Assembly: GCF_963664555.1 (NCBI RefSeq)
Contig: NZ_OY761461.1
Coordinates: 1-64,000, forward strand
Length of the DNA stretch: 64,000 nucleotides
Source of the DNA: Labilibaculum sp.
Lineage (GTDB): Bacteria > Bacteroidota > Bacteroidia > Bacteroidales > Marinifilaceae
Direction of reading: 5' to 3'
Made by a program: the position numbers and the translations under genes. This document shows, piece by piece, positions 1 to 64,000 of this stretch (its first letter is position 1; every line of letters begins with the position of its first letter). Under the pieces are notes generated by a model. That model saw only the letters and a list, made by a program, of their open reading frames with translations. It was not told the DNA's origin and ran no database searches.

Positions 1-324
1 GAAGGAAAACGGACTGCTTGCGGGGAAAAATATCATCACGAAAACTATACTGCAGCTCACAGAAGCCTTCCTTTTGGCACTTGGGTTAAAGTAGTTAATT
101 TAGAAAATAAAAAGTCTGTAATCGTCCGGATTAACGATCGTGGTCCATTTGCCAAGGGCAGAATAATAGATCTATCCAAATCGGCAGCAAAGGAAATTGG
201 CAATATCAATCAGGGAATATTTTCGGTTTCGGTAGAAATTTATCAGAAGGAAATGGATATGATCCCAATACAGTATATTTTTAATCCAATACCATCAAAG
301 GAACAAATGTTGTTTGGTTTTTGA
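1..324 (+). CDS. RlpA-like double-psi beta-barrel protein (3' part only)
   Basis: The reading frame is open from the first base and ends with TGA at 322-324, so the 5' part lies outside the window. The visible 107 residues contain the hallmarks of the RlpA-like double-psi beta-barrel: TACGEKYH near the left edge, SLPFGTWVKVVNL, the RINDRGPF motif and RIIDLSKSAAKEIG. RlpA proteins act in the envelope, often as septal ring lytic transglycosylases on stem-stripped peptidoglycan. In this fragment no SPOR domain follows the barrel, so it ends shortly after the fold. Whether it is catalytic cannot be judged without the N-terminus. Family call is firm; exact role is inferred. Confidence 0.8.
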   Translation, partial: EGKRTACGEKYHHENYTAAHRSLPFGTWVKVVNLENKKSVIVRINDRGPFAKGRIIDLSKSAAKEIGNINQGIFSVSVEIYQKEMDMIPIQYIFNPIPSKEQMLFGF

Positions 325-340
325 ACAAAGCCACGGCGCG

Positions 341-373
341 AAAAAAAAGAGCGTCACCCTTAGGCAACGCTCT
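341..373 (-). terminator. Rho-independent terminator of the sdhCAB operon
   Basis: Seven-base arms AGAGCGT (348-354) and ACGCTCT (367-373) enclose a 12-base loop. On the plus strand eight A residues precede the stem, which gives a U-tract on the minus-strand transcript, so it serves the sdh operon that ends at 397. It lies between two convergent genes. Confidence 0.75.
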
Positions 374-396
374 CTATATTTGGATTACAGTCTAAA

Positions 397-1158
397 TTAA
401 TCCTTAATTTTTGCTACTAAGAACTCACGGTTCAAACGAGCGATGTTTGCGATTGAAATTCCCTTAGGACATTCTACTTCACAAGCTCCGGTATTGGTAC
501 AGTTACCAAATCCCATCTCGTCCATTTTTGCAACCATGCTTTTTGCACGACGAGCTGCTTCAACGCGACCTTGTGGAAGTTTTGCAAGGTGAGATACCTT
601 AGCAGAAACGAACAACATTGCCGATGAGTTTTTACAAGTTGCAACACAAGCACCACATCCAATACAAGCTGCAGCATCCATTGCTTCCTCAGCATCATCC
701 TGAGAAATTAGAATTGCATTCCCATCAGGTACACCACCTGTGTTTACAGAGATGTATCCACCCGACTGAAGAATTTTCTCGAATGCGGTACGATCTACAA
801 TTAAATCTTTAATTACCGGAAATGCTCCAGCTCTCCAAGGCTCAATAGTAATCGTTTCTCCATCAGAGAACTTACGCATGTGCAACTGACAAGTAGTGAT
901 GTCATCATCTGGTCCGTGAGCACGTCCGTTGATGAACAAGCTGCACATCCCACAAATACCTTCTCTACAATCGTGATCGAAAGCAATCGGCTCAGTTCCA
1001 CCATTAACCAATTCTTCATTCAAGATGTCAAGCATCTCCAAAAATGAAGTTCCGGTTGAAATATCATTAATTTTGTAAGTCTCAAACTTACCTTGGGCTT
1101 TAGCGTTCTTCTGACGCCAAACCTTTATTGTTAATTCTTTTAATATCTTGTCTGCCAT
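397..1158 (-). CDS. sdhB: Succinate dehydrogenase/fumarate reductase iron-sulfur subunit
   Basis: A 253-residue iron-sulfur subunit that passes electrons between the flavin of SdhA and the haem/quinone site of the membrane anchor on the cytoplasmic face of the inner membrane. The N-terminal plant-ferredoxin-like domain has Cys64, Cys69, Cys72 and Cys90 for the 2Fe-2S cluster. The C-terminal domain has [11 protein letters not shown] (Cys165, 168, 171, 175) plus Cys220, Cys226 and Cys230 for the 4Fe-4S and 3Fe-4S clusters. Length is usual. It is the last gene of the operon and is followed by the terminator at 341-373. It is separated from sdhA by an inserted four-helix-bundle gene. Direction of catalysis (succinate oxidation or fumarate reduction) cannot be read from sequence. 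Confidence 0.95.
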
Positions 1159-1164
1159 TTTTTT

Positions 1165-1204
1165 TGGTATTGAGTAATTAGATTTTAGTAGATAGTACGT
1201 TAGT
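1165..1204. repeat. Word-like flank of the S23 gene, left arm
   Basis: AT-rich stretch built from variants of TAGTA/AATTAG words. It contains the ten-mer GTAGATAGTA (1188-1197), whose reverse complement TACTATCTAC is found at 1613-1622 on the other side of the S23 gene, so the two flanks form an imperfect inverted repeat around one gene. Confidence 0.6.
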
Positions 1205-1217
1205 CAATTAGAACAGC

Positions 1218-1568
1218 TTATTTAAGACTTTCTTTTAATTTGAAAATCATTTTTTGAATCTCTTGAATTAATAGATTAACCGCATCAAACTGCCCTCTTT
1301 GAATATAATTTAAATCGATAGATAGTATCAACAAGCTTTCAAGTTCATAAGAACTTCCGTTCGAAATATCCAGAAAACGTGCAAAGTCTGCATTTGTATT
1401 TCTCCCACAGCCTTCGGCAATGTTGGAGGGAATAGAAACAGCACATCTTCTTATTTGTGACACCATTCCAAATCGTTCATCAGAAGGTAATTCATTTGTT
1501 AAAATGTAGACTTCTTTTACCAAAGTTCTACTTTTTTGCCAAACAATTAAATCTTTAAAACGATTCAT
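1218..1568 (-). CDS. Four-helix bundle protein (S23 / 23S rRNA intervening-sequence family)
   Basis: A 116-residue protein of the S23/IVP four-helix bundle family. Recognisable family features are the N-terminal FKDLIVWQKSRTL, the central QIRRCAVSIPSNIAEG motif, FLDISNGSSYELE, and a helical tail. Family members were first seen inside 23S rRNA intervening sequences and are related in fold to the Avd accessory protein of diversity-generating retroelements; the molecular function of free-standing copies is unknown. Here it lies in the same orientation between sdhA (71 bases upstream) and sdhB (59 bases downstream), and both gaps carry related word-like repeats. It would be co-transcribed with the respiratory operon. 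The position looks like an insertion, not a functional partnership. Confidence 0.88.
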   Translation of the reverse strand: MNRFKDLIVWQKSRTLVKEVYILTNELPSDERFGMVSQIRRCAVSIPSNIAEGCGRNTNADFARFLDISNGSSYELESLLILSIDLNYIQRGQFDAVNLLIQEIQKMIFKLKESLK

Positions 1569-1587
1569 TTTTATTCAGTTTATATTT

Positions 1588-1636
1588 ATTAGACTATGTA
1601 CTAGTTACTAATTACTATCTACAAGTTACTATCTGC
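1588..1636. repeat. Word-like flank of the S23 gene, right arm
   Basis: Stuttering sequence made of ACTAGTTACTAATTACTATCT-type words, with TACTATCTAC at 1613-1622 and a second near copy GTTACTATCTGC at 1625-1636. It pairs in inverted orientation with the left arm (1165-1204). Confidence 0.6.
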
Positions 1637-1639
1637 TGA

Positions 1640-3580
1640 TTACTTATATGACCTTTGAGTCAACTTAACGTTTTCAAAAACGAGCTCTTCCTTATGCAAG
1701 ATTGGATCTTTACCTTCGCCTTGGAATTCCCAGGCCGAAACATATGCAAAGTTCTCATCATTACGTTTAGCTTCACCATCTTCAGTAGTTGATTCCTCAC
1801 GATAATGACCACCACAAGATTCGTTACGATCCAGAGCATCGCGAGCCATCAATTCACCTAAATCGATGAAATCTTCTACACGACCAGCTTTTTCCAATTC
1901 AATGTTCATTGCATTGTAATCGCCTGTAATACGAAGATCTTTGTAAAAATCTTCACGAAGTTTCTGAATTTCCTTAATCGCTAATTTCAGACCTTCCTCG
2001 TTACGAGCCATTCCAACATATTCCCACATGATGTGTCCCAAACGCTTGTGGAAAGAATCAACCGACTTGCTTCCTTTGATATTGAACAAACGGGTCATAC
2101 GATCGGTAACAGCTTTTTCTTTCTTAACAAACTCCTGGTGATTAACATCGATACGGGGAACCTGAATTTCATCAGCAAGATAATCGCCAATAGTATAAGG
2201 CAACACGAAATATCCGTCAGCCAAACCTTGCATCAAAGCAGAAGCTCCCAAACGGTTAGCACCGTGATCGGAGAAATTAGCCTCACCAATTGCATAAAGA
2301 CCCGGGATGTTAGTCATCAAGTTGTAATCAACCCAAACACCACCCATAGTGTAGTGAATTGCAGGGTAAATCTGCATTGGCAATTCGTAAGGATTCTGAT
2401 CAGTAATCTTCTCATACATCTGAAACAAGTTACCGTAACGGGCTTCGATAACATCCTTACCTAATCTTTCGATAGAATATTTAAAATCAAGATAAACTGC
2501 TTTACCTGTTTCGTTTACACCGAAACCAGCATCACATCTTTCTTTAGCTGCACGCGATGCAACATCACGGGGAACCAAGTTACCATATGATGGATATCTT
2601 CTTTCCAGGTAGAAATCACGATCTTCCTCAGCAATATCGTTAGCTGTAATCTGACCTTTTTGCAATTTAACTGCATCTTCCTTTTTCTTAGGAGTCCAAA
2701 CACGACCGTCATTACGCAATGATTCCGACATCAATGTCAGTTTCGATTGCTGCTCGCCGTGAATTGGAATACAAGTTGGGTGAATCTGCACGTAGCAAGG
2801 ATTCGCGAAACAGGCACCGTTCTTATATGCCTGCCATGCAGCACCACCATTACATCCCATAGCATTTGTTGACAAGAAAAATACGTTACCGTATCCACCT
2901 GTTGCAATTACTACAGCATGCGCACCGTGACGTTCGATTTCACCGGTAACCAAGTTACGGGTAATGATACCACGAGCTTTTCCATCGATAATTACAATAT
3001 CCAATAACTCGTTGCGTTCGTGCATTTCAATTTTTCCTTGTCCGATCATACGATTCATAGAAGCGTAACAACCCAACAACAGCTGCTGTCCGGTTTGACC
3101 ACGGGCATAGAAAGTACGACTTACCAATACACCACCGAATGAACGGTTAGATAATGTTCCGCCATATTCGCGTGCAAAAGGTACCCCCTGAGCAACACAC
3201 TGATCGATGATATCTCCGCTTACCTCAGCCAAACGATGAACGTTAGCTTCACGCGCACGATAATCACCACCTTTTACTGTATCGTAAAATAAACGATGAA
3301 CTGAATCGTTATCATTCTGATAATTTTTTGCTGCATTAATACCACCCTGAGCTGCAATAGAGTGAGCTCTACGACCTGAATCCTGATAGCAAAATGCTTT
3401 TACGTTGTATCCCATCTCTGCCATAGAAGCGGCAGCAGATCCACCGGCTAATCCGGTTCCTACAACGATAATATCTAATTTTCTCTTATTCGCTGGACTA
3501 ACCACCTTAATGGCAGCTTTATGGCTTGACCACTTTTCAGCTATTGGTCCGGCTGGAATTTTTGAGTTTAATACTGTCAT
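1640..3580 (-). CDS. sdhA: Succinate dehydrogenase/fumarate reductase flavoprotein subunit
   Basis: A 646-residue catalytic flavoprotein that interconverts succinate and fumarate. The FAD-binding Rossmann segment is at about residues 37-50 ([14 protein letters not shown]), followed by the [14 protein letters not shown] segment that carries the histidine used for covalent flavin attachment in this family. The [12 protein letters not shown] region and the C-terminal [13 protein letters not shown] block are also typical. Length and the long C-terminal half match the B-type enzymes of Bacteroidetes and Epsilonproteobacteria. It follows sdhC by 22 bases in the same operon. In these organisms the complex commonly works as a menaquinone-linked fumarate reductase or succinate dehydrogenase; which applies here is not visible. 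Confidence 0.96.
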
Positions 3581-3602
3581 AACCGTTTTTTATTATTAGC
3601 AA

Positions 3603-4259
3603 TTAAGCAAAAAAGTGTAAATACAAAGGAATGATTGTGAATCCGGCTGCAACAAAAATTGCATAGATATAACCAACTTTTTCCAATCGTGATCTCCATA
3701 GCTTATTGCTTAAACCAACCGACTGAAATGCTGACCAAAATCCATGAGCCAGGTGCATTCCTAACAAAATAGCACCTACAACATAAAGTGCGGTATAAAC
3801 CATTCCCATAGAGCCATTTGTAAATAGATTTTTTACCAACTGATAATCATCATGTACATTCCCTTCAATCTGAATAGGAATAAAGAAATGCATTAAGTGC
3901 ATTGCGATGAAAACCAAGACAAGACCGCCCAAAACAAACATGTTTCGTGAAGACCAGGTACTGCTTTCTCCCAAATTTTGAGAAGCATACTTCTGTGGAC
4001 GAGCTTTTCTATTTTGGATGGTTAAAATAATCGCATAGATAATATGGATAATGAAACCACCAGCCAATACGGGCTGTAAACCAAAACGAATCACCGGCAT
4101 AGCCATAAAATGTGCCCCGGCATTAAACAGCTCTCCTGTGCTGTCAAACATTAAAAAGGAGTTCAATATCAGGTGTACTAAAATAAATAGCACAAGAAAA
4201 AGTCCTGATAAACTCATTACCAACTTCTTCCCAATAGATGAACTTAAAAAACTGCTCAT
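3603..4259 (-). CDS. sdhC: Succinate dehydrogenase/fumarate reductase cytochrome b subunit
   Basis: A 218-residue membrane anchor, first gene of the operon. Five hydrophobic segments can be made out, starting with KLVMSLSGLFLVLFILVHLI near the N-terminus, and histidines suited to bind two haems b lie within or next to them (for example in VHLILN, FIIHIIYA, AMHLMHFF and GMHLAHGFW). This arrangement matches the single-subunit, di-haem B-type anchor. It transfers electrons between menaquinone and SdhB. A TAnnTTFG-like promoter element (TACATTTG) sits about 55 bases upstream of the start. Confidence 0.92.
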   Translation of the reverse strand: MSSFLSSSIGKKLVMSLSGLFLVLFILVHLILNSFLMFDSTGELFNAGAHFMAMPVIRFGLQPVLAGGFIIHIIYAIILTIQNRKARPQKYASQNLGESSTWSSRNMFVLGGLVLVFIAMHLMHFFIPIQIEGNVHDDYQLVKNLFTNGSMGMVYTALYVVGAILLGMHLAHGFWSAFQSVGLSNKLWRSRLEKVGYIYAIFVAAGFTIIPLYLHFFA

Positions 4260-4314
4260 AAGTTTAAAGATTTAATTAGACTGTTTTTTTTGTAAGCTTT
4301 ACTATATTAATTGA

Positions 4315-4322
4315 CAAATGTA
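4315..4322 (-). promoter_or_regulatory. Candidate -7 promoter element of the sdhCAB operon
   Basis: Minus-strand TACATTTG matches the Bacteroidetes -7 consensus TAnnTTTG. No good TTTG is found at the expected -33 distance, so this is a partial match. The rest of the gap 4323-4722 is AT-rich and holds no gene that I can support. Confidence 0.45.
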
Positions 4323-4722
4323 AATGCTCCTGAGTGATGAAACGATATTTAGGAACATGTGCAAATTATTTAGACTGATTCTACAACAAATCGATTTCTT
4401 AGGTTCATTAGAAATTTCGAGATTTAAATCTATATATAATTCTAATTTTAAACCAATTACAGAATTAATTCATTAATTGTTTTTCCGCTAAAGTTTGCAA
4501 GTTATCAAATATTTGTATGTTATAGAACAAGGTTTTGAGATATTGTTTTAATTTAGAATCCCAGATTCGTTCAGATGGTTAGATTTTAGATTGTAGTAAT
4601 ACACTTGATTTTTAAGTATGAGGTGAAAGTTGGGTTGAAATTTCTATCTAAAAATTCCAAACACCTTTAGGGTCAAAAAATGAGAAAAATTCTAAAATTT
4701 GCACCAAACGCAAACTTCAAGC

Positions 4723-4736
4723 TCCTCTATAGAGGA
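4723..4736. promoter_or_regulatory. Perfect 14-bp palindrome upstream of the hydrolase gene
   Basis: TCCTCTATAGAGGA is a perfect palindrome 39 bases before the start of the alpha/beta hydrolase gene, a position suited to an operator. No regulator is known for it. Confidence 0.35.
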
Positions 4737-4775
4737 TTTAGAGGTCATAAAAATTAAAATATACGTTCAAAAAAC

Positions 4776-5567
4776 ATGGATCAATTTTTACAACTTAAAA
4801 ACTACAACCTTCGATACCGGGACAAAGGAAAAGGAAACACAGTACTGTTACTACATGGATATTTGGAATCTCTGGAAACCTTTGAAACGTTCGCAAATGA
4901 TCTTTCCAGATTAGCCCGGGTAATTACAATCGATTTACCCGGACATGGATTATCTGATTTAAAAATAAAATCCTGCAGCGTGGAAGATATGGCAGAAGCT
5001 GTAAATGACTTGGCACTGCATCTTCAACTCAAAAAAATCAATATCATTGGCCATTCAATGGGTGGTTATGTGGCTCTGGCTTTCGCTGATAAATACAAAG
5101 AGAAGCTCGAGAGTTTCTGCTTATTCCATTCCTCGCCAAATGCTGATACCGAAGAAAAGAAGAAAAATAGAAAACGGGAAATAGAATTGGTAATTCAAGG
5201 CAAAAAGGAGCAAATTTGTAAAGCCAGCATCCCAAATACGTTCTCAAATAAGAATTTAGATAAATTTGCTCATGAAATAGAGCGTGTTACACAAATTGCC
5301 TGCAAAACTCCCGATCATGGAATTATTGCTGCCTTAGAAGCCATGATGAACCGACCAGACCGTAATCATGTTTTGAAAAGTTTAGACATGCCAAAGGTGA
5401 GCATGATGGGCAAAGAAGATAATTTTATTCCTTTGAAAATTGCCGGTGAAATTGCCAGAGAAAACGGTTTAACTCCTTTTGTTCTTCAAACGTCAGGACA
5501 TATGGGCTTTATTGAACAACGACAGGAATGTCTGAGGGAAGTTTTTCGGATTATTTATGAATGCTGA
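4776..5567 (+). CDS. Alpha/beta-fold hydrolase
   Basis: A 263-residue cytoplasmic protein without a signal peptide. The fold is shown by the oxyanion motif LLLHGYLES (about 25-33), DLPGHGLS (53-60) and the nucleophile elbow GHSMGG with Ser94. Asp215 in MGKEDNFIP and His242 in SGHMGF complete a probable catalytic triad. These features place it with the 2-hydroxy-muconate-semialdehyde hydrolase/haloperoxidase-like branch, but the substrate cannot be deduced. It stands alone between the sdh operon and a convergent nucleotidase gene. A longer reading in another frame upstream is not coding. Confidence 0.88.
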   Translation: MDQFLQLKNYNLRYRDKGKGNTVLLLHGYLESLETFETFANDLSRLARVITIDLPGHGLSDLKIKSCSVEDMAEAVNDLALHLQLKKINIIGHSMGGYVALAFADKYKEKLESFCLFHSSPNADTEEKKKNRKREIELVIQGKKEQICKASIPNTFSNKNLDKFAHEIERVTQIACKTPDHGIIAALEAMMNRPDRNHVLKSLDMPKVSMMGKEDNFIPLKIAGEIARENGLTPFVLQTSGHMGFIEQRQECLREVFRIIYEC

Positions 5568-5751
5568 TTTAACCACAAAGGCAACACGAAGTTTTTTCAC
5601 AAAGAACACAAAGTCTCTTAAGTTTAAGCTGACTCAATCATTTGGATTTTAATCAGACAGCAGTTCTTAGAATAGAAAAAAGCACCACAGGAAAGTTTAT
5701 ATTTCCTTCGTGGTACTTTGTGTTATACTTTGAGTTTACTAAGTGGTTAAA
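5568..5751. repeat. Inverted repeat of ACCACAAAG/CTTTGTG words, no gene inside
   Basis: The outer ends TTTAACCAC (5568-5576) and GTGGTTAAA (5743-5751) are perfect 9-base inverted repeats. Inside them the left arm carries CACAAAGAACACAAAG and the right arm CTTCGTGG, CTTTGTGTTATACTTTGAG, again in inverted relation. About 90 bases of unremarkable sequence lie between the arms. The whole fills the space between two convergent genes and could also act as a bidirectional terminator. It looks like a small non-autonomous repeat. Confidence 0.6.
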
Positions 5752-5753
5752 TT

Positions 5754-7490
5754 TTATTTCTCTCCATAAAGCAACTCATATTCTCGTTTTGATGCTTCGG
5801 CATGCCAATCTTCAGGAATCACTTTCCAGTTGTGGTTGCATTGAATATCAACAGTTCCTTTTTCCTCAATCCATTTCATTAAATAGTAACGTAAATCTTT
5901 GGTGGTAGAGTTAATCAAACGAGTGGTCAACTCTTCTTTTGTGAGTCCGGCACCTTCGGTTAAGTGATTTCCGCCTCCATTTCCACGGTAAGAATTCAAA
6001 GCCACACGATACATTTTGGCCTCATTGAACGCATCACCATTGGTCATTTGCAAAATAGTTATTCTTTCTCCATATGGTTTTCTCAAATCTACTACATAAT
6101 CGATTCCTTCGGCTGAGCTGTAATTAAAAAACATCGTACTAAGCCTGCTGCCTTTTTCAGTAGTTTCAATAAATAGCATGGGATCACTGGATTTTTCCAT
6201 CTGCTGAAACCAGTCTTTATAACTGAATTCCAAAAATCCATGAATCTCCTTTCCTGTAAGATTCATAGTATACAGCAAATTTTCAAACCGATATAAATTA
6301 AATAAATCGCGCACCTGAAGTTCTCCCGAATCAATAATTGCATTGAAAGAAAGTGGTGATGCAAAAGAAATATCGGCATCAGCCAAATCCAACTGAATAT
6401 TCTGCACCAAATCAATAAAAGGAGAATCACCAAACATGGCATCTTTTGTAGAAATACTGTGCTTAAAAGTCCCAACCGGCCTGGAAACGTAACTTTTCAC
6501 CTCATCAAACAATGGTTGAAAACGATCAATGTATTCTTTCGATGCCGGTAAATTCCGAACCTCAATTAATTTTGGATTCAGAGTTTTCTGATACGTTTTT
6601 ATTTCCTGATTCCAGCCAAAAACGACCTCAACTTCAGCCAGAAAATGAGCTCTGCTTTGCGGATTTATCACCAAAACTTTCTCCTTGTCAGGATTTTCGA
6701 CCCAAAGAATATTCTCCTGATGATCGTGTCCGCAAATAACCATATCAATACCCGAAACTTTCTGCGCAACTAATATGGATGCATTTTCTGGATTTATCTG
6801 ATCCTTCTCATGTTCTTCTCCCGCTCCGGAATGAAACAAACCAATCACAAAATCAGGATTCTCTTTTTCCTGAATAATTTTAATCCATTTCTGCGCCGAC
6901 TCAATCATGGGCTCGAAATGCATACCCGACCAAATTTTTTCAGGCAGCCATTTCGGAATTGCCGGAGTTATTAAACCCAAAACAACAATCTTAACACCTT
7001 TCTTATCAATTACAGAATAAGGTTGAAAGTAAGGTTTGCCATCTGAATTGCGAACCGCATTGGCAACCATCCAGGGAAACTGATATTCTTTCACCAATCT
7101 ATCGTAAACCTCATGACCTGGTTCGATGTCATGATTTCCAACCGTTGCCGCATCGTACTGCATAAAATTCATTACTTCAGCGCAAATATGTTTGGTTTCA
7201 GTCTTCTCAAAATTTGAATAGTAAACCAAAGGATCGCCTTGAAGGATATCGCCGTTATCAAGTAAAATAACTTCCGAATCGCCTATCTTTCGTTCCTGAT
7301 CCACATAATAAAATATCTGGGCAAGAGAAGAAGAAGTCTCTTTATCACCAACCAAATCGTACGGAAAAAGGGCTCCGTGAACATCGCTTGTTCCAAGAAC
7401 TTTTACCTTAACATGTTCTGCTTTATGTCCATTGCAGGAACAAAGAATAATGGCTGTAAAAAACAGGAAATAAATATAGAATCTTTTCAT
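5754..7490 (-). CDS. 5'-nucleotidase/2',3'-cyclic phosphodiesterase-type lipoprotein
   Basis: About 578 residues from the chosen start MKRFYIYF; an in-frame ATG 21 bases further upstream would precede the signal peptide with a charged extension. The N-terminus is a lipoprotein signal ending ILCSC. The metallophosphatase domain shows all metal-binding blocks: GTSDVHGALFP, DNGDILQGDP, TVGNHDIEPG, GLFHSGAGE and ICGHDHQE. The C-terminal 5'-nucleotidase domain follows from about residue 335 (FKHSISTKDAMFGDSPFIDL, LYRFENLLYTM, YRGNGGGNH). Such enzymes dephosphorylate extracytoplasmic nucleotides for salvage. The gene is monocistronic as far as can be seen. Confidence 0.9.
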   Translation of the reverse strand: MKRFYIYFLFFTAIILCSCNGHKAEHVKVKVLGTSDVHGALFPYDLVGDKETSSSLAQIFYYVDQERKIGDSEVILLDNGDILQGDPLVYYSNFEKTETKHICAEVMNFMQYDAATVGNHDIEPGHEVYDRLVKEYQFPWMVANAVRNSDGKPYFQPYSVIDKKGVKIVVLGLITPAIPKWLPEKIWSGMHFEPMIESAQKWIKIIQEKENPDFVIGLFHSGAGEEHEKDQINPENASILVAQKVSGIDMVICGHDHQENILWVENPDKEKVLVINPQSRAHFLAEVEVVFGWNQEIKTYQKTLNPKLIEVRNLPASKEYIDRFQPLFDEVKSYVSRPVGTFKHSISTKDAMFGDSPFIDLVQNIQLDLADADISFASPLSFNAIIDSGELQVRDLFNLYRFENLLYTMNLTGKEIHGFLEFSYKDWFQQMEKSSDPMLFIETTEKGSRLSTMFFNYSSAEGIDYVVDLRKPYGERITILQMTNGDAFNEAKMYRVALNSYRGNGGGNHLTEGAGLTKEELTTRLINSTTKDLRYYLMKWIEEKGTVDIQCNHNWKVIPEDWHAEASKREYELLYGEK

Positions 7491-7556
7491 TTTTATTTTT
7501 TTTGGGCTCATAAGATACTACAAAAATGAATACGGAATTACATAAAAATTTATTTT

Positions 7557-7590
7557 ACAAAAAAGGGGCTCCAAATTAATTGGAGCCCCT
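7557..7590 (-). terminator. Terminator of the Spy-like gene
   Basis: Eleven-base perfect stem AGGGGCTCCAA (7564-7574) / TTGGAGCCCCT (7580-7590), five-base loop, with an A-run on the plus strand at 7557-7564 that becomes the U-tract of the minus transcript. Confidence 0.85.
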
Positions 7591-7609
7591 AATCACAAAT
7601 CTATGAAAT

Positions 7610-8500
7610 CTAATAATTAAAGCATCTATGTCCGTTTCCATTCCTAAAACCTTGTCCCCTTCCGGAATGACTTAAAAACAGAGTCAACTGATCTTCGGTT
7701 AAAAGTTTGCGAACCGCCATATTGTGATCCACTTTCATCTTTGCTAATTTATTCTGAATTCTTGATAAGCGATCCATATTTTCCACAATCATTTCCTCAT
7801 CAATATTTTCAGAAAACATGTTTTGCTTTTGCTTTAACTGCAATATTTCCGCCTCATCTCGTAAATCTTTTGATTCTTTCAAATGAGCAATACGAAGATC
7901 TTTCATCTGCACCTTTTGCTCGTCCGAAAGATTCATCCAATTGCTATTTTTACAAGCCTGCTGCATTCCTTTATGTCCAAACCTCTGCCCATTTCCAAAT
8001 CCTTGTCCTTGTGCCATACCACCTTTATTGCACATATCATCTCTATACATTCGACCCTGCCCGTTTGGCATCCTGCCTTTTCTACCTTGTCTCAAACCTT
8101 GTTTTCCCATTGGACAATCCAACATCATTTCCTTCTGCTCATCAGTAAGCACAGATTTTACATTCATCTTCACAGCAAACTGTTCTTTTTTCAGGCGATT
8201 TTTTAAATCAGATGCTTTATCAATATTGGCGTAAATAGCTTTCAAATCAGGCTTATCCGCCGACATCAATGTGTTTTGCCGAGCGCGAAGTTCATTCAAT
8301 TCATTTTTCAAATCCTTTGTTGCCTTGGCAAATTCAATTTTAGACTTTTTAATTTGCTCTTTTTGCTGATCGCTATACCCGGTTCCTTTGTGAAAATCCT
8401 TATTCAAATGCATATTTCTTTGAGCATTCAGATTTAATCCTGTACACATCAACAAACCTACGACTCCAATTACTGCAATGTTTTTCTTTATATGTTTCAT
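7610..8500 (-). CDS. Tandemly duplicated Spy/CpxP-like periplasmic protein
   Basis: A 296-residue protein with an N-terminal signal peptide (hydrophobic stretch ending near LNLNAQ, residue 27). It has two copies of an alpha-helical Spy/CpxP-like unit about 149 residues apart: YSDQQKEQIKK (42) matches LSDEQKVQMKD (191), and LTDEQKEMML (118) matches LTEDQLTLFL (267). The linker and C-terminus are rich in Gly, Arg, Gln, Met and Asn (MPNGQGRMYRDD, GQGFGNGQRFGHKG), with several Cys and His that could bind metal. Known relatives are periplasmic chaperones or metal-stress proteins. A role in envelope or metal stress is inferred; the two-unit architecture is directly seen. Confidence 0.75.
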   Translation of the reverse strand: MKHIKKNIAVIGVVGLLMCTGLNLNAQRNMHLNKDFHKGTGYSDQQKEQIKKSKIEFAKATKDLKNELNELRARQNTLMSADKPDLKAIYANIDKASDLKNRLKKEQFAVKMNVKSVLTDEQKEMMLDCPMGKQGLRQGRKGRMPNGQGRMYRDDMCNKGGMAQGQGFGNGQRFGHKGMQQACKNSNWMNLSDEQKVQMKDLRIAHLKESKDLRDEAEILQLKQKQNMFSENIDEEMIVENMDRLSRIQNKLAKMKVDHNMAVRKLLTEDQLTLFLSHSGRGQGFRNGNGHRCFNY

Positions 8501-8610
8501 GTTGTTTCGTTTTATTGTATTATCAAATTCATTTATACAACTATTGTAAATCGATTTCGGCTTTTAGACCATTTGTTTTCAAAAAAGTTTAAACCACCCT
8601 ATCAGAAATA

Positions 8611-8636
8611 AAAAAAGACCCGCAAAATGCGGGCCT
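8611..8636 (-). terminator. Terminator of the dCMP deaminase/S41 protease operon
   Basis: Arms AGACCCGCA (8616-8624) and TGCGGGCCT (8628-8636) pair on the minus transcript with one G-U wobble and a tight loop; six A residues on the plus strand (8611-8616) give the U-tract. Confidence 0.75.
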
Positions 8637-8662
8637 TCCCATGAAATATATTTTTTGAAAAA

Positions 8663-10267
8663 CTACTTAAACAAAACTTCAGCTTCAAGTAAGGTTTTAT
8701 CAAGATCTTTAATAATTGGATAAAAACCTTCATCGTCAATTACATCTCTTGCAATATAGGCCTTCAACTGAATCTCAATTACATTTAACGATTGAGCCAG
8801 GCCGTGAGGGTCTGGTTTTACCCCTTCCTTTTTAGCGTAAGCAACCAATTCTTTAACCACTGACTGATGATTTATAAATTTAAGCACAGACTTATAATCT
8901 TTCAATTCCAACATTTCCGAACGATGATCGTCAACAAAAGAAAATGCATACTGATAAATTATCCCTTTGCCTCTTAATTCTCTAAAATAATTTGAATAAC
9001 CAGAAGTATCAACAGGAATGAATACATCAGGCATTATACCTCCGCCACCATAAACAATGTTCCCTCCCGGAGTTTCAAACTTTAATGAATCATCAAAATG
9101 GATCGAATCTTGTTTCTCAAATTCACCATGCAAAAAGCGATGATTTAAATCATTGTAATAATCATCTTTGCCATTCTCGTATGATTTCTGAATGCACCTG
9201 CCGGTTGGAGTATAATATCTGGCAACGGTTAATCTTAGGGCTGATCCATCGGGAAGACTTCTCTGTTCCTGCACCAATCCTTTTCCAAATGATCTGCGTC
9301 CAACAATTTTACCTCTGTCGTTATCCTGAATAGCCCCTGCAAAAATCTCACTCGCAGAAGCAGAAGCCTCATCAATTAAAACCATTAAAGGAAGATCCTG
9401 AAACTGCCCGTTTCCGTTTGACATGTAATCCGCTTTAGGCTGAGATTTACCCTGCGTATATACTATCATTTTACCTTCAGTCAGAAACTCATTGATCATG
9501 TTTGTCGCTTCGGAAAGATACCCGCCTGTATTCCCCCGCAAATCAACAATCAGCTTTTTCATTCCTTGAGCTGACAATTTCTGTAATCCTTCGGAAAACT
9601 CAAAATAAGTAGTGGCTGCAAACCGACTGACTTTTATATATCCAATTGAGTCCGACAGCATATAAGCAACATCAACACTAGCTACAGGTATAGATCCTCT
9701 CAATAATTCTTTATCGATGATTGTTTTCTCGCCTCTTCGATAAATTCCAATTTTAACAGGAGTTCCTTTCGGTCCTTTCAAACGATCAATAATATCATTA
9801 TCCGACATTTTAATGCCGGCAACCAGCGAATCATCTACCATAACAATTCTATCACCTGCTTTTATACCTGCAATTTCTGACGGTCCACCAGGAATAACCC
9901 GTACAATAGCAACAGTATCCTTATAGCGAATGAACTGAACTCCAATTCCGCCAAAATTACCTTTCAAATCTTCGTTTACACGTTGCAGGTCTTTAGCCGG
10001 AATATATACAGTGTGAGGATCCAGATCTTTCAATATAGCCGGAATAGCCTTTTCAACCAACTCTCCGGAAGACACCGTATCCACATAATCTTTCTCAATC
10101 ATATCCAACACAACATCCAACTTACTACCTGAACTAGGTAAATTAAAAATGCCCGGCTCAACACCTGTTCCTTTTTGAAAAACGGAATTCAATATCATCC
10201 CAAACACTACAGCAAATGCCAGAAGTATTGGAAATAATATGGTACTTCTTTTGTTATTAATTCCCAT
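8663..10267 (-). CDS. S41 family C-terminal processing peptidase
   Basis: A 534-residue serine protease with one N-terminal membrane segment (FPILLAFAVVFGMIL), probably periplasmic and inner-membrane-anchored. A PDZ domain spans about 90-175 (FGGIGVQFIRYKDTVAIV, PSEIAGIKAGDRIVMVDD). The catalytic core follows, with the nucleophile serine in DEASASASE near residue 305 and the general-base lysine in RSFGKGLVQ near 330, plus the family signature LRGNTGGYL. Ctp enzymes trim C-termini of exported proteins and control cell-wall hydrolases. It lies 10 bases after the dCMP deaminase gene and is likely in the same operon. Confidence 0.93.
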   Translation of the reverse strand: MGINNKRSTILFPILLAFAVVFGMILNSVFQKGTGVEPGIFNLPSSGSKLDVVLDMIEKDYVDTVSSGELVEKAIPAILKDLDPHTVYIPAKDLQRVNEDLKGNFGGIGVQFIRYKDTVAIVRVIPGGPSEIAGIKAGDRIVMVDDSLVAGIKMSDNDIIDRLKGPKGTPVKIGIYRRGEKTIIDKELLRGSIPVASVDVAYMLSDSIGYIKVSRFAATTYFEFSEGLQKLSAQGMKKLIVDLRGNTGGYLSEATNMINEFLTEGKMIVYTQGKSQPKADYMSNGNGQFQDLPLMVLIDEASASASEIFAGAIQDNDRGKIVGRRSFGKGLVQEQRSLPDGSALRLTVARYYTPTGRCIQKSYENGKDDYYNDLNHRFLHGEFEKQDSIHFDDSLKFETPGGNIVYGGGGIMPDVFIPVDTSGYSNYFRELRGKGIIYQYAFSFVDDHRSEMLELKDYKSVLKFINHQSVVKELVAYAKKEGVKPDPHGLAQSLNVIEIQLKAYIARDVIDDEGFYPIIKDLDKTLLEAEVLFK

Positions 10268-10277
10268 GAAAAATATT

Positions 10278-10733
10278 TTAAATCGGTTCTTTTACATTTA
10301 CATATTTCACTTCAATCCCTGCTCTTTCCAGCAAATCTTTTCCATCCGTACTATGATATTCTTCAGAATAAACTACCCTGACAATCCCAGCCTGAATTAT
10401 TAATTTTGCGCACTCAATACATGGAGTCGCAGTTACATAGAGTGTTGCATTTTCACTGCTGTTACTTGATTTTGCGACTTTGGTTATTGCATTTGCTTCT
10501 GCGTGTAAAACATAAGGCTTAGTCTGGAAGTTTTCATCCTCACAAACATTTTCAAAACCAGAAGGCGTTCCATTGTACCCATCAGATATAATCATTTGAT
10601 TCTTTACAATTAATGCTCCAACCTGTCTTCTTACGCAGTACGAATTTTCAGCCCAAATTAAAGCCATCCTCACATATCTCCTGTCTAATTTATCTTGTTT
10701 TTGGTCCAAATCCAACTGTTTAGCATTTTGCAT
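10278..10733 (-). CDS. Deoxycytidylate deaminase (ComEB/dCMP deaminase family)
   Basis: A 151-residue zinc deaminase. Zinc ligands and the catalytic glutamate are visible as HAEANAI (His77, Glu79) and TPCIECAK (Cys105, Cys108). The substrate-side motif DGYNGTPSGF fits dCMP deaminases. The enzyme converts dCMP to dUMP, feeding thymidylate synthesis. It is the first gene of a two-gene unit with the S41 protease, a pairing that I believe recurs in Bacteroidetes. Confidence 0.9.
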   Translation of the reverse strand: MQNAKQLDLDQKQDKLDRRYVRMALIWAENSYCVRRQVGALIVKNQMIISDGYNGTPSGFENVCEDENFQTKPYVLHAEANAITKVAKSSNSSENATLYVTATPCIECAKLIIQAGIVRVVYSEEYHSTDGKDLLERAGIEVKYVNVKEPI

Positions 10734-10762
10734 ATTTACTCTCTTATTTAATATGGTTCAAA

Positions 10763-10770
10763 CAAATGTA
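10763..10770 (-). promoter_or_regulatory. Candidate -7 element for the dCMP deaminase operon
   Basis: Minus-strand TACATTTG fits TAnnTTTG, 30 bases before the start codon. The -33 element is not evident. The remainder of the gap up to 11181 is AT-rich intergenic sequence between divergent genes; a small open frame within it is judged non-coding. Confidence 0.45.
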
Positions 10771-11181
10771 TAAAAATATATTGGGAGAACTTCTTCTGTT
10801 GCACATAGATTCAAATAATTTTGAATTCAACGCCTTGCCATTAAAAAAACATTTACTTATCATTATTTTTTTGCTTCCTGTCAAAAAAAACTCAGCGGGA
10901 ATTACAATCCGACACAACCGATTAATAGTCATGCAAATACAATAAAAATTCAATCCGGAAGAATTTGTAAACATAAATCAGATAAGAAGAGTTTCCTAAG
11001 ATTTACAACCACATAAATATACGAACTGGAAACCAATGATTTGTGTCAATTTTCTTAAGATATCAAAAACATCAATCTCAAATTGTTAATATTTCGTAAA
11101 AGAGCATATTTTACATGCCCCTTTTACAGATATAAACAAAACAACAATACATTATAAGCATACCTTAATCAAAAACGAATA

Positions 11182-13188
11182 ATGAGCCAGATCTACAAAC
11201 AATTGCGATATATCTTACTTATTATTTTTTTACTGTCAGTATTCTTTCCAAATGAAGGATATTCACTACATCATGGCAATCTCAATCTGCTAACTTCAAT
11301 TCCAGATAATTCACTAACTGTTACTATCGATAAAGAAATCATCTGTGAAGGAGAACTTATTCAAATTCATATCACACCAAGTGAAATTGGGGTGAACTAT
11401 CAACTTAAATCTGAAAATACAAACATTGGCGTTCCACAGGCAGGAAATGGCTCTACAATTCACTTTACCATTACTCCAGACAAATCAACCACCTACCAGG
11501 TCGTTGCTGCGGATCCTTCAACTTTAGAAAGTATTAACCTATCTCAAACCGTAAGCATCGAGGTTATCAGCAAGCCAATTGATAATATTGACGTAAGCAT
11601 TTCCGAAGATCAAATTTGCATAGGAGAAAAAACGACCATTTCACTAAACACCAGTCAATTAGGTGTTAGCTACCAATTATATGATGGCACTTACATGCAA
11701 CAAAGCCCAATTCAGGGAAACAATTCAAGCATTTCTTTTCCTGAATTCTCTCCTTTTCGATCTGTAATTTATCATATCGTTGCAACGGATAACACCTGCA
11801 TCTCTACGTCGATACTTCAACAAACGGCTAAAGTTTTGGTTGGACTTCCTCCAGAGGATCATTTACACCCAACTATTAACAAACATACTATCTGCAAAGA
11901 TGAGGAGGTAATAATTTCTTTGACTCCAACTGACCCTGCTGTGAGTTATCAACTTTTTGCCGGAGACACTCCAATTGGATCACCTTTGACTGGAAATAGT
12001 GAGGACATAAATTTTGAACCAACTATTCCGTCTTCCTCAACGACTTATCGAATTGAAGCACTGGGAAACAAATGCATAAATCCAATAGATATTAGGTATA
12101 CTGTGGACGTTGACGTACACAACCCACCACAAACAGATCGGGAACTTATAGCAAGTCGTGAAAAAATATGTGTCGGCGAAGAAGTTGTTTTATCTATTGA
12201 GAACAGTGAAGAAGGCATTTATTACCAAATTCACGATGGAAGTAATTTTCTGGAAGCAAACATTATAGGCAATGGAAATACAATCACCTTTCCTTCTTTA
12301 ACACCATCAAAGCCGACCAAATATCAAGTTTATGCCTATGAATCTGTTTGTACTGATAAAATGATTTTAAGCAGCAGTAAACAAATTGACCTTTTTGATA
12401 TTAATCCACTCTCACTGGAAAGTTTTGTAACTCCTTCAGAAATTTGCCTGGGTGAACCTGTAGATATTGAACTGCCCACATCAATTGAAGGAATCGAATA
12501 TATTTTGCACGATGGAAATGAGGAAATTGGCACCATAACCGGTTCGGGGGAAGCAGTTACTTTTGAGGAAATTCTGCCCAATGAACAATCCAGCTACAAA
12601 ATAACAATTGGCAATTGTGTAGATGAGTTTATTGGCTCAAAACCCGAAATTGTGATTCATAAAAATCCGAAATTACAAATCCTTAGCAAGGATGTTCATT
12701 ATGCAAATGATGGACAGCTCATAATTAGTACGACTGAAGGAACATCTCCATACAAATTCATTATTGATCCCGGCGACACTTACTCAACCGACCAAAATGT
12801 ATTGGAGCTGGACAATTTACCAACAGGAACCTATCAAATACTTGTTGTTGATGCAAATTATTGCCGCTCTTCGGATGCCGGTCAACTAACCGAAATACAT
12901 TTGGAGAATGGTGAAAATGTTATTGTCGGCAATGCACTCACTCCAAATGGTGACGGAATAAATGATGAATGGCGGATACAATACGAATCGGATTTAAAAC
13001 CTCCGGAGGTATCCATCTTTAATATCTACGGACAAGAAATTTATCATGCCAAATCTTATCAAAATAATTGGAAAGGAAGTTATAACGGATCGATTCTGCC
13101 CGATGGTGCTTACTACTACCTGATCGATTTTAACTCAGAAAAAATAAGCCCAATCAGGGGAACGATATCAATTCTTGGCAAGAATTAA
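11182..13188 (+). CDS. T9SS-exported repeat adhesin with type-B (gliding-type) C-terminal domain
   Basis: A 668-residue secreted protein. A signal peptide covers about the first 30 residues. Five related domains of about 92 residues follow, each opening with IC-x-(G/D)-E (residues about 54, 145, 237, 329, 421) and each with a G-x-x-YQL/YxIHDG strand and TTY-type end; they look like Ig-like modules. A SprB-type repeat (about 495-570) has EGTSPYKFIIDPG and LPTGTYQILVVD. The C-terminus (about 585-668) is the gliding-motility-associated CTD: ALTPNGDGINDEW, FNIYGQEIYHA, LPDGAYYYLIDF. Type-B CTD proteins need a PorP/SprF-like partner, and such a gene starts 18 bases downstream. Function as a surface adhesin is inferred. 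Confidence 0.88.
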   Translation: MSQIYKQLRYILLIIFLLSVFFPNEGYSLHHGNLNLLTSIPDNSLTVTIDKEIICEGELIQIHITPSEIGVNYQLKSENTNIGVPQAGNGSTIHFTITPDKSTTYQVVAADPSTLESINLSQTVSIEVISKPIDNIDVSISEDQICIGEKTTISLNTSQLGVSYQLYDGTYMQQSPIQGNNSSISFPEFSPFRSVIYHIVATDNTCISTSILQQTAKVLVGLPPEDHLHPTINKHTICKDEEVIISLTPTDPAVSYQLFAGDTPIGSPLTGNSEDINFEPTIPSSSTTYRIEALGNKCINPIDIRYTVDVDVHNPPQTDRELIASREKICVGEEVVLSIENSEEGIYYQIHDGSNFLEANIIGNGNTITFPSLTPSKPTKYQVYAYESVCTDKMILSSSKQIDLFDINPLSLESFVTPSEICLGEPVDIELPTSIEGIEYILHDGNEEIGTITGSGEAVTFEEILPNEQSSYKITIGNCVDEFIGSKPEIVIHKNPKLQILSKDVHYANDGQLIISTTEGTSPYKFIIDPGDTYSTDQNVLELDNLPTGTYQILVVDANYCRSSDAGQLTEIHLENGENVIVGNALTPNGDGINDEWRIQYESDLKPPEVSIFNIYGQEIYHAKSYQNNWKGSYNGSILPDGAYYYLIDFNSEKISPIRGTISILGKN

Positions 13189-13206
13189 GCTGAATATACG
13201 CATATT

Positions 13207-14784
13207 ATGAGAATCCAAGTAAGGCTTACAACAATCATTTTAATACTAATAGCTTTTGCTGATTTTTCTACAAAAGCACAACAAGTGCCATTACTTGATC
13301 AGTATTACATTAATCCTGTTGTATACAACCCGGCAGCTACAGGAGCAAATGGATTATTCAATTCATACCTTATCCGCAATCAAAAATTCATGGAATTTGA
13401 TGGTGGTCAGGTTACTCATATTTTTACAGCAGATGCGGCATTAAATGATGGGAAATATGGCATTGGCTTAAATCTGACTAACGATGATGTAGGTATTTTT
13501 AGTAACACACAAGCATTACTTAGCTATTCGTACCGTTTAAAATTCATAGGAAAGCACAACCTTCGATTTGGAATTGCTGCAGGAGTTTCAGATTTCCGAA
13601 TGGATATGTCTGGAATTATAGCAAATTCAAGCGATCCGTACTTACTGAACAACAACATCAAAAACACCGAGTTTATGGCTAACCTGGGTGTTTATTACAC
13701 TTATAATAACCTGTTACTGGGCATCACAGTGCCTCAACTACTCAACAACTCCATATCCGAATCGAGTGGTGATAAGAAAAGTACTTACCAATTAGACAGA
13801 CAATTTTTGGTAACCGGTGGCTACAAATTCCCAATCAATATGGTGAAAGAACTTAGTATTACTCCGTTCGTACTTCTTAGATATGCCGATAGCTCTCCTT
13901 TTCAATACGATGTAAATGTTATTGCTGATTTAAAAGACAAAGGATGGTTTGCAATTAATTACCGTGATGATTTCTCGCTGGGGCTTAATTTAGGAGTGAA
14001 GGTTCTTAAAAATTTTACGGTTGGATATTCTTATGATCTTGGAATCAAAAAAACAGGAAGATACGCTTCCAACAATCATGAATTCCTTCTTGGCTTTAGT
14101 CTCCCACTATCTTTCGATAAAAAACCAGACAGAATTTTGGACAACGATAGCAGTATTCTTAAAACCCTGCTGGCCGAGAAATACAAAAAAATAGATTATT
14201 TAAGACAGGCTTTGGAGGAAATGGAAAAAAGAGATAAGCTGTCGGACCAGGACAGAGATGGTGTAGCCGACGATATTGATCAATGTCCAAATACTCCTTC
14301 CTATTACATTGTTAATGAAACCGGTTGTCCGGTAGATTCTGATGAAGATGGAATCGTTGACAGTGAAGATCTTTGCCCGGAAACACCTGGAAGTTTCGAA
14401 AATAAAGGATGCCCGGAACAGAAAGAAGAAAAAATTGATATGGAGGACCATCTTGAAAACATCTATTTCTCGTTTGGAAACTATACACTTACCGAATATT
14501 CCAGAAACAAACTAACGACCTTAATAAAAATCCTGAAAATGAACCCCAACTATACGCTTAAAATGCACGGGCATACGGATGACATAGGTTCCAACAGTTC
14601 TAATGTAGAATTGGCATACAAGCGCTTGTTAACGGTAAAAAACTATTTGGTTCTAAACGGTATTCCCGATAATCAAATCATCGTTGTACCTCATGGCGAA
14701 AGTTTACCCGTTGTAGCAAATACTGACAGTAAAAGTCGCGCAAACAATCGTAGAGTTTCCTTTGAAATATACAATTACCAGTAA
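13207..14784 (+). CDS. PorP/SprF outer membrane protein fused to TSP3 repeats and an OmpA domain
   Basis: A 525-residue protein. After a signal peptide (to about residue 24) comes the PorP/SprF beta-barrel domain (about 25-310), recognised by the start QQVPLLDQYYINPVVYNPAATG and the barrel-type strands to LLGFSLPLSF. A short helical linker (LLAEKYKKIDYLRQALEEMEKR) leads to thrombospondin type-3 calcium-binding repeats (DQDRDGVADDIDQCP, DSDEDGIVDSEDLCP; about 347-400). The C-terminus is an OmpA-like peptidoglycan-binding domain (LKMHGHTDDIGSNSSN, SRANNRRVSFE). PorP/SprF proteins help export or attach type-B CTD adhesins at the cell surface; the upstream gene is such a substrate and both form an operon. 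The fused OmpA domain would tie the barrel to the cell wall. Confidence 0.9.
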   Translation: MRIQVRLTTIILILIAFADFSTKAQQVPLLDQYYINPVVYNPAATGANGLFNSYLIRNQKFMEFDGGQVTHIFTADAALNDGKYGIGLNLTNDDVGIFSNTQALLSYSYRLKFIGKHNLRFGIAAGVSDFRMDMSGIIANSSDPYLLNNNIKNTEFMANLGVYYTYNNLLLGITVPQLLNNSISESSGDKKSTYQLDRQFLVTGGYKFPINMVKELSITPFVLLRYADSSPFQYDVNVIADLKDKGWFAINYRDDFSLGLNLGVKVLKNFTVGYSYDLGIKKTGRYASNNHEFLLGFSLPLSFDKKPDRILDNDSSILKTLLAEKYKKIDYLRQALEEMEKRDKLSDQDRDGVADDIDQCPNTPSYYIVNETGCPVDSDEDGIVDSEDLCPETPGSFENKGCPEQKEEKIDMEDHLENIYFSFGNYTLTEYSRNKLTTLIKILKMNPNYTLKMHGHTDDIGSNSSNVELAYKRLLTVKNYLVLNGIPDNQIIVVPHGESLPVVANTDSKSRANNRRVSFEIYNYQ

Positions 14785-14795
14785 CAACCTAATAC

Positions 14796-14830
14796 AAAAC
14801 CCTATCAACATTAGCCGATAGGGTTTTCAA
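14796..14830 (+). terminator. Terminator of the adhesin/PorP operon, possibly bidirectional
   Basis: Perfect 11-base stem AAAACCCTATC (14796-14806) / GATAGGGTTTT (14817-14827) with a ten-base loop. Located between convergent genes. Confidence 0.85.
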
Positions 14831-14855
14831 AATATATGTATTATTTTTAATATTT

Positions 14856-15302
14856 CTATTTAAAAAGAAATACTTTTCTCTCCTGAGAACCTGGTCGTCC
14901 AATAATATTTTTAAGGTAATCACTTACTTCAGATAAAACACCTGCCTTTTGAATGTAACCTTTTCCCATTGGCATGCATGCACCCCATGCGCCACTCGGA
15001 CTGCAATCTTCAAAATCGGTAATCTTAACGATTGTGTGCACCCCTACAGTAACAATACATGTAGAATATTTTTTTGCTTCAGCTAAAACTTCAGCAACAT
15101 TTTCCTTTGTTAAATCCATTACTTTATCAGCTTTACTTGCAGCCAACTCGTTAATTGTAAAGATTGGTTGTCCTAAGTCAACATCACCTGCATCCAATTG
15201 AATGGTTCCTTTTAGAAACTCTTTTAGCACTTCAACTTTGGTATTTTGCGCGCTAAGAGCGAACCCAACAAATACAAAAAGTATTAAAATAGATTTTTTC
15301 AT
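14856..15302 (-). CDS. Small secreted protein of unknown function
   Basis: About 148 residues when started at MKKSILILFVF; a start 36 bases further upstream would put an uncharged extension before the signal peptide. The signal peptide ends near ALSAQ. The mature part has a repeated-looking acidic/helix pattern and four cysteines (STCIVTVG, EDCSPSG, WGACMPMG), which could form disulfides. I do not recognise the family. A -7-like TAGATTTG lies about 50 bases upstream. It stands alone between two terminators. Confidence 0.7.
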   Translation of the reverse strand: MKKSILILFVFVGFALSAQNTKVEVLKEFLKGTIQLDAGDVDLGQPIFTINELAASKADKVMDLTKENVAEVLAEAKKYSTCIVTVGVHTIVKITDFEDCSPSGAWGACMPMGKGYIQKAGVLSEVSDYLKNIIGRPGSQERKVFLFK

Positions 15303-15352
15303 GGTCTGATTTTTCAGATTTAAATTGATAAGATTCAATTAAGATATGATCT

Positions 15353-15360
15353 CAAATCTA
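15353..15360 (-). promoter_or_regulatory. Candidate -7 element for the small secreted protein gene
   Basis: Minus-strand TAGATTTG matches TAnnTTTG. The -33 element is not clear. The gap 15361-15881 otherwise holds two terminator hairpins and two leader-like sequences and no supported gene. Confidence 0.4.
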
Positions 15361-15493
15361 CGAAATATGTTTACTAATTCCATCTTTTTTGATTAATAAA
15401 AGTTAAATGATCATCCAAAATGTTTTCCAAATGCAAATAAATTAAACAAATACATCAAAAATAATTGGCTAAAAAAAGAATATCATAAAATGA

Positions 15494-15523
15494 AAAAAGT
15501 CTGGGCATCACACCAGACTTTTT
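15494..15523. terminator. Strong hairpin with U-tracts on both strands
   Basis: Perfect 11-base stem AAAAAGTCTGG (15494-15504) / CCAGACTTTTT (15513-15523) with an eight-base loop. Bidirectional by composition. It is not directly behind any gene that I can support on either strand, so it may mark a lost gene or serve read-through from the minus-strand GH130 gene. Confidence 0.75.
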
Positions 15524-15580
15524 CACTAACCACTAATTACTAACCTAAATCTTTAATCTATGAAAAAAACCACTTACTAG
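15524..15580 (+). other. Leader-like remnant: word repeat followed by a six-codon reading frame
   Basis: After the hairpin comes CACTAACCACTAATTACTAACC, then AAATCTTTAATCTATG and a frame of six codons (M-K-K-T-T-Y) closed by TAG. AATCTATGAAA is the form of a true gene start elsewhere in the window (the SusC gene). A second similar sequence follows the hairpin at 15699-15717 (around 15738-15755), and a third follows the hairpin at 7564-7590. It looks like a gene start without a gene. Confidence 0.35.
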
Positions 15581-15690
15581 TTTTATTCTGTTTTAAAGGT
15601 AAATCATTAAAATGTTAATTGCTTGAAAAAGAAGTTAAAGAAGCTTAAATTAATTGAAGTAGTTGGTCTGGTAAGGTGAACTGTGAGTTA

Positions 15691-15717
15691 AAAAAGAAAC
15701 CCGGTGTTCAGCCGGGT
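15691..15717 (-). terminator. Terminator of the first GH130 gene
   Basis: Stem ACCCGG (15699-15704) / CCGGGT (15712-15717), seven-base loop, with a run of A on the plus strand just before (15691-15695) that gives the U-tract on the minus transcript. Confidence 0.65.
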
Positions 15718-15881
15718 ATCGATCTATCTAAAATCCTAAATCTAATCTATGAAAATCCTAATCTTTAATCTCTATAAAACAAATCTACTTCAAAATGAAG
15801 TTAACAGATTGGAACAAGTGTTAAAGAATGCTAAAAGTGCAATTCTAAAAAGTAAAATGACCCACTTATCCGCCTTTAAAT

Positions 15882-17021
15882 CTAAAATTGATATGCCGGC
15901 ACTCCATTCAAAGGATTTTGAGGGTATTTCAGGCAAAGTTCTACTAACACATCTTCATGTGTTACTGCAACATTCATTACAGTATCATTTCCCCCGTAAT
16001 ATATAAATATTGTACCATCATCCTTACGATGAGCACCACAACAAAATACGACATTGGGAACATGAACATACTCTTCGTCTTTCGTTCTGCAGTCTGCTTT
16101 AGCAGGAAATAGAATCGGAATATTAGATACCTGAACTTTCTCCGGGTTTTTCAAATCATGAAGAGCGACACCCAAAGTATAAGGATTGCCATCCATGGTA
16201 CTTCTCACCCCATGAAAAATATTAATCCACCCATATTTTGTTTTAATGGGAGTTGCACCCGGTCCTATTTTACTGCCAAATGTGCTTGGCCCTCCAGCCT
16301 GTCTCATAATTGGTTCCTTTGTTAAAATCCACTTATTACTGAATAGATCTTTATTACTCCCAATTTGAATCTCTTTAAAAACACCGCCGGTATGATCTTC
16401 GGTATGATCATTAGGCCGGAAAAGAGCATAATACCGGTCATTAATTTTCTCAGGAAAAATTACGACATTCCGCATATCCACATCCATTAACGGACCATGC
16501 CTAACAAACGACTTAAAATCCTGAGTTGTAATCAATGAAACCCTAACTTTATCTTTTTCCAGTGCATGATAAGCGCTGTAAGTAATAAAATAAGTGTCTC
16601 TTATACGAGAAATCCTTGGATCTTCAACTCCTCCGGCTTCATTTTCGATCAAGTTATTCTTATTAGTTCCTTCAGCAAACACATCCTTATCATTACAGGG
16701 TTTTATACTTGGTTTAGGATCAATCGCCCAATTGTTTATTCCATTGCGGCTGCGGGCAGTACCAATCACAGAAATTCCATTTCGAAGATGTGATCTAAAC
16801 AACATAATCACCTCATTGTTATAGAATGTAATGCCCGCATTGTGAACAGTGATTACCTGATATCTTGGATCTTTCCAAACACAGTTAACATCGGCACATG
16901 TGATAATTGGATTCCCCGGATATCTGGAAACAGGTTTATTTAAATCAACTTCTGTCTCCCAATCAGTAATCTGTAATTTTCTCTTGCAATTTTCCATAAT
17001 TCTATCATTTAAATGGTTCAT
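15882..17021 (-). CDS. GH130 family beta-mannoside phosphorylase/glycosidase
   Basis: A 379-residue five-bladed-propeller enzyme without signal peptide, so cytoplasmic. GH130 features are NPIITCADV near the N-terminus, the AGGVEDPRISR motif (the aspartate region that acts as general acid in this family), FRPNDHTEDHTGG, GPGATPIKTKYGW and IFHGVR, and the ending FIYYGGNDTVM. GH130 enzymes phosphorolyse or hydrolyse beta-1,4- or beta-1,2-linked mannosides. The subfamily cannot be fixed by eye. It is divergent from the hybrid two-component regulator gene and belongs to the same locus as SusC/SusD and the second GH130. A start eight codons downstream (MENCKRK) is also possible. Confidence 0.88.
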   Translation of the reverse strand: MNHLNDRIMENCKRKLQITDWETEVDLNKPVSRYPGNPIITCADVNCVWKDPRYQVITVHNAGITFYNNEVIMLFRSHLRNGISVIGTARSRNGINNWAIDPKPSIKPCNDKDVFAEGTNKNNLIENEAGGVEDPRISRIRDTYFITYSAYHALEKDKVRVSLITTQDFKSFVRHGPLMDVDMRNVVIFPEKINDRYYALFRPNDHTEDHTGGVFKEIQIGSNKDLFSNKWILTKEPIMRQAGGPSTFGSKIGPGATPIKTKYGWINIFHGVRSTMDGNPYTLGVALHDLKNPEKVQVSNIPILFPAKADCRTKDEEYVHVPNVVFCCGAHRKDDGTIFIYYGGNDTVMNVAVTHEDVLVELCLKYPQNPLNGVPAYQF

Positions 17022-17193
17022 TCCATTTTCACCACTCTACAAATAAAATCCTTATAGCTCACTGGCTAGTATACTCTGCTTCCTTATCTGTATACTTTAT
17101 TCCCTAATTTACTAAAAATGAGTCTAACAGATAAAATTAGAATGACTTCACCTTGTCAACCTATTCGTATTTTGTTACTTTTCCTAAAAAAAA
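17022..17193. promoter_or_regulatory. Divergent promoter region between GH130 and regulator genes
   Basis: This 172-base gap must contain promoters for both flanking genes. It holds an 8-base inverted repeat TTATCTGT (17084-17091) / ACAGATAA (17127-17134) that could be a regulator site. A TATTTTG at about 17180 resembles a -7 element but is one base short of the consensus. Confidence 0.35.
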
Positions 17194-20100
17194 ATGTTAA
17201 GAGTTCTTACTTGGGGTTTAATACTGTTTTTATTTCTTACTGGTTTTAAAGCAAGCAACTGGAGACACAATCAAATAGGAAGTATAGAAGGACTATCCAA
17301 TAGTGCCGTAACTTCATCTTATTTAGATTCGAAAGGATACATGTGGTTTGGAACATGGGATGGACTAAATCGATTCGATGGAAGCAATATAAAAGTATTC
17401 AAGCCCAATGCCTTTCGTAAAAACACAATCAACAACAACATCATTAGGAATATTCTTGAAGACCGGTTCAATAATTTATGGATCGTGACCGAAAATGGCC
17501 TCAATACATATGATTACGAACAAAATATTTTTACCTCCTACTTAAACAACACTGATTTTATAGAATATCGTGAAGAAAGTTACCGTACCAGTTTAGATTC
17601 TGACTCGATAATTTGGTGCAGTAAATACAATTACGGCATTTGCAAATTTGACTATGAAAACAAACAATTTTCTGAACCAATTCAAATTTCCAATCAGGAA
17701 GACATTACCAAAAAAACAGTTGGTTTTGCATTTACATCCAATGAACAGTTGTGGTGTATGTCGGAAGAAGGAAATGCATATAAATTGGAGCACAGAGACA
17801 CATGGAAAATTACAGAAACAATTTATCTAAGCAGTAAATACAAGTTCAATTCTGATAAAAACTGGTTTTATACCTACCATCAACAGCTCTTTCTTTTTGT
17901 AAGCTTAAACAAGGGAGGACTTTTATCCATTAATCTTGAAGACGGAACAATTCAAGAAACCAAACCTCAGTCCACTCCCTTTTCTGTTACTTCTTTATCG
18001 TTAAGCTTAGATGGTGAATTTTTGTGGGGAGGTACCGATGAAGGAGAAATATTCAAATTAAATTTGTCTGAAGCATGCCAAATCAAACTTTTAGAGAACT
18101 CTGAAAACAAAAAGGTTAAGATTTGGTCGATCACCCAAACAAAACCCGATCTTTTATGGATTGGCACCGATGGAGATGGAGTACACAAATACATCATGGA
18201 GGGCAATTTCTTCGAATTGATAAAAAAAGGAGATCTTTCGGAAGGCAATTTAAACCACAACATTGTTAGAGCCGCGCATGAAGATGAAAATGGAAATTTA
18301 TGGATAGGTACCAGAGGAAACGGATTAAATTTAATCACTAAGACTAATACACCCACCAAGGTTTTCGATACCCAAAACGGACTTTCGAACAATGCAGTAT
18401 TATCCTTAGGCAATGATTCTTTTAAAAACATTTGGATTGGTGTTGATGGTAAAGGAATTGACATGTTTGAAACTAAAACCGGAAAGATTTTACACTTCCC
18501 AGATGATTTTGAGAATACATCAGACATTAAATTGGGATCTGTTTATTCAATTTGTTTGGATGCATTTAACGATTTATGGATAGGTACCAGTGGTTATGGT
18601 TTATTTCGTTTGAGTATTGTGCGCAAAAAAGATGGGAAATACCGTCTGAGAGATCACAGTCACTACAAAAGTGATCCTCTCAATAAAAACGGACTAAACA
18701 GCAATATAATCTATTCAATAGTTGAGGGTGAACCTAATATAATGTGGATAGGTACCCGTGGTGGCGGTCTTTACCGTTTGAATACAATTTCAGAAAAATT
18801 TGAGGCTTTCAGAAGCAACTCAAACGATCTTAATTCCTTACTGAATGATGATGTTTTAAGCCTGTGCAAATCGAATAATGAGAACCTGTGGATAGGTACC
18901 AGCGGAGGACTTGACAGATTAAACCTAACCACTTTTCCGTATCAGTTTACTCACTACACAGAACAAAATGGATTGCCAAACAATACGATTCACGCTATTC
19001 AGACTGATCAAAACGACAACATTTGGGTAAGTACAAATAATGGATTGGCAAAACTGAATTACAGGAACAGGCAAATACGGAGCTATTTTTATTCAGACGG
19101 ACTGCAGAGTAACGAATTTACTGATGGTGCATCGTGTTTTGGAAAACAGACCGGCAAATTATATTTTGGTGGTGTTAACGGTCTTACTTATTTTGACCCG
19201 AATAAAGTAACAGATATAGAATATTTTCCAAGGCTTGCCATCACTAATTTTTCTGTATTTAATGAACCCGAGAAAGAAAAGAACCCTGTTCCTTTCTACA
19301 TTGATATGTCTGATTCGTTAAAACTAAACTACGACCAAAATTTTTTCCGATTCGAATTCACCACCCTAAACTTCCATAACAAGCAAAAGTGCATGTATGC
19401 TTTTAAGCTGGAGAATTTTAACACAGATTATACATTAATTAAAAAAGAAGGTGAAGCCACTTACACCAATGTTCCGCCCGGTGATTATATTTTCAAAGTA
19501 AAATGTACGAATGAAGACGGCATTTGGAATCCGGACACACGTGAAATCAAACTCACAATCTATCCCCCTTTCTGGAAAACAACCTGGGCATATATTTCAT
19601 ATGTCTTCATTACATTTATGGCCATTTTTCTATTCATCTTTTTACTTCTTCGCAGAACAAAAATGAGAAATAGGTTAGAAATTGAGAGGTTGGAAATTCA
19701 AAAAACCAAAGAAATAAACCATTATAAATTTCAATTTTTTACGAATATCGCTCATGAATTTAGAACTCCCCTTACCTTAATTATGGCTCCGGCAGCTCAA
19801 CTCATGGATCTGCACCCCAACGACAAAGAAATTTCTCCGTATGTAAAATCTATCTACAACAATTCCACCCGGTTATTGCATCTTATTCGTGAATTAATCG
19901 ATTTTAGGAAAGTGGAAACCGGCCATTTTAAATTGCAGGTTCAAAATTACAACCTTACTGATTTCACAAGAACAATAACAGAGGCATTTACTCAATATGC
20001 TCAGGAAAAGGACATTGAATTAAAATTGATCGACAACTCGCAAGATATCATTGGCTGGTTCGATAATAATATCATGGAAAAGATATTGCTGAATCTGATA

Positions 20101-21333
20101 TCTAACGCTCTAAAATATACGCCGCAAAAAGGAAGTGTTAGTATTGAATTACTGCATCAACAAAAAAATGCAATCATAAAAATAACTGATAACGGAATTG
20201 GAATCCCAACAAAATATCAGGATAAAATATTTGACCGCTTCTTTCAAAACGCAAACTCTTTGCCTAAAGAAAAAAGATTTTCGGAAAGTGCCGGAGTTGG
20301 TTTGTCACTAACCAAGAGTCTGATTGAACTTCACAAAGGAAGTATTCAATTGGAAAGTAAGCCCAACATAGGCAGTTGCTTTACAATTTCAATTCCAATC
20401 TCGAAAAGTCAATATTCAAATCGTGAAAAACAAAATGAAATTGTAATTGATGAAAGCAGAATAAAAGACAGAGCAATTGAAGAAATAATGGGTTTAGAAC
20501 TTGTCTCTTTTGCAAACAAAGAAACAGAAACTTCTGATGGAGAGAACCCTAAACGCAATATTTTGGTTGTAGATGATAATGAACAGCTTCGAAATTTAAT
20601 CGACGATATTTTACATCAGGACTATAATGTTTTACTGGCAAAAAACGGTCTTGAAGCACTCGATAAAATAAATTCAAATGATGTTTCTGTTATTGTAAGT
20701 GACATTATTATGCCTGAAATGGATGGTCTGGAATTGTGCAACGCCATAAAAGAAAACATTAACACCTGTCATATTCCGGTTATTTTATTGACTGCAAAAG
20801 GAGAACTGGAACATCGGATTCAAGGAATTGAATCGGGTGCAGACAGTTACATTCCAAAACCATTTGATCCCCGTCATCTTAAAGTTCGAATTCGAAAATT
20901 AATCGAAATGCGAAATCAGGTTCGTGATGCTTTTCAATCGGTTCAAACTGTTTCGGTAAAAGATGTATCGGGACTTTACAAACGAGATGTGAAATTTGTG
21001 GACAATCTGCAGAAATTTGTAGATGACAATCTGGATAAAACCGAATTAAACGCCGACCTATTGGCAGATCAACTGGCAATGAGTAAAACCCAATTGTACC
21101 GTAAGATAAAAGCAGTTACCGGATTTACGCCTCATGGATTCATTCGTAATTTTCGATTGAAGAAAGCGGCATCTCTTCTACTGGAATCTTCTTACACGGT
21201 CTCTGAGATCATCTATGAAACAGGATTTAATAACCGAACCTATTTTTACAGATGTTTTAAAGAGCTTTATGGTGAATCGCCTACTGATTACAAGAAAAAT
21301 ATCATCGGGAAAACCAAACCGGAAAACTCTTAA
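17194..21333 (+). CDS. Hybrid two-component system regulator (HTCS) of the PUL
   Basis: A single 1379-residue protein that senses a glycan fragment in the periplasm and activates genes. Order: signal/anchor segment (1-20); two-lobed beta-propeller of reg_prop repeats (about 25-700, many LWIGT and MWFGT blades); Y_Y_Y domain (about 720-795, ending PPGDYIFKVKC..NPPF-like); transmembrane helix (about 798-822); histidine kinase with His854 in NIAHEFRTPLTL and ATP-binding N- and G-boxes (NLISNALKYTP, ITDNGIGIP, GVGLSLTKSL); receiver domain with phosphoacceptor Asp1170 in VSDIIMPEMDG; AraC-type HTH at the C-terminus (about 1280-1379, GFNNRTYFYRCFKELYGE). All catalytic residues are present. Neighbours show it controls the SusC/SusD and GH130 genes. 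Confidence 0.96.
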   Translation: MLRVLTWGLILFLFLTGFKASNWRHNQIGSIEGLSNSAVTSSYLDSKGYMWFGTWDGLNRFDGSNIKVFKPNAFRKNTINNNIIRNILEDRFNNLWIVTENGLNTYDYEQNIFTSYLNNTDFIEYREESYRTSLDSDSIIWCSKYNYGICKFDYENKQFSEPIQISNQEDITKKTVGFAFTSNEQLWCMSEEGNAYKLEHRDTWKITETIYLSSKYKFNSDKNWFYTYHQQLFLFVSLNKGGLLSINLEDGTIQETKPQSTPFSVTSLSLSLDGEFLWGGTDEGEIFKLNLSEACQIKLLENSENKKVKIWSITQTKPDLLWIGTDGDGVHKYIMEGNFFELIKKGDLSEGNLNHNIVRAAHEDENGNLWIGTRGNGLNLITKTNTPTKVFDTQNGLSNNAVLSLGNDSFKNIWIGVDGKGIDMFETKTGKILHFPDDFENTSDIKLGSVYSICLDAFNDLWIGTSGYGLFRLSIVRKKDGKYRLRDHSHYKSDPLNKNGLNSNIIYSIVEGEPNIMWIGTRGGGLYRLNTISEKFEAFRSNSNDLNSLLNDDVLSLCKSNNENLWIGTSGGLDRLNLTTFPYQFTHYTEQNGLPNNTIHAIQTDQNDNIWVSTNNGLAKLNYRNRQIRSYFYSDGLQSNEFTDGASCFGKQTGKLYFGGVNGLTYFDPNKVTDIEYFPRLAITNFSVFNEPEKEKNPVPFYIDMSDSLKLNYDQNFFRFEFTTLNFHNKQKCMYAFKLENFNTDYTLIKKEGEATYTNVPPGDYIFKVKCTNEDGIWNPDTREIKLTIYPPFWKTTWAYISYVFITFMAIFLFIFLLLRRTKMRNRLEIERLEIQKTKEINHYKFQFFTNIAHEFRTPLTLIMAPAAQLMDLHPNDKEISPYVKSIYNNSTRLLHLIRELIDFRKVETGHFKLQVQNYNLTDFTRTITEAFTQYAQEKDIELKLIDNSQDIIGWFDNNIMEKILLNLISNALKYTPQKGSVSIELLHQQKNAIIKITDNGIGIPTKYQDKIFDRFFQNANSLPKEKRFSESAGVGLSLTKSLIELHKGSIQLESKPNIGSCFTISIPISKSQYSNREKQNEIVIDESRIKDRAIEEIMGLELVSFANKETETSDGENPKRNILVVDDNEQLRNLIDDILHQDYNVLLAKNGLEALDKINSNDVSVIVSDIIMPEMDGLELCNAIKENINTCHIPVILLTAKGELEHRIQGIESGADSYIPKPFDPRHLKVRIRKLIEMRNQVRDAFQSVQTVSVKDVSGLYKRDVKFVDNLQKFVDDNLDKTELNADLLADQLAMSKTQLYRKIKAVTGFTPHGFIRNFRLKKAASLLLESSYTVSEIIYETGFNNRTYFYRCFKELYGESPTDYKKNIIGKTKPENS

Positions 21334-21366
21334 TAAAAGTGTGATAACGCCCAATTAAACCGCCTG

Positions 21367-21512
21367 CAAAATAGTGGAACTATTTTGATAATCTGAACTT
21401 TATGCGCAGAATTTGATGAGACGTAAGTCTTAGCCTGGCATTTTAGATCATTTCTCTAAGTTAGAGAAAAACTATTCCTAGAATATTCAATCACATTAGC
21501 AACTAATAGTTG
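21367..21512. promoter_or_regulatory. Cluster of perfect palindromes between regulator and SusD genes
   Basis: Within 146 bases there are CAAAATAGT/ACTATTTTG (21367-21387), TTTCTCTAA-g-TTAGAGAAA (21451-21469) and CAACTA-a-TAGTTG (21500-21512). The first could terminate the regulator transcript; the others look like protein-binding sites, though no gene starts nearby. The gap 21334-21634 has no supported gene. Confidence 0.35.
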
Positions 21513-21634
21513 TTTCCTAATAACTATTAACTGATTACAAATGATCTTTTCAGTTGAAACACCAAACAAGAATTAGAAATATCACTTGTAATAAAGAGTT
21601 ATTAATAGAACCCCGGGTAATACTAAAATTAGTG

Positions 21635-21678
21635 CAAAAAAATGTCCTCAATATCATATTCGATATTGAGGACATTTT
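21635..21678 (-). terminator. Terminator of the susCD operon
   Basis: A 17-base perfect stem (21639-21655 pairs with 21662-21678; core ATGTCCTCAATATC) with a six-base loop, and an A-run on the plus strand before it. It is the strongest hairpin in the window and lies 18 bases after the SusD stop codon. Confidence 0.92.
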
Positions 21679-21696
21679 ATTAAAATTATATATATG

Positions 21697-23169
21697 CTAA
21701 TACCCCGCGTTTTGTGTAATTGATCCACCAGACTTATCAATATCTTTTTGAGGAATTGGATAAAGAGCATTGTGATCCTGGTAATTTCTTCCAAGTGCTG
21801 TTAATACCGCTTTGGCTGTCCCCCATCTTTTCAAATCATTAAATCTTTGTGATTCAAAACCTAACTCAACTCTTCTTTCAGACATTAACCAAGCTTTTAT
21901 TTCTGCCGGATTTGTTGAACTACCTCTGTTTGCAAGCGTTCCTGCAGGTACTACCGAGCCATCAGCTGTTGGACTGGTTCTGGCTCTGGTTCTTATCTGG
22001 TTAATTATGGCAACTGCACCTGGGTAATCTCCAGTTTCATTCAAAGCTTCTGCTTTCCAAAGTAATACATCAGCATAGCGTATGTATACTTTATTACCAT
22101 AATCAATTAGATCAGTTGTTGATCCCACTATTTTTGATGCACGCTTGTTGGGAACATCAATGGTATATAACAATCTGGGATCATTGGCTTCAAAAGCATT
22201 GATAAAATCATCTGTCGGAGCAAAGAATCCCCACCCAATTACATCGCCAAGTCCATTCGTATTATTAGGAGTTTCGCCTGAACGATGATCGTACGCAAAA
22301 ATCACTTCATCTTCTGCAAATTCCTTACTTGCATCAAAACTATCAAAATAATTTCCATTCAAACTGTAAAAACCAAGCGCGTCCAGTTCTGTAATTAAGC
22401 TAAGTACTGCGCTCCAATCGTTGCTGTACAAAGCTACTTTAGCCTGCAATGCAATAATAGCTCCTTTTGAAGCTCTCCATGGTTCAGCAACATCAGGATA
22501 TTTGACATCAGGAGCGATCGCTTTCGCTGCTGTTAAATCTGAATTTATCTGTGTTCTGACTTCATCTGCAGATGCTCTGACTGAAACAGCAAAGGCTTCC
22601 TCGAATGAATCCGGAGACTTAAGTACCAATGGCACATCGCCAAAATTATTTACCAAATCGAAATAGTAGAAAGCTCTTAAAAAATAAGCTTCTGCTAATA
22701 ATTGTTTCTTACGGGCATTATCAATTCCTGTTTTCTGAACTATCTCAATATCAGTTAAAAAGTTAATGGCTATGTTAACTCTACTAATACCTTCATAATC
22801 GTACACCCAGATTCCATTAAACGCTTGATTTTCGGGTGTGAAAGTAAAACTTGCCAGTTCATCCATCCAAGCTTGGTCACCATCTGGATTCCATTTCTTA
22901 TTCATATCATTGGCTGCAATATCCTGCAAAACAATATCATTTCTAAATACTGTTCCTAAATCCCATCTCCAATCAGATATAATCCCATTCAAGGTATTTG
23001 AAAGAGGTAAGTATGATGAGCTTACCGAAGACTCAATTGTAGTAATTGTAGGATCTGAATCGACCTGATCTTTGGTTAAAAGGCCAATTGGGTCATTGCT
23101 TAATTCATCTGTACAACTCGTAAGACCTGCAAAGAAGAAAATAATGATTATACTATATATGTATTTCAT
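21697..23169 (-). CDS. SusD/RagB family glycan-binding lipoprotein
   Basis: A 490-residue outer-surface lipoprotein. The signal peptide ends in the lipobox LTSC with Cys19. SusD features include the TPR-type helices around ARKKQLLAEAYFLRAFYYFDLVNNFGDVPLV, the RYADVLLWKAEALNETGD motif, and the terminal LMSERRVELGFESQRFNDLKRWGTA and HNALYPIPQKDID blocks. It binds glycan and forms a lid over the SusC transporter. It lies 18 bases after the SusC-like gene and is followed by the terminator at 21639-21678. Confidence 0.95.
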   Translation of the reverse strand: MKYIYSIIIIFFFAGLTSCTDELSNDPIGLLTKDQVDSDPTITTIESSVSSSYLPLSNTLNGIISDWRWDLGTVFRNDIVLQDIAANDMNKKWNPDGDQAWMDELASFTFTPENQAFNGIWVYDYEGISRVNIAINFLTDIEIVQKTGIDNARKKQLLAEAYFLRAFYYFDLVNNFGDVPLVLKSPDSFEEAFAVSVRASADEVRTQINSDLTAAKAIAPDVKYPDVAEPWRASKGAIIALQAKVALYSNDWSAVLSLITELDALGFYSLNGNYFDSFDASKEFAEDEVIFAYDHRSGETPNNTNGLGDVIGWGFFAPTDDFINAFEANDPRLLYTIDVPNKRASKIVGSTTDLIDYGNKVYIRYADVLLWKAEALNETGDYPGAVAIINQIRTRARTSPTADGSVVPAGTLANRGSSTNPAEIKAWLMSERRVELGFESQRFNDLKRWGTAKAVLTALGRNYQDHNALYPIPQKDIDKSGGSITQNAGY

Positions 23170-23187
23170 AATTTATACTTTTTACTA

Positions 23188-26100
23188 TTAAAACTTCACA
23201 TTTACGCCAAACAAAACTGATTTTGATTGAGGATAAGTTCCTAAATCCATTAGATCGGTAGATTCCGGATCTAAACCGGTATAGTCAGTTATTGTAAATA
23301 AATTTTGCCCGGATACATAAAACCGTATATTATCAATTCCTTTTATTGCATTTACAGTGTATCCAATTTCAATATTCTTTAGTCGGAAATAGGAAGCGTC
23401 TTCAACGAAAATGCTTGACACCTTACTGCTTCCATTGTCTTCAAAAGCAACTCTTGGTATGCTATTGCTGCTGCCTTCCCCATCCCATGCACCTAATATC
23501 GCTGTGGTATAATTAAACGGACGTGTATCATAGTCTACAATCTGTTTCCCTTGGTTGTATCTGTCAACACCCGCTACTCCCTGAAAAAGCATTGAAAAAT
23601 CAAATCCTTTATAGGTAGATGAGAATGAAAAACCATAAGTGAATTCGGGAATAGGACTTCCAATAAATTCTCTGTCATAATCTGCACTAATTTTCCCGTC
23701 ACCGTTTACATCCTTAAATTTGATGTCTCCTGGTTTTGCATTTCCTTCAGTAAACAGATGACTGTCTATTTCCGCTTGATTTTGATAAATTCCAACCATT
23801 TTGTACCCATAGTAGGAATTTAATGCATATCCAACTTCAGTTTTTGTTACATCGGTAACGATATTGGGAACGTTTGGATGCAGCTTTTCAACCTTATTAG
23901 TTAATGTCGCAATGTTCGCGTTTACATTGTATTTGAATTCTTTTCCTGAATTGCGGTAATCTATAGAGAATTCGAATCCTTTATTACTCACCTCACCTGC
24001 ATTGACAATTGTAGGAGATACATCACCAACAACAGATGGTAATCCAATCGGCAATAAAATATCTGTCGTATTCTTTTCAAAATATTCTCCCGTTAGTACC
24101 AGTTTATTAGTAAGCAAACCAACATCAACACCAATATTTGATTGAGTAGAACTCTCCCATTTCAAATCAGAATTTCCAAAGCGGTTAGTCTTAACAATAC
24201 CATCTACCTGACTAACCAAAGTTAAATACGCATAATTGTCAATCTCCTGATTTCCTAATTTACCCCAACTTGCCCTTAATTTTAAGTTAGACAACCAATC
24301 AACATCCTTCATAAAATCTTCCTTGGAAATTGTCCATCCGGCAGAAACAGAAGGAAAATAGCCCCAACGATTGCTTTCAGAAAACCTTGATGAAGCATCA
24401 GCTCTCAAATTAGCAGTTACCATATATTTGTCATCATACGCATAAGATGTTGATCCAAACAAAGAGAATAATGCCCACTCTGAAGCAGATCCGCTATTCC
24501 AAAGATCAAGATCCGATCCACCATAATCCAAATATCGATATTCATCAGTTGTAAAAGGGAAACGAGCTCTGCTGGCTCCTATTGATGATTCATAATTGTC
24601 AATATATTCGGTACCTACCATTGCACTAAAATCATGCTTTTCGTGGAAGGTTTTCGCGTAATTTAATGTATTATTAAAGGTAATTGTACGTGCTTCTCCT
24701 CTTTCTTCACTCAAGCTATTAGGTCTGTTCTGTCTGCCCAATCCTTGATCAACTGCAGATCCACCACCATCATCATCACCATAATTCTCATTAAAAGCTT
24801 TGTTGTGAAACATTGATAAATCAACCCCGATATTTGTTCTGAATTTTAGTTCTTTATTACCCAAAAAAGCAAATTCACCATAAACATTTCCAAATGTTTT
24901 ATAAATCTTTCGCTGATCATCTGTAAAATAGGCTTTGGCAACAGGGTTACCTACCATTTCATACATCGATCTTTGTAATCCCTGATCATAGCCCGTTGGC
25001 GTGAAAAACGGCATATCCGTAAAAGGATCTCTTTCAGAGTAAGTAGGATCATTCACATCTTTACGAACTGCTAATACGGGAGCTCTTAATAAAGCATATC
25101 GAATTAGACTTTCACCTTTTGATGCTGTTTTATCTTGTGTTGAATAAGACAATTGCAGATTTGTCCCAATTTTAATTCGATCCGTTACATCGATATTGAG
25201 ATTGGTTCTGTAATTTAATCTTTGGTATTTATCATTATCAAATACAACAATTCCATCCTGTCCATAATAACCCAAAGACATTAAATATTGCATTTTTTCA
25301 GTTCCTCCACCAGCTGTCACCTGCAAATTTTGTGACTTCCCTTGTTCAAACAACTCATCAAGCCAGTCTGTGTCAGCAAAATCAGATCTGCCTTTATCAG
25401 CTGTATAAGGATTTGCTCCTGTTCTGTCTGAATTGTCCCAAGCTTTCTCCAGGGTATTCATGTACTGCTCAGCATTCAGCATATTAGGAAGGTTGGCAAC
25501 CTTATGAATTCCTGTGTAATAGTTTACATCGAAACTTGTTTTCCCGATAGATCCACTTTTAGTGGTAATTAATACCACACCACCGGAAGCTCTGGAACCA
25601 TAAATTGCTGCTGCAGCGGCATCTTTTAAAACAGTCATAGTTTTAACATCAGCCTGATTTAAAAAGGTGATATCGCGAGAAGGAATTCCATCTACTACAT
25701 ACAACGGATTGTTATCTCCAATAGTTCCTTCTCCACGTATACGTATCTGAATAGGATCTCCCGGCGCACCTGTACTTGATGTTACCAATACCCCTGCAAT
25801 TTGACCTTGCAAGGCCTGAGAAACATTCGGTACTCGTGTTTTCTCCATATCTGAAAGATTAACAACCGATACGGCTCCTGTTAATGTAGATTTTTTTCTT
25901 GCTGTATAACCAACAATAACAACTTCATCTAAACCAGTTACATCTTCTTGCAAAATAACATTGATACTGGTTTGCCCAGTGAATTCAACTTCCTGATTTT
26001 TCATTCCAATGAAAGAGAAAACCAGGATTTGTGCATTTTCAGGCACTTCTAAACTGTAACCTCCATCAATATCAGTAATGGAACCAACATTTGTACCTTT

Positions 26101-26247
26101 TACAAAAACACTAACACCTGGTAATGATTCTCCACTTACGTCGGTAACTTTTCCTGATACAAGAACCTGCCCAAAGACAGCACTTGTCAAAAAGATAAAT
26201 ACAAAGCCCAGTATTCCTCTTTTTAAATTTAAAAACATAGTTTTCAT
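23188..26247 (-). CDS. SusC/RagA family TonB-dependent transporter
   Basis: About 1019 residues from MKTMFLNLKRG; the ATG seven codons upstream adds a lysine-rich stretch and is less likely, and the chosen start sits in AATCTATGAAAAC, the local leader form. After the signal peptide comes a carboxypeptidase-regulatory-like domain (VSGKVTDVSGESLPGVSVFV, DIDGGYSLEVP), then DEVVIVGYTARKKS, the plug (NVSQALQGQIAGVLV, PLYVVDGIPSRD, AAAAIYGSRASGGVV) and a 22-stranded barrel ending LFGVNVKF. It imports glycan oligosaccharides through the outer membrane with SusD as lid. Confidence 0.96.
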   Translation of the reverse strand: MKTMFLNLKRGILGFVFIFLTSAVFGQVLVSGKVTDVSGESLPGVSVFVKGTNVGSITDIDGGYSLEVPENAQILVFSFIGMKNQEVEFTGQTSINVILQEDVTGLDEVVIVGYTARKKSTLTGAVSVVNLSDMEKTRVPNVSQALQGQIAGVLVTSSTGAPGDPIQIRIRGEGTIGDNNPLYVVDGIPSRDITFLNQADVKTMTVLKDAAAAAIYGSRASGGVVLITTKSGSIGKTSFDVNYYTGIHKVANLPNMLNAEQYMNTLEKAWDNSDRTGANPYTADKGRSDFADTDWLDELFEQGKSQNLQVTAGGGTEKMQYLMSLGYYGQDGIVVFDNDKYQRLNYRTNLNIDVTDRIKIGTNLQLSYSTQDKTASKGESLIRYALLRAPVLAVRKDVNDPTYSERDPFTDMPFFTPTGYDQGLQRSMYEMVGNPVAKAYFTDDQRKIYKTFGNVYGEFAFLGNKELKFRTNIGVDLSMFHNKAFNENYGDDDGGGSAVDQGLGRQNRPNSLSEERGEARTITFNNTLNYAKTFHEKHDFSAMVGTEYIDNYESSIGASRARFPFTTDEYRYLDYGGSDLDLWNSGSASEWALFSLFGSTSYAYDDKYMVTANLRADASSRFSESNRWGYFPSVSAGWTISKEDFMKDVDWLSNLKLRASWGKLGNQEIDNYAYLTLVSQVDGIVKTNRFGNSDLKWESSTQSNIGVDVGLLTNKLVLTGEYFEKNTTDILLPIGLPSVVGDVSPTIVNAGEVSNKGFEFSIDYRNSGKEFKYNVNANIATLTNKVEKLHPNVPNIVTDVTKTEVGYALNSYYGYKMVGIYQNQAEIDSHLFTEGNAKPGDIKFKDVNGDGKISADYDREFIGSPIPEFTYGFSFSSTYKGFDFSMLFQGVAGVDRYNQGKQIVDYDTRPFNYTTAILGAWDGEGSSNSIPRVAFEDNGSSKVSSIFVEDASYFRLKNIEIGYTVNAIKGIDNIRFYVSGQNLFTITDYTGLDPESTDLMDLGTYPQSKSVLFGVNVKF

Positions 26248-26402
26248 AGATTTTATTTTAATTAACAACAGTGAATTAAAAGCGTAATTTTTCTATAAAT
26301 AACAATTCATCAAGGATCCTATTTGAAGAAATTGCTATCGTTTCCGTAATCGTCTAATTAAATGATACTATATCTAAAGCACTTGAGATCTTATTATTTT
26401 CA

Positions 26403-26436
26403 GTTGAATTGAATCGTTTAAATGATCCAATTCAAC
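26403..26436. promoter_or_regulatory. 34-bp near-perfect palindrome upstream of the SusC-like gene
   Basis: GTTGAATTGAATCGTTT and the following 17 bases are reverse complements at 15 of 17 positions. It lies about 156-189 bases before the SusC start and 60 bases after the end of the upstream lipoprotein gene. The minus-strand continuation is not U-rich, so an operator for the hybrid regulator is more likely than a terminator. The rest of the gap shows no other structure. Confidence 0.45.
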
Positions 26437-26495
26437 CAGATATTTATGTTGTCATTTTACCAATAGAACCGCCCATTTCAAAAAATAGTAATTCC

Positions 26496-28211
26496 TTAAT
26501 AAAAAGAGATAACAATTCCATTTGCCGTCACTTTCTCTTTTGATCGTTCTATTTTTGATCCCGCAGGAATTTCAACCACTACCATCGCTTTATTTCCTTC
26601 AATTGAAAAGCTTCCTTTGCCAAAAATCTTTTCAGCAACAAGCTTCCCCGAAACAATATCATACAGATCAACTCCTTGTTCTGAAGAATAGTCGATTTTC
26701 TTTACCTCATCGTAAGGATTGAAGTATAAATAAGTAGGATAGGATTCATTTTTATAGAAATCTGTCGCAAGACAATCCAATTGCAGAATCTTCTCCACAT
26801 TTGTTTTCCTGATGATAGAACCAAAGATTCCGGCATGTGCCGATCCGTAAATACTAAACATGGATAGTTTTGGCTGACTAACCACCCAATTTGGTCCATC
26901 GCCCAGTGCTACCGGCGAAACCCCTTTAAACTCCTCGGTGTTATAAGCATCAACCTTCTTTAATCCCTCGTAGGCGATTACATTACGGGTTATGCTTTTA
27001 TTTTCAGGCAAATACTGATTTCTGTCCGGAATTTCGTAAGGATAGAACAAACGAGAGGAATTTGCTGCATTCAACATCCATTTCCCAATGGACCGGGCAT
27101 ATTCTTGATCGTATCGAACCATTGGTACCAGCGGCCAGGCCATGTCGAAGGTGTTCATTAAAAAACCGTAGCCACCATCCTGAGTCAGGCTTCCCTGTAT
27201 GCCCGAAACATCATAATCTCCCCAGCGATCTGCAATAATTCCCCAGCCGGTGCGGCCCATTTCTGCAGTACATCCGTCGAAAGTCCAATCAAGTATTTTC
27301 GAAACATCGTAATTGGTTCCCTGTTCCGCATTTAAGCGGGCTGCCACATAAGCTCCAAAAGGCATCAGTACTTCGTAAAACCGACTTTCTTTTTGGCTCA
27401 ACAAAGCCTCAATTGCTGATTTTGCACCTTCCAGATAACGTGGATCTCCAAATTTTTGATAAGCAGAGTAAAGCACATAAGCATGTCCTGCTGCTGCATC
27501 CTGCTGATAAGGAATCTGATTTCGTTTCCCTTTCATCTCAGCATAGTCGAAATAGGAATAATCGTAATTTCCATTCAAGGTAGAATCGGCCTTAAAGAAC
27601 TGCTCGGCAATAGTTTTCTGAATCGCATCTGCACCTTCTACATTAGGCTGTAATTCCGAAACGGCATAATACAGCACATTTGGAAAAACATCGTACCACC
27701 AGTCGCGGCCATATCCTCCACCTAAAAGTGCAACTTCCGGACAAGTATTGTTCATCATGATATTCCAACCATTATCGGTGTTGAAATAATTCTGAACCAT
27801 TTTCACAAAGTTGTATCCCTTCTGATCCCGCTTGTCAATTCCCACTAATCCGGCACTCATCAAAGCGCCCAAAGAATTGATTGCTTCGTGAAATTCACCC
27901 TTATTTTTATTTGGTCCTTGTCTCACATCACCTATAACAGTGTACAAACCAAATGTTGTCTGTGGAAGATTTCTCTTTGCACTATCCAACCAAATAAAAG
28001 GCCGGAATTCGCCTGTGGCATCAAAATCGAATATTGCTTCGTCGAAATTCACTGCCTTTTCATGCCAGTCAAGCATCTTATATGGTTGCGGCTGATTAGG
28101 CATACTTTCTACACGACTAATCTGCAGCTCTTTTACAGCTGTTTGCGGTTGTGTCGTGCACGAAGCAAAAACGAAACAACATAGTATCCAAAATAAATAG
28201 TTACGATTCAT
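26496..28211 (-). CDS. Lipoprotein of unknown function, probably an (alpha/alpha)-toroid glycoside-active protein
   Basis: A 571-residue exported lipoprotein: the signal peptide ends FASC (Cys18) and is followed by TTQPQ. The body is rich in Trp, Tyr and Asp and has repeated helical pairs such as FHEAINSLGALMSAG, YGRDWWYDVFPNVLYYAVSEL, AAAGHAYVLYSAYQKFGD and YLEGAKSAIEALLS, which resembles the (alpha/alpha)6 toroid of several glycoside hydrolase families. The C-terminal 130 residues (from about YLYFNPYDEVKK) look like a beta-sandwich. I could not assign a CAZy family. The neighbours (SusC/SusD downstream, MFS and GH130 upstream, same strand) imply a role in cutting the imported glycan at the surface or in the periplasm. 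Confidence 0.65.
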   Translation of the reverse strand: MNRNYLFWILCCFVFASCTTQPQTAVKELQISRVESMPNQPQPYKMLDWHEKAVNFDEAIFDFDATGEFRPFIWLDSAKRNLPQTTFGLYTVIGDVRQGPNKNKGEFHEAINSLGALMSAGLVGIDKRDQKGYNFVKMVQNYFNTDNGWNIMMNNTCPEVALLGGGYGRDWWYDVFPNVLYYAVSELQPNVEGADAIQKTIAEQFFKADSTLNGNYDYSYFDYAEMKGKRNQIPYQQDAAAGHAYVLYSAYQKFGDPRYLEGAKSAIEALLSQKESRFYEVLMPFGAYVAARLNAEQGTNYDVSKILDWTFDGCTAEMGRTGWGIIADRWGDYDVSGIQGSLTQDGGYGFLMNTFDMAWPLVPMVRYDQEYARSIGKWMLNAANSSRLFYPYEIPDRNQYLPENKSITRNVIAYEGLKKVDAYNTEEFKGVSPVALGDGPNWVVSQPKLSMFSIYGSAHAGIFGSIIRKTNVEKILQLDCLATDFYKNESYPTYLYFNPYDEVKKIDYSSEQGVDLYDIVSGKLVAEKIFGKGSFSIEGNKAMVVVEIPAGSKIERSKEKVTANGIVISFY

Positions 28212-28372
28212 GTGTTATAATTTATTTTTTTAGTTGTCATATGGAACTCCCAAATTACACTCATCCACCTGTTTGTAATATTGTTACATGGTCGTTTCAT
28301 CTGTTAATGGATTTGTATCTTTTATATTTTAAGAATTGATCTTAAATTATTTTTTTCTCAAAGCTTGCAAAG

Positions 28373-29704
28373 CTATTGAACCAAAGGTTCTACTACTAAT
28401 TTATCATCTACATCTCTTAATCTTACGTCTTGGCCATTTGATTTGAATTCCTCTTTACTGGTATGTTTAATCACCATTTTGGCAACAGGAATAGAGATTA
28501 ATTGCAGCAGTGCAATAATCAGTAAAGAATACTTAAGAGCGAACACCTCCGAAACGTAGTGTGTAAGCAACAAAAACATTACTAATCCGAAAACCCGTCC
28601 AACAAAAAGTCCAAATTCATGATTAAAAATGTAAGCAAATTCATTTCGTTTCTCCTTTCGGGAAAGCACATCAATCACTCTCATCTGAATCGGAAAATAG
28701 GCAATATCGTGCAGGGGTCTGAATAATACCATCGCCAGCATAAACACCATTGCACCTGTTGCCGAAAACATAATTGCATTGGCCATTGTGCCTGCAACAA
28801 AAATGAGCAAACCCACTGCAAATATATAAATGCGGTGTTCCGGTTTGGAAAATCGTCCCAGCAGATACAATACTATTGCCGTAACAATTCCGCTTATAGC
28901 CTGAATGGTTCCCAAAGATCCTTCATCACCTATTAAATACATGATCAGAATAGCCGGTGCTGTCACCAAATATCCTTGTGCAAGTCCTTTTAGTCCGGCT
29001 AAAAATAACATTTTGTGCCATAATCGGTCGAAGTGGAAATGCAGAAATTTCTTTTGCTTCGGATTTTTAAATTTTTCCCTGTGGATTACAATGGATGAAA
29101 TAATCGTTAGAATGAATACGCAAAGCGTAATAACCTGATAAGCTCTGTGTTCACCAAACCAACCCAATGTTTTTGACGATATAATAAACCATCCAACAAT
29201 TAAAGGAATTATTATTGATGTTATTGTAAAAAAGAAGGTTTCCAAACCGTAATAGTAATTCCGGTTTTTATCATTTGTAGTATCCAAAGCCAAAAAATCA
29301 CGGTTGGCCCAGAAAAACCCAAAAGATGCACCCATTATTAATCCGGAAAAAACAACTCCTGCAAAATTAAGATGATCAAGCGTCATCATAAACAACATGG
29401 AGATACCACTTAAAAGCATTCCAAAACTATATAGATTGGCTATTTTGATCTTTTTCAAGAGAAAACCATTAATAAAAAAGGTAAGCGGTATTCCGGTATA
29501 AATAGCCAGCTGATAATAGGCTACCAATGTAAAATCGTTATTGGTGAAACGCATGATATAGGCGCTTACAAAAATATCGACCACCGGAAGCACGAAGGCA
29601 TAAATCATGTTGGTAATCAACAAAACCCTCATATCTCGTGGGTTACTTAGGAAAAAATAATACTCTGAGAGTGCTTTTTTCAATATTTTGGTAATAGCAG
29701 CCAT
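28373..29704 (-). CDS. MFS transporter, likely for mannosides
   Basis: A 443-residue inner membrane protein with about twelve hydrophobic helices (for example ILMYLIGDEGSLG follows a helix in the second half; AVGLLIFVAGTMANAIMF). The start codon is three bases after the stop of the GH130 gene upstream, so the two are translated together. It probably carries the oligosaccharide released in the periplasm into the cytoplasm, where the two GH130 enzymes work. Assignment to a subfamily was not possible by eye. Confidence 0.82.
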   Translation of the reverse strand: MAAITKILKKALSEYYFFLSNPRDMRVLLITNMIYAFVLPVVDIFVSAYIMRFTNNDFTLVAYYQLAIYTGIPLTFFINGFLLKKIKIANLYSFGMLLSGISMLFMMTLDHLNFAGVVFSGLIMGASFGFFWANRDFLALDTTNDKNRNYYYGLETFFFTITSIIIPLIVGWFIISSKTLGWFGEHRAYQVITLCVFILTIISSIVIHREKFKNPKQKKFLHFHFDRLWHKMLFLAGLKGLAQGYLVTAPAILIMYLIGDEGSLGTIQAISGIVTAIVLYLLGRFSKPEHRIYIFAVGLLIFVAGTMANAIMFSATGAMVFMLAMVLFRPLHDIAYFPIQMRVIDVLSRKEKRNEFAYIFNHEFGLFVGRVFGLVMFLLLTHYVSEVFALKYSLLIIALLQLISIPVAKMVIKHTSKEEFKSNGQDVRLRDVDDKLVVEPLVQ

Positions 29705-29707
29705 AAA

Positions 29708-30754
29708 TTAATAGTTTAACGATTGTAAAATTTCACTGATAGAGAATTCGGCCCCACAAATCACTTCATCCGAAGCTCCGTAATAAATTGTAATCGTATC
29801 GCCGCTAACGATATGCCCATTGGTAAAAACCACATTGCCAAAAAATCCGGTTTTCTCATATTCCATAATGGGTTCCATAATGGGCTCCTCGCTTCGGGCA
29901 AGTAGTATCGAGGGATCATTTAAATCCAATAGTAATGCACCCAAACAATACCTGTGTTCTTTTGTTGCTCCGTGGTATATTTCCAGCCAGCCCTTTTCAG
30001 TTCTAATTGGCGATGCTCCTGCTCCGAGCCGGGCACTGTCCCATTTTCCGGCGCGTGTTTTTGCCAGCAATTGATGATTCCCCCAATGAATACGATCAGG
30101 CGATTCAGCAATCCAAATGTAATTCCCGCCCAATTCGGGACTACTCGGACGGTGAAGTGCATAATATTTACCGTTAATCTGTTCTTCGAAAATGGCACAA
30201 TCCTTATTGTGTGGCGGGAAGATCATTCCGCAACGATCAAACTGTTTCCAATCCTTAGTCTGAATATATCCAACTCCAACCCCATGGGCAGAAACCTTTG
30301 TATAAGTCAAATGATATCCATCATCCATGGTTGCAACCCTGCAATCTTCTATTCCGAAAGTTTCCTGAGAACCAACTCCCATAATTGGAGCGTAACCTTC
30401 AGTCTCCGCGAAATTAATCTGGTCGTCACTGCAAACCAACCGAAGATGTGAAAGAGTGGTTAGGTAATACTCCCCTTTATAAATCACGATCCTGGGATCG
30501 GACAAATCCAGATCGGCATCGTTTTCGTCGAAGCATAAAATTTCGACGACTCCCTCTTTATTATAAACAGGAAAACTAATTTTACCCTCTACCTGCTGAG
30601 GTCGTTCTGCAACCCGAAGCAATAACCAGGTTTTATTGTTGCAGCGAAACACACCCGGGTTTAACAAGCATTCAATTTCCATTCCTACCATACTTGGCAG
30701 GATGTTTTTTGGTGAGAGTAAAGGGTTTTGCTCAAATCTCTTTGCGATATCCAT
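29708..30754 (-). CDS. GH130 family beta-mannoside phosphorylase/mannosidase
   Basis: A 348-residue cytoplasmic enzyme. GH130 motifs: NPLLSPKNILPSM at the N-terminus, FGIEDCRVATMDDGYHLTY (acid-residue region), GCALFEEQ-type CAIFEEQINGKYYALHRPSSP, LGAGASPIRTEKGWLEIYHGA and TIYYGASDEVICGAE. It differs clearly from the first GH130 of this locus (EDCR instead of EDPR, no N-terminal extension), so the two probably belong to different subfamilies and have different bonds or reactions. A 12-base tandem duplication in frame (29863-29886) gives the doubled PIMEPIME. First gene of the GH130-MFS pair. Confidence 0.9.
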   Translation of the reverse strand: MDIAKRFEQNPLLSPKNILPSMVGMEIECLLNPGVFRCNNKTWLLLRVAERPQQVEGKISFPVYNKEGVVEILCFDENDADLDLSDPRIVIYKGEYYLTTLSHLRLVCSDDQINFAETEGYAPIMGVGSQETFGIEDCRVATMDDGYHLTYTKVSAHGVGVGYIQTKDWKQFDRCGMIFPPHNKDCAIFEEQINGKYYALHRPSSPELGGNYIWIAESPDRIHWGNHQLLAKTRAGKWDSARLGAGASPIRTEKGWLEIYHGATKEHRYCLGALLLDLNDPSILLARSEEPIMEPIMEYEKTGFFGNVVFTNGHIVSGDTITIYYGASDEVICGAEFSISEILQSLNY

Positions 30755-30821
30755 AGTTCTATTCTTTTTCTACTGCAAAGAACGACCATTTCTCAATACA
30801 TGTAGTTAACTATACTGCCAC

Positions 30822-30892
30822 TTCTGTGTGTTATAACCTTAAAGTAAGCACATTGGAAGCATACCACACAGAATTGAAGCTATTGTGTACAC
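30822..30892. promoter_or_regulatory. Inverted repeats upstream of the GH130-MFS operon
   Basis: TTCTGTGTG (30822-30830) and CACACAGAA (30865-30873) are a 9-base inverted repeat; GTGTACAC (30885-30892) is a palindrome next to it. The gap 30755-31066 has no gene. The site suits a regulator of the AraC or HTCS class upstream of the GH130 start at 30754. Confidence 0.4.
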
Positions 30893-31066
30893 ACTATTGC
30901 CGGTTAGAAGCTTTTGCCAACAATTTAATTTCTGAAAAACAGATTATTAATGCCATCCGGGGAAAACGTAGATGAGTAATTGTATGGCAATTTGTAATTA
31001 AGCCAACTGATATCTTAGACTTCGGACAATTGAGACCAGAGTCCCTGAAACAGAAATCAAAACGAT

Positions 31067-31873
31067 TTACAATAAACTTTGCTTTCTAAATTCAGCAGGT
31101 GATTTGTGAACAACCTGCTGAAAGGTATAGCTAAAGGCAGAAAGACTATTGTAACCACTCTTGTAAGCAATCTCACTTATTGAAAGATCTGTTTGAAGCA
31201 ATTGCTCCATACTTTTAATGATTCTGACAAGCTTCACATATTGCAGAAATGAGATATCCATATTTTTCTGAAACAAACGGGATAATGTTCTGGAACTGCA
31301 GCCAAATTTTTCGGCAACATGATCCAGATTCAAAGGCTGATCGATATTCTGGTGGATGTATTTAAACACTCTCCTTAAATTTTCGTTTTTAGTAGTTGGA
31401 AGCACTACAGGCAAAGGAGTGGTGGATACATCTAAAACAATATTTTTTAAAGCGATCAGAAATTCATATTTAAAAACACTGTCCTTGCCAATTTCTTCCT
31501 GCCAATTTACAGTATAATAAATCATTTCCATCAACAGATTTGTTACAGGATAAATACCCTCCCGCTCCCTTACCTGATGATCTTCGGGAAATAAATTTCT
31601 TGGAAAATAAATGTTATGCACCATTTTCACCGAGGTGCGTGAAACAACGTTATGCTCTATTCCCGCAGGAATCCATAAGAAATGACGCGCAGGAAGAAAA
31701 TACGACTTATCGGGCGTATTCAAAAACGCAACACCACCTTCCACATAGCACATCTGATGTTTGTTGTGACTGTGCATGGGGAGTTTTTCCTCGATTTTTG
31801 AATGCAGCACGTAAAACACATCCTCATTCCTGTTAACATCCTTAATAAAAGAATCCATTACCGACATAAACAC
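31067..31873 (-). CDS. AraC-family transcriptional regulator with cupin sensor domain
   Basis: A 268-residue regulator. The N-terminal cupin-like domain is visible in LPMHSHNKHQMCYVEGGVAF and FLWIPAGIEHNVV. The C-terminal AraC DNA-binding domain has two helix-turn-helix units: LDHVAEKFGCSSRTLSRLFQK and ISEIAYKSGYNSLSAFSYTFQ, ending SPAEFRKQS. It is divergent from a TolC/HlyD/MFS operon, with only 79 bases between starts, so it most likely controls that efflux operon. A role for the neighbouring glycan locus is the less likely alternative. Confidence 0.9.
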   Translation of the reverse strand: MFMSVMDSFIKDVNRNEDVFYVLHSKIEEKLPMHSHNKHQMCYVEGGVAFLNTPDKSYFLPARHFLWIPAGIEHNVVSRTSVKMVHNIYFPRNLFPEDHQVREREGIYPVTNLLMEMIYYTVNWQEEIGKDSVFKYEFLIALKNIVLDVSTTPLPVVLPTTKNENLRRVFKYIHQNIDQPLNLDHVAEKFGCSSRTLSRLFQKNMDISFLQYVKLVRIIKSMEQLLQTDLSISEIAYKSGYNSLSAFSYTFQQVVHKSPAEFRKQSLL

Positions 31874-31952
31874 AATTTTAAGTGGCCTAAATTATAAAAC
31901 AATTGTCCAATTTTCGAAAACATGCCTAAATATTAAACGGGATATTTGCAAA

Positions 31953-33302
31953 ATGAAATTTTTGAAAATGAATCGTAAATCAAAAAATGCAATTGCATTC
32001 ATCCTCATACTACTAAGCTGCCACTGCATAACTAATGCTCAGGAGAGTGTATCGATAAGTTTGCAGGAAGCTTGGCAAAGAGCAAATACCTTTAGTAAAG
32101 AATTGCAGTTAAGAAAGATTGACACAAAAATAAGCGAAGAAAAAATTCTGGATGCAAAGAACAAATGGCTGCCTGAATTCGGTGCAGATGCGAGCTACGG
32201 CAAACTCGCCAACATTCCCATTTTTGAAAATGGAATTTTAAAAAGCCCTGAATACATTCCACTGGAAGACCATAGTGTTTATGATGCTGGGATTGAAGCC
32301 TATTTTAATTTGTACAATGGGCATAAAACTAAAATTCGGGTGAAGCAGGCAGAAACCAAGCAGGCTTTACTGCATTACCTGGAAGAAGCTGGCTTTTCGG
32401 ATATCCACTACAAAGTGGCTCAAGACTATTTGGGGATACAAGCTTCGCTGGCCTTTAAAAATCTGATTGAACGAAATATCTACAAAAATAAAAAACGGCT
32501 GAATCAGATTGAAAAATTATACCAGAACGGAGTGGTTTTAAAAAGCGATTTATTAAGGTCTCAACTGCAGCTTTCCCGGCAAAAAACGAACCTTCTTAAA
32601 ATAGAAAACAATCTGGAACTATCTACGCAGCAATTGAATATTCTAATTGGCTTTGACGATGATCAAGCCATTGAACCCACTGACAGTATTGCAATTGGTT
32701 CTGAATATATTAAGACCGAACTGCTGTATCAGGATTACTTAGGGCAGGCAATACAGTTATCTCCACTTGAAAAAATTGCCCGGGCTCAAATTACAATGAT
32801 GCAGCTTTACGAAAAAGATGTAAAAGCTGAAAAGCTTCCTAAAATCGGTTTTTTTGGAGAATACACCTATTCGTACCCACAAATTAAATTGTATCCTTAC
32901 TCAAATTCGCCCTATTTAATGGGCGTTGCAGGAATCAAAGTTTCGTACAACATCTCGGCTTTGTATCATGACAAACACAAAGAAAGGGCAGCTTCTATAT
33001 CGATAAAAAAACAAGAGCTGGCGCAGAAACAGACCGAAGATCAGCTTCGCATAGATGTAAGAACAGCCTACAAAAGGTTTCACGAAAATTTAAAGGAAAT
33101 AGAAACCGCAAAAATGAACATTCAACAGGCCGAAGAAAATTACAGAATTGTAAATCAAACCTATTTTAACCAATTGGCTCTGCTCACCGATTTACTGACT
33201 GCAGATACCCAGTTGCTGCAAGCCAAATTTGAATTGGTGAACAGTCAGGTTTCGGCCAAATTACATTACTATCAATTACTTAAAATAACGGGGCAACTAT
33301 AA
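31953..33302 (+). CDS. TolC-family outer membrane efflux channel
   Basis: A 449-residue protein with a signal peptide ending near HCITNAQES and two OEP-type repeats with long coiled-coil helices (ELQLRKIDTKISEEKILDA, QTEDQLRIDVRTAYKRF). The start could also be five codons later (MNRKSK). It forms the outer membrane exit duct of a tripartite pump. Its stop codon overlaps the next start (TAATG), so translation is coupled with the HlyD-like gene. Confidence 0.92.
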   Translation: MKFLKMNRKSKNAIAFILILLSCHCITNAQESVSISLQEAWQRANTFSKELQLRKIDTKISEEKILDAKNKWLPEFGADASYGKLANIPIFENGILKSPEYIPLEDHSVYDAGIEAYFNLYNGHKTKIRVKQAETKQALLHYLEEAGFSDIHYKVAQDYLGIQASLAFKNLIERNIYKNKKRLNQIEKLYQNGVVLKSDLLRSQLQLSRQKTNLLKIENNLELSTQQLNILIGFDDDQAIEPTDSIAIGSEYIKTELLYQDYLGQAIQLSPLEKIARAQITMMQLYEKDVKAEKLPKIGFFGEYTYSYPQIKLYPYSNSPYLMGVAGIKVSYNISALYHDKHKERAASISIKKQELAQKQTEDQLRIDVRTAYKRFHENLKEIETAKMNIQQAEENYRIVNQTYFNQLALLTDLLTADTQLLQAKFELVNSQVSAKLHYYQLLKITGQL

Positions 33303-34363
33303 TGAGCGATAAATTAAAGAAGTACGAAAAAATAGACCGTGCAGCTGTAAAAATAACCTACGGAGCAGCAGTAAGCATTTTAGCCGCCTTACTCGTTTGG
33401 GGACTGTTTTTAATGGTGAATTTTTGGAAATACGAAGAAACCAACGATGCACAGGTAAAAGAGTATATCAATCCTATTTTGAGCCGTGCCTCCGGTTACG
33501 TGCAGGAAATCAGATTTAATGATCATCAAAAAATCCAGAAAGGAGATACCTTGCTTGTTCTGGATATTGAAGAAGCCAATGTAAAGCTGCTCGAAGCCAA
33601 GGCTGCCCTAACAACTGCCAAGGCTCGTTTAAAAGTACTGCAAAGCAATGTGAAGACCTCATCAGGCAGTTCCAGTATCAGTCATGCAAAAATTAGTGCT
33701 GCTAAAGCCCAACTGTGGCAACAGCAGCAAGAGTTTGCACGTTATCAGAAACTACTGGAAGGCGAAGCTGTTACCCAACAGCAATTTGAGAATGTAAAAA
33801 CAAAATTGGAAGTGGCCGAATCGAATTACCAGGCCATTCAAAACTCCTTTAGCGTATCGCAAGACAAAACTCAGGATGTTACCGCTGAAGTTGCGGTAGC
33901 TAAAGCCAATATCGAACAGAAAAAAGCAGCTCTGGAACGCATTAATCTAGAGATTAAATATGCCGTAATTACCGCACCTTCTGATGGAACCATGGGAAAC
34001 AAAAGCCTTCAGCAAGGACAATACATTCAGAAAGGACAAACCATTGGTTTTATGGTGGATAAAAAACAAGGCAAATGGATTGTGGCCAATTTTGAAGAAA
34101 CACAAATCGCGAAAATGAAAGAGGGACAGGAAGCCAAAATTACGATAGATGCTTTTCCGAACAAATCGTTTCATGGAAAAATAGAATCGTTCTCTCCTGC
34201 CACCGGATCCCAGTTTTCATTGCTTCCGACCGATAACGCAACCGGAAATTTCGTAAAAATTACGCAGCGGTTCCCTGTGCGCATTCAGTTCACCGATAAT
34301 GATGCTTTGCTGGAAAAACTACGTGCCGGCATGAATGCTGAAGTATCAATACCCAAGAAATAG
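33302..34363 (+). CDS. HlyD/EmrA-like membrane fusion protein
   Basis: A 353-residue periplasmic adaptor with one N-terminal membrane helix (ITYGAAVSILAALLVWGLFLMV). The lipoyl half-motif appears as ILSRASGYVQEIRFNDHQKIQKGDTLLVLD, a long alpha-hairpin follows (LEAKAALTTAKARLKVLQ to AAL.RINLE), then APSDGTMGNKSLQQGQYIQKGQ and a beta-barrel. It joins the MFS pump to the TolC channel. It overlaps the preceding gene by one base and ends three bases before the next start. Confidence 0.93.
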   Translation: MSDKLKKYEKIDRAAVKITYGAAVSILAALLVWGLFLMVNFWKYEETNDAQVKEYINPILSRASGYVQEIRFNDHQKIQKGDTLLVLDIEEANVKLLEAKAALTTAKARLKVLQSNVKTSSGSSSISHAKISAAKAQLWQQQQEFARYQKLLEGEAVTQQQFENVKTKLEVAESNYQAIQNSFSVSQDKTQDVTAEVAVAKANIEQKKAALERINLEIKYAVITAPSDGTMGNKSLQQGQYIQKGQTIGFMVDKKQGKWIVANFEETQIAKMKEGQEAKITIDAFPNKSFHGKIESFSPATGSQFSLLPTDNATGNFVKITQRFPVRIQFTDNDALLEKLRAGMNAEVSIPKK

Positions 34364-34366
34364 GCT

Positions 34367-35968
34367 ATGCCAAACGAAAATAACAAACTCATTTTTAAAA
34401 GCCGGATACCTTACTGGTTGGTATTGTTTACCATTTTTATAAGCCTGATGCCCATTGCCTTGGTATTGGGAATCTATCTGAGCGGAGCATCCAGCGCAGC
34501 AAGTTACTACGGTGTTGACATTATCGATGTTAAATATTCCACGGTAGTTTACTACCTTGCCATTGCCGCTTCGTTTCCTCTCGAGGCCAAATTTTTCAAC
34601 TACTTTTCGTCCAAACCCTATTTAATAGGCTGCAGCATTATCTACGCAGCAATAAACCTTATTCTATACAACAGTCATAGCTTTGCTTTGCTATTGGTGC
34701 TCCGATTTGCCGGCGGCATGCTTTCGCTGGGCTTTATTGGCATGATATTCTCGCTGGTTTTTAAGCAATTTCAGGCACAACGCAGCCGGATTTTAGGCTA
34801 TGCAACCATGTATGCGGCCTTATTTTCCAGTGCTCCTCTTGCCCAATTATTAGACGCATTCATATTTACCAAATACGACTTTAACAGCATTTTTCTATTT
34901 AAAATTTATAGTGCCTTACCCGGAATTATATTGCTTTGCTACATTCTTAAAAAAGGCACAGATTTAAGGCGCGATGGAAAAATCCCCTTAAAATTAATTC
35001 GCTGGGAGAGCTTTGTTCTTTATGCATCATCCCTGTTATTGGCAGCCTATATTTTATTGTATGGGCAATATTACCATTGGTTTAACAGCATGCGGATTAC
35101 GGTTTGCACAATTGTTCTGGTATTTTTTATGTGCTTGTTTTTCCTCCGGCAATTTAAACTCGAAGAACCCTATATCGATTTAAAGATTTACAAGTCGCGA
35201 AATTTTCGAATAGGCATGTTGCTGTTGGTGCTGTTTTACTTTAGCAAAGGCGACATGAATTTGCTCAATGGATTCTTTTCCAACAGTGTTCATTTAGATA
35301 TGTATCACAAGGGCTATATCATGCTGATTAATGCTGCAGGTATTGCCTCAGGATCGCTTATATCTGCCCGGTTTATTTTAGCCGGACGAAAAATACGGCT
35401 GATCTGGATGACTGGTTTTGGCGCGCTGTTGGCTTATCATGTTTATATTCTTTGCATTTTAAGCAATCAGGCTGAAATCTCAGATTTACTCATTCCCCTG
35501 TTTTTACAAGGATTTGGGAATGGAACTCTGATCATCTCTATTGTGATTTTCTATGTGACTTCAGTTCCTGCCGAAATAGCTTTCTCAGCTTCGGTTACGG
35601 GAGTAGCTTTTCGCGCCGTTACTTTTACCGCCAGCATGGCCTTAACTTCCTATATGGGGCTGCACTTTCAAAAAATTCATTACCAAAGTGCAGCCCACGA
35701 AATTACTTCGCTCAATCCGTATGCAGTGCAACGCATCGGTCAGTACAAACAAGCATTACTCAATGGCGGAGCAAGTATCCCTCAGAGCAATGCCGGTGCC
35801 ATTAAACTTTTGGGAAAAGCAGTCGCAAATCAAAACAATCTCTTATTTGTCAGAGATTATTATTTATACATGAGTGCCTTCATCCTGCTTATCATCATGG
35901 GAATCGCTTTAATTCCTCATTTTCAGTATCACATTAAAAAAATTGGAGCCAAACTAATCCCAATGTAA
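34367..35968 (+). CDS. MFS drug-efflux pump, DHA2-like (EmrB-type)
   Basis: A 533-residue integral membrane protein with about fourteen hydrophobic helices, fitting the 14-helix DHA2 class that works with HlyD/EmrA adaptors. The first helix is VLFTIFISLMPIALVLGIYL. It is the last gene of the three-gene operon. The substrate may be a drug or toxic organic molecule; it is not deducible. No clear terminator follows; the repeat array at 36008 begins 40 bases downstream. Confidence 0.88.
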   Translation: MPNENNKLIFKSRIPYWLVLFTIFISLMPIALVLGIYLSGASSAASYYGVDIIDVKYSTVVYYLAIAASFPLEAKFFNYFSSKPYLIGCSIIYAAINLILYNSHSFALLLVLRFAGGMLSLGFIGMIFSLVFKQFQAQRSRILGYATMYAALFSSAPLAQLLDAFIFTKYDFNSIFLFKIYSALPGIILLCYILKKGTDLRRDGKIPLKLIRWESFVLYASSLLLAAYILLYGQYYHWFNSMRITVCTIVLVFFMCLFFLRQFKLEEPYIDLKIYKSRNFRIGMLLLVLFYFSKGDMNLLNGFFSNSVHLDMYHKGYIMLINAAGIASGSLISARFILAGRKIRLIWMTGFGALLAYHVYILCILSNQAEISDLLIPLFLQGFGNGTLIISIVIFYVTSVPAEIAFSASVTGVAFRAVTFTASMALTSYMGLHFQKIHYQSAAHEITSLNPYAVQRIGQYKQALLNGGASIPQSNAGAIKLLGKAVANQNNLLFVRDYYLYMSAFILLIIMGIALIPHFQYHIKKIGAKLIPM

Positions 35969-36007
35969 ACACAACAACGGTTCAATTCTAAAATAGAAAC
36001 TGCAATA

Positions 36008-36260
36008 GCCTAAAAATGGTTTTTTGCTCATGCTTAAATAGGTAAAGCCTGAAAAAATGATTTTTTGCCCTATACCTAAACAGGTAAAGCTTGAAAAATT
36101 GATTTTTGGGTCAATGCCTAAATGGGTAAAGCCTGAAAAATTGTTTTTTGGATCAATGCCTAAATAGGTAAAGCCTGAAAAATTGATTTTTTGCTCAATG
36201 CCTAAATAGGTAAAGCAAAAAATGATATTTCGAAAAAACTAAATGGGTAAAGCAAAAAAC
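36008..36260. repeat. Degenerate 42-bp tandem repeat array
   Basis: Units start at 36008 (39 bp), 36047, 36089, 36131, 36173 (42 bp each), 36215 (37 bp) and 36252 (partial). The most constant part is GGTAAAGC, at 36041, 36083, 36125, 36167, 36209 and 36246. Each unit also has a T6G block and CCTAAATAGG, a small inverted repeat. Stop codons occur in every frame, so it is not coding. It has no spacer/repeat division as in CRISPR. Confidence 0.85.
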
Positions 36261-36446
36261 AAAATTCTGAATCATCACGAAATACTAACTTTTACAAAAT
36301 GTGACCAATGACATTGATTAAAAAGATCAACCCGAGTAGTCGCAATATCAGCATTAGCTTCATCATTCCATTTAATTTACTGCGTTGGTTTATTTTCCAA
36401 GCGAACCAGAAATTTCAATCAAATTGATCTGTTTTGCTATCAAAAA

Positions 36447-36523
36447 GATCGTTTAAGCAGGATAAACGATCGGGATAGAAGCGGGATAAGTGATCGGGAT
36501 AGGAACTAGATAAGATCGGGATA
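36447..36523. repeat. Hairpin followed by short direct repeats GATCGGGATA
   Basis: GATCGTTTA (36447-36455) and TAAACGATC (36463-36471) form a perfect 9-base inverted repeat with a 7-base loop. GATCGGGATA then occurs at 36468, 36492 and 36514, with a partial copy GCGGGATA at 36481. Spacing is 24 and 22 bases. Confidence 0.6.
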
Positions 36524-36845
36524 AATACCCCTTAAATCTCCAATATCGCTAAGTGTAACTCCTTTGAAACAAGTCTATTAAGATCAATTTCCCAAAATAT
36601 TTTTCCGTTTTTTTTTTAAACACACAAACTATTATTAATCAATAACTTAAACCAAACACATTAACTAAATTTTTTATAGTTAGTAGCTTATTGGTTTTTG
36701 TGATTTGTTTTGCTCATTTATATTGCATTACTTCGCATTGCGAAAGCACTGATTATTAAACGGTTGTGTTAATAAATTTGTTTTTCCGTTTCAAGTTAGA
36801 ATTAGAGAGGATTATTTTAAGATTAATATATAAACTTGTATAATT
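36524..36845. other. AT-rich intergenic stretch upstream of the hypothetical gene cluster
   Basis: No gene is visible. It contains two small inverted repeats, TAACTA/TAGTTA (36662-36667, 36677-36682) and TTCGC-att-GCGAA (36732-36744), and presumably the promoter of the following gene. Confidence 0.4.
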
Positions 36846-37100
36846 ATGTCAGAATTAAGAAAAGACACATGCTTAACATGTGGTAAACAAGCACATGACT
36901 TTGCAAATGAAGAAGCTTTAAATTGTGTTCCTCCAAGAGAGATTTTAATATTTGGGGAATATGTTATTGACAAACAATATCGAGATGCTTTATTTGAAGA
37001 GTTTCCAATTTACACAACAGAGGAAGTTGTTGGTTCATATTTCGGTCATAATCCATATTTCCCAAGCCAAGATGAATGGCTTGATTCAAAAGAAGTATAG
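36846..37100 (+). CDS. Small protein of unknown function with CxxC motif
   Basis: An 84-residue acidic protein with no signal peptide or membrane helix. The N-terminus has CLTCGK, a possible half zinc site, and a further single cysteine at about residue 29. The centre (FGEYVIDKQYRDALFEEF) is probably helical. I do not recognise a family. First of three small genes on the same strand in a distinctly AT-rich segment, so it is probably accessory DNA. Coding status is supported by codon pattern and a clean ATG, nothing more. Confidence 0.55.
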   Translation: MSELRKDTCLTCGKQAHDFANEEALNCVPPREILIFGEYVIDKQYRDALFEEFPIYTTEEVVGSYFGHNPYFPSQDEWLDSKEV

Positions 37101-37285
37101 AGAAACTTTCAGCATTGAAAATCGAATAAAATCCCATAATCAATCTGTTAGACTATCTAAAAAGTAAAACTTTAAAGTAATTAATTTAGGTTGTTGTCTG
37201 TAAAAATGAAGAAATATAAGAATCTAGGCGAGTTGATTTTGGTTAGTAGACAGACTGATATTACAGTTCATTTTAATGAAAGGAT

Positions 37286-37849
37286 ATGAATGAGAAAAAA
37301 AGAAATATAATTAGGCATAAGATTTTACATTATTTGTATAATGATTTTCAATTCGAAAATGCTAGTAGAGGAATAGTATCTGAAGATTCAAAAGTTTTAA
37401 TTGAAACATTACTGAATGAATTGAAAGTTGATAAAAATGAATTTTTCCAAATAATAAAAGCATTAGATTTTAATTCTGAGATATGTTTAAGTATTAACGT
37501 AAATACAATTAGACAAAATAGACTAATAAGATTAAAGGACAATGTTTTTATTACAACAAAGGGAATAGTATCATTTCAAACGGAAAAATATAAAAAAGCA
37601 AATTGGGATAAGAACAAAGAAATAATGAAAGAATTGGTTCAGATTATTATTCCAGTTATGTCTTTGATGGTTGCAGTTATAGCAGTATCTACATACAATA
37701 AATCAATGCAAAAGGAGATCGATAACCTAAAGTCTCGAATACAGATACTTGAGTATTCAAAAAATAAACCTCAGCAAGACCCCAAAAATATTTCAGAATC
37801 TTCTTTTACTTACGACAACGTGCAGGATTCATTGATTTCTGAAAAATAA
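37286..37849 (+). CDS. Membrane-anchored protein of unknown function with coiled coil
   Basis: A 187-residue protein. The first 100 residues are charged and mixed helical/strand (KILHYLYNDFQFENASRGI, LLNELKVDKNEFFQIIKALDF, RLIRLKDNVFITTKGIVSF), which could be a winged-helix-like fold. One membrane helix follows at about 117-137 (QIIIPVMSLMVAVIAVSTY), then a short coiled coil (MQKEIDNLKSRIQILEYSK) and a disordered tail. So the N-terminal domain would be on one side of the membrane and the coiled coil on the other. Base composition is more AT-rich than the flanking operons. Unknown function. Confidence 0.6.
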   Translation: MNEKKRNIIRHKILHYLYNDFQFENASRGIVSEDSKVLIETLLNELKVDKNEFFQIIKALDFNSEICLSINVNTIRQNRLIRLKDNVFITTKGIVSFQTEKYKKANWDKNKEIMKELVQIIIPVMSLMVAVIAVSTYNKSMQKEIDNLKSRIQILEYSKNKPQQDPKNISESSFTYDNVQDSLISEK

Positions 37850-37869
37850 CCAGACTAAAAATTTAAAAA

Positions 37870-38100
37870 ATGATACTAACTGAAGAAATACTAGAAAGAA
37901 TAATTTTATTTGATGGAGAAAATGAATATACCCCAGACGACATAAGAGAAAATATATACATGCACTCACTTGTGAAAGATTTTATTCATTACACTAATAG
38001 CAAGGGCTTTAATTTTGGAATGAATAGTGATAAAAATATATATATCACAACAGACATAAGATTAAGAGATGCCAGTGTTGTTTTTAAGGGGGACAAATAA
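37870..38100 (+). CDS. Small acidic protein of unknown function
   Basis: A 76-residue protein, 20 bases after the membrane-anchored gene and probably in one transcript with it. It has no cysteine, signal or membrane segment. It could fold as helix-helix-strand-strand (ILTEEILERIILFDG, LVKDFIHYTNSKGF, NIYITTDIRL). A terminator follows at 38189. Family not recognised. Confidence 0.5.
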   Translation: MILTEEILERIILFDGENEYTPDDIRENIYMHSLVKDFIHYTNSKGFNFGMNSDKNIYITTDIRLRDASVVFKGDK

Positions 38101-38188
38101 GGGTGTAATTACCTAAGGTAAATCCAGTAAGGCGCTAATAATAAGTAAATTGAAAGTTTTAGATTGGGTTCTTTTGGGACTATACCCT

Positions 38189-38225
38189 AAATCCTCGTTG
38201 GCTTTTCTTGCGAGGATTTGTTTTA
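38189..38225 (+). terminator. Terminator of the three-gene hypothetical cluster
   Basis: Perfect 9-base stem AAATCCTCG (38189-38197) / CGAGGATTT (38211-38219) followed by GTTTTAT. Confidence 0.8.
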
Positions 38226-38377
38226 TAGGTGAAATATTTCTGAGAAGTCTTATCACTTTAATTTTGGAAATAGAGACCTACATAATTCTTTTGAAAAGGT
38301 GAAAAAACACATTTAAACTACTGTTCCAACCTAAACCTTCATAATTTTCAATTGCAATAGTTTTCTTTCAAAATAAA

Positions 38378-39616
38378 TTAATTCCCAAGTGTATTCAGCT
38401 TGTTAAAAGTCTTTTCAATTTCTGAAATTACCGGTTTTGAGATGCCACAATCCTGAGCTATATACTTCCACTTCGAAAGAGCTTCTTTTACCTGCTCAAT
38501 TATTAATTCAGGTTTCTTAATTCCAAAATGATCTGCCAATTTCAGCAAGTGCTTTTCGCCGGGATTCCTGCTCTCTCCTGCCACCATAGTATTGTGTATG
38601 CCATAAGCCGAAGTAGAGAATGTAAGATCGTAGGCAGGTGCCATTTTCCAGTTTCCTTTGCCATCCATTAAAAAGGAGAAGTTTTTACTGTGATCATCCC
38701 GGTTGTGGGCAAACACATTAAATGCAGCAAGCCGAAGAACTTTTTCATAGGCATTTACATGCTTTTCGAGTCGAAATGCACAATCCATCAAATGACCGTA
38801 ATCCATTGTGCTCATTCTAAAATTATCGTGCATTAAACCACTGGCAGTATGCACATGAAGTCTACCCATTTTTGTTCTGTCGAAACGCTTGGTACCAAAG
38901 TAGGTTTGATCTGTTTTGCCATGAAACAATTGACATTCACTCATTTCTATTCCTGCTTTCAGAGCCATTTGATAGTAAGCATATTCAATTTTGGCAATTT
39001 CCTGATTATCCTGAGATGATGGGAATTTAATCAACCATTCTTCAAAACCATCCTGCATTTGATCATATCCATGAACCAGTTCGTTGTTTTGTTTATTGAA
39101 GCCTACTAAAATTTTAGGACGGGCTCCACCTGAAGATCCTCCCAAAGTGAAAAGCTCTTCTATCATCTCTGTACTCTCCCCTTTTAGAACATGCTTCATC
39201 TCCTGAGCAATTGTATCCAATTCCAATTGCTTATCAAAATCATGTTTACCTTCCTGTTGTGGCTGATAACACAAAGCTCCCAATCCGGTCTTGCCCACAT
39301 AAGCCAATCGATCCAAAGGTGTTAATCCATAAATATCAATTTCCTTGGAACTTAAACTTCGATCTAAGAGCAATCTGCCCCAACCATCGGGTAATGAATC
39401 ATTAAAAACTCCGTAAAGCCCTTCAAATGGTTCTTTTTCAGCATTGCTTATTTCTCCGGTAAATGGAAGTTTTAGAGGTGAAATATTTAATCCTGTCTTT
39501 AAAAACTCCTGATGATATCGAAAATAAATCTGTCTGTTATTCACAACCAGCTCTCCCACCTCATAAGTTTTCCCTTCCAACTGAAGAGAGACCAATATGT
39601 TTCTTGTCTCTTCCAT
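38378..39616 (-). CDS. hipA: HipA-type serine/threonine kinase toxin
   Basis: A 412-residue full-length HipA. The N-terminal HipA domain (about 1-110) includes YGVFNDSLPDGWGRLLLD. The kinase part has GGSSGGARPKILVGF, the flexible loop region where HipA is autophosphorylated, catalytic HNRDDHSKNFSFL and metal-binding APAYDLTFS. Well-studied HipA phosphorylates a tRNA synthetase (GltX) and slows translation. It lies three bases after the antitoxin gene. All key residues are present, so it should be active. Note that it lies 430 bases from a tRNA gene, a common place for mobile DNA. Confidence 0.92.
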   Translation of the reverse strand: MEETRNILVSLQLEGKTYEVGELVVNNRQIYFRYHQEFLKTGLNISPLKLPFTGEISNAEKEPFEGLYGVFNDSLPDGWGRLLLDRSLSSKEIDIYGLTPLDRLAYVGKTGLGALCYQPQQEGKHDFDKQLELDTIAQEMKHVLKGESTEMIEELFTLGGSSGGARPKILVGFNKQNNELVHGYDQMQDGFEEWLIKFPSSQDNQEIAKIEYAYYQMALKAGIEMSECQLFHGKTDQTYFGTKRFDRTKMGRLHVHTASGLMHDNFRMSTMDYGHLMDCAFRLEKHVNAYEKVLRLAAFNVFAHNRDDHSKNFSFLMDGKGNWKMAPAYDLTFSTSAYGIHNTMVAGESRNPGEKHLLKLADHFGIKKPELIIEQVKEALSKWKYIAQDCGISKPVISEIEKTFNKLNTLGN

Positions 39617-39619
39617 TGT

Positions 39620-39898
39620 CTAAACTTTTGAAGTAAATAAATTCTCAATACCTGATTGATCTTCCTGAGCTTGAAACACATTTTCAAAATCTTGAAGACG
39701 ATTCATTAGATGAGCCAATTTTAAAAGTGATTCCAATGAAATTTTCCCAGTGTTTTCAAAACGCTTCAGGCTTCCTAATGACACTCCTGAACGTTCAGCC
39801 ATCTCAATCTGAGAAAGTTTTAAATGTTTGCGCAAAAGCTTATGGCGTTCTGCCAAGGCTCTGCTAATGTCTGATGGTGTTGTTGAGAGTGAATACAT
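39620..39898 (-). CDS. hipB: HipB-type antitoxin, XRE-family repressor
   Basis: A 92-residue helix-turn-helix protein: HKLLRKHLKLSQIEMAERSGVSLGSLKRFENTG covers the DNA-binding helices. It precedes hipA directly, as in known hipBA modules, and would both neutralise HipA and repress the operon. An inverted repeat 7-54 bases before the start codon is the likely operator. Confidence 0.88.
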   Translation of the reverse strand: MYSLSTTPSDISRALAERHKLLRKHLKLSQIEMAERSGVSLGSLKRFENTGKISLESLLKLAHLMNRLQDFENVFQAQEDQSGIENLFTSKV

Positions 39899-39905
39899 AT
39901 AGTTA

Positions 39906-39952
39906 ATATTTTAGCTAAAAATACACATTTTAAGCATAAATAGCTAATATAT
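39906..39952. promoter_or_regulatory. Probable HipB operator
   Basis: ATATTTTAGCTA (39906-39917) and TAGCTAATATAT (39941-39952) are inverted repeats that match at 11 of 12 positions, separated by 23 bases, directly upstream of hipB. The core TTAGCTA/TAGCTAA is perfect. Confidence 0.6.
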
Positions 39953-40004
39953 TAATCCATAGCTTAATTGGATGTAGAAATAAAATTGATCCATTTTTTG
40001 CCAT

Positions 40005-40035
40005 AAAAAAATCCTTCCGAAAATATCGAAAGGAT
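40005..40035 (-). terminator. Terminator of the tRNA-Leu gene
   Basis: ATCCTTCCGA (40011-40020) and TCGAAAGGAT (40026-40035) pair with one mismatch; the A-run at 40005-40010 gives the U-tract of the minus transcript, a few bases after the tRNA 3' end. Confidence 0.7.
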
Positions 40036-40042
40036 CATTTTG

Positions 40043-40124
40043 TACCCAGGGCCGGGATCGAACCGGCACGGGTTGCCCCACTGGTGTTTGAGACCAGCGC
40101 GTCTACCAATTCCGCCACCTGGGC
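40043..40124 (-). tRNA. tRNA-Leu (anticodon CAA)
   Basis: On the minus strand the cloverleaf is complete: acceptor GCCCAGG/CCTGGGT, D-arm GGCGGAATTGGTAGAC, anticodon arm CTGGT-CTCAAAC-ACCAG with anticodon CAA at the centre, a long variable arm (GTGGGGCAACCCGT), and T-arm GCCGG-TTCGATC-CCGGC. The long variable arm and CAA identify leucine reading UUG. 82 bases are encoded, with discriminator A; the 3' CCA is not encoded. A consensus promoter lies just upstream. Confidence 0.96.
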
Positions 40125-40143
40125 ATTGCTTTTGAATGCGATG

Positions 40144-40174
40144 CAAATATAGATGTTTGTTTCAATCCAGCAAA
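40144..40174 (-). promoter_or_regulatory. Promoter of tRNA-Leu
   Basis: On the minus strand TTTG (40174-40171) is followed after 19 bases by TATATTTG (40151-40144), an exact match to the Bacteroidetes vegetative promoter. Transcription would start about 10 bases before the tRNA 5' end. Confidence 0.85.
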
Positions 40175-40422
40175 ACAAAAGCTGTCTTTTTTTTCAAAAA
40201 AAACTCACTCCTAAGATCCTTGCAAAGCGGGCAAACATCAGATGTGCTGAGCTTCATTTAATTATCACATACAAACTCCTGCTGTTTTATTTCCTCCGGC
40301 AACAACATCGAAGAACAAAAGTGGGTTAATATTGAAAAAAGCAAATGCAATTCTCACTTTACACACAAAAACATCTTGGCAATTCACATCAGGATTCTCT
40401 ATATTAGCATAAAGATTATTGA

Positions 40423-40454
40423 TTTGTTATAATCTGTTTGCAAAACTACATTTG
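40423..40454 (+). promoter_or_regulatory. Promoter of the DHODH-like gene
   Basis: TTTG (40423-40426), 20 bases, TACATTTG (40447-40454): exact consensus, 43 bases before the ATG at 40498. The gap 40175-40422 shows no gene and no other structure. Confidence 0.8.
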
Positions 40455-40497
40455 AGTAAACAAAATCAACACAAAACATAAACTAAAATTTTCTGAC

Positions 40498-41490
40498 ATG
40501 CCAAACTTAGCCACCAATTATCTTGGATTGGATTTAAGCAGTCCTATTATAGCTGCAAGTTCGGGTCTCACCGACTCTATTGAGAAATTAATTGAATTGG
40601 AAGTTCATGGCGCCGGAGCTATCGTTCTAAAATCCCTTTTCGAGGAAGAAATAATCATGGAAATGGATGAGAAAATACTCGCCATGACCAGTCGTCCGTA
40701 TGTATATCCTGAAACTTTCGACTATATGGATGAAGATCATCAGGAAGATACAGTTCGTAAATACCTAAGACTGATAAAAGAAGCAAAAGCCGCTGTTTCG
40801 GTTCCAATTATTGCGAGCATTAACTGTGTAAGTGCTCAAAAATGGACTTATTTTGCCCGGGAAATTGAAAAAGCCGGTGCCGATGCTTTGGAAATCAACT
40901 TATTTGTTCTTCCTACGGATATGAACAGAACCGGTGATGAAAACGAGCAGATTTACTACGATGTTCTTAAAACTGTAAAAGATCAGGTTGCCTTGCCTAT
41001 TGCCTTAAAAATAAGCCCGTATCATTCCAATCTGTCCAATTTAATCAAACGGCTTGATGATATGAATGTGGATGGAATTGTAATGTTCAATCGCTTTTAC
41101 AGTCCTGATTTCGACATTACAGATTTAAGTGTAACCAATGGCCAAATTTTATCGGGACCAGACGATTACAAGAATTCCTTACGATGGACAGGAATCATGT
41201 CGGAACGGGTAAAATGCTCCATTGCCGGTACAACAGGAATTCACACATCCGAAAGCATTATAAAACACCTGCTTGCCGGTGCCGATGCCGTTCAATTGGC
41301 CTCTGTACTATACAAAAACGGCCCCGAATACATCGATGTTCTATCGAAAGAAATTTATGCATGGATGGAAGAACATGGATTTGAGAGCATTCGTGATTTT
41401 AAAGGCAAAATGAGTCAGTCTAAATCCAATGATCCGGCGGCTTTCGAAAGAGTACAATTCATGAAACAATTCAGAAACTTCGTGATGTAA
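40498..41490 (+). CDS. Dihydroorotate dehydrogenase-like flavoprotein
   Basis: A 330-residue TIM-barrel protein of the class-1 dihydroorotate dehydrogenase type. Features: NYLGLDLSSPIIAASSGLTDS at the start, ASINCVSAQKW, the LPIALKISPYHSN lysine strand, GIVMFNRFYSPD, and the FMN-phosphate strand IAGTTGIHTSESIIKHLLAGADAVQLASVLY. Typical PyrD enzymes have an NCPN motif with a catalytic base; here the equivalent reads NLFVLPTDMN, so it may be a DHODH-like protein with another substrate (annotated in Bacteroidetes as DHODH-like) and not the pyrimidine enzyme. Single gene with promoter and terminator. Confidence 0.82.
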   Translation: MPNLATNYLGLDLSSPIIAASSGLTDSIEKLIELEVHGAGAIVLKSLFEEEIIMEMDEKILAMTSRPYVYPETFDYMDEDHQEDTVRKYLRLIKEAKAAVSVPIIASINCVSAQKWTYFAREIEKAGADALEINLFVLPTDMNRTGDENEQIYYDVLKTVKDQVALPIALKISPYHSNLSNLIKRLDDMNVDGIVMFNRFYSPDFDITDLSVTNGQILSGPDDYKNSLRWTGIMSERVKCSIAGTTGIHTSESIIKHLLAGADAVQLASVLYKNGPEYIDVLSKEIYAWMEEHGFESIRDFKGKMSQSKSNDPAAFERVQFMKQFRNFVM

Positions 41491-41528
41491 AATATAATTT
41501 CTCAAATTATAATTATCAAAATCATCAG

Positions 41529-41563
41529 AACCCGAATCACAGACGATTCGGGTTTATTTTTAC
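41529..41563 (+). terminator. Terminator of the DHODH-like gene
   Basis: Perfect ten-base stem AACCCGAATC (41529-41538) / GATTCGGGTT (41545-41554) with a six-base loop, followed by TATTTTTAC. The rest of the gap to 41798 shows no gene; I see no exact consensus promoter there. Confidence 0.88.
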
Positions 41564-41798
41564 TCTTATTTAAACGAATCACATGACATATATCATAAGG
41601 AAAAAGACTTACAAGTGTTATATTGTAGGTTCGATGTAAAAACACGATAGTGCTAACCCCTTTTTGACGGATAATTATACTTCCGCCAAAAGACAAATCA
41701 TACAAAAACATGAAACGTCCATGTATAAAACTTTCTGCGCACAGGGGGATGATTATAATGGTAAGTTCCATGTGGCAAAAACTTAAAATCATAGACAC

Positions 41799-43331
41799 AT
41801 GAAAGATTTTGGAGTTCAGGAAACACTAAAACGCCTTGGCATTGATCCAATTAACGAAGGAGTTTCAACCGGTACGAATTGGTTCGATTGCCATGGTACA
41901 GTAACCGAATCGGTCTCTCCCATTGATGGTTCTGTAATTGCAAAAGTAAAGAATGCCGATGCTGCTGATTACGAAAAGGTGCTGGAGACTGCTCAGGAAG
42001 CATTTAAAGTGTGGCGAAAGATGCCGGCTCCAAAACGAGGAGAAATTGTCCGGCAAATTGGCAATGCGCTTCGCGAAGCCAAAGATGATTTGGGAAAATT
42101 AGTCAGCCTCGAAATGGGGAAAATTTATCAGGAAGGATTAGGCGAAGTTCAGGAAATGATTGACATCTGTGATTTTGCAGTGGGGCAATCGAGAATGCTT
42201 TACGGATTCACCATGCATTCCGAACGTCCGGATCATAAAATGATGGATCAGTACCATCCGCTGGGAATTGTGGGGGTAATTTCTGCTTTCAACTTTCCGG
42301 TAGCTGTTTGGGCATGGAACGCAATGCTGGCAGCGGTTTGCGGCGATGTGATTATCTGGAAACCCAGCTCGAAAGTGCCTCTGTGTGCTCTGGCTTGTCA
42401 CAACATCATTCAAAAAGTACTAAAAGACAACAATGTACCCGAAGGTGTTTTCAACCTGATCGTTGCAAAATCATCAGTAATGGGTGATAATTTTATAGAA
42501 GATAAACGGGTTCCGTTAATTTCGGTTACCGGATCAACAGCCATAGGCAAACGGGTTGCCGAAAAAGTGGGGGCCCGTTTGGGAAGAACCATTGCCGAAT
42601 TGGGTGGCAACAACGCAATAATCATGGCTCCTTCGGCCGATTTAGACATGGCCATTCCGGGAATTGTATTCGGATCGGTTGGTACTGCCGGACAGAGATG
42701 TACCTCTACCCGACGTCTGATTATCCACGAAAGTATTTACGAGGATGTGAAAACCCGTTTGCTGCATGCGTACAAACAGGTGGAAGGAAAAATTGGCAAT
42801 CCGTTGGATGAAAAAACATTGGTTGGCCCTGTAATTGACAACAGTGCCGTAGAAGTATACAAACACGCCATTGCCGAAGTGAAAAAAGCAGGTGGTAAAA
42901 TTGTTTACGGCGATAAAGTGCTGGATGGTAATTTTGTGGTTCCTACCTTCTGCGAGGTTGAAAATCACTGGCAAATTGTTCAGGATGAATCATTTGTTCC
43001 GGTTCTATACATCATGAAATACAAAACCCTCGACGAAGCCATTCATTTGCACAATGATGTGCCTCAAGGTTTATCCTCATCGATTTTCACCATGAACATG
43101 CGCGAAGCTCAAACCTTTATTTCTGCTATTGGAAGCGATTGTGGAATTGCCAATGTAAACATTGGAACATCAGGAGCTGAAATTGGCGGTGCTTTTGGCG
43201 GCGAAAAGGAAACCGGCGGCGGACGTGAATCAGGTTCCGATTCCTGGAAAACATACATGAGAAGACAAACGAATACCATAAACTATGGCGTAGACCTGCC
43301 GTTGGCACAAGGAATTAAATTCGATTTTTAG
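41799..43331 (+). CDS. ALDH7-type aldehyde dehydrogenase (aminoadipate-semialdehyde/piperideine-6-carboxylate)
   Basis: A 510-residue NAD-dependent aldehyde dehydrogenase close to the antiquitin/ALDH7A1 group. The cofactor side shows GIVGVISAFNFPVAVWAWN and WKPSSKVPL; the catalytic cysteine is Cys301 in GTAGQRCTSTRR and the general base Glu267 in AELGGNN. Substrate-side motifs GTSGAEIGGAFGGEKETGGGRESGSDSWK are characteristic of the ALDH7 group that oxidises alpha-aminoadipate semialdehyde in lysine breakdown. Flanked by terminators, monocistronic; no other lysine degradation gene is in the window. Confidence 0.9.
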   Translation: MKDFGVQETLKRLGIDPINEGVSTGTNWFDCHGTVTESVSPIDGSVIAKVKNADAADYEKVLETAQEAFKVWRKMPAPKRGEIVRQIGNALREAKDDLGKLVSLEMGKIYQEGLGEVQEMIDICDFAVGQSRMLYGFTMHSERPDHKMMDQYHPLGIVGVISAFNFPVAVWAWNAMLAAVCGDVIIWKPSSKVPLCALACHNIIQKVLKDNNVPEGVFNLIVAKSSVMGDNFIEDKRVPLISVTGSTAIGKRVAEKVGARLGRTIAELGGNNAIIMAPSADLDMAIPGIVFGSVGTAGQRCTSTRRLIIHESIYEDVKTRLLHAYKQVEGKIGNPLDEKTLVGPVIDNSAVEVYKHAIAEVKKAGGKIVYGDKVLDGNFVVPTFCEVENHWQIVQDESFVPVLYIMKYKTLDEAIHLHNDVPQGLSSSIFTMNMREAQTFISAIGSDCGIANVNIGTSGAEIGGAFGGEKETGGGRESGSDSWKTYMRRQTNTINYGVDLPLAQGIKFDF

Positions 43332-43370
43332 ACACAACACACCAAACACTTACGATTATTTAAAAGCAAG

Positions 43371-43398
43371 TACCCCGGCAACCGTCGGGGTATTTTTT
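43371..43398 (+). terminator. Terminator of the ALDH7 gene
   Basis: Stem TACCCCG (43371-43377) / CGGGGTA (43386-43392), eight-base loop, then TTTTTT. Confidence 0.85.
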
Positions 43399-43472
43399 CA
43401 GGGGTTCATCCAAGCATTTTCTTTGCTGCAAAGATATCGTACACATAATTTTTTAAACATTCGATAAATTGC

Positions 43473-43480
43473 TATTTTTG
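43473..43480 (+). promoter_or_regulatory. Candidate -7 element of the envelope gene trio
   Basis: TATTTTTG fits TAnnTTTG, 31 bases before the ATG at 43512. The -33 region has only a T-run. Confidence 0.5.
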
Positions 43481-43511
43481 ATCAATCACTTTTCCACGCA
43501 ACCTTCTAACC

Positions 43512-46274
43512 ATGCTGAAAAAAATATTAACCTCTCTGCTAATCCTTTTGCTTCTGACAATTACTGTTTTAGGCTACTTATACCTTCAAAAACAACGCGA
43601 ATATAAAGGAATAGATCCTTTCTCGGCCATTCCGGTTAATTCCGAGATGATTATTCAATTTGAGAGTCTGGAGCAGTTAATCACAAAATTGGAGAACAAT
43701 ACCGGTGCGTGGAAAGAGCTGAGCAAATTCGATAAAATTGCTGCCATCAATAAAAATCTTCAGTTTATAGACAGCCTGATCAGTCATTTTGATTCGGAAG
43801 GCACTCTATCTTTGGATCGGTCATTTACCATGGCGAGTCATTTGCAAGGGAAAAATGAAATTGAATACCTATACATCCTACCGATCACTGATTATCTGGA
43901 AGAAAAGAAAATTAAAAATGCCATCATTAATTGGGTTGGTCTGGACAGATCGGTTTCGGAACGAAAATACCACAACACAACATTATTTAGCATTCCGCCC
44001 CAAAACCCGAAAGATAAAGGAATTCACTTTACATTTTCGAAAGGATTGTTTATTGCCAGCAGATCGATGTTATTGGTCGAAAATTCGGTATTGCAGTTAA
44101 GCACCGAAAACTCCATTTGTAATTCGAAAGGCTTTGAACAAATTCGCCGTACAATTGGGAAAAATGTGGATGCCAACATCTTCCTGAACCTAAAAACCTT
44201 TCCCAAACAGGTTTCCTTATCACTCGATAAAGATTACAGCAAATTTATTCGGAACTATACCAATTTGGCGAACTGGACTGAACTTGATCTTAGTTTCAGA
44301 AATAAAATAATCCTGCTAAACGGTTTCACATACAGCGATCCTCAGCAAGGCAACCTGATGAATCTGTTCCTTCAACAAGAACCTGTTAAAATGGAAATGG
44401 AATCCATGATTCCTTCGAGTACCAGTATTTTAGCTATACTGGGTATTGACGATGCTCCTTTACACAAAGGAAAATACCGTAAGTATCTCGATCAGATGGG
44501 ACAATTATCCGAATATCTGAAAAACATCAGCGCTGTAAAAAAGAAAACCGGAGTGGATTACGAAGAAGTCATCTATTCTATTATCCATAAAGAAGTTGGC
44601 ATTGCCTTTACCGAAGGCCAAACCAACAAACGCTTCACCATCATACGAACTAAAAGCGCCAGTATTGCCAAGGAAAAAATGCTGGAAATGATTAAAGGCA
44701 ATGCAAAAAAAGAACAACGCACTCTTGCCTACTACATGCGCACTTACCAGCTCGACAAAGAAACCAGCTTCGATATTTTCAGATTGCCTGAAGATCAACT
44801 TCCGGAGAAGCTTTTCGGAAGCTTCTTTGCAGGCGCCTCATCGGCCTACTTTACTTTTATCGATAATTACATGGTGATGGGACCTGATATCAGCTCTATT
44901 TCCGAATTTATTAAAGAATCGGTTTTGGGTAAAACCCTGAATACCAATCAAACCTATATGGAAAATAAAGAGTTCCTGTCTAATAAAGCGAACTTTTATT
45001 TTTATGCTTCAACACCAAGAGCAAACTCATTTATTTCAGAATTCCTGAAGGCCGATTTGCAAAAAGAAATTCAAGATCACAAGCAGAGTGTAAATAAATT
45101 TCAGGCTATTGGCTTGCAATTGAGCTCGAACAGAAATTTGATCTACAACAACCTATTCATCGAATACGATCCGATATTGGAGTTGGCTCCTCAAACCGAA
45201 TGGGAATCGAGGTTGGATACCTGCTTTGCCCACAAACCCTATCTCGTTCAAAATCATTATACAAAAGAGAATGAAATTTTGGTTCAGGATATCAATAACC
45301 AACTTCATCTTTTAAATCCATCGGGACGTGTTTTATGGAAAAAAGCATTGGAATCTCAAATTGTTGGAAAAGTTCACCAAATAGATCTTTTTAAAAATGG
45401 AAAACTGCAGTATTTATTTGCCACTAAAAACAAGCTTCATCTGGTAGATAGAAATGGTGACAATGTTGGAAATTATCCAATAAAACTAAAGGCTGAGGCT
45501 GTTCAGGGTGTTTCTATCTTCGATTACGACAATAACAAGAATTATCGGTTTTTCATTCCTTGCAAGGATAAAAATATTTATGCTTACACGAAAGAAGGCA
45601 AGACTCTTACCGGTTGGAGTCCGGATAAATCTGAAAACGAAATTAATTGCGAAATTCAGCACTTTCGGGTAAAAAACAAAGACTACATTGTTTATGCCGA
45701 TCAATATCGCATTTACATCCTAAATCGCCGTGGCGAAGAAAGAATTAAATGTAAAGAACAGTTTTCAAAATCGAAGAACAACCCATTCTTTTTGGAAACA
45801 TCTGCTGGAAATATCAGCGACAAACTGGTAACTACTGATGTTAACGGAAATATATACTATTGCTATTTTGATGGAACGATTGAGAAAAAAACACTCACAC
45901 AACTATCCGATTCACATTTTTTTGTAGCCGCAGATATTGATTCCGATGGCAAAAATGAATATTTGTTTGCTGATTATAACATCCTTAGAATATTTGATGA
46001 TTCGGGAAAACAAAGTCTCGAAAAAAAGTTCGATTCCAATATTAGCTTCCGCCCTAATGTTTACAGCTTCTCGCGAAGAAATGTTGAAATTGGAATTTGT
46101 TTGGAAGATGAGAACAAGATTTTTTTGATTGATAAAGAGGGAAATAACCATAAAGGATTTCCACTTAAAGGAAATACAGAATTCTCAATCGGCTTTTCGA
46201 AAACCGGCGATAAATCCTTCAATCTCTATGTAGGCGATAACCGAAACTTCCTTCTCAATTATTCCGTACAATAA
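43512..46274 (+). CDS. Large envelope protein with DUF3352-like and beta-propeller-like halves
   Basis: A 920-residue protein anchored by one N-terminal membrane helix (ILTSLLILLLLTITVLGYLYL), with the bulk outside the cytoplasm. Residues about 35-560 resemble DUF3352 (IPVNSEMIIQFESLEQLI, MIPSSTSILAILGID, VGIAFTEGQTNKRF, FFAGASSAYFTFIDNYMVMG). Residues about 575-920 have repeated blade-like units of the type NEILVQDINNQLHLLNPSGRVLW, NYRFFIPCKDKNIYAYTKEGK, FFVAADIDSDGKNEYLFAD, like a PQQ/FG-GAP propeller. Function unknown; co-orientated with two further envelope genes. Confidence 0.72.
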   Translation: MLKKILTSLLILLLLTITVLGYLYLQKQREYKGIDPFSAIPVNSEMIIQFESLEQLITKLENNTGAWKELSKFDKIAAINKNLQFIDSLISHFDSEGTLSLDRSFTMASHLQGKNEIEYLYILPITDYLEEKKIKNAIINWVGLDRSVSERKYHNTTLFSIPPQNPKDKGIHFTFSKGLFIASRSMLLVENSVLQLSTENSICNSKGFEQIRRTIGKNVDANIFLNLKTFPKQVSLSLDKDYSKFIRNYTNLANWTELDLSFRNKIILLNGFTYSDPQQGNLMNLFLQQEPVKMEMESMIPSSTSILAILGIDDAPLHKGKYRKYLDQMGQLSEYLKNISAVKKKTGVDYEEVIYSIIHKEVGIAFTEGQTNKRFTIIRTKSASIAKEKMLEMIKGNAKKEQRTLAYYMRTYQLDKETSFDIFRLPEDQLPEKLFGSFFAGASSAYFTFIDNYMVMGPDISSISEFIKESVLGKTLNTNQTYMENKEFLSNKANFYFYASTPRANSFISEFLKADLQKEIQDHKQSVNKFQAIGLQLSSNRNLIYNNLFIEYDPILELAPQTEWESRLDTCFAHKPYLVQNHYTKENEILVQDINNQLHLLNPSGRVLWKKALESQIVGKVHQIDLFKNGKLQYLFATKNKLHLVDRNGDNVGNYPIKLKAEAVQGVSIFDYDNNKNYRFFIPCKDKNIYAYTKEGKTLTGWSPDKSENEINCEIQHFRVKNKDYIVYADQYRIYILNRRGEERIKCKEQFSKSKNNPFFLETSAGNISDKLVTTDVNGNIYYCYFDGTIEKKTLTQLSDSHFFVAADIDSDGKNEYLFADYNILRIFDDSGKQSLEKKFDSNISFRPNVYSFSRRNVEIGICLEDENKIFLIDKEGNNHKGFPLKGNTEFSIGFSKTGDKSFNLYVGDNRNFLLNYSVQ

Positions 46275-46442
46275 TTTTTTATCAACAATTACTAAATATT
46301 CATGTACCAAAACCAAGAGTCTGCGCAAGCTATTGATTTTTCATGATTTACAATTAATGTCTGAAATTTATCATAGAATTATTAGGGCTTTCAGTGCTTT
46401 GTTCGGTACTATGCATATAAACGCATATAAATTAAAACTATT

Positions 46443-48104
46443 ATGATATTCAAATTTAAATCCCTTATTCCATTCCTGATTGCTGGTATTTTAGCCATTT
46501 CAACGCAATCCTGTTTTAACGGAGACGACTACGACTTCGACAAGCTTTCCGATAAAATAGACTGGACACCCAATATGATTGTTCCCGTTGGGTACGGAAC
46601 TTATTCGCTGTGGTATTTACTGAATCAGCATGAGGCAAACCCTGCCGATCAAACCATTACTCTTGATGCGGAAGGCATGCTGCACATCAAATACATGGAA
46701 GAAGATATTTTTTCTTACAATGTTGATGAGGTTCTAAATTTCCCCAACCAATCCGCAATTGATCTAAGTTATTCTTTACCCAGTTTTGGTGTTGGCATTC
46801 CATATGCGTCACTTCCACCAACGAGCCCGCAAACCGATCAGATTCAGATCATCACAGGAAATACAGGCGTACTACTTTACGAATTGGATTTGGATGCAAA
46901 CATTCAATTCCGATTAACAAATCCTTTAAATACTCAAGTAGATATCAGCATTTCAATTCCGAATGGAACTTCAGGTGGCAATCCTATCAATCAAACTTAT
47001 TCTTTAGCTTCAAATGCAACACAAATTGAAACGCTGAATTTACCAAACCTAAATTTACTTTTCAACACACCCTACACTACCAATAACGATGTTGACATCA
47101 CTTTTGACATTGATATTAAAGATAATGGAGGTCTCATCAGCGGAACAGGTGATCTGGGAATTAACCTAACTGTTCAGAACATCAATTTTCAATTGGCAAA
47201 AGGTGATTTTGGAAATCAAATCATTACTCTCGATGCCGGAAACTTTGACATGAATGTTGATTTTTGGGATGATATTGAAGGTGATTACCAATTTGCTGAT
47301 CCCCACATTAATCTTATCATGGAAAACTCGGTTGGAGTTCCGTTCCAAATTAATGCCGACATTACCGGCTACGCAACAGATGGAACTGCAGCCTCATTAA
47401 ATCCGGATGCATTGCAACCTGCCTATCCTGATAAAGTATCTGTTACAAATCCGTTAACGATCGATGCAATATCAGAAACAATAACCTATGACAAAAACAA
47501 TTCCGGTATTGTAGATTTAATGGCTCTGCCACCATCAGACAGATTGGAATATTTTGGAAATATTGCTTTAAACCCAACCGGCGCCATTGCTCCAACACCA
47601 ACAACTCCAAACATCATCAGCAGCAGTTCTGCAATTAATGTAGATATTGAAATTGATGTTCCTTTGGATTTTACGGCAACAAATCTGATGCTTAGAGATA
47701 CAGTAAACGACATTGACATTAGCGATGCAGATAAAATTATGAATGCTGCCGTGGTTATCGTTACTGAAAACGGTTATCCGCTCGACATAACAATTGATAA
47801 AATTTACTTTACCGATGCTGCTTACCATGTAATTGATTCCATTTCGGACAATCAAGTTATTGAGGCGGCAAGCGTATTTACATCTGGTGCCAATATCGGC
47901 GAAGTTGATCCTGCCTCAGTAAAAGAGGTGGAGCATCAAATACAATTAAACCAAAGTCAGATAAAAAACCTGAACCAAACCAAAAACCTAATTATAAACG
48001 CTGGCGTAAGTACCGAAAATGGTGGCGTTCCTGTTAAGCTAAAGGGCAGTTACGAACTCAAATTCACCCTTTCGGTACAGGCTCAAATCGATCTTAATAA
48101 CTAA
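46443..48104 (+). CDS. Large beta-rich lipoprotein of unknown function
   Basis: A 553-residue exported lipoprotein; the signal peptide ends STQSC with Cys24, followed by acidic FNGDDYDFD, a form seen with surface-bound lipoproteins in Bacteroidetes. The rest is strand-rich, low in Cys and full of Asp, Asn and Thr (for example IDISIPNGTSGGNPINQ, VNDIDISDADKIMNA), like repeated beta-sandwiches. I do not recognise a family. It ends 18 bases before the DUF5723-type gene, so the two probably make a surface complex. Confidence 0.7.
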   Translation: MIFKFKSLIPFLIAGILAISTQSCFNGDDYDFDKLSDKIDWTPNMIVPVGYGTYSLWYLLNQHEANPADQTITLDAEGMLHIKYMEEDIFSYNVDEVLNFPNQSAIDLSYSLPSFGVGIPYASLPPTSPQTDQIQIITGNTGVLLYELDLDANIQFRLTNPLNTQVDISISIPNGTSGGNPINQTYSLASNATQIETLNLPNLNLLFNTPYTTNNDVDITFDIDIKDNGGLISGTGDLGINLTVQNINFQLAKGDFGNQIITLDAGNFDMNVDFWDDIEGDYQFADPHINLIMENSVGVPFQINADITGYATDGTAASLNPDALQPAYPDKVSVTNPLTIDAISETITYDKNNSGIVDLMALPPSDRLEYFGNIALNPTGAIAPTPTTPNIISSSSAINVDIEIDVPLDFTATNLMLRDTVNDIDISDADKIMNAAVVIVTENGYPLDITIDKIYFTDAAYHVIDSISDNQVIEAASVFTSGANIGEVDPASVKEVEHQIQLNQSQIKNLNQTKNLIINAGVSTENGGVPVKLKGSYELKFTLSVQAQIDLNN

Positions 48105-48122
48105 GCACCCAGACACTCCACT

Positions 48123-49595
48123 ATGATTAAATTTATATACAAAACATCTATAGCAGGATTGATATTTCTGTTTTTATCTGTTTCGGCTTCAGCCCAAAAA
48201 ATGAACAACACTTTGTATTTAATGCAAAATGTTCCTCAGTCAAATCAGTTGAATCCGGCCATTCAACCCGAATGCAAAGTTTTCGTTGGCTTTCCGGCGC
48301 TGAGTTCAATTTATCTGAATTACAGCAACAGCAGCTTTGCTTACAGCGATATAATTAAAGATGGTACAGGAATCAGAAAAGATTCTTTAGTTGTTGATAT
48401 CAATAGCTTTCACGATGCATTGCAAACAACCAATTTTGTGTCGCAGCAATTTGAACTGACTCTTTTTGCCCTCGGAATACGCGCAAAAGATTACTTTTTC
48501 ACACTGGATGTGATTGAGAAGGAAGATTCCCGTTTCAGTTTCGATCAGGAAATGGTGACATTTTTGAAAGACGGCAACGCCTCATACAGAGGAAAAACTG
48601 CAAACTGGGGCGGACTGGGATTGGATGCAAGTTACTATCACGAAGTTGCTCTGGGTGTATCGAAAAAAATAAACGACAAATGGACGGTTGGTATCAAAGG
48701 AAAAATGCTGTTTGGTATAGCCAACATGCACATGGAAGATTCCGACATGTCCGTATTCACCTCTGCTTCCGGTAACGAGATTGTTTTAAATTCGGAACAC
48801 CGTCTTCGTGTTTCCATGCCAATTAATCAAATCGGTTTGGATGCGGACGGATATGTGAATGACATTGACATTGATGGTGATGATTACGATGCAGATTTCT
48901 TCGCAAATACCGATAACAAAGGTTTTGCGGTTGATTTGGGTATGACTTACCAAATGGATGAAAAAACCCGCTTATATGCAAGTATATTGGACATTGGATC
49001 GATTAACTGGAAAACGGATGGTCATGAATTCTCTCAGAAAGGTTCGTTTACCTGGACAGGAGCCGACTGGTCGCAATCGGGAAATTCCAATGATCCAAAC
49101 TATCGCGAAATTGAAGATGTGTTTGAAGACCTTACTGATTCTATTGCTGATGAATTTCGCGTGTCAAACGGAATAGATTCTTACAGAGTAGGACTTCCTG
49201 CCAAAATTTATTTAGGCGGAACACACGACCTTAACAAAAGAGTGAATGTAGGTGCATTAAGCAGAACCGAAATTTTTAACGGCAAAATACAATCGTCATT
49301 AACACTCTCAGCCAACGCACGTTTTTTCAGAAATCTAAGTACCACTTTAAGTTATTCGGTGGTAAACAACTCGTACAATAACATTGGATTTGGATTGGCA
49401 ACAAAGTTAGGCCCAACACAGTTTTATGTGGTGAGCGACAATGTAATGGCGGCCCTTAAACCAAATACTGCTCACTTGGCAAATATTCGTTTCGGAATCA
49501 ACTTTTTGTTTGGATGTAAAGACAAAACAAAGAACAAAAACTCATGCTCTTTCGAGGATGAAATTAAAAACAAAAAGAAGCCATTGTACAAATAA
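48123..49595 (+). CDS. DUF5723-type outer membrane protein
   Basis: A 490-residue protein with a signal peptide ending SASAQ. The start of the mature part (LYLMQNVPQSNQLNPAIQPECKVFVGFPALSSIYLNY) fits DUF5723, a Bacteroidetes outer membrane beta-barrel family reminiscent of PorP/SprF. Aromatic-alternating strands run through to FGINFLFGCKD. The C-terminal KNKNSCSFEDEIKNKKKPLYK is hydrophilic. It shares an operon with the preceding lipoprotein. Function unknown. Confidence 0.8.
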   Translation: MIKFIYKTSIAGLIFLFLSVSASAQKMNNTLYLMQNVPQSNQLNPAIQPECKVFVGFPALSSIYLNYSNSSFAYSDIIKDGTGIRKDSLVVDINSFHDALQTTNFVSQQFELTLFALGIRAKDYFFTLDVIEKEDSRFSFDQEMVTFLKDGNASYRGKTANWGGLGLDASYYHEVALGVSKKINDKWTVGIKGKMLFGIANMHMEDSDMSVFTSASGNEIVLNSEHRLRVSMPINQIGLDADGYVNDIDIDGDDYDADFFANTDNKGFAVDLGMTYQMDEKTRLYASILDIGSINWKTDGHEFSQKGSFTWTGADWSQSGNSNDPNYREIEDVFEDLTDSIADEFRVSNGIDSYRVGLPAKIYLGGTHDLNKRVNVGALSRTEIFNGKIQSSLTLSANARFFRNLSTTLSYSVVNNSYNNIGFGLATKLGPTQFYVVSDNVMAALKPNTAHLANIRFGINFLFGCKDKTKNKNSCSFEDEIKNKKKPLYK

Positions 49596-49648
49596 ATAAA
49601 ACGTTTTTTTTACTCCAATAACGGAGAGTTTACATCAATTTGAATTCG

Positions 49649-49678
49649 AGACTGCCTTGCGGGGCAGTCTTTTTTTTT
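49649..49678 (+). terminator. Terminator of the envelope gene trio
   Basis: Perfect stem AGACTGCC (49649-49656) / GGCAGTCT (49663-49670), six-base loop, then eight T. Confidence 0.95.
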
Positions 49679-49725
49679 GATATTAATAAGGATGTTACAC
49701 CAACTTAATAAGTCTGAAACCCGCG

Positions 49726-49936
49726 CGCAGGCTAGGTGATTATAGCGCAGGAAGGGGTCAAATGCTGCAGAAAGAGGTGATTTACCCGCAGAATTACATA
49801 TTTTGCCACAGAACGTATTGATTTACCCGCAGAACGGACTAATTGTGCCGCAGAACGTATTGATTTGCCTGCAGAAGGGCATATAAAACCCACAGATTTC
49901 TCTGATTGTACCGCAGAACAGAATTTTTTGACTCAG
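49726..49936. repeat. Phased array of CGCAG motifs every 20-21 bp
   Basis: A core (C/T)(G/A)CAG(A/G) occurs at 49726, 49746, 49766, 49787, 49807, 49828, 49849, 49870, 49891, 49912 and (degenerate) 49932, spacing 20,20,21,20,21,21,21,21,21,20. The 15-16 bases between cores vary, although GAACGTATTGATTT(A/G)CC recurs. The period is two turns of B-DNA. It follows the terminator at 49649-49678 and precedes the GC-rich element at 50085. Not coding in any frame over its length. Confidence 0.9.
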
Positions 49937-50084
49937 AGAAACAACAACAGAACATAGGACGGACAATTCCTGTCAAAAAAACAATTTACCACGAAGAAAA
50001 AGTTCATAACTTCCCGTTATTGATTTGGTTATAAAACATTAGAACCAAACGACAAGAGGAATTTCACCTGATAAATGATACCAT

Positions 50085-50171
50085 GCGTTAAGGATTGCAG
50101 TGGAAACCCCACAGCGAAGAATGAGCGAGGAGTTGCAGCGAAAAGCCCGCCCGAAGGGAACGCCCAAAAGC
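50085..50171. other. GC-rich non-coding element, possibly structured RNA or dispersed repeat
   Basis: An island much richer in GC than its surroundings, with the related words GATTGCAGTGGAAACCCC and GTTGCAGCGAAAAGCCCG, and CCCGAAGGGAACGCCC at the end. Similar text (GATTGCAGCGGAAAGCCCG and GAAGGGA) is familiar to me from intergenic spaces of other Bacteroidetes genomes, so I take it to be a dispersed element. Open frames across it on both strands are accidental. The remainder of the gap 49937-50084 and 50172-50208 shows no gene. Confidence 0.5.
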
Positions 50172-50208
50172 AAATGCCGAAGAACATCAAAAAAAAAAAT
50201 GAAATGCT

Positions 50209-50216
50209 TATATTTG
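50209..50216 (+). promoter_or_regulatory. Candidate -7 element of the DUF4834 gene
   Basis: TATATTTG matches the consensus and lies 20 bases before the ATG; no clear -33 element. Confidence 0.5.
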
Positions 50217-50235
50217 CCTTTCAAAAGAAAAGAAT

Positions 50236-50481
50236 ATGGCATTTATAAAATTTATAATCATAGCTGTTGGGATCTACTACATATTAAAGTGGATTTTGAA
50301 AGCAATATTCCCGTTTTTGGTGAAGAAAACCTTCGATAAAATGCAGGAACAAGCCAAACAGCAGCAGCAGCAAACAAAAAAAGAAGGTGAAGTAACCATT
50401 GACAAACCATCGGGTAAAACAGGCGATCCACACAAAAAAGATGTGGGCGACTATGTTGATTTCGAAGAAGTGGATGATTAA
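50236..50481 (+). CDS. DUF4834 small membrane protein
   Basis: An 81-residue protein with one N-terminal membrane helix (FIKFIIIAVGIYYILKWILKAIFPFLV), a charged glutamine-rich middle (MQEQAKQQQQQTKKEGE) and the C-terminal KDVGDYVDFEEVDD. This layout, hydrophobic N-terminus and acidic DYVDFEEV end, fits DUF4834, widespread in Bacteroidetes and of unknown function. Alternative readings overlapping its start are frames of the GC-rich element. Confidence 0.82.
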   Translation: MAFIKFIIIAVGIYYILKWILKAIFPFLVKKTFDKMQEQAKQQQQQTKKEGEVTIDKPSGKTGDPHKKDVGDYVDFEEVDD

Positions 50482-50490
50482 ATGGTAAGC

Positions 50491-50670
50491 GAATAGCTAT
50501 TGGTAGTTGGCCTTTAGCTTTTTAACATTCCACTCACCTAAATTTATTATTCAAAATATCTATAAAAACGCTATAAATTAATTGGATGTAAATCCATTGA
50601 ATCGTATTTTTGCCTTTCCTTTTTGGAAATTATACAATGCTAATAGCCAATGGCTAAAAGCTAATAGCTT
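50491..50670. repeat. Inverted word-like repeat around a promoter, no gene inside
   Basis: TAGCTATTGGTAGTTGGCC (from 50494) and, in reverse sense, GCTAATAGCCAATGGCTAAA (from 50639) frame about 115 bases. The words AGCTA, TAGCC and AATAGCT recur. The glyS promoter lies inside. Confidence 0.5.
50581..50612 (+). promoter_or_regulatory. Promoter of glyS
   Basis: ATTG (50581-50584), 20 bases, TATTTTTG (50605-50612): near-exact consensus, 86 bases before the start codon. Confidence 0.75.
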
Positions 50671-50698
50671 AAAAAATTAACCTCAAAATATAAGATTT

Positions 50699-52252
50699 AT
50701 GGCTCAGGAAGATGTTTTCAAAAAACTGGTAGCTCATTGTAAAGAATACGGATTCGTGTTTCAATCATCGGAAATTTATGATGGATTGAGTGCTGTATAT
50801 GACTATGCGCAGCTGGGAGTTGAATTGAAAAACAATATTAAAAAATACTGGTGGGATTCAATGGTGAAACTGCACGAAAATGTAGTGGGTATCGATTCGG
50901 CTATTTTTATGCATCCTACTATTTGGAAAGCTTCGGGCCACGTTGATGCTTTTAACGATCCGTTGATTGACAATAAAGATTCGAAGAAACGATACCGGGC
51001 TGATGTTTTAATTGAGGATTTGCTGGCCAAATTAGAAGGCAAAATGGACAAGGAAGTAGAGAAAGCACAGAAGAAATTTGGTGAAAGTTTCGACGAGGCT
51101 CAATTTCGTGCAACCAACCCCCGTGTATTGGCAAACAAAGAAAAGATGGATGCTGTACATGCCCGTTTTGTTGAGGCTCTGGATAAGAATGACCTGGACG
51201 AATTGAAGCAGATTATTGTTGACAATGAAATTGTTTGTCCAATTTCAGGATCTAAAAACTGGACTGATGTTCGTCAGTTCAACCTGATGTTTTCGACTGA
51301 TATGGGTTCTACTGCCGACGGAAGCAGTAAAATTTATCTTCGCCCGGAAACGGCACAGGGTATTTTCGTGAACTACCTGAATGTTCAGAAAACGGGTCGT
51401 ATGAAGATTCCTTTCGGAATTGCTCAGATTGGTAAAGCATTTCGTAACGAGATTGTGGCACGTCAGTTTATTTTCCGTATGCGTGAATTCGAACAAATGG
51501 AGCTTCAGTTCTTTGTTCGTCCAGGTGAGGAAATGAAATGGTTCGATGCCTGGAAAGAAACCCGTATGAGCTGGCACAAAGCGCTTGGTTTTGGTGAAGA
51601 AAAATACCGTTTTCACGATCACGATAAATTGGCTCATTACGCCAATGCAGCTACCGATGTTGAATTTAAATTTCCATTCGGATTTAAAGAGGTGGAAGGA
51701 ATTCATTCCCGTACCGATTTTGATTTGAGTCAGCATCAGGAATATTCAGGTAAGAAAATTCAGTATTTCGATCCTGAATTGAACAAAAGCTACGTTCCTT
51801 ACGTAGTTGAAACTTCGATTGGAGTTGACCGTATGTTTCTTCAAATCATGTCGGAAGCCTATCAGGAAGAGAAAATTGAGAAAGAAGATGGGAAAGTTGA
51901 CGAACGCGTGGTACTTAAATTGCCTCTTGCTTTGGCTCCGGTTAAACTTTGCGTGATGCCATTGGTGAAAAAAGACGGTCTTCCGGAAAAAGCCCGTGAA
52001 ATTATCAACGACCTGAAATTTGATTTCAACTGTCAGTACGACGAAAAAGACTCAATCGGTAAGCGTTACCGTCGTCAGGATGCCATTGGTACTCCTTTTT
52101 GTGTAACTGTTGATCATCAGTCATTGGAGGACAATACGGTAACTATCCGTCACCGCGACAGCATGGAACAGGAACGTGTTGAAATCTCAAAATTGTATGA
52201 TATTATTGAAGATCATGTAAGCATGAAAAAATTATTCAAGCAATTGAAATAA
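50699..52252 (+). CDS. glyS: Glycyl-tRNA synthetase, single-chain (alpha2) type
   Basis: A 517-residue class II enzyme of the archaeal/eukaryotic-like alpha2 type, not the bacterial alpha2beta2 form. Features: GLSAVYDYAQLGVELK near the N-terminus, MHPTIWKASGHVDAFNDP (substrate loop), LRPETAQGIFVNYLN (motif 2 region), GKAFRNEIVARQFIFRMREFEQMELQFF, the motif 3 GVDRMFLQIMSEAY, and a C-terminal anticodon-binding domain (LALAPVKLCVMPLVKKDGL). It charges tRNA-Gly in the cytoplasm. Its promoter is inside the word-like repeat upstream, and a terminator follows. Confidence 0.97.
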   Translation: MAQEDVFKKLVAHCKEYGFVFQSSEIYDGLSAVYDYAQLGVELKNNIKKYWWDSMVKLHENVVGIDSAIFMHPTIWKASGHVDAFNDPLIDNKDSKKRYRADVLIEDLLAKLEGKMDKEVEKAQKKFGESFDEAQFRATNPRVLANKEKMDAVHARFVEALDKNDLDELKQIIVDNEIVCPISGSKNWTDVRQFNLMFSTDMGSTADGSSKIYLRPETAQGIFVNYLNVQKTGRMKIPFGIAQIGKAFRNEIVARQFIFRMREFEQMELQFFVRPGEEMKWFDAWKETRMSWHKALGFGEEKYRFHDHDKLAHYANAATDVEFKFPFGFKEVEGIHSRTDFDLSQHQEYSGKKIQYFDPELNKSYVPYVVETSIGVDRMFLQIMSEAYQEEKIEKEDGKVDERVVLKLPLALAPVKLCVMPLVKKDGLPEKAREIINDLKFDFNCQYDEKDSIGKRYRRQDAIGTPFCVTVDHQSLEDNTVTIRHRDSMEQERVEISKLYDIIEDHVSMKKLFKQLK

Positions 52253-52339
52253 AAAGAGTAGACAGGAGATGTTAGCTTTGAGATTTTAGATTTATTTCCA
52301 AACTCAGGATTAACGGAACGAATCAACTAAATAGACATT

Positions 52340-52376
52340 AAAATGGCCATTCTTTTGCAGGATGGCCATTTTTTTT
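52340..52376 (+). terminator. Terminator of glyS
   Basis: Perfect 11-base stem AAAATGGCCAT (52340-52350) / ATGGCCATTTT (52362-52372) and a T-run. Confidence 0.92.
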
Positions 52377-52428
52377 GCAGGTATAACGGCCTCTTTTCCT
52401 AAAGGAAAAATCTTATGCTTAAATCGAA

Positions 52429-52470
52429 CTATTAATTCCTAATTCATCACTCATAATTCATATTTATTGT
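52429..52470. repeat. AATTCATAATTC word repeat, 5' side of the Ntn hydrolase gene
   Basis: Contains TTAATTCCTAATTCATCACTC and ATAATTCATA, variants of one word. A second block of the same words lies at 53848-53895 on the other side of the gene. Confidence 0.5.
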
Positions 52471-52525
52471 ACTTTAGCTCTTCCTTTCTAATGGAAAACA
52501 AACGAACTAAATCACACACCAGCTA

Positions 52526-53737
52526 ATGAAAAACTTACTGAGCTTACTACTTATTTTAATCGTATCCGCCTATCAAGGCATTGCCTGCACAACAGCCGTC
52601 ATCTCGGGCAAATACACGAAAGATGGTCGTCCAATGATATGGAAACTACGCGACACTGAAAATTTCGAAAACAAACTGAACTATTTCACCGATGGAAAAT
52701 TTCCTTATATCGGCATGATCAACTCCAATGATGAAAAGGGCGAACAGGTTTGGGGCGGTTCCAATTCCGAAGGTTTTGCTATTATGAACAGCGCATCATT
52801 CAACGTGAACCTGACAGATACCACTTCCTTTAAGGATCAGGAAGGTTATTTTATGAAGCTTGCCCTGCAAACCTGTGCTAATCTGGAAGATTTTGAGCAA
52901 TTGCTTACAAACAGACCAAAACCAATGGGCTTGGCGGCTCATTTCGGTGTATTGGATGCTGAAGGAAACGTCGCTTTTTACGAAGTGAACAATCACACAT
53001 TCACCAAGTTTGATGCCAACGATCCGGCTCAGGCTCCTAACGGATACATCCTAAGAACCAATTTCTCCTTTACCGGAAAAAAAGACATTGGATATGGTTT
53101 TATCCGTTTTCAAACAGCTCAGGATTTGTTCTATCAGGCCGATGCTTGTGGAAATTTAAATGCTCAAACCATTATTCAGGATTTTTCGAGGTGTTTAAAA
53201 CATGCTGTCCTAAAAAAGGACTTCCGACAAGAATTTAAAAGCACTCCTTACGGGGCTCATTTCATAAATTCCGATGACATGATTACCCGTCACGGTTCCT
53301 CATCCATGATTTTAATTGAAGGCGTTAAAAAAGGAGAAGCAACAGATATGAATACCATCTGGACACAGATCGGATTCCCTGACACGTCCATTGCCCTGCC
53401 TGTTTGGGTAAAAGGCGGCAATAATTTACCTAAAGTTCTGACTGCAGAAGGATCGGCAAATTGTCCATTGAATAAAATGGCACTGAATCTGAAACACAGA
53501 TGCTATCCGATCAGCCGTTCAGCCGGATACAAATATCTGAATGTTTCAGAATTAATCAACTCCGGCAAAACCGGAATTATTCAACAACTGGAATTTGCCG
53601 AAATTAAAATTTTCCAAAACACATCACATTCAATCAATGAATGGCTTAAAAATCAACCAACTACAACACAAATTCAAGAATATTACAATTGGTTAGACGA
53701 ATACACAAACTTAACCTACCAAATGTTGGGAAACTAA
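52526..53737 (+). CDS. Exported Ntn-hydrolase (C45/linear amide C-N hydrolase type)
   Basis: A 403-residue protein. A signal peptide (LLSLLLILIVSAYQGIA) is followed directly by Cys21 in ACTTAVISGKYTKDGRPM, so cleavage would expose the nucleophile cysteine of an N-terminal-nucleophile hydrolase. Other family-type blocks: WKLRDTENFENK (active-site arginine/aspartate region), VWGGSNSEGFAIMNS, ILRTNFSF and HGSSSMILIEG. Relatives cleave linear amide bonds (bile salts, acyl-penicillin precursors, acyl-amino acids). The cleavage site is not a good lipobox (GIAC), so I favour a soluble periplasmic enzyme. Flanked on both sides by the AATTCAT word repeats. Substrate unknown. Confidence 0.82.
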   Translation: MKNLLSLLLILIVSAYQGIACTTAVISGKYTKDGRPMIWKLRDTENFENKLNYFTDGKFPYIGMINSNDEKGEQVWGGSNSEGFAIMNSASFNVNLTDTTSFKDQEGYFMKLALQTCANLEDFEQLLTNRPKPMGLAAHFGVLDAEGNVAFYEVNNHTFTKFDANDPAQAPNGYILRTNFSFTGKKDIGYGFIRFQTAQDLFYQADACGNLNAQTIIQDFSRCLKHAVLKKDFRQEFKSTPYGAHFINSDDMITRHGSSSMILIEGVKKGEATDMNTIWTQIGFPDTSIALPVWVKGGNNLPKVLTAEGSANCPLNKMALNLKHRCYPISRSAGYKYLNVSELINSGKTGIIQQLEFAEIKIFQNTSHSINEWLKNQPTTTQIQEYYNWLDEYTNLTYQMLGN

Positions 53738-53847
53738 AACCACACAAAGTACAATTGGGTTGTTAATTGTGAAATATTAAGTGAAGCACGAAGCAAAATA
53801 TTCCGTGCTTTTTGTATTTTAGGGGCGGAATTAAAAATTAAAAATAT

Positions 53848-53895
53848 GACTTATGAATTGATTCACTTCTAATTCATAACTCCTAATTCATAATT
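53848..53895. repeat. AATTCATAATTC word repeat, 3' side of the Ntn hydrolase gene
   Basis: Contains CTTATGAATTGATTCAC (inverted sense) and CTAATTCATAACTCCTAATTC, matching the words at 52429-52470. It ends three bases before the next start codon. Confidence 0.5.
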
Positions 53896-53898
53896 ACA

Positions 53899-56508
53899 AT
53901 GAACTTCAAGCCCCTTATTCCCCATTTATCAGCCATCATCATTTTCCTTATTATTGGATTTGCATTTTTTCAGCCTGTATTGGATGGAAAACAGCTCCGA
54001 AAAGGGGATACCATAAATGCCCTTGGCTATAAAAAAGAGATCATGGATTTTAGAAAATCCACTGGTGAAGATCCTTTGTGGACCAACTCGATGTTTGGAG
54101 GAATGCCGGCCTATCAGATTACCGTTGAGTACAAATCGAAGTTTATGCAATTCTTTAAAGAAGCCATGGAATTGCACACACCAAGTCCGGTACGATACCT
54201 AATGATCTATTTGATTGGGTTCTATATATTACTCATATCTTTGCGGGTAAATCCCTGGCTCTCCATCGGAGGTGCCATTGCCTATGCTTTTTCAACCTAT
54301 TTCATTATCATTATTGGTGCCGGGCATCTCTGGAAAGTAAATGCTTTGGCTTTTATTCCACCAGCCCTTGCGGGAATATTGCTTACGCTCCGAGGAAAAT
54401 ACATTTTAGGCGGATTGCTCGCATCTTTCTTTCTAATACTCGAATTGTATTCCAACCACATACAAATGACCTACTATTTTCTGATTACGGTTCTTTGTAT
54501 TGTTGCCTTTGATTTTTACTATCGTTGGAAACAAAAGGAATTAAAACAATTCTTCACTGCAATTGGTGTTTTGGTCATTGCATCCATTCTGGCAGTTGGG
54601 GTAAACAGTTCCAATTTGTACAATTCATACCAATACGGCAAACAAACCATTCGTGGAAAATCAGAACTAACATTTGGCGAGAAAGGAAACAAAACCGGCG
54701 GTCTGGATAAAGATTATGCAACCCAGTGGAGCTATGGTGTTCAGGAAACCCTAACCCTTTTAATTCCCAATGCAAAAGGTGGAGCCGGATCACCTCAGGA
54801 GGCTGTTCAATTAGTTAGCTACCTTAGCGGCGGACAGATAAAAAATGTGGCCAAATATTACGAAATTGAGCCAATAAAAGATCACCACTATTGGGGAAAT
54901 CAGCCATTTACAGCTGGTCCTGTATATGTTGGAGCCGTCATCCTCTTTTTATTCTTTTTAGGATTGATTATTGTTCCCGGACGTTTCAAATGGGGATTGC
55001 TTACCGCAACAATTTTGGCCATTATGCTGTCGTGGGGACATAATTTCCAATTCCTTACCGATCTGTTTTTAGATTACGTGCCCTTATACAACAAATTCAG
55101 GGTGGTTTCGTCCATTCTTATTGTTGTTGAGTTATGCATTCCTTTACTGGCAATTTTAGCCGTTAAAAAAATACTGGAGGAGCCTGAAATCCTGAAGGAA
55201 AAAGTGAAATTATTTTCTGTAAAGTTAAATGTATTGGTGTGGCCCTTGTTGCTAACTGCAGGAATTTCATTGCTTTTGTATTTGCTTCCAAATCTTTTTC
55301 TTGATTTTATTACTCAGGCTGAAACAAGTTATTTTGCACAAATAAAATCTGGAAATCCAAATGCTGTCACTTACATCAATCAAATTCAATCGGACATCTT
55401 TAATGCCCGGGTTTCTATGTTTAGAGCCGATGCATTACGAACCATTCTTTTTGTTGCTTTAATTGCTGTTCTCCTTTTCGGATATGGTAAAAAATGGTTT
55501 CAATCAAATCTTCTTATTGCAGGTATTGTTGTTCTGATTCTGGTTGATTTATGGCCGGTTAACAAACGCTTTTTAAATGCAGACAGCTTTGTTCCAAAAA
55601 AAGAACTGAAAGTTGCATTCAGCCCTACTCAAGCCGATTTTGAAATTCTGCAATCTGAGTTTTCAACTCATCCGGAATTACAGGTATTGGCTCAAAAAGC
55701 ACAGGATGAATACAAAAAAGAAAACCGCAAAGCAAGCAAACTGGAATTGGCTATTGTTCCTTTCACTGTTCTCAACCAACACAGCAATTACAGGGTTTTA
55801 AACACCTCTGTTCAAACCTGGCAAAACGGAAGCACTTCCTACTATCACAAGTCCATTGGAGGTTATCATGGAGCCAAATTGCGACGTTACCAAGAGCTGA
55901 TCGATCATCACATCATAAAAAACAACATGAAGGTGATCAACATGCTAAATACCAAATACATCATCACACCCGATAAAGAAAAAGGAAATCAGGCGCAATT
56001 GAATCCTGATGCCTTGGGAGAAGCATGGATTGTTCCCAACTACAAAATCGTGAACAATGCCGATGAAGAAATCATGGGATTAAATGCCTTCGATCCTGCA
56101 AAAGAAGCTTTAGTTGACAAGCGTTTTGCATCTCAATTGGAAGGATTTACAAGTCAGGCTGATTCTTTGGCAAGTATTTCAATGGAAACATATGCTCCCA
56201 ACAAAATAACTTATCAATTCAATGCTAAAAGCGATCAATTGGTGGTTTTCTCCGATATTTATTACCAGCCGGGCTGGAATGCCTATGTTGATGGGAAACT
56301 TACTCCGCACTTTAGAGCCAACTACATATTACGGGCGATGAAAGTTCCCGGAGGAAAGCATAAAATCACCTTTAAATTTGAGCCAAAAGCAATGACAGTT
56401 ACCGAAAATATATCTGTTGCCAGCATGGTTTTATTCTTTTTGCTGCTAGCCGGAGGAGTTGTTTTTGGAATTAAAAATATCCGAAAAGAAACGATTGAAA
56501 ATGAATAG
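53899..56508 (+). CDS. YfhO-like multi-pass membrane protein
   Basis: An 869-residue protein with about a dozen membrane helices (LSAIIIFLIIGFAFF at the N-terminus, ILGGLLASFFLILEL, VYVGAVILFLFFLGLIIV) and a terminal extracytoplasmic domain (ITYQFNAKSDQLVVFSDIYYQPGWNAYVDGKL). The FQPVLDGKQLRKGDTIN start and SMFGGMPAYQI loop are typical of YfhO-type GT-C glycosyltransferase-like proteins in Bacteroidetes. YfhO in Gram-positives adds sugars to lipoteichoic acid. Here it overlaps the CDP-glycerol transferase gene by eight bases, which suggests shared function or at least co-transcription. Confidence 0.85.
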   Translation: MNFKPLIPHLSAIIIFLIIGFAFFQPVLDGKQLRKGDTINALGYKKEIMDFRKSTGEDPLWTNSMFGGMPAYQITVEYKSKFMQFFKEAMELHTPSPVRYLMIYLIGFYILLISLRVNPWLSIGGAIAYAFSTYFIIIIGAGHLWKVNALAFIPPALAGILLTLRGKYILGGLLASFFLILELYSNHIQMTYYFLITVLCIVAFDFYYRWKQKELKQFFTAIGVLVIASILAVGVNSSNLYNSYQYGKQTIRGKSELTFGEKGNKTGGLDKDYATQWSYGVQETLTLLIPNAKGGAGSPQEAVQLVSYLSGGQIKNVAKYYEIEPIKDHHYWGNQPFTAGPVYVGAVILFLFFLGLIIVPGRFKWGLLTATILAIMLSWGHNFQFLTDLFLDYVPLYNKFRVVSSILIVVELCIPLLAILAVKKILEEPEILKEKVKLFSVKLNVLVWPLLLTAGISLLLYLLPNLFLDFITQAETSYFAQIKSGNPNAVTYINQIQSDIFNARVSMFRADALRTILFVALIAVLLFGYGKKWFQSNLLIAGIVVLILVDLWPVNKRFLNADSFVPKKELKVAFSPTQADFEILQSEFSTHPELQVLAQKAQDEYKKENRKASKLELAIVPFTVLNQHSNYRVLNTSVQTWQNGSTSYYHKSIGGYHGAKLRRYQELIDHHIIKNNMKVINMLNTKYIITPDKEKGNQAQLNPDALGEAWIVPNYKIVNNADEEIMGLNAFDPAKEALVDKRFASQLEGFTSQADSLASISMETYAPNKITYQFNAKSDQLVVFSDIYYQPGWNAYVDGKLTPHFRANYILRAMKVPGGKHKITFKFEPKAMTVTENISVASMVLFFLLLAGGVVFGIKNIRKETIENE

Positions 56509-57724
56509 TCAGTACTCCCGAACACAACAGTTTGTCAACTTCATGCAGAAAATTGTTTTTCTGCATATTGTCCTGTTTTTAATGCGCCGTTTTTATTTTC
56601 TATTGGAAAAACTGGTGCCAAAAGACAAGCGGATTGCCCTCTTCTTTTTGACTGAAAAGGTATATTTCGACAATTCGAAGTACCTGTTTGAGTACATGCG
56701 CGAAAAAAATGATTTCAACAGCATTTTGTTCACTCCTTACAAATCCTTGTATCATAAACTAAATGATAAATTCCCCGGAGAAGTAGTTTATTCGTGGTCG
56801 TTGAAAGGGTTTTTTCTCTTTTTAAGGACCAGACATGTCATTCTTTCCTATGGAATTAGTGCCGCTGCTTTCAAGCCATACTACCTGCACGAAAAATGCA
56901 AAAACATCATCTATTTAGGACATGGTACGCCAATGAAAAAAATGGCCTTGCAAACGCCTCCCTGGCGCAAATATGCCAAACACAAGCAATTGCAAAAATA
57001 CAGTTACATGGCAGCTTGTTCTCCGTTGGAACAGATCATTCATGCAGCCGGATTCAATATTGACATGAACAATGTTTGGGTGAGTGGTTTGCCTCGTAAC
57101 GATTATTTGCTTCAGGATATCAATTTAAGTCCGTCTTTATTGGTTGCAAATCCATTTCTCGACCGTAAAATTATTTTATACGCTCCAACCTGGCGCGAAG
57201 AAGGTTACAAAACTCACTTTTTCCCTTTCGGGGATTTTGATGCAAAACGGCTTTCTAATTTTCTGGAGAAAGAAGATGCCTACATCTTGGTTCGTGGTCA
57301 TAAAGAGGATATAAAACGAAAGTCTGTTGAAAAAACTCATGATTTCTTTTCTATTGACAGAGTACTAAAAGCTGATCAGTACCGATTCCCCGATGTGTAT
57401 GAATTATTGCCTTACGTAGATGTTTTGGTAACCGATTATTCATCACTTTGGATTGACTACCTGCTTTTGGATCGGCCAATTATTTATTTGCCATACGATT
57501 TAGACGAATACAAGCAATACAAAGGCTTTTTTATCGATTTCGAGGAGAATACTCCTGGAGCAAAGTCAAGCACGCAAAAAGAATTTATAACGCATTTACA
57601 ACGCTATTTCGAACAGCCTCAGACTCATGCCAAGTGGCGCAAAAAAATCAGGGATATGTATCACACTTATCAGGATACAGAGAGTTGCGAGAGAGTGTTT
57701 CAGGAAATTAAAAAATTGAATTAA
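56501..57724 (+). CDS. CDP-glycerol glycerophosphotransferase (TagB/TagF-like), first copy
   Basis: About 407 residues from ATGAATAG, the overlap with the stop of the YfhO-like gene; a start 14 codons earlier is possible but lies deep in that gene. Family motifs of Glyphos_transf: LGHGTPMKKM, VWVSGLPRNDYLL, ILYAPTWREEGYKTH, LVRGHKEDIKRK and VLVTDYSSLWIDYLLLDRPI. The N-terminus has a hydrophobic/amphipathic stretch fit for membrane association. It transfers glycerol-phosphate from CDP-glycerol to a primer or growing polymer. Ends overlapping the next gene by one base (TAATG). Confidence 0.9.
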   Translation: MNSQYSRTQQFVNFMQKIVFLHIVLFLMRRFYFLLEKLVPKDKRIALFFLTEKVYFDNSKYLFEYMREKNDFNSILFTPYKSLYHKLNDKFPGEVVYSWSLKGFFLFLRTRHVILSYGISAAAFKPYYLHEKCKNIIYLGHGTPMKKMALQTPPWRKYAKHKQLQKYSYMAACSPLEQIIHAAGFNIDMNNVWVSGLPRNDYLLQDINLSPSLLVANPFLDRKIILYAPTWREEGYKTHFFPFGDFDAKRLSNFLEKEDAYILVRGHKEDIKRKSVEKTHDFFSIDRVLKADQYRFPDVYELLPYVDVLVTDYSSLWIDYLLLDRPIIYLPYDLDEYKQYKGFFIDFEENTPGAKSSTQKEFITHLQRYFEQPQTHAKWRKKIRDMYHTYQDTESCERVFQEIKKLN

Positions 57725-58959
57725 TGAATCTCAACAAATACTCCAAACCAATCATTTTCATTACCACCTTATTGGGCTGGATATTTATAGTTCCAATCAC
57801 CTATCTTATTCCAAAAAAAAAGAATCTGATGGTGCTTATGGGAGCAAAAGATGGTTTTTTTATTGATAATGTAAAGTTCTTTTTCCTCTACTTATCGGAA
57901 AAGGAAGAAGATCAGGAATTCTATTTCCTGACCGCAAATAAAGAGACCTATGAATCACTCAAACATCAATACAGCAACATATTGTACTACCCGTCAGCCA
58001 AGGCCTATTGGATTTCGTTGAGATGTAAGGTTTTTGTAGTTGATAATTTTTCGTGGATGGATAATTGTCGGTTTCAGTTATTCTGGCGGGCAAAAATTAT
58101 TCAAATCTGGCACGGAATAGGCTTCAAAAAGATTCAGCGCGACAACAAATTCTTTATTCAGGAAACCAGCTCGCTCTACCGCAGATTTATTTTGAATTTT
58201 GTTGGAAAACTACCTGTTTACGATGCACTTATCTCAACAGGAGAATTCTTTACCGAACATTTTTTCAAACCTGCATTTATTTCAGACCACTTTATTGATA
58301 CAGGATATCCGCGTAACGACATCATTGTAAACCCAATAAAATATAAGAATGCATTAATCAACTCGGATGAGAAAACCATTCAAAAGGTGATTGAATTGCG
58401 TAAAAAAGGAATCAAATCAATCTTGTATGCACCAACCTTTCGGGATACCGGAGGTGATGGTATTTCCGATGGAATTCTTGACCTTCATAAATTGAATGAA
58501 TTCGCCATTAAAAATGATTTTGTATTTGTTTTCAAGCTGCATCCATTGCCACAATACAAGACTATCAGTAACGAATTCGAACGCATTCTTTGGTACGATA
58601 ATGTAAAAGACGTATATCCTCTTCTTCCTGAAATTGATGGTATGGTGAGCGATTACTCTTCCATTTACATGGATTATATTTTACTGAACAGGCCGGTGTT
58701 TTTCCTGCTGTATGACCGCGAAAAGTACGAAACCAAAGATCGTGAATTACATTCCTTCTTCAACGATTTTATTATTGGATCTATTTCTACCACTCAAGAA
58801 AAACTGGAACAGGATTTACTTAGTACATTTACTAAAAATGACGAATTTGTTACAGCAAGAACCCAAATTATCGAAAAATCATATCTAAATACAGATGATA
58901 ACAGTTCTCAAAGAATTTTTAATTTCATTCAGGAACATTATCTTCGCAGGAATCAATAA
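57724..58959 (+). CDS. CDP-glycerol glycerophosphotransferase (TagB/TagF-like), second copy
   Basis: A 411-residue paralogue with an N-terminal hydrophobic segment (PIIFITTLLGWIFIVPITYL). Matching motifs are IWHGIGFKKIQRDN, IDTGYPRNDIIV, ILYAPTFRDTGGDG, FVFKLHPLPQYK and GMVSDYSSIYMDYILLNRP. It is only moderately similar to the first copy, so one may prime and the other extend or branch the polymer. Translation is coupled to the previous gene. Confidence 0.9.
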   Translation: MNLNKYSKPIIFITTLLGWIFIVPITYLIPKKKNLMVLMGAKDGFFIDNVKFFFLYLSEKEEDQEFYFLTANKETYESLKHQYSNILYYPSAKAYWISLRCKVFVVDNFSWMDNCRFQLFWRAKIIQIWHGIGFKKIQRDNKFFIQETSSLYRRFILNFVGKLPVYDALISTGEFFTEHFFKPAFISDHFIDTGYPRNDIIVNPIKYKNALINSDEKTIQKVIELRKKGIKSILYAPTFRDTGGDGISDGILDLHKLNEFAIKNDFVFVFKLHPLPQYKTISNEFERILWYDNVKDVYPLLPEIDGMVSDYSSIYMDYILLNRPVFFLLYDREKYETKDRELHSFFNDFIIGSISTTQEKLEQDLLSTFTKNDEFVTARTQIIEKSYLNTDDNSSQRIFNFIQEHYLRRNQ

Positions 58960-58968
58960 AGCAAAACT

Positions 58969-59358
58969 ATGAAAAGAGTAATCACCTTTGGAACATTTGA
59001 CCTTTTTCACATCGGACATTTACGGATTTTAGAACGTGCCAAAGCAAAAGGTGATTATCTTATTGTTGGTATCTCAACCGATGCTTTAAACTATTCCAAA
59101 AAACAGAAAAACCCAATCTACTCAGAAAAAGACCGAAAGCGAATTATTGAATCGCTCAAAGTCGTTGATGAAGTATTCTACGAAGAATCATTGGAATTAA
59201 AAGGGGATTACATCAAGCAATTCAACGCTGATGTTTTGGTGATGGGAAACGACTGGGAAGGCCGTTTTGATGAATTCAAATCACTTTGCGAAGTGGTGTA
59301 TCTGGAACGAACTCCATCTATCTCAACTACCGAAATAATCGAGATTATTAAAGAGTAG
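58969..59358 (+). CDS. tagD: Glycerol-3-phosphate cytidylyltransferase
   Basis: A 129-residue nucleotidyltransferase with GTFDLFHIGHL (the HxGH nucleotide-binding motif) and the C-terminal RTPSISTTEII motif (RTxxISTT) typical of TagD. It makes CDP-glycerol from CTP and sn-glycerol-3-phosphate, the donor for the two transferases directly upstream. Length agrees with TagD of Bacillus. Last gene of the operon; no strong terminator follows. Confidence 0.93.
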   Translation: MKRVITFGTFDLFHIGHLRILERAKAKGDYLIVGISTDALNYSKKQKNPIYSEKDRKRIIESLKVVDEVFYEESLELKGDYIKQFNADVLVMGNDWEGRFDEFKSLCEVVYLERTPSISTTEIIEIIKE

Positions 59359-59396
59359 TTTTATTCTTAGCCACTGATATCAAAAATAAAAAACGC

Positions 59397-60869
59397 TTAC
59401 CTCAAACCCAGACGTTTACTTACAAATTCGTTAAAATCATTCGAAATTTTAAGAAAAAAAGTGAGCAGTAAATAAATACCTCCTACCAGAGTACTTCTTA
59501 CAATAATATCAAATACAAACCAATCCATTTTTGGCAGTAAATAACCTAAATAAAAAGACATAAGAGCAATCCCTAAAACAAATAGATATTTCCTGTTAAT
59601 TGGTTGAAATCCATAGGTTTTCCAAAGAAATATGTATTTCATCAGATTAAAGATAAAGCTGGCAGTAAGTGAGGCTGCAGCTGCACCGACAATTCCCCAA
59701 ACTGGTATCATAATCAAATTAGTAACAACTACCAAAGCACCGAAAATAAGCATAAACAGTGTTTGTATCCGATATTTAGGCGAAGCTTGAATTACCACAC
59801 CACTAATACCTGACAGCATCTGTATAACATGCGAAATCCCAATGAAAAACATTACATATTTTCCTGCAATGTATTTATCCGGAACTATCTCAAATACATT
59901 TTCAACATTCACCCAGACTCCAATAAACAGCAAACAACCTGTCATAAATTGATGCAAACCGCTTTGCGAATAAACTTTCCCAATGGTTGCGAGATCATCG
60001 CGTTTCCAAGCCTCAGCAATTACGGTACTTGCTATCTTCTTTAATGTGCGTGAAGGCATTGAAATTAGCATCCCAAAATTTGCCATTGTTGCATAAATAC
60101 CATTTGCACCTAAACCAATAAAACTTACAATCATTATTCTGTCGATATTAGCCGTTAACTTATCGCTTAAACCATTCAGAATTCCAAATAAGGAAACATT
60201 AACCATAGATTTTCGAAGTTTGGGTGTTACGAACTTCAGATTAGATGCAAAAGAAATCTGACCTCGCTTTAGAAGAAGCAGAAATAGTAAAACAGTTGGT
60301 AAACAAAAAGCCACTACATATAAAAATACGAACTGCGAAAACTCCAATATATCTTTCCAGAAAAGGAGAATGATACAAAAGTTGATAAGTTTAAATACAA
60401 TATCCCGATAAATTGTTCCCGAAACTGCATCGTACATCACTCTATTGTATCCTTCGAATAAATTAAAAAAGAGTGTGAAAAATACCAAAGGAATCAAATA
60501 AATCAGGTAATTTAAATAAAGTGGTGATTCGTTTGAATATAAACTGACAGCAACAGGATGCAAAAGAAAATAAGCAATCAAAGAAAGAATGAAGCCAATC
60601 ATCCCAACCCAAAACAAAATGAACAAATATCCATTATGATTTCGATTTTCATTTCGAAAATAAGGGAACAATCTGGCTGTAACATTATTGAACCCGAAAG
60701 AAGAAAACTGCGTTGCAATTGTTGCAATTGCTACCAACCAATTCAACAAACCTATTTGGTCTGCTCCCAAAATCCTCGGAAACAAAATCCCAGTATTTAT
60801 AAATCCTAAAATGGCTCCAAAATAGGAAACCACAGTTCCTTTAATGGTTTGTTGACGAATGATTCCCAC
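59397..60869 (-). CDS. Polysaccharide flippase (Wzx/MATE-MOP family)
   Basis: A 490-residue protein with about fourteen membrane helices, ending in a hydrophobic C-terminus. The N-terminus IIRQQTIKGTVVSYFGAILGFINTGIL fits MOP exporters that flip lipid-linked glycans. It is convergent with the CDP-glycerol genes and 39 bases away, which suggests but does not prove a shared polymer pathway. Subfamily not determined. Start chosen as the first ATG; a divergent promoter region precedes ftsX. Confidence 0.85.
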   Translation of the reverse strand: MGIIRQQTIKGTVVSYFGAILGFINTGILFPRILGADQIGLLNWLVAIATIATQFSSFGFNNVTARLFPYFRNENRNHNGYLFILFWVGMIGFILSLIAYFLLHPVAVSLYSNESPLYLNYLIYLIPLVFFTLFFNLFEGYNRVMYDAVSGTIYRDIVFKLINFCIILLFWKDILEFSQFVFLYVVAFCLPTVLLFLLLLKRGQISFASNLKFVTPKLRKSMVNVSLFGILNGLSDKLTANIDRIMIVSFIGLGANGIYATMANFGMLISMPSRTLKKIASTVIAEAWKRDDLATIGKVYSQSGLHQFMTGCLLFIGVWVNVENVFEIVPDKYIAGKYVMFFIGISHVIQMLSGISGVVIQASPKYRIQTLFMLIFGALVVVTNLIMIPVWGIVGAAAASLTASFIFNLMKYIFLWKTYGFQPINRKYLFVLGIALMSFYLGYLLPKMDWFVFDIIVRSTLVGGIYLLLTFFLKISNDFNEFVSKRLGLR

Positions 60870-60902
60870 CTTGCTGTTTTGTGTTAGGTTCTGATTTAAT
60901 CA

Positions 60903-60910
60903 CAAATTTA
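60903..60910 (-). promoter_or_regulatory. Candidate -7 element of the flippase gene
   Basis: Minus-strand TAAATTTG matches the consensus, 34 bases before the start codon. No -33 match at the proper distance. Confidence 0.4.
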
Positions 60911-61058
60911 ACAAAATTGATTTCTTGTGAAAGCATTTCAAATTCATATAAGTATGATATATTTTGAATGAAAAATTGTATTTTCGCATGACATCCGGTC
61001 AAATATGGATAAACATCTGATTAAGTATATCGGATAGAATTCTTTAATTTCATTTCAA

Positions 61059-61931
61059 ATGGCATACAAAGAAAAAGGTACAAAACGAAGACTTCGCTCC
61101 TCTTACATTACTTCAGTAATTAGTATTTCATTGGTTCTATTCATGTTAGGATTAATGGGCTTACTAATTTTAAATGCCAACCAGATTTCCAATTATGTGA
61201 AAGAAAATATTGGAGTTTCCGTAATTTTAAAAGACAATATCAAAGAAGTTGAAATCCGTCGTTTGCAAAAAATATTGGATGCCAGTGATTATGTGAAGGC
61301 CACCGAATATGTAGACAAAGAAACTGCTGCCAAAGAATTCGAGAAAGAGTTAGGTGAAGATTTTATCTCTTTTTTAGGCTACAACCCACTTCGTGCATCA
61401 ATCGATGTTAAATTATATGCCGGATACGCAAATACAGATAGTATTGCAGTAATCGAAAAGCATCTGCTAAAGCAATCGCAGGTTCAGGAGTTGGATTATC
61501 AAAAATCACTGGTGCATTTGGTAAACGAAAATGTGAAAAGAATCAGCTTGATCATATTGGCTTTTAGTGTTTTACTTTTTACGATATCATTTACTCTAAT
61601 CAACAACACCATACGATTATCCATTTACTCTCAGCGTTTTATAATCAACACCATGCAATTGGTTGGTGCTACCAGAGGCTTTATACGCCGGCCATTTATG
61701 GCCAAAACCTTACTGCATGGAGTCATAGGAGCTCTAATCGCCAACGCAATGCTTTCGGGTGTTATTTATCTGTCGCAAAAAGAATTAAGTCAGGTAATCA
61801 ATTTCAGTAATGTTGAAATGATTGGTGTCTTATTCTTACTGATCTTATTAATCGGACTTTTAATCACGTGGATATCAACCCTATTTGCTGTAAACAAATA
61901 CTTAAGGCTTGAGTCGCGTTCCCTGTATTAG
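61059..61931 (+). CDS. ftsX: Cell division protein FtsX (ABC permease component)
   Basis: A 290-residue four-helix membrane protein. Helices: ISISLVLFMLGLMGLLIL near the N-terminus, LIILAFSVLLFTISFTLI, LLHGVIGALIANAMLSGVIYL and MIGVLFLLILLIGLLITWI. The large extracellular loop between helices 1 and 2 (about 45-165) contains the periplasmic domain of FtsX, and NTMQLVGATRGFIRRPF is the typical permease loop. With FtsE it regulates peptidoglycan hydrolases at the septum. FtsE is not in the window. Confidence 0.93.
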   Translation: MAYKEKGTKRRLRSSYITSVISISLVLFMLGLMGLLILNANQISNYVKENIGVSVILKDNIKEVEIRRLQKILDASDYVKATEYVDKETAAKEFEKELGEDFISFLGYNPLRASIDVKLYAGYANTDSIAVIEKHLLKQSQVQELDYQKSLVHLVNENVKRISLIILAFSVLLFTISFTLINNTIRLSIYSQRFIINTMQLVGATRGFIRRPFMAKTLLHGVIGALIANAMLSGVIYLSQKELSQVINFSNVEMIGVLFLLILLIGLLITWISTLFAVNKYLRLESRSLY

Positions 61932-62021
61932 AAAGACGGTTCTTGTGTTAAAAAATCATAACACGAAACATTTCAGGAACTTTAGGTACGTTTACCTCTA
62001 GGCACTTTAATTAGTTTATTG

Positions 62022-62029
62022 TAAATTTG
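62022..62029 (+). promoter_or_regulatory. Candidate -7 element of the DUF3098 gene
   Basis: TAAATTTG matches the consensus. Transcription from it would begin near 62036, which argues for the ATG at 62065 and against an upstream TTG at 62038 as the start of the DUF3098 gene. The -33 element is poor. Confidence 0.45.
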
Positions 62030-62064
62030 GCAACAAATTGTCAAAACCGACAAAATTTGAGAAC

Positions 62065-62307
62065 ATGAACAAACAAGATAAAAAATTGGATTTTGCTCTT
62101 TCAAAAGAAAACTACAAACTTATCGTTATTGGGTTTGTTATCATCATTGTAGGATTCCTACTCATGATGGGCGGTGGATCGGATGATCCCAATGTATTCG
62201 ATGAAAGCATCTTTAGTTTTCGAAGAATTACTTTAGCTCCAATGGTGGTGTTGTTTGGTTTCGGCTTTGAAATATACGCCATCATGAAAAAACCAAAAGA
62301 ACAGTAA
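62065..62307 (+). CDS. DUF3098 small membrane protein
   Basis: An 80-residue protein with two membrane helices (LIVIGFVIIIVGFLLMMGGG and ITLAPMVVLFGFGFEIYAIM) joined by a loop with SDDPNVFDESIFSFRR, which fits DUF3098. The ATG start is preferred over an upstream TTG. It is found beside ftsX and uppP in many Bacteroidetes; function unknown. A hairpin lies between it and uppP. Confidence 0.85.
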   Translation: MNKQDKKLDFALSKENYKLIVIGFVIIIVGFLLMMGGGSDDPNVFDESIFSFRRITLAPMVVLFGFGFEIYAIMKKPKEQ

Positions 62308-62325
62308 ATATCTCCTTTTATGTAT

Positions 62326-62353
62326 TTTTCGGTTAATTAACCGAAAATTTTTC
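62326..62353 (+). terminator. Palindromic terminator or attenuator before uppP
   Basis: TTTTCGGTTAATTAACCGAAAA (62326-62347) is a perfect 22-base palindrome followed by TTTTTCTTT. It lies within an apparent operon, so it may limit read-through into uppP. Confidence 0.75.
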
Positions 62354-62366
62354 TTTATAATATAGT

Positions 62367-63155
62367 ATGAATTGGATTGAAGCCTTACTTTTAGGCTTAC
62401 TGCAAGGATTAACAGAATTCCTGCCGGTAAGCAGCAGTGGTCATTTAGAAATAGGCAAAGCCTTCTTAGGTATTCATGCCGAAAATAATTTGGTATTTAC
62501 TGTTGTTGTGCACGGTGCAACTGTTTTAAGTACAATTATTGTATTCCGAAAAGATATTCTTGAACTTTTAAAGAATCTTTTTAGTTTTCAGTGGAATGAA
62601 TCGACACAGTATATTGCTAAAATTGCTGTCTCTATGGTTCCAATCGGAATTGTAGGCGTGTTTTTTAAAGATCAGGTGGAAGAAATTTTCAATACTGATA
62701 AAATCTTGTTGATAGTAGGTTTTATGCTTCTGGTAACGGCTGCATTTCTTGCATTTACTTACTATGCAAAACAAAAAGAAAAAGAAATCTCATTTAAGGA
62801 TGCCTTTATCATAGGAATGGCTCAAACAGTTGCTGTACTTCCCGGAATTTCTAGATCGGGAGCCACAATAGCAACCGGACTGCTTCTAAAAAACAAAAAA
62901 TCTGAAGTAGCCAAATTTTCATTTTTAATGGTTTTAGTTCCCATAATTGGTGAGAATATTCTAAGCGTTTTTAAGGGAACGTACAGCTCGCAGGGATCGG
63001 TAGAATTAATACCATTACTAGTTGGCTTTATTGGCGCTTTCCTTTCCGGATTATTGGCTTGCAGCTGGATGATTAAATTGGTGAAGAAGGGGAAATTAAT
63101 CTATTTTGCAATTTATTGCCTGATTATCGGACTTATTGCTATTTTTGCAGCCTGA
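62367..63155 (+). CDS. uppP: Undecaprenyl-diphosphatase
   Basis: A 262-residue inner membrane enzyme with eight hydrophobic stretches. Both family signatures are present: [17 protein letters not shown] near the N-terminus and [16 protein letters not shown] in the centre. It dephosphorylates undecaprenyl diphosphate to recycle the lipid carrier for cell wall and surface glycans, and gives bacitracin tolerance. The gene follows the hairpin at 62326 and precedes truB by 37 bases. Confidence 0.95.
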
Positions 63156-63192
63156 TTACAAAATAGGGCATTCCCGTTAAATCCGATTCTAA

Positions 63193-63897
63193 ATGATTCA
63201 ATTTGAAACCGATAATGATTTTCAAGAAGGCGCTTTACTTCTATTTAATAAGCCTTACGAATGGACTTCGTTTGATTTAGTAAACAAGATAAAGTATAAA
63301 ATCAAACATAAGTTTCATTACAAAAAAGTCAAAGTCGGACATGCCGGAACTCTCGACCCTTTGGCCACAGGTTTGTTGATTGTCTGCGTAGGGAAATACA
63401 CAAAAAAAATAGACAGCTACCAATCGCAGGTTAAAGAATACATTGCCACACTAAAACTAGGAGAAACCACTCCTTCTTTTGATTTGGAGACGGAAATTGA
63501 TCAGACTTACCCTACAGAACACATCACTAAAGAACTGATAGATGAAACCCTAAAAAGTTTTATTGGTGAAATACAACAAAGGCCACCTGACTATTCAGCA
63601 GTAAAAGTAAACGGGAAAAGAGCTTACGAATATGCCCGAAAAGGACAGGAAATTGAGATAAAAAAGAAAACCCTGGCGATCGACGAAATAGAAATTCTTA
63701 AATTTGAAAAGGAGATCTTAAAAATAAGAGTTGTTTGCAGCAAAGGAACGTACATTAGAGCTCTTGCCCGTGATATTGGCCAAAAACTAAATAGCGGTGC
63801 ACATTTAACTGCTCTTGAAAGAACTAGAATCGGTGATTTTCATATCAACGATGCCCTTGAAATTGAAGATTTTATAAAATTCTTAGAAAATTTATAA
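63193..63897 (+). CDS. truB: tRNA pseudouridine-55 synthase
   Basis: A 234-residue enzyme with the catalytic motif GHAGTLDPLATGLL (Asp55), and the strand motifs RPPDYSAVKVNGKRAYEYAR and CSKGTYIRALARDIG. It converts U55 to pseudouridine in the T-loop of tRNAs. It is part of the ftsX-DUF3098-uppP-truB-queA string common in Bacteroidetes. Confidence 0.95.
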   Translation: MIQFETDNDFQEGALLLFNKPYEWTSFDLVNKIKYKIKHKFHYKKVKVGHAGTLDPLATGLLIVCVGKYTKKIDSYQSQVKEYIATLKLGETTPSFDLETEIDQTYPTEHITKELIDETLKSFIGEIQQRPPDYSAVKVNGKRAYEYARKGQEIEIKKKTLAIDEIEILKFEKEILKIRVVCSKGTYIRALARDIGQKLNSGAHLTALERTRIGDFHINDALEIEDFIKFLENL

Positions 63898-63978
63898 CTA
63901 TCTTGCGGTCTTTTCGTAAAAAGGAAAGCTTTGCTATCGCCTATCAACAAAAATCCAATATAAAAGTCATTCAGCATT

Positions 63979-64000
63979 ATGAAGTTATCGAAGTTTAAGT
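63979..64000 (+). CDS. queA: Start of queA, cut by the window end
   Basis: Only MKLSKFK can be read. This N-terminus and the position behind truB fit QueA, S-adenosylmethionine:tRNA ribosyltransferase-isomerase, of the queuosine pathway. The call rests mainly on gene order. Confidence 0.55.

Follow-up and report, generated by a model that had tools for sequence, protein, structure and literature searches.

What holds eleven short sequence words in a strict register while the bases between them vary? The question is raised by an intergenic array in a stretch of 64,000 nucleotides (called the window here), the first 64 kb of a contig in a 4.97-Mb genome whose nearest named relatives belong to Labilibaculum (Marinifilaceae, Bacteroidota). 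The upstream neighbour of the array is a DUF5723 gene. Its product is 97% identical to the copies in L. euxinus and L. manganireducens, and it lies outside the protein family to which such arrays are linked (see below); no gene of that family was found within the window. The features of the locus are listed in Table 1. A hairpin comparable to the one in front of the array is visible in the stretches L001–L009, and the leader is common to the window array, the start of an array at 920 kb in the same genome (CTCTGAAACCCCCG) and other copies.

Table 1. Features at the array locus of the window.
Feature	Position	Strand	Basis
DUF5723 gene	48123..49595	+	Pfam PF18990, E 1.7e-91; 85–97% identity in other genomes of the genus
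Terminator-like hairpin GACTGCC..GGCAGTC with T-run	49650..49678	+	between DUF5723 gene and array; read from the sequence
Leader TCTGAAACCCGCG	49713..49725	+	alignment of eight copies
Phased array (orphan) with 11 cores centred on CAG, 20–21 bp apart	49726..49936	+	orthologous arrays in L. euxinus, L. manganireducens and L. filiforme
Element tail	49937..49965	+	aligns weakly with the 920-kb copy

The array is phased around an invariant CAG

A preliminary description of the locus had reported eleven CGCAG cores in a register of 20–21 bases. The spacing proved exact (intervals of 20, 20, 21, 20, 21, 21, 21, 21, 21 and 20), while the label is loose: only 6 of the 11 units contain CGCAG exactly. 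The invariant part is CAG, with 2.0 bits of information at each of its bases compared with 0.06–1.32 bits per position elsewhere in the unit. Outside the core, mean unit-to-unit identity is 38%.

An autocorrelation no greater than that of shuffled sequence had been named as grounds for giving up the idea of a phased array. At lag 21 the array has an identity of 0.44 over 221 bases. The best value among lags 20–22 in 300 dinucleotide shuffles averaged 0.28 (maximum 0.34), and the best among lags 10–90 in a further 300 shuffles averaged 0.34 (maximum 0.39). The scan of intergenic DNA for phased cores that had been suggested at the same time also revealed a peak in this genome, where 102 kb of sampled non-coding DNA contain 13 arrays of at least five cores at spacing 20–21 versus 0–5 for each of the non-overlapping spacing pairs from 12 to 40. 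Three arrays at 20–21 were found in 43 kb of non-coding DNA from genome G004. Genome G013, which lacks a match to the gene introduced below as gene B, has four arrays at 20–21 and three to four at several other spacings. The peak is thus present in the two sampled genomes that carry the gene family and absent in the third.

Two known feature types were rejected. In an Rfam 15 search of the whole window, the sole match above the gathering score was a tRNA at 40043–40124; a known RNA family was therefore discarded as full explanation of the array. The pattern is also not that of a CRISPR array, as the core has only 5–6 bases and the spacers can be aligned between orthologues, being changed by point substitution.

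Cores are kept while spacers drift

Copies of the CGCAG array are found behind the DUF5723 gene (locus A) in this genome, L. euxinus, L. manganireducens and L. filiforme. Copy B is located at 920 kb in this genome and at the same place in G040 (same species), and it is present in strain K2S as well; copy C is found in L. manganireducens. The eight copies have 7–11 cores each, and all intervals are 20 or 21 save one of 41. Orthologues differ by 0–1 core changes, their spacers by 9–36%. When a column is counted as core if any of the sequences has a phased CAG there, a rule that brings some ascertainment into the contrast, this genome differs at locus A from L. euxinus by 0/33 core and 24/193 spacer substitutions, from L. 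manganireducens by 0/27 and 53/157, and from L. filiforme by 1/24 and 45/138. The corresponding values are 0/27 and 56/157 between L. euxinus and L. manganireducens, and 0/27 and 14/156 between copy B of this genome and that of K2S.

Fifteen pairs of related gene-linked arrays with other words were compared, the first member of a pair setting the core positions. Substitutions affect 41/582 core positions (7%) and 256/1210 spacer positions (21%; Fisher p 2e-15, with sites taken as independent and the 15 pairs overlapping partly through common members). Cores change less than spacers in 13 of the 15 pairs, the exceptions being L213/L257 and L229/L219. The alignments of related arrays contain eight gaps: five are whole units (20, 21, 21, 40 and 41 bases), one has 72 bases and two have a single base.

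These data support the earlier statement that strict phase is combined with loose spacer sequence and that the cores are under selection. Gain and loss without phase, which had been proposed as the contrary outcome, is not what the gaps reveal. Two helical turns per unit are likewise supported, from which a position of all cores on one face of the helix would follow.

Ordinary minisatellites, produced by slippage duplication and decaying neutrally, would account for the period of 21/42 detected in the window by Tandem Repeats Finder and for a copy number that varies by whole units. Neutral decay should, however, spread substitutions uniformly across the unit, in contrast to the core and spacer values given above, and only two one-base gaps occur beside 256 spacer substitutions. 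The 20–21 peak is moreover restricted to sampled genomes with the gene family, and the arrays are linked to that one family. A slippage repeat was rejected as full explanation by the core/spacer contrast, and we consider neutral minisatellites very improbable.

Gene B and its protein family

Copy B begins at the stop codon of a gene encoding 247 amino acids, gene B, at positions 920347–921090 (920 kb) of this genome, G000. Its family has seven matches in this genome and three to nine in each of the eight further genomes searched in the genus or species, fragments included; a match is present in 15 of 39 sampled genomes of the Marinifilaceae. Gene B is damaged in K2S. No full-length gene B was found in L. 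euxinus (G007) and L. manganireducens (G005), both listed as 100% complete.

The gene B protein and its paralogue at 207 kb have no Pfam match up to E 5, and the NCBIfam value of the gene B protein (E 0.025) is at chance level. A profile of 16 family members gave a single match to PDB (E 0.26), and among three family proteins compared with PHROGs one had a weak match (E 0.044). No DNA-binding domain was recognised in the family proteins, which are mostly acidic among the 20 counted. An anti-phage defence gene was rejected, as the PADLOC models returned no family up to E 0.1 for three family proteins. Searches with gene B among plasmids and phages found no relative, and a phage, plasmid or IMG/VR element was rejected as full explanation on the basis of gene B and a second family member.

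Arrays lie downstream of family genes

For each region we determined the longest run (chain) of one 6-mer, with at most one mismatch, at spacing 20–21; the best 6-mer per region was taken for family and control genes alike. A downstream array, i.e. a chain of at least five, is present at 47 of 62 distinct family genes, near-identical orthologues included, versus 7 of 300 control genes, which come from the sampled stretches of G000, G004 and G013 only. Behind the other 15 family genes no such chain was found. The genes derive from 74 family matches, 30 of which became loci; 33 stretches were added, partly beside known matches, together with four genes from the sampled stretches. ORFs shorter than 180 residues or without an ATG start (fragments and the damaged K2S gene) were left out of the 62.

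For the 61 family genes with a full 450 bp downstream, 46 pass at spacing 20–21, 11 at 19–20 and 25 at 21–22, the latter two pairs overlapping with 20–21. One gene each passes at 22–23 and 23–24, and none at eight other spacing pairs. Shuffled downstream regions gave no array (0/61), nor did the upstream regions of the 29 family genes having 450 bp there. Steps of 20 and 21 bases are mixed in 31 of the 47 Marinifilaceae arrays, and the step pattern itself recurs between arrays of different words. The linkage to one protein superfamily, which extends beyond the Marinifilaceae (see below), is the unifying feature that had remained hidden from the preliminary description.

It had been asked whether such arrays lie mainly behind terminators. 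By a crude scan of the 47 gene-linked arrays, a terminator precedes the array in 16 and follows it in 11, with both in one and neither in 21; the position behind a terminator is real for part of the arrays, but 'mainly' does not hold. In addition, 11 of the 47 arrays have a phased chain of at least three words in inverted orientation, again by a crude scan.

These positions bear on the possibility that the arrays act as RNA, as protein-binding words in the leader or 3' untranslated region of the family mRNA (autoregulation, mRNA stability). Several Marinifilaceae arrays are indeed placed between stop codon and terminator, and the distant arrays described below lie upstream of the gene, possibly in leaders. 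On the other hand, the terminator-like sites between gene and array, in the window as well as in the 16 cases from the crude scan, make action at the RNA level less likely. The lock of the spacing to two turns of B-DNA and the chains in inverted orientation argue against it as well, and overall we regard this explanation as unlikely.

Distant relatives carry arrays upstream

Beyond MARINIFILACEAE, the family profile found one weak relative, G062 (E 4e-5), among the 294 further genomes sampled from the class. Upstream of its gene there are six words at exactly 21 bp. With the G062 protein as query, a search of the phylum found matches in 131 of 395 genomes, mostly to the CarboxypepD_reg domain only. 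We read eleven loci that match in the helical body, including G062 as the locus that gave the lead and a further superfamily member at 4721 kb of the genome studied here. Nine of these 11 have an upstream chain of 5–12, and an array of at least five cores is missing at two. At 20 control loci with a match to CarboxypepD_reg only, the chain is 3 in 17 cases, 4 in two and 5 in one.

A profile of 13 distant bodies was then used on 294 genomes of another class and found members in 31, seed genomes included. Another 23 loci were then read, each from a different genome: 17 of them have 5–18 cores, always upstream of the match, and six have no array of at least five. The same segments passed at seven other spacings in 3 of 322 cases. 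Beyond the loci read there are 49 body or partial matches, many of which are not in the distant counts. Alignment of the two branches by hhalign resulted in a probability of 96.3% (E 1.9e-9) over 220 columns. The arrays accompany a Bacteroidota superfamily whose proteins share a body some 225 residues long and are often represented by several paralogues per genome; they consist of about 5–18 words every 20–21 bp beside the gene. Distant members are often contained in longer frames of about 240–420 residues (G483, G371, G438 and G062). The G062 protein has its CarboxypepD_reg domain at the C-terminal end; G483 and G371 have nine matches each.

In 26 distant arrays, 216 of 218 intervals are 21 bases, and at least one open frame runs through 21 of the 26, which readily arises from a 21-base repeat but could also be read as seven-residue repeats of a small protein. 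The mixed 20/21 steps break any such frame in the 31 Marinifilaceae arrays mentioned above, and the translated window stretch has stops in all six frames. A coding repeat was rejected on these grounds as full explanation, and hardly any weight is left for coding arrays.

Words, C-terminal tails and a probable exchange of blocks

The array words include CGCAGG, CGAAGG, CTACGGG, CTACAGG, CAATAGG, CGATAGG, TAACTGG, TGGAGAA, GGCTATG, CGAACGGA, GTTACGG, GTCACGG, TTCCGCAC and TGTCTTGG, with about 35 different words in the consensus list by our count. In gene-linked arrays the core carries about 1.5–1.9 bits per position and the remainder 0.55–1.1. The word of L213 is uncertain because two chains (CATCAG and AGGAAT) are equally long. 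Words are paralogue-specific, and word similarity drops as protein identity drops. All 15 pairs with at least 80% identity had a word similarity of at least 0.8 at first; the later genes L252 and L253 broke this rule. Syntenic homologues of the gene at 2020 kb are about 90% identical and have alignable flanks, yet their words differ: CTACGGG in this genome and K2S, CGATAGG in L. euxinus and CAACTGG in L. manganireducens.

An alignment of the C-N-A-Y-N-G-G subfamily (15 rows, that of L257 empty, with a partial identity list) reveals a common body and an exchanged basic tail after Y-x-S-x-Y. Tail 'LR' occurs with CGATAGG (L252, L177), 'QRRKFARN' with CAACTGG or CAACAGG (L253, L254), 'GRKK' or 'AR' with CTACGGG or CTACAGG, and 'IR' with ATCAGG or ATCAGA (L257, L227). 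L252 combines a body 91% identical to that of L207 with L177's tail type and word. Agreement between tail and word is confined to this subfamily; elsewhere similar tails are found with different words. L031 and L171 have nearly the same tail with CGAAGG and GCGCAGC, respectively, tails beginning with NRER go with four or more words, and 'LR' tails outside the subfamily with TGTCTTGG or CCTAATG. Among distant relatives with an aligned ORF end (7 of 13 rows), no basic C-terminal tail was seen by eye.

After pairs with more than 97% body identity and arrays of fewer than five cores had been dropped, 1627 pairs remained. Over all of these the partial correlations of word with tail (0.16) and of word with body (0.17) are equal; for the 209 pairs with body identity above 0.5 they are 0.36 and 0.23. 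We infer that the tail may read the word. Tail and array are, however, neighbours in the DNA, so that their covariation may reflect physical linkage, and the switch of words is explained if the 3' end is exchanged as one block. In L. manganireducens, C-terminal gene fragments are followed by arrays, and the start points of two such fragments agree to about 5 bp while their surroundings differ. A block comprising a 3' gene end and its array is present at two loci of this species with 95% identity over 935 bp, and copy C includes, as judged by eye, some 60 bp from the 3' end of gene B.

Orphan arrays and dispersed elements

The window array has no member gene in cis. By its sequence it is a stray, gene-less copy of an array normally found beside family genes, namely the orphan homologue of the array at 920 kb. 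Another orphan of this genome (L109:17105) has a word resembling that of a paralogue which is missing here. At locus A, arrays of other words are found in G004 (eight units) and G016 (six), with a short one in G006 (four), and chains of at most three in K2S, G001 and five other genera. The intergenic site behind the DUF5723 gene (L001–L012) is a hot spot with different words or variable inserts by species. In L. euxinus and L. manganireducens the cores of the CGCAG array are intact despite the absence of full-length gene B. Either the gene was lost recently or other factors use the sites. Nothing speaks more strongly against a purely cis, cognate-only reading than this persistence of orphans.

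This persistence also fits another explanation, which sees in the arrays REP- or MITE-like intergenic elements that are copied and dispersed independently and often settle beside the family. An unlinked factor, for instance a transposase or a nucleoid protein, would then keep the cores, and the neighbouring protein would not bind them. The different words at locus A, the 935-bp block, the neighbouring fragment starts and the gene B remnant in copy C are all compatible with such elements. So are Y1 transposase matches within 3 kb of a superfamily gene in 5 of 49 cases, a count that covers nine genomes, probably represents three distinct loci and comes from a superfamily search that was incomplete per genome. 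Dispersed elements do not easily explain why linkage to one superfamily is kept across classes while the position shifts between upstream and downstream, nor why word similarity falls with protein identity. In an unsystematic look, terminal inverted repeats and target duplications were not noticed. We treat this explanation as a serious one, though improbable.

Comparison with known systems

Plasmid iterons are direct repeats beside the Rep gene, with a step of about two helical turns and a protein-specific word. The array module resembles them in repeats about two turns apart next to the gene of a candidate binder, but it is chromosomal, has several paralogues per genome and includes gene-less copies. 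Membership is not supported: family proteins gave no Pfam Rep match and only a chance-level NCBIfam value, and gene B lacks a plasmid or phage relative among those searched. In ParR/parC partition sites, phased repeats also lie beside the gene of the binding protein, at a spacing of one turn instead of two, and the array-linked protein has no Pfam match. REP/BIME sequences with RAYT transposases form intergenic arrays with paralogue-specific words, gene-linked as well as dispersed copies, and REP hairpins. The array module shares the intergenic position, the words specific to a paralogue, the gene-linked and dispersed copies and some nearby Y1 transposases; its units, however, are short words at 20–21 bp without REP hairpins. 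The absence of any Pfam match to E 5 for the gene B protein and the 207-kb paralogue includes Y1_Tnp and thus speaks against REP/RAYT membership. By analogy, the module would work like iterons or parC sites, but by the tests made it is not one of them.

Two kinds of published repeat share some features with the arrays. The BrickBuilt MITE of Porphyromonas gingivalis, as far as the excerpted report describes it, is one element family with a contiguous 23-nt repeat and inverted ends; it shares with the arrays the occurrence in Bacteroidota, the intergenic position, a short tandem unit and a leader, but the excerpt does not mention a linked protein family (PMC4596501). TAACTGA direct repeats, according to the part of the source available, consist of one fixed heptamer, contiguous and, in the main genome described, mostly just before start codons; intergenic word repeats, some of them in Bacteroidetes, are the common feature (PMC4679880). 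Heptamer repeats were rejected as full explanation of the arrays. A description of arrays such as those reported here was not found in the open-access literature, which is weak evidence of absence.

A proposed gene-plus-array module

We conclude that the arrays belong to an undescribed gene-plus-array module. The combination of an own word for each array with a spacing of two helical turns suggests a DNA-addressing system. According to the reading that we favour by a small margin over doubt, the family protein, alone or in a complex, binds the words of its own array, and the window array would be one such address. Since there is one unit per two helical turns, all units would lie on one face of the duplex; the protein most likely occupies its words side by side on this face, and the bound units may build a regular nucleoprotein row. 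In the Marinifilaceae the basic C-terminal tail, encoded beside the array, may help to read the word. As tail and array would be inherited or swapped together, specificity could switch as a block. Orphan arrays might be extra sites used in trans, or relics of lost genes. In the cell the module might anchor the chromosome locally, regulate its own expression or maintain itself.

A bolder version of this module is more doubtful and is offered tentatively. It would be a Bacteroidota-wide, self-addressed marking of DNA, in which every paralogue has an array of its own with about 5–18 words on a single helix face, block exchange of tail and array rewrites specificity and the 3' fragments with arrays in L. 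manganireducens serve as silent donor cassettes.

A family that neither Pfam nor NCBIfam describes (in its Marinifilaceae branch), with arrays across the phylum in which the phase and not the word is conserved, would represent a cis module of a new kind. Should the protein read its own array, the roughly 35 words would provide matched protein–word pairs for the study of how DNA specificity evolves and for the construction of orthogonal DNA addresses. Otherwise, the conservation of the two-turn register points to some other DNA-organising factor of Bacteroidota that has escaped recognition.

Other repeats and neighbours

The preliminary description had supposed that a 42-bp array at 36008 is a related class. 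This array exists, but the kinship was not borne out: its unit is 41–42 bases and it has no 21-base sub-register (longest chain two at 20–21 and six at 41–43), and it could not be confirmed as belonging to the same class as the window array. It belongs to a second class of intergenic arrays, with a 41–42-bp unit and short palindromes (window 36012–36230; L047:17024–17203; L098:1842–2053; L156:4254–4650). The palindrome GTACnnnGTAC occurs in those of L047, L098 and L156, and a 20/21 sub-register in L047 and L098. The site matching the window array at 36012 has a longer version in G006, while little is left in L. euxinus and L. manganireducens. In G004, L111:8566–8689 and L120:3688–3788 have a common 42-bp unit built on GTGGGTACAAATGATC; no superfamily gene was found in these two stretches.

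The Y1 (RAYT-like) matches within 3 kb are located at G000:C1:4721175 and 2481595, G002:C33:245662, G007:C1:11161 and G001:C54:10561. Directly after the CGAAGG array at about 207 kb of G000 there is an ORF (L031:6690–7290) that holds repeats of TTGCATGCAACGTCT. From its motif we take it to be a REP-associated tyrosine transposase; it was not among the matches of a PF01797 search.

Nine tandem tracts of 65–68 bp with a common CTCTCAATCGTACCAAAGTGGAATTGAAAT in L150 (G013) are probably parts of CRISPR arrays. Heptamer repeats (ACTTGTT or CAAGTTCC) with periods such as 14, 21, 23 and 28 in L046:2256–2338 and in L141 (G013) form a class apart from the arrays described here. Two longer tandem repeats were also observed: a 172-bp unit at L031:18569–19188 (3.6 copies, 96% matches), the start of which resembles a small ORF, and a 131-bp unit at L038:10958–11580 (4.6 copies), which resembles a repeated tRNA gene.
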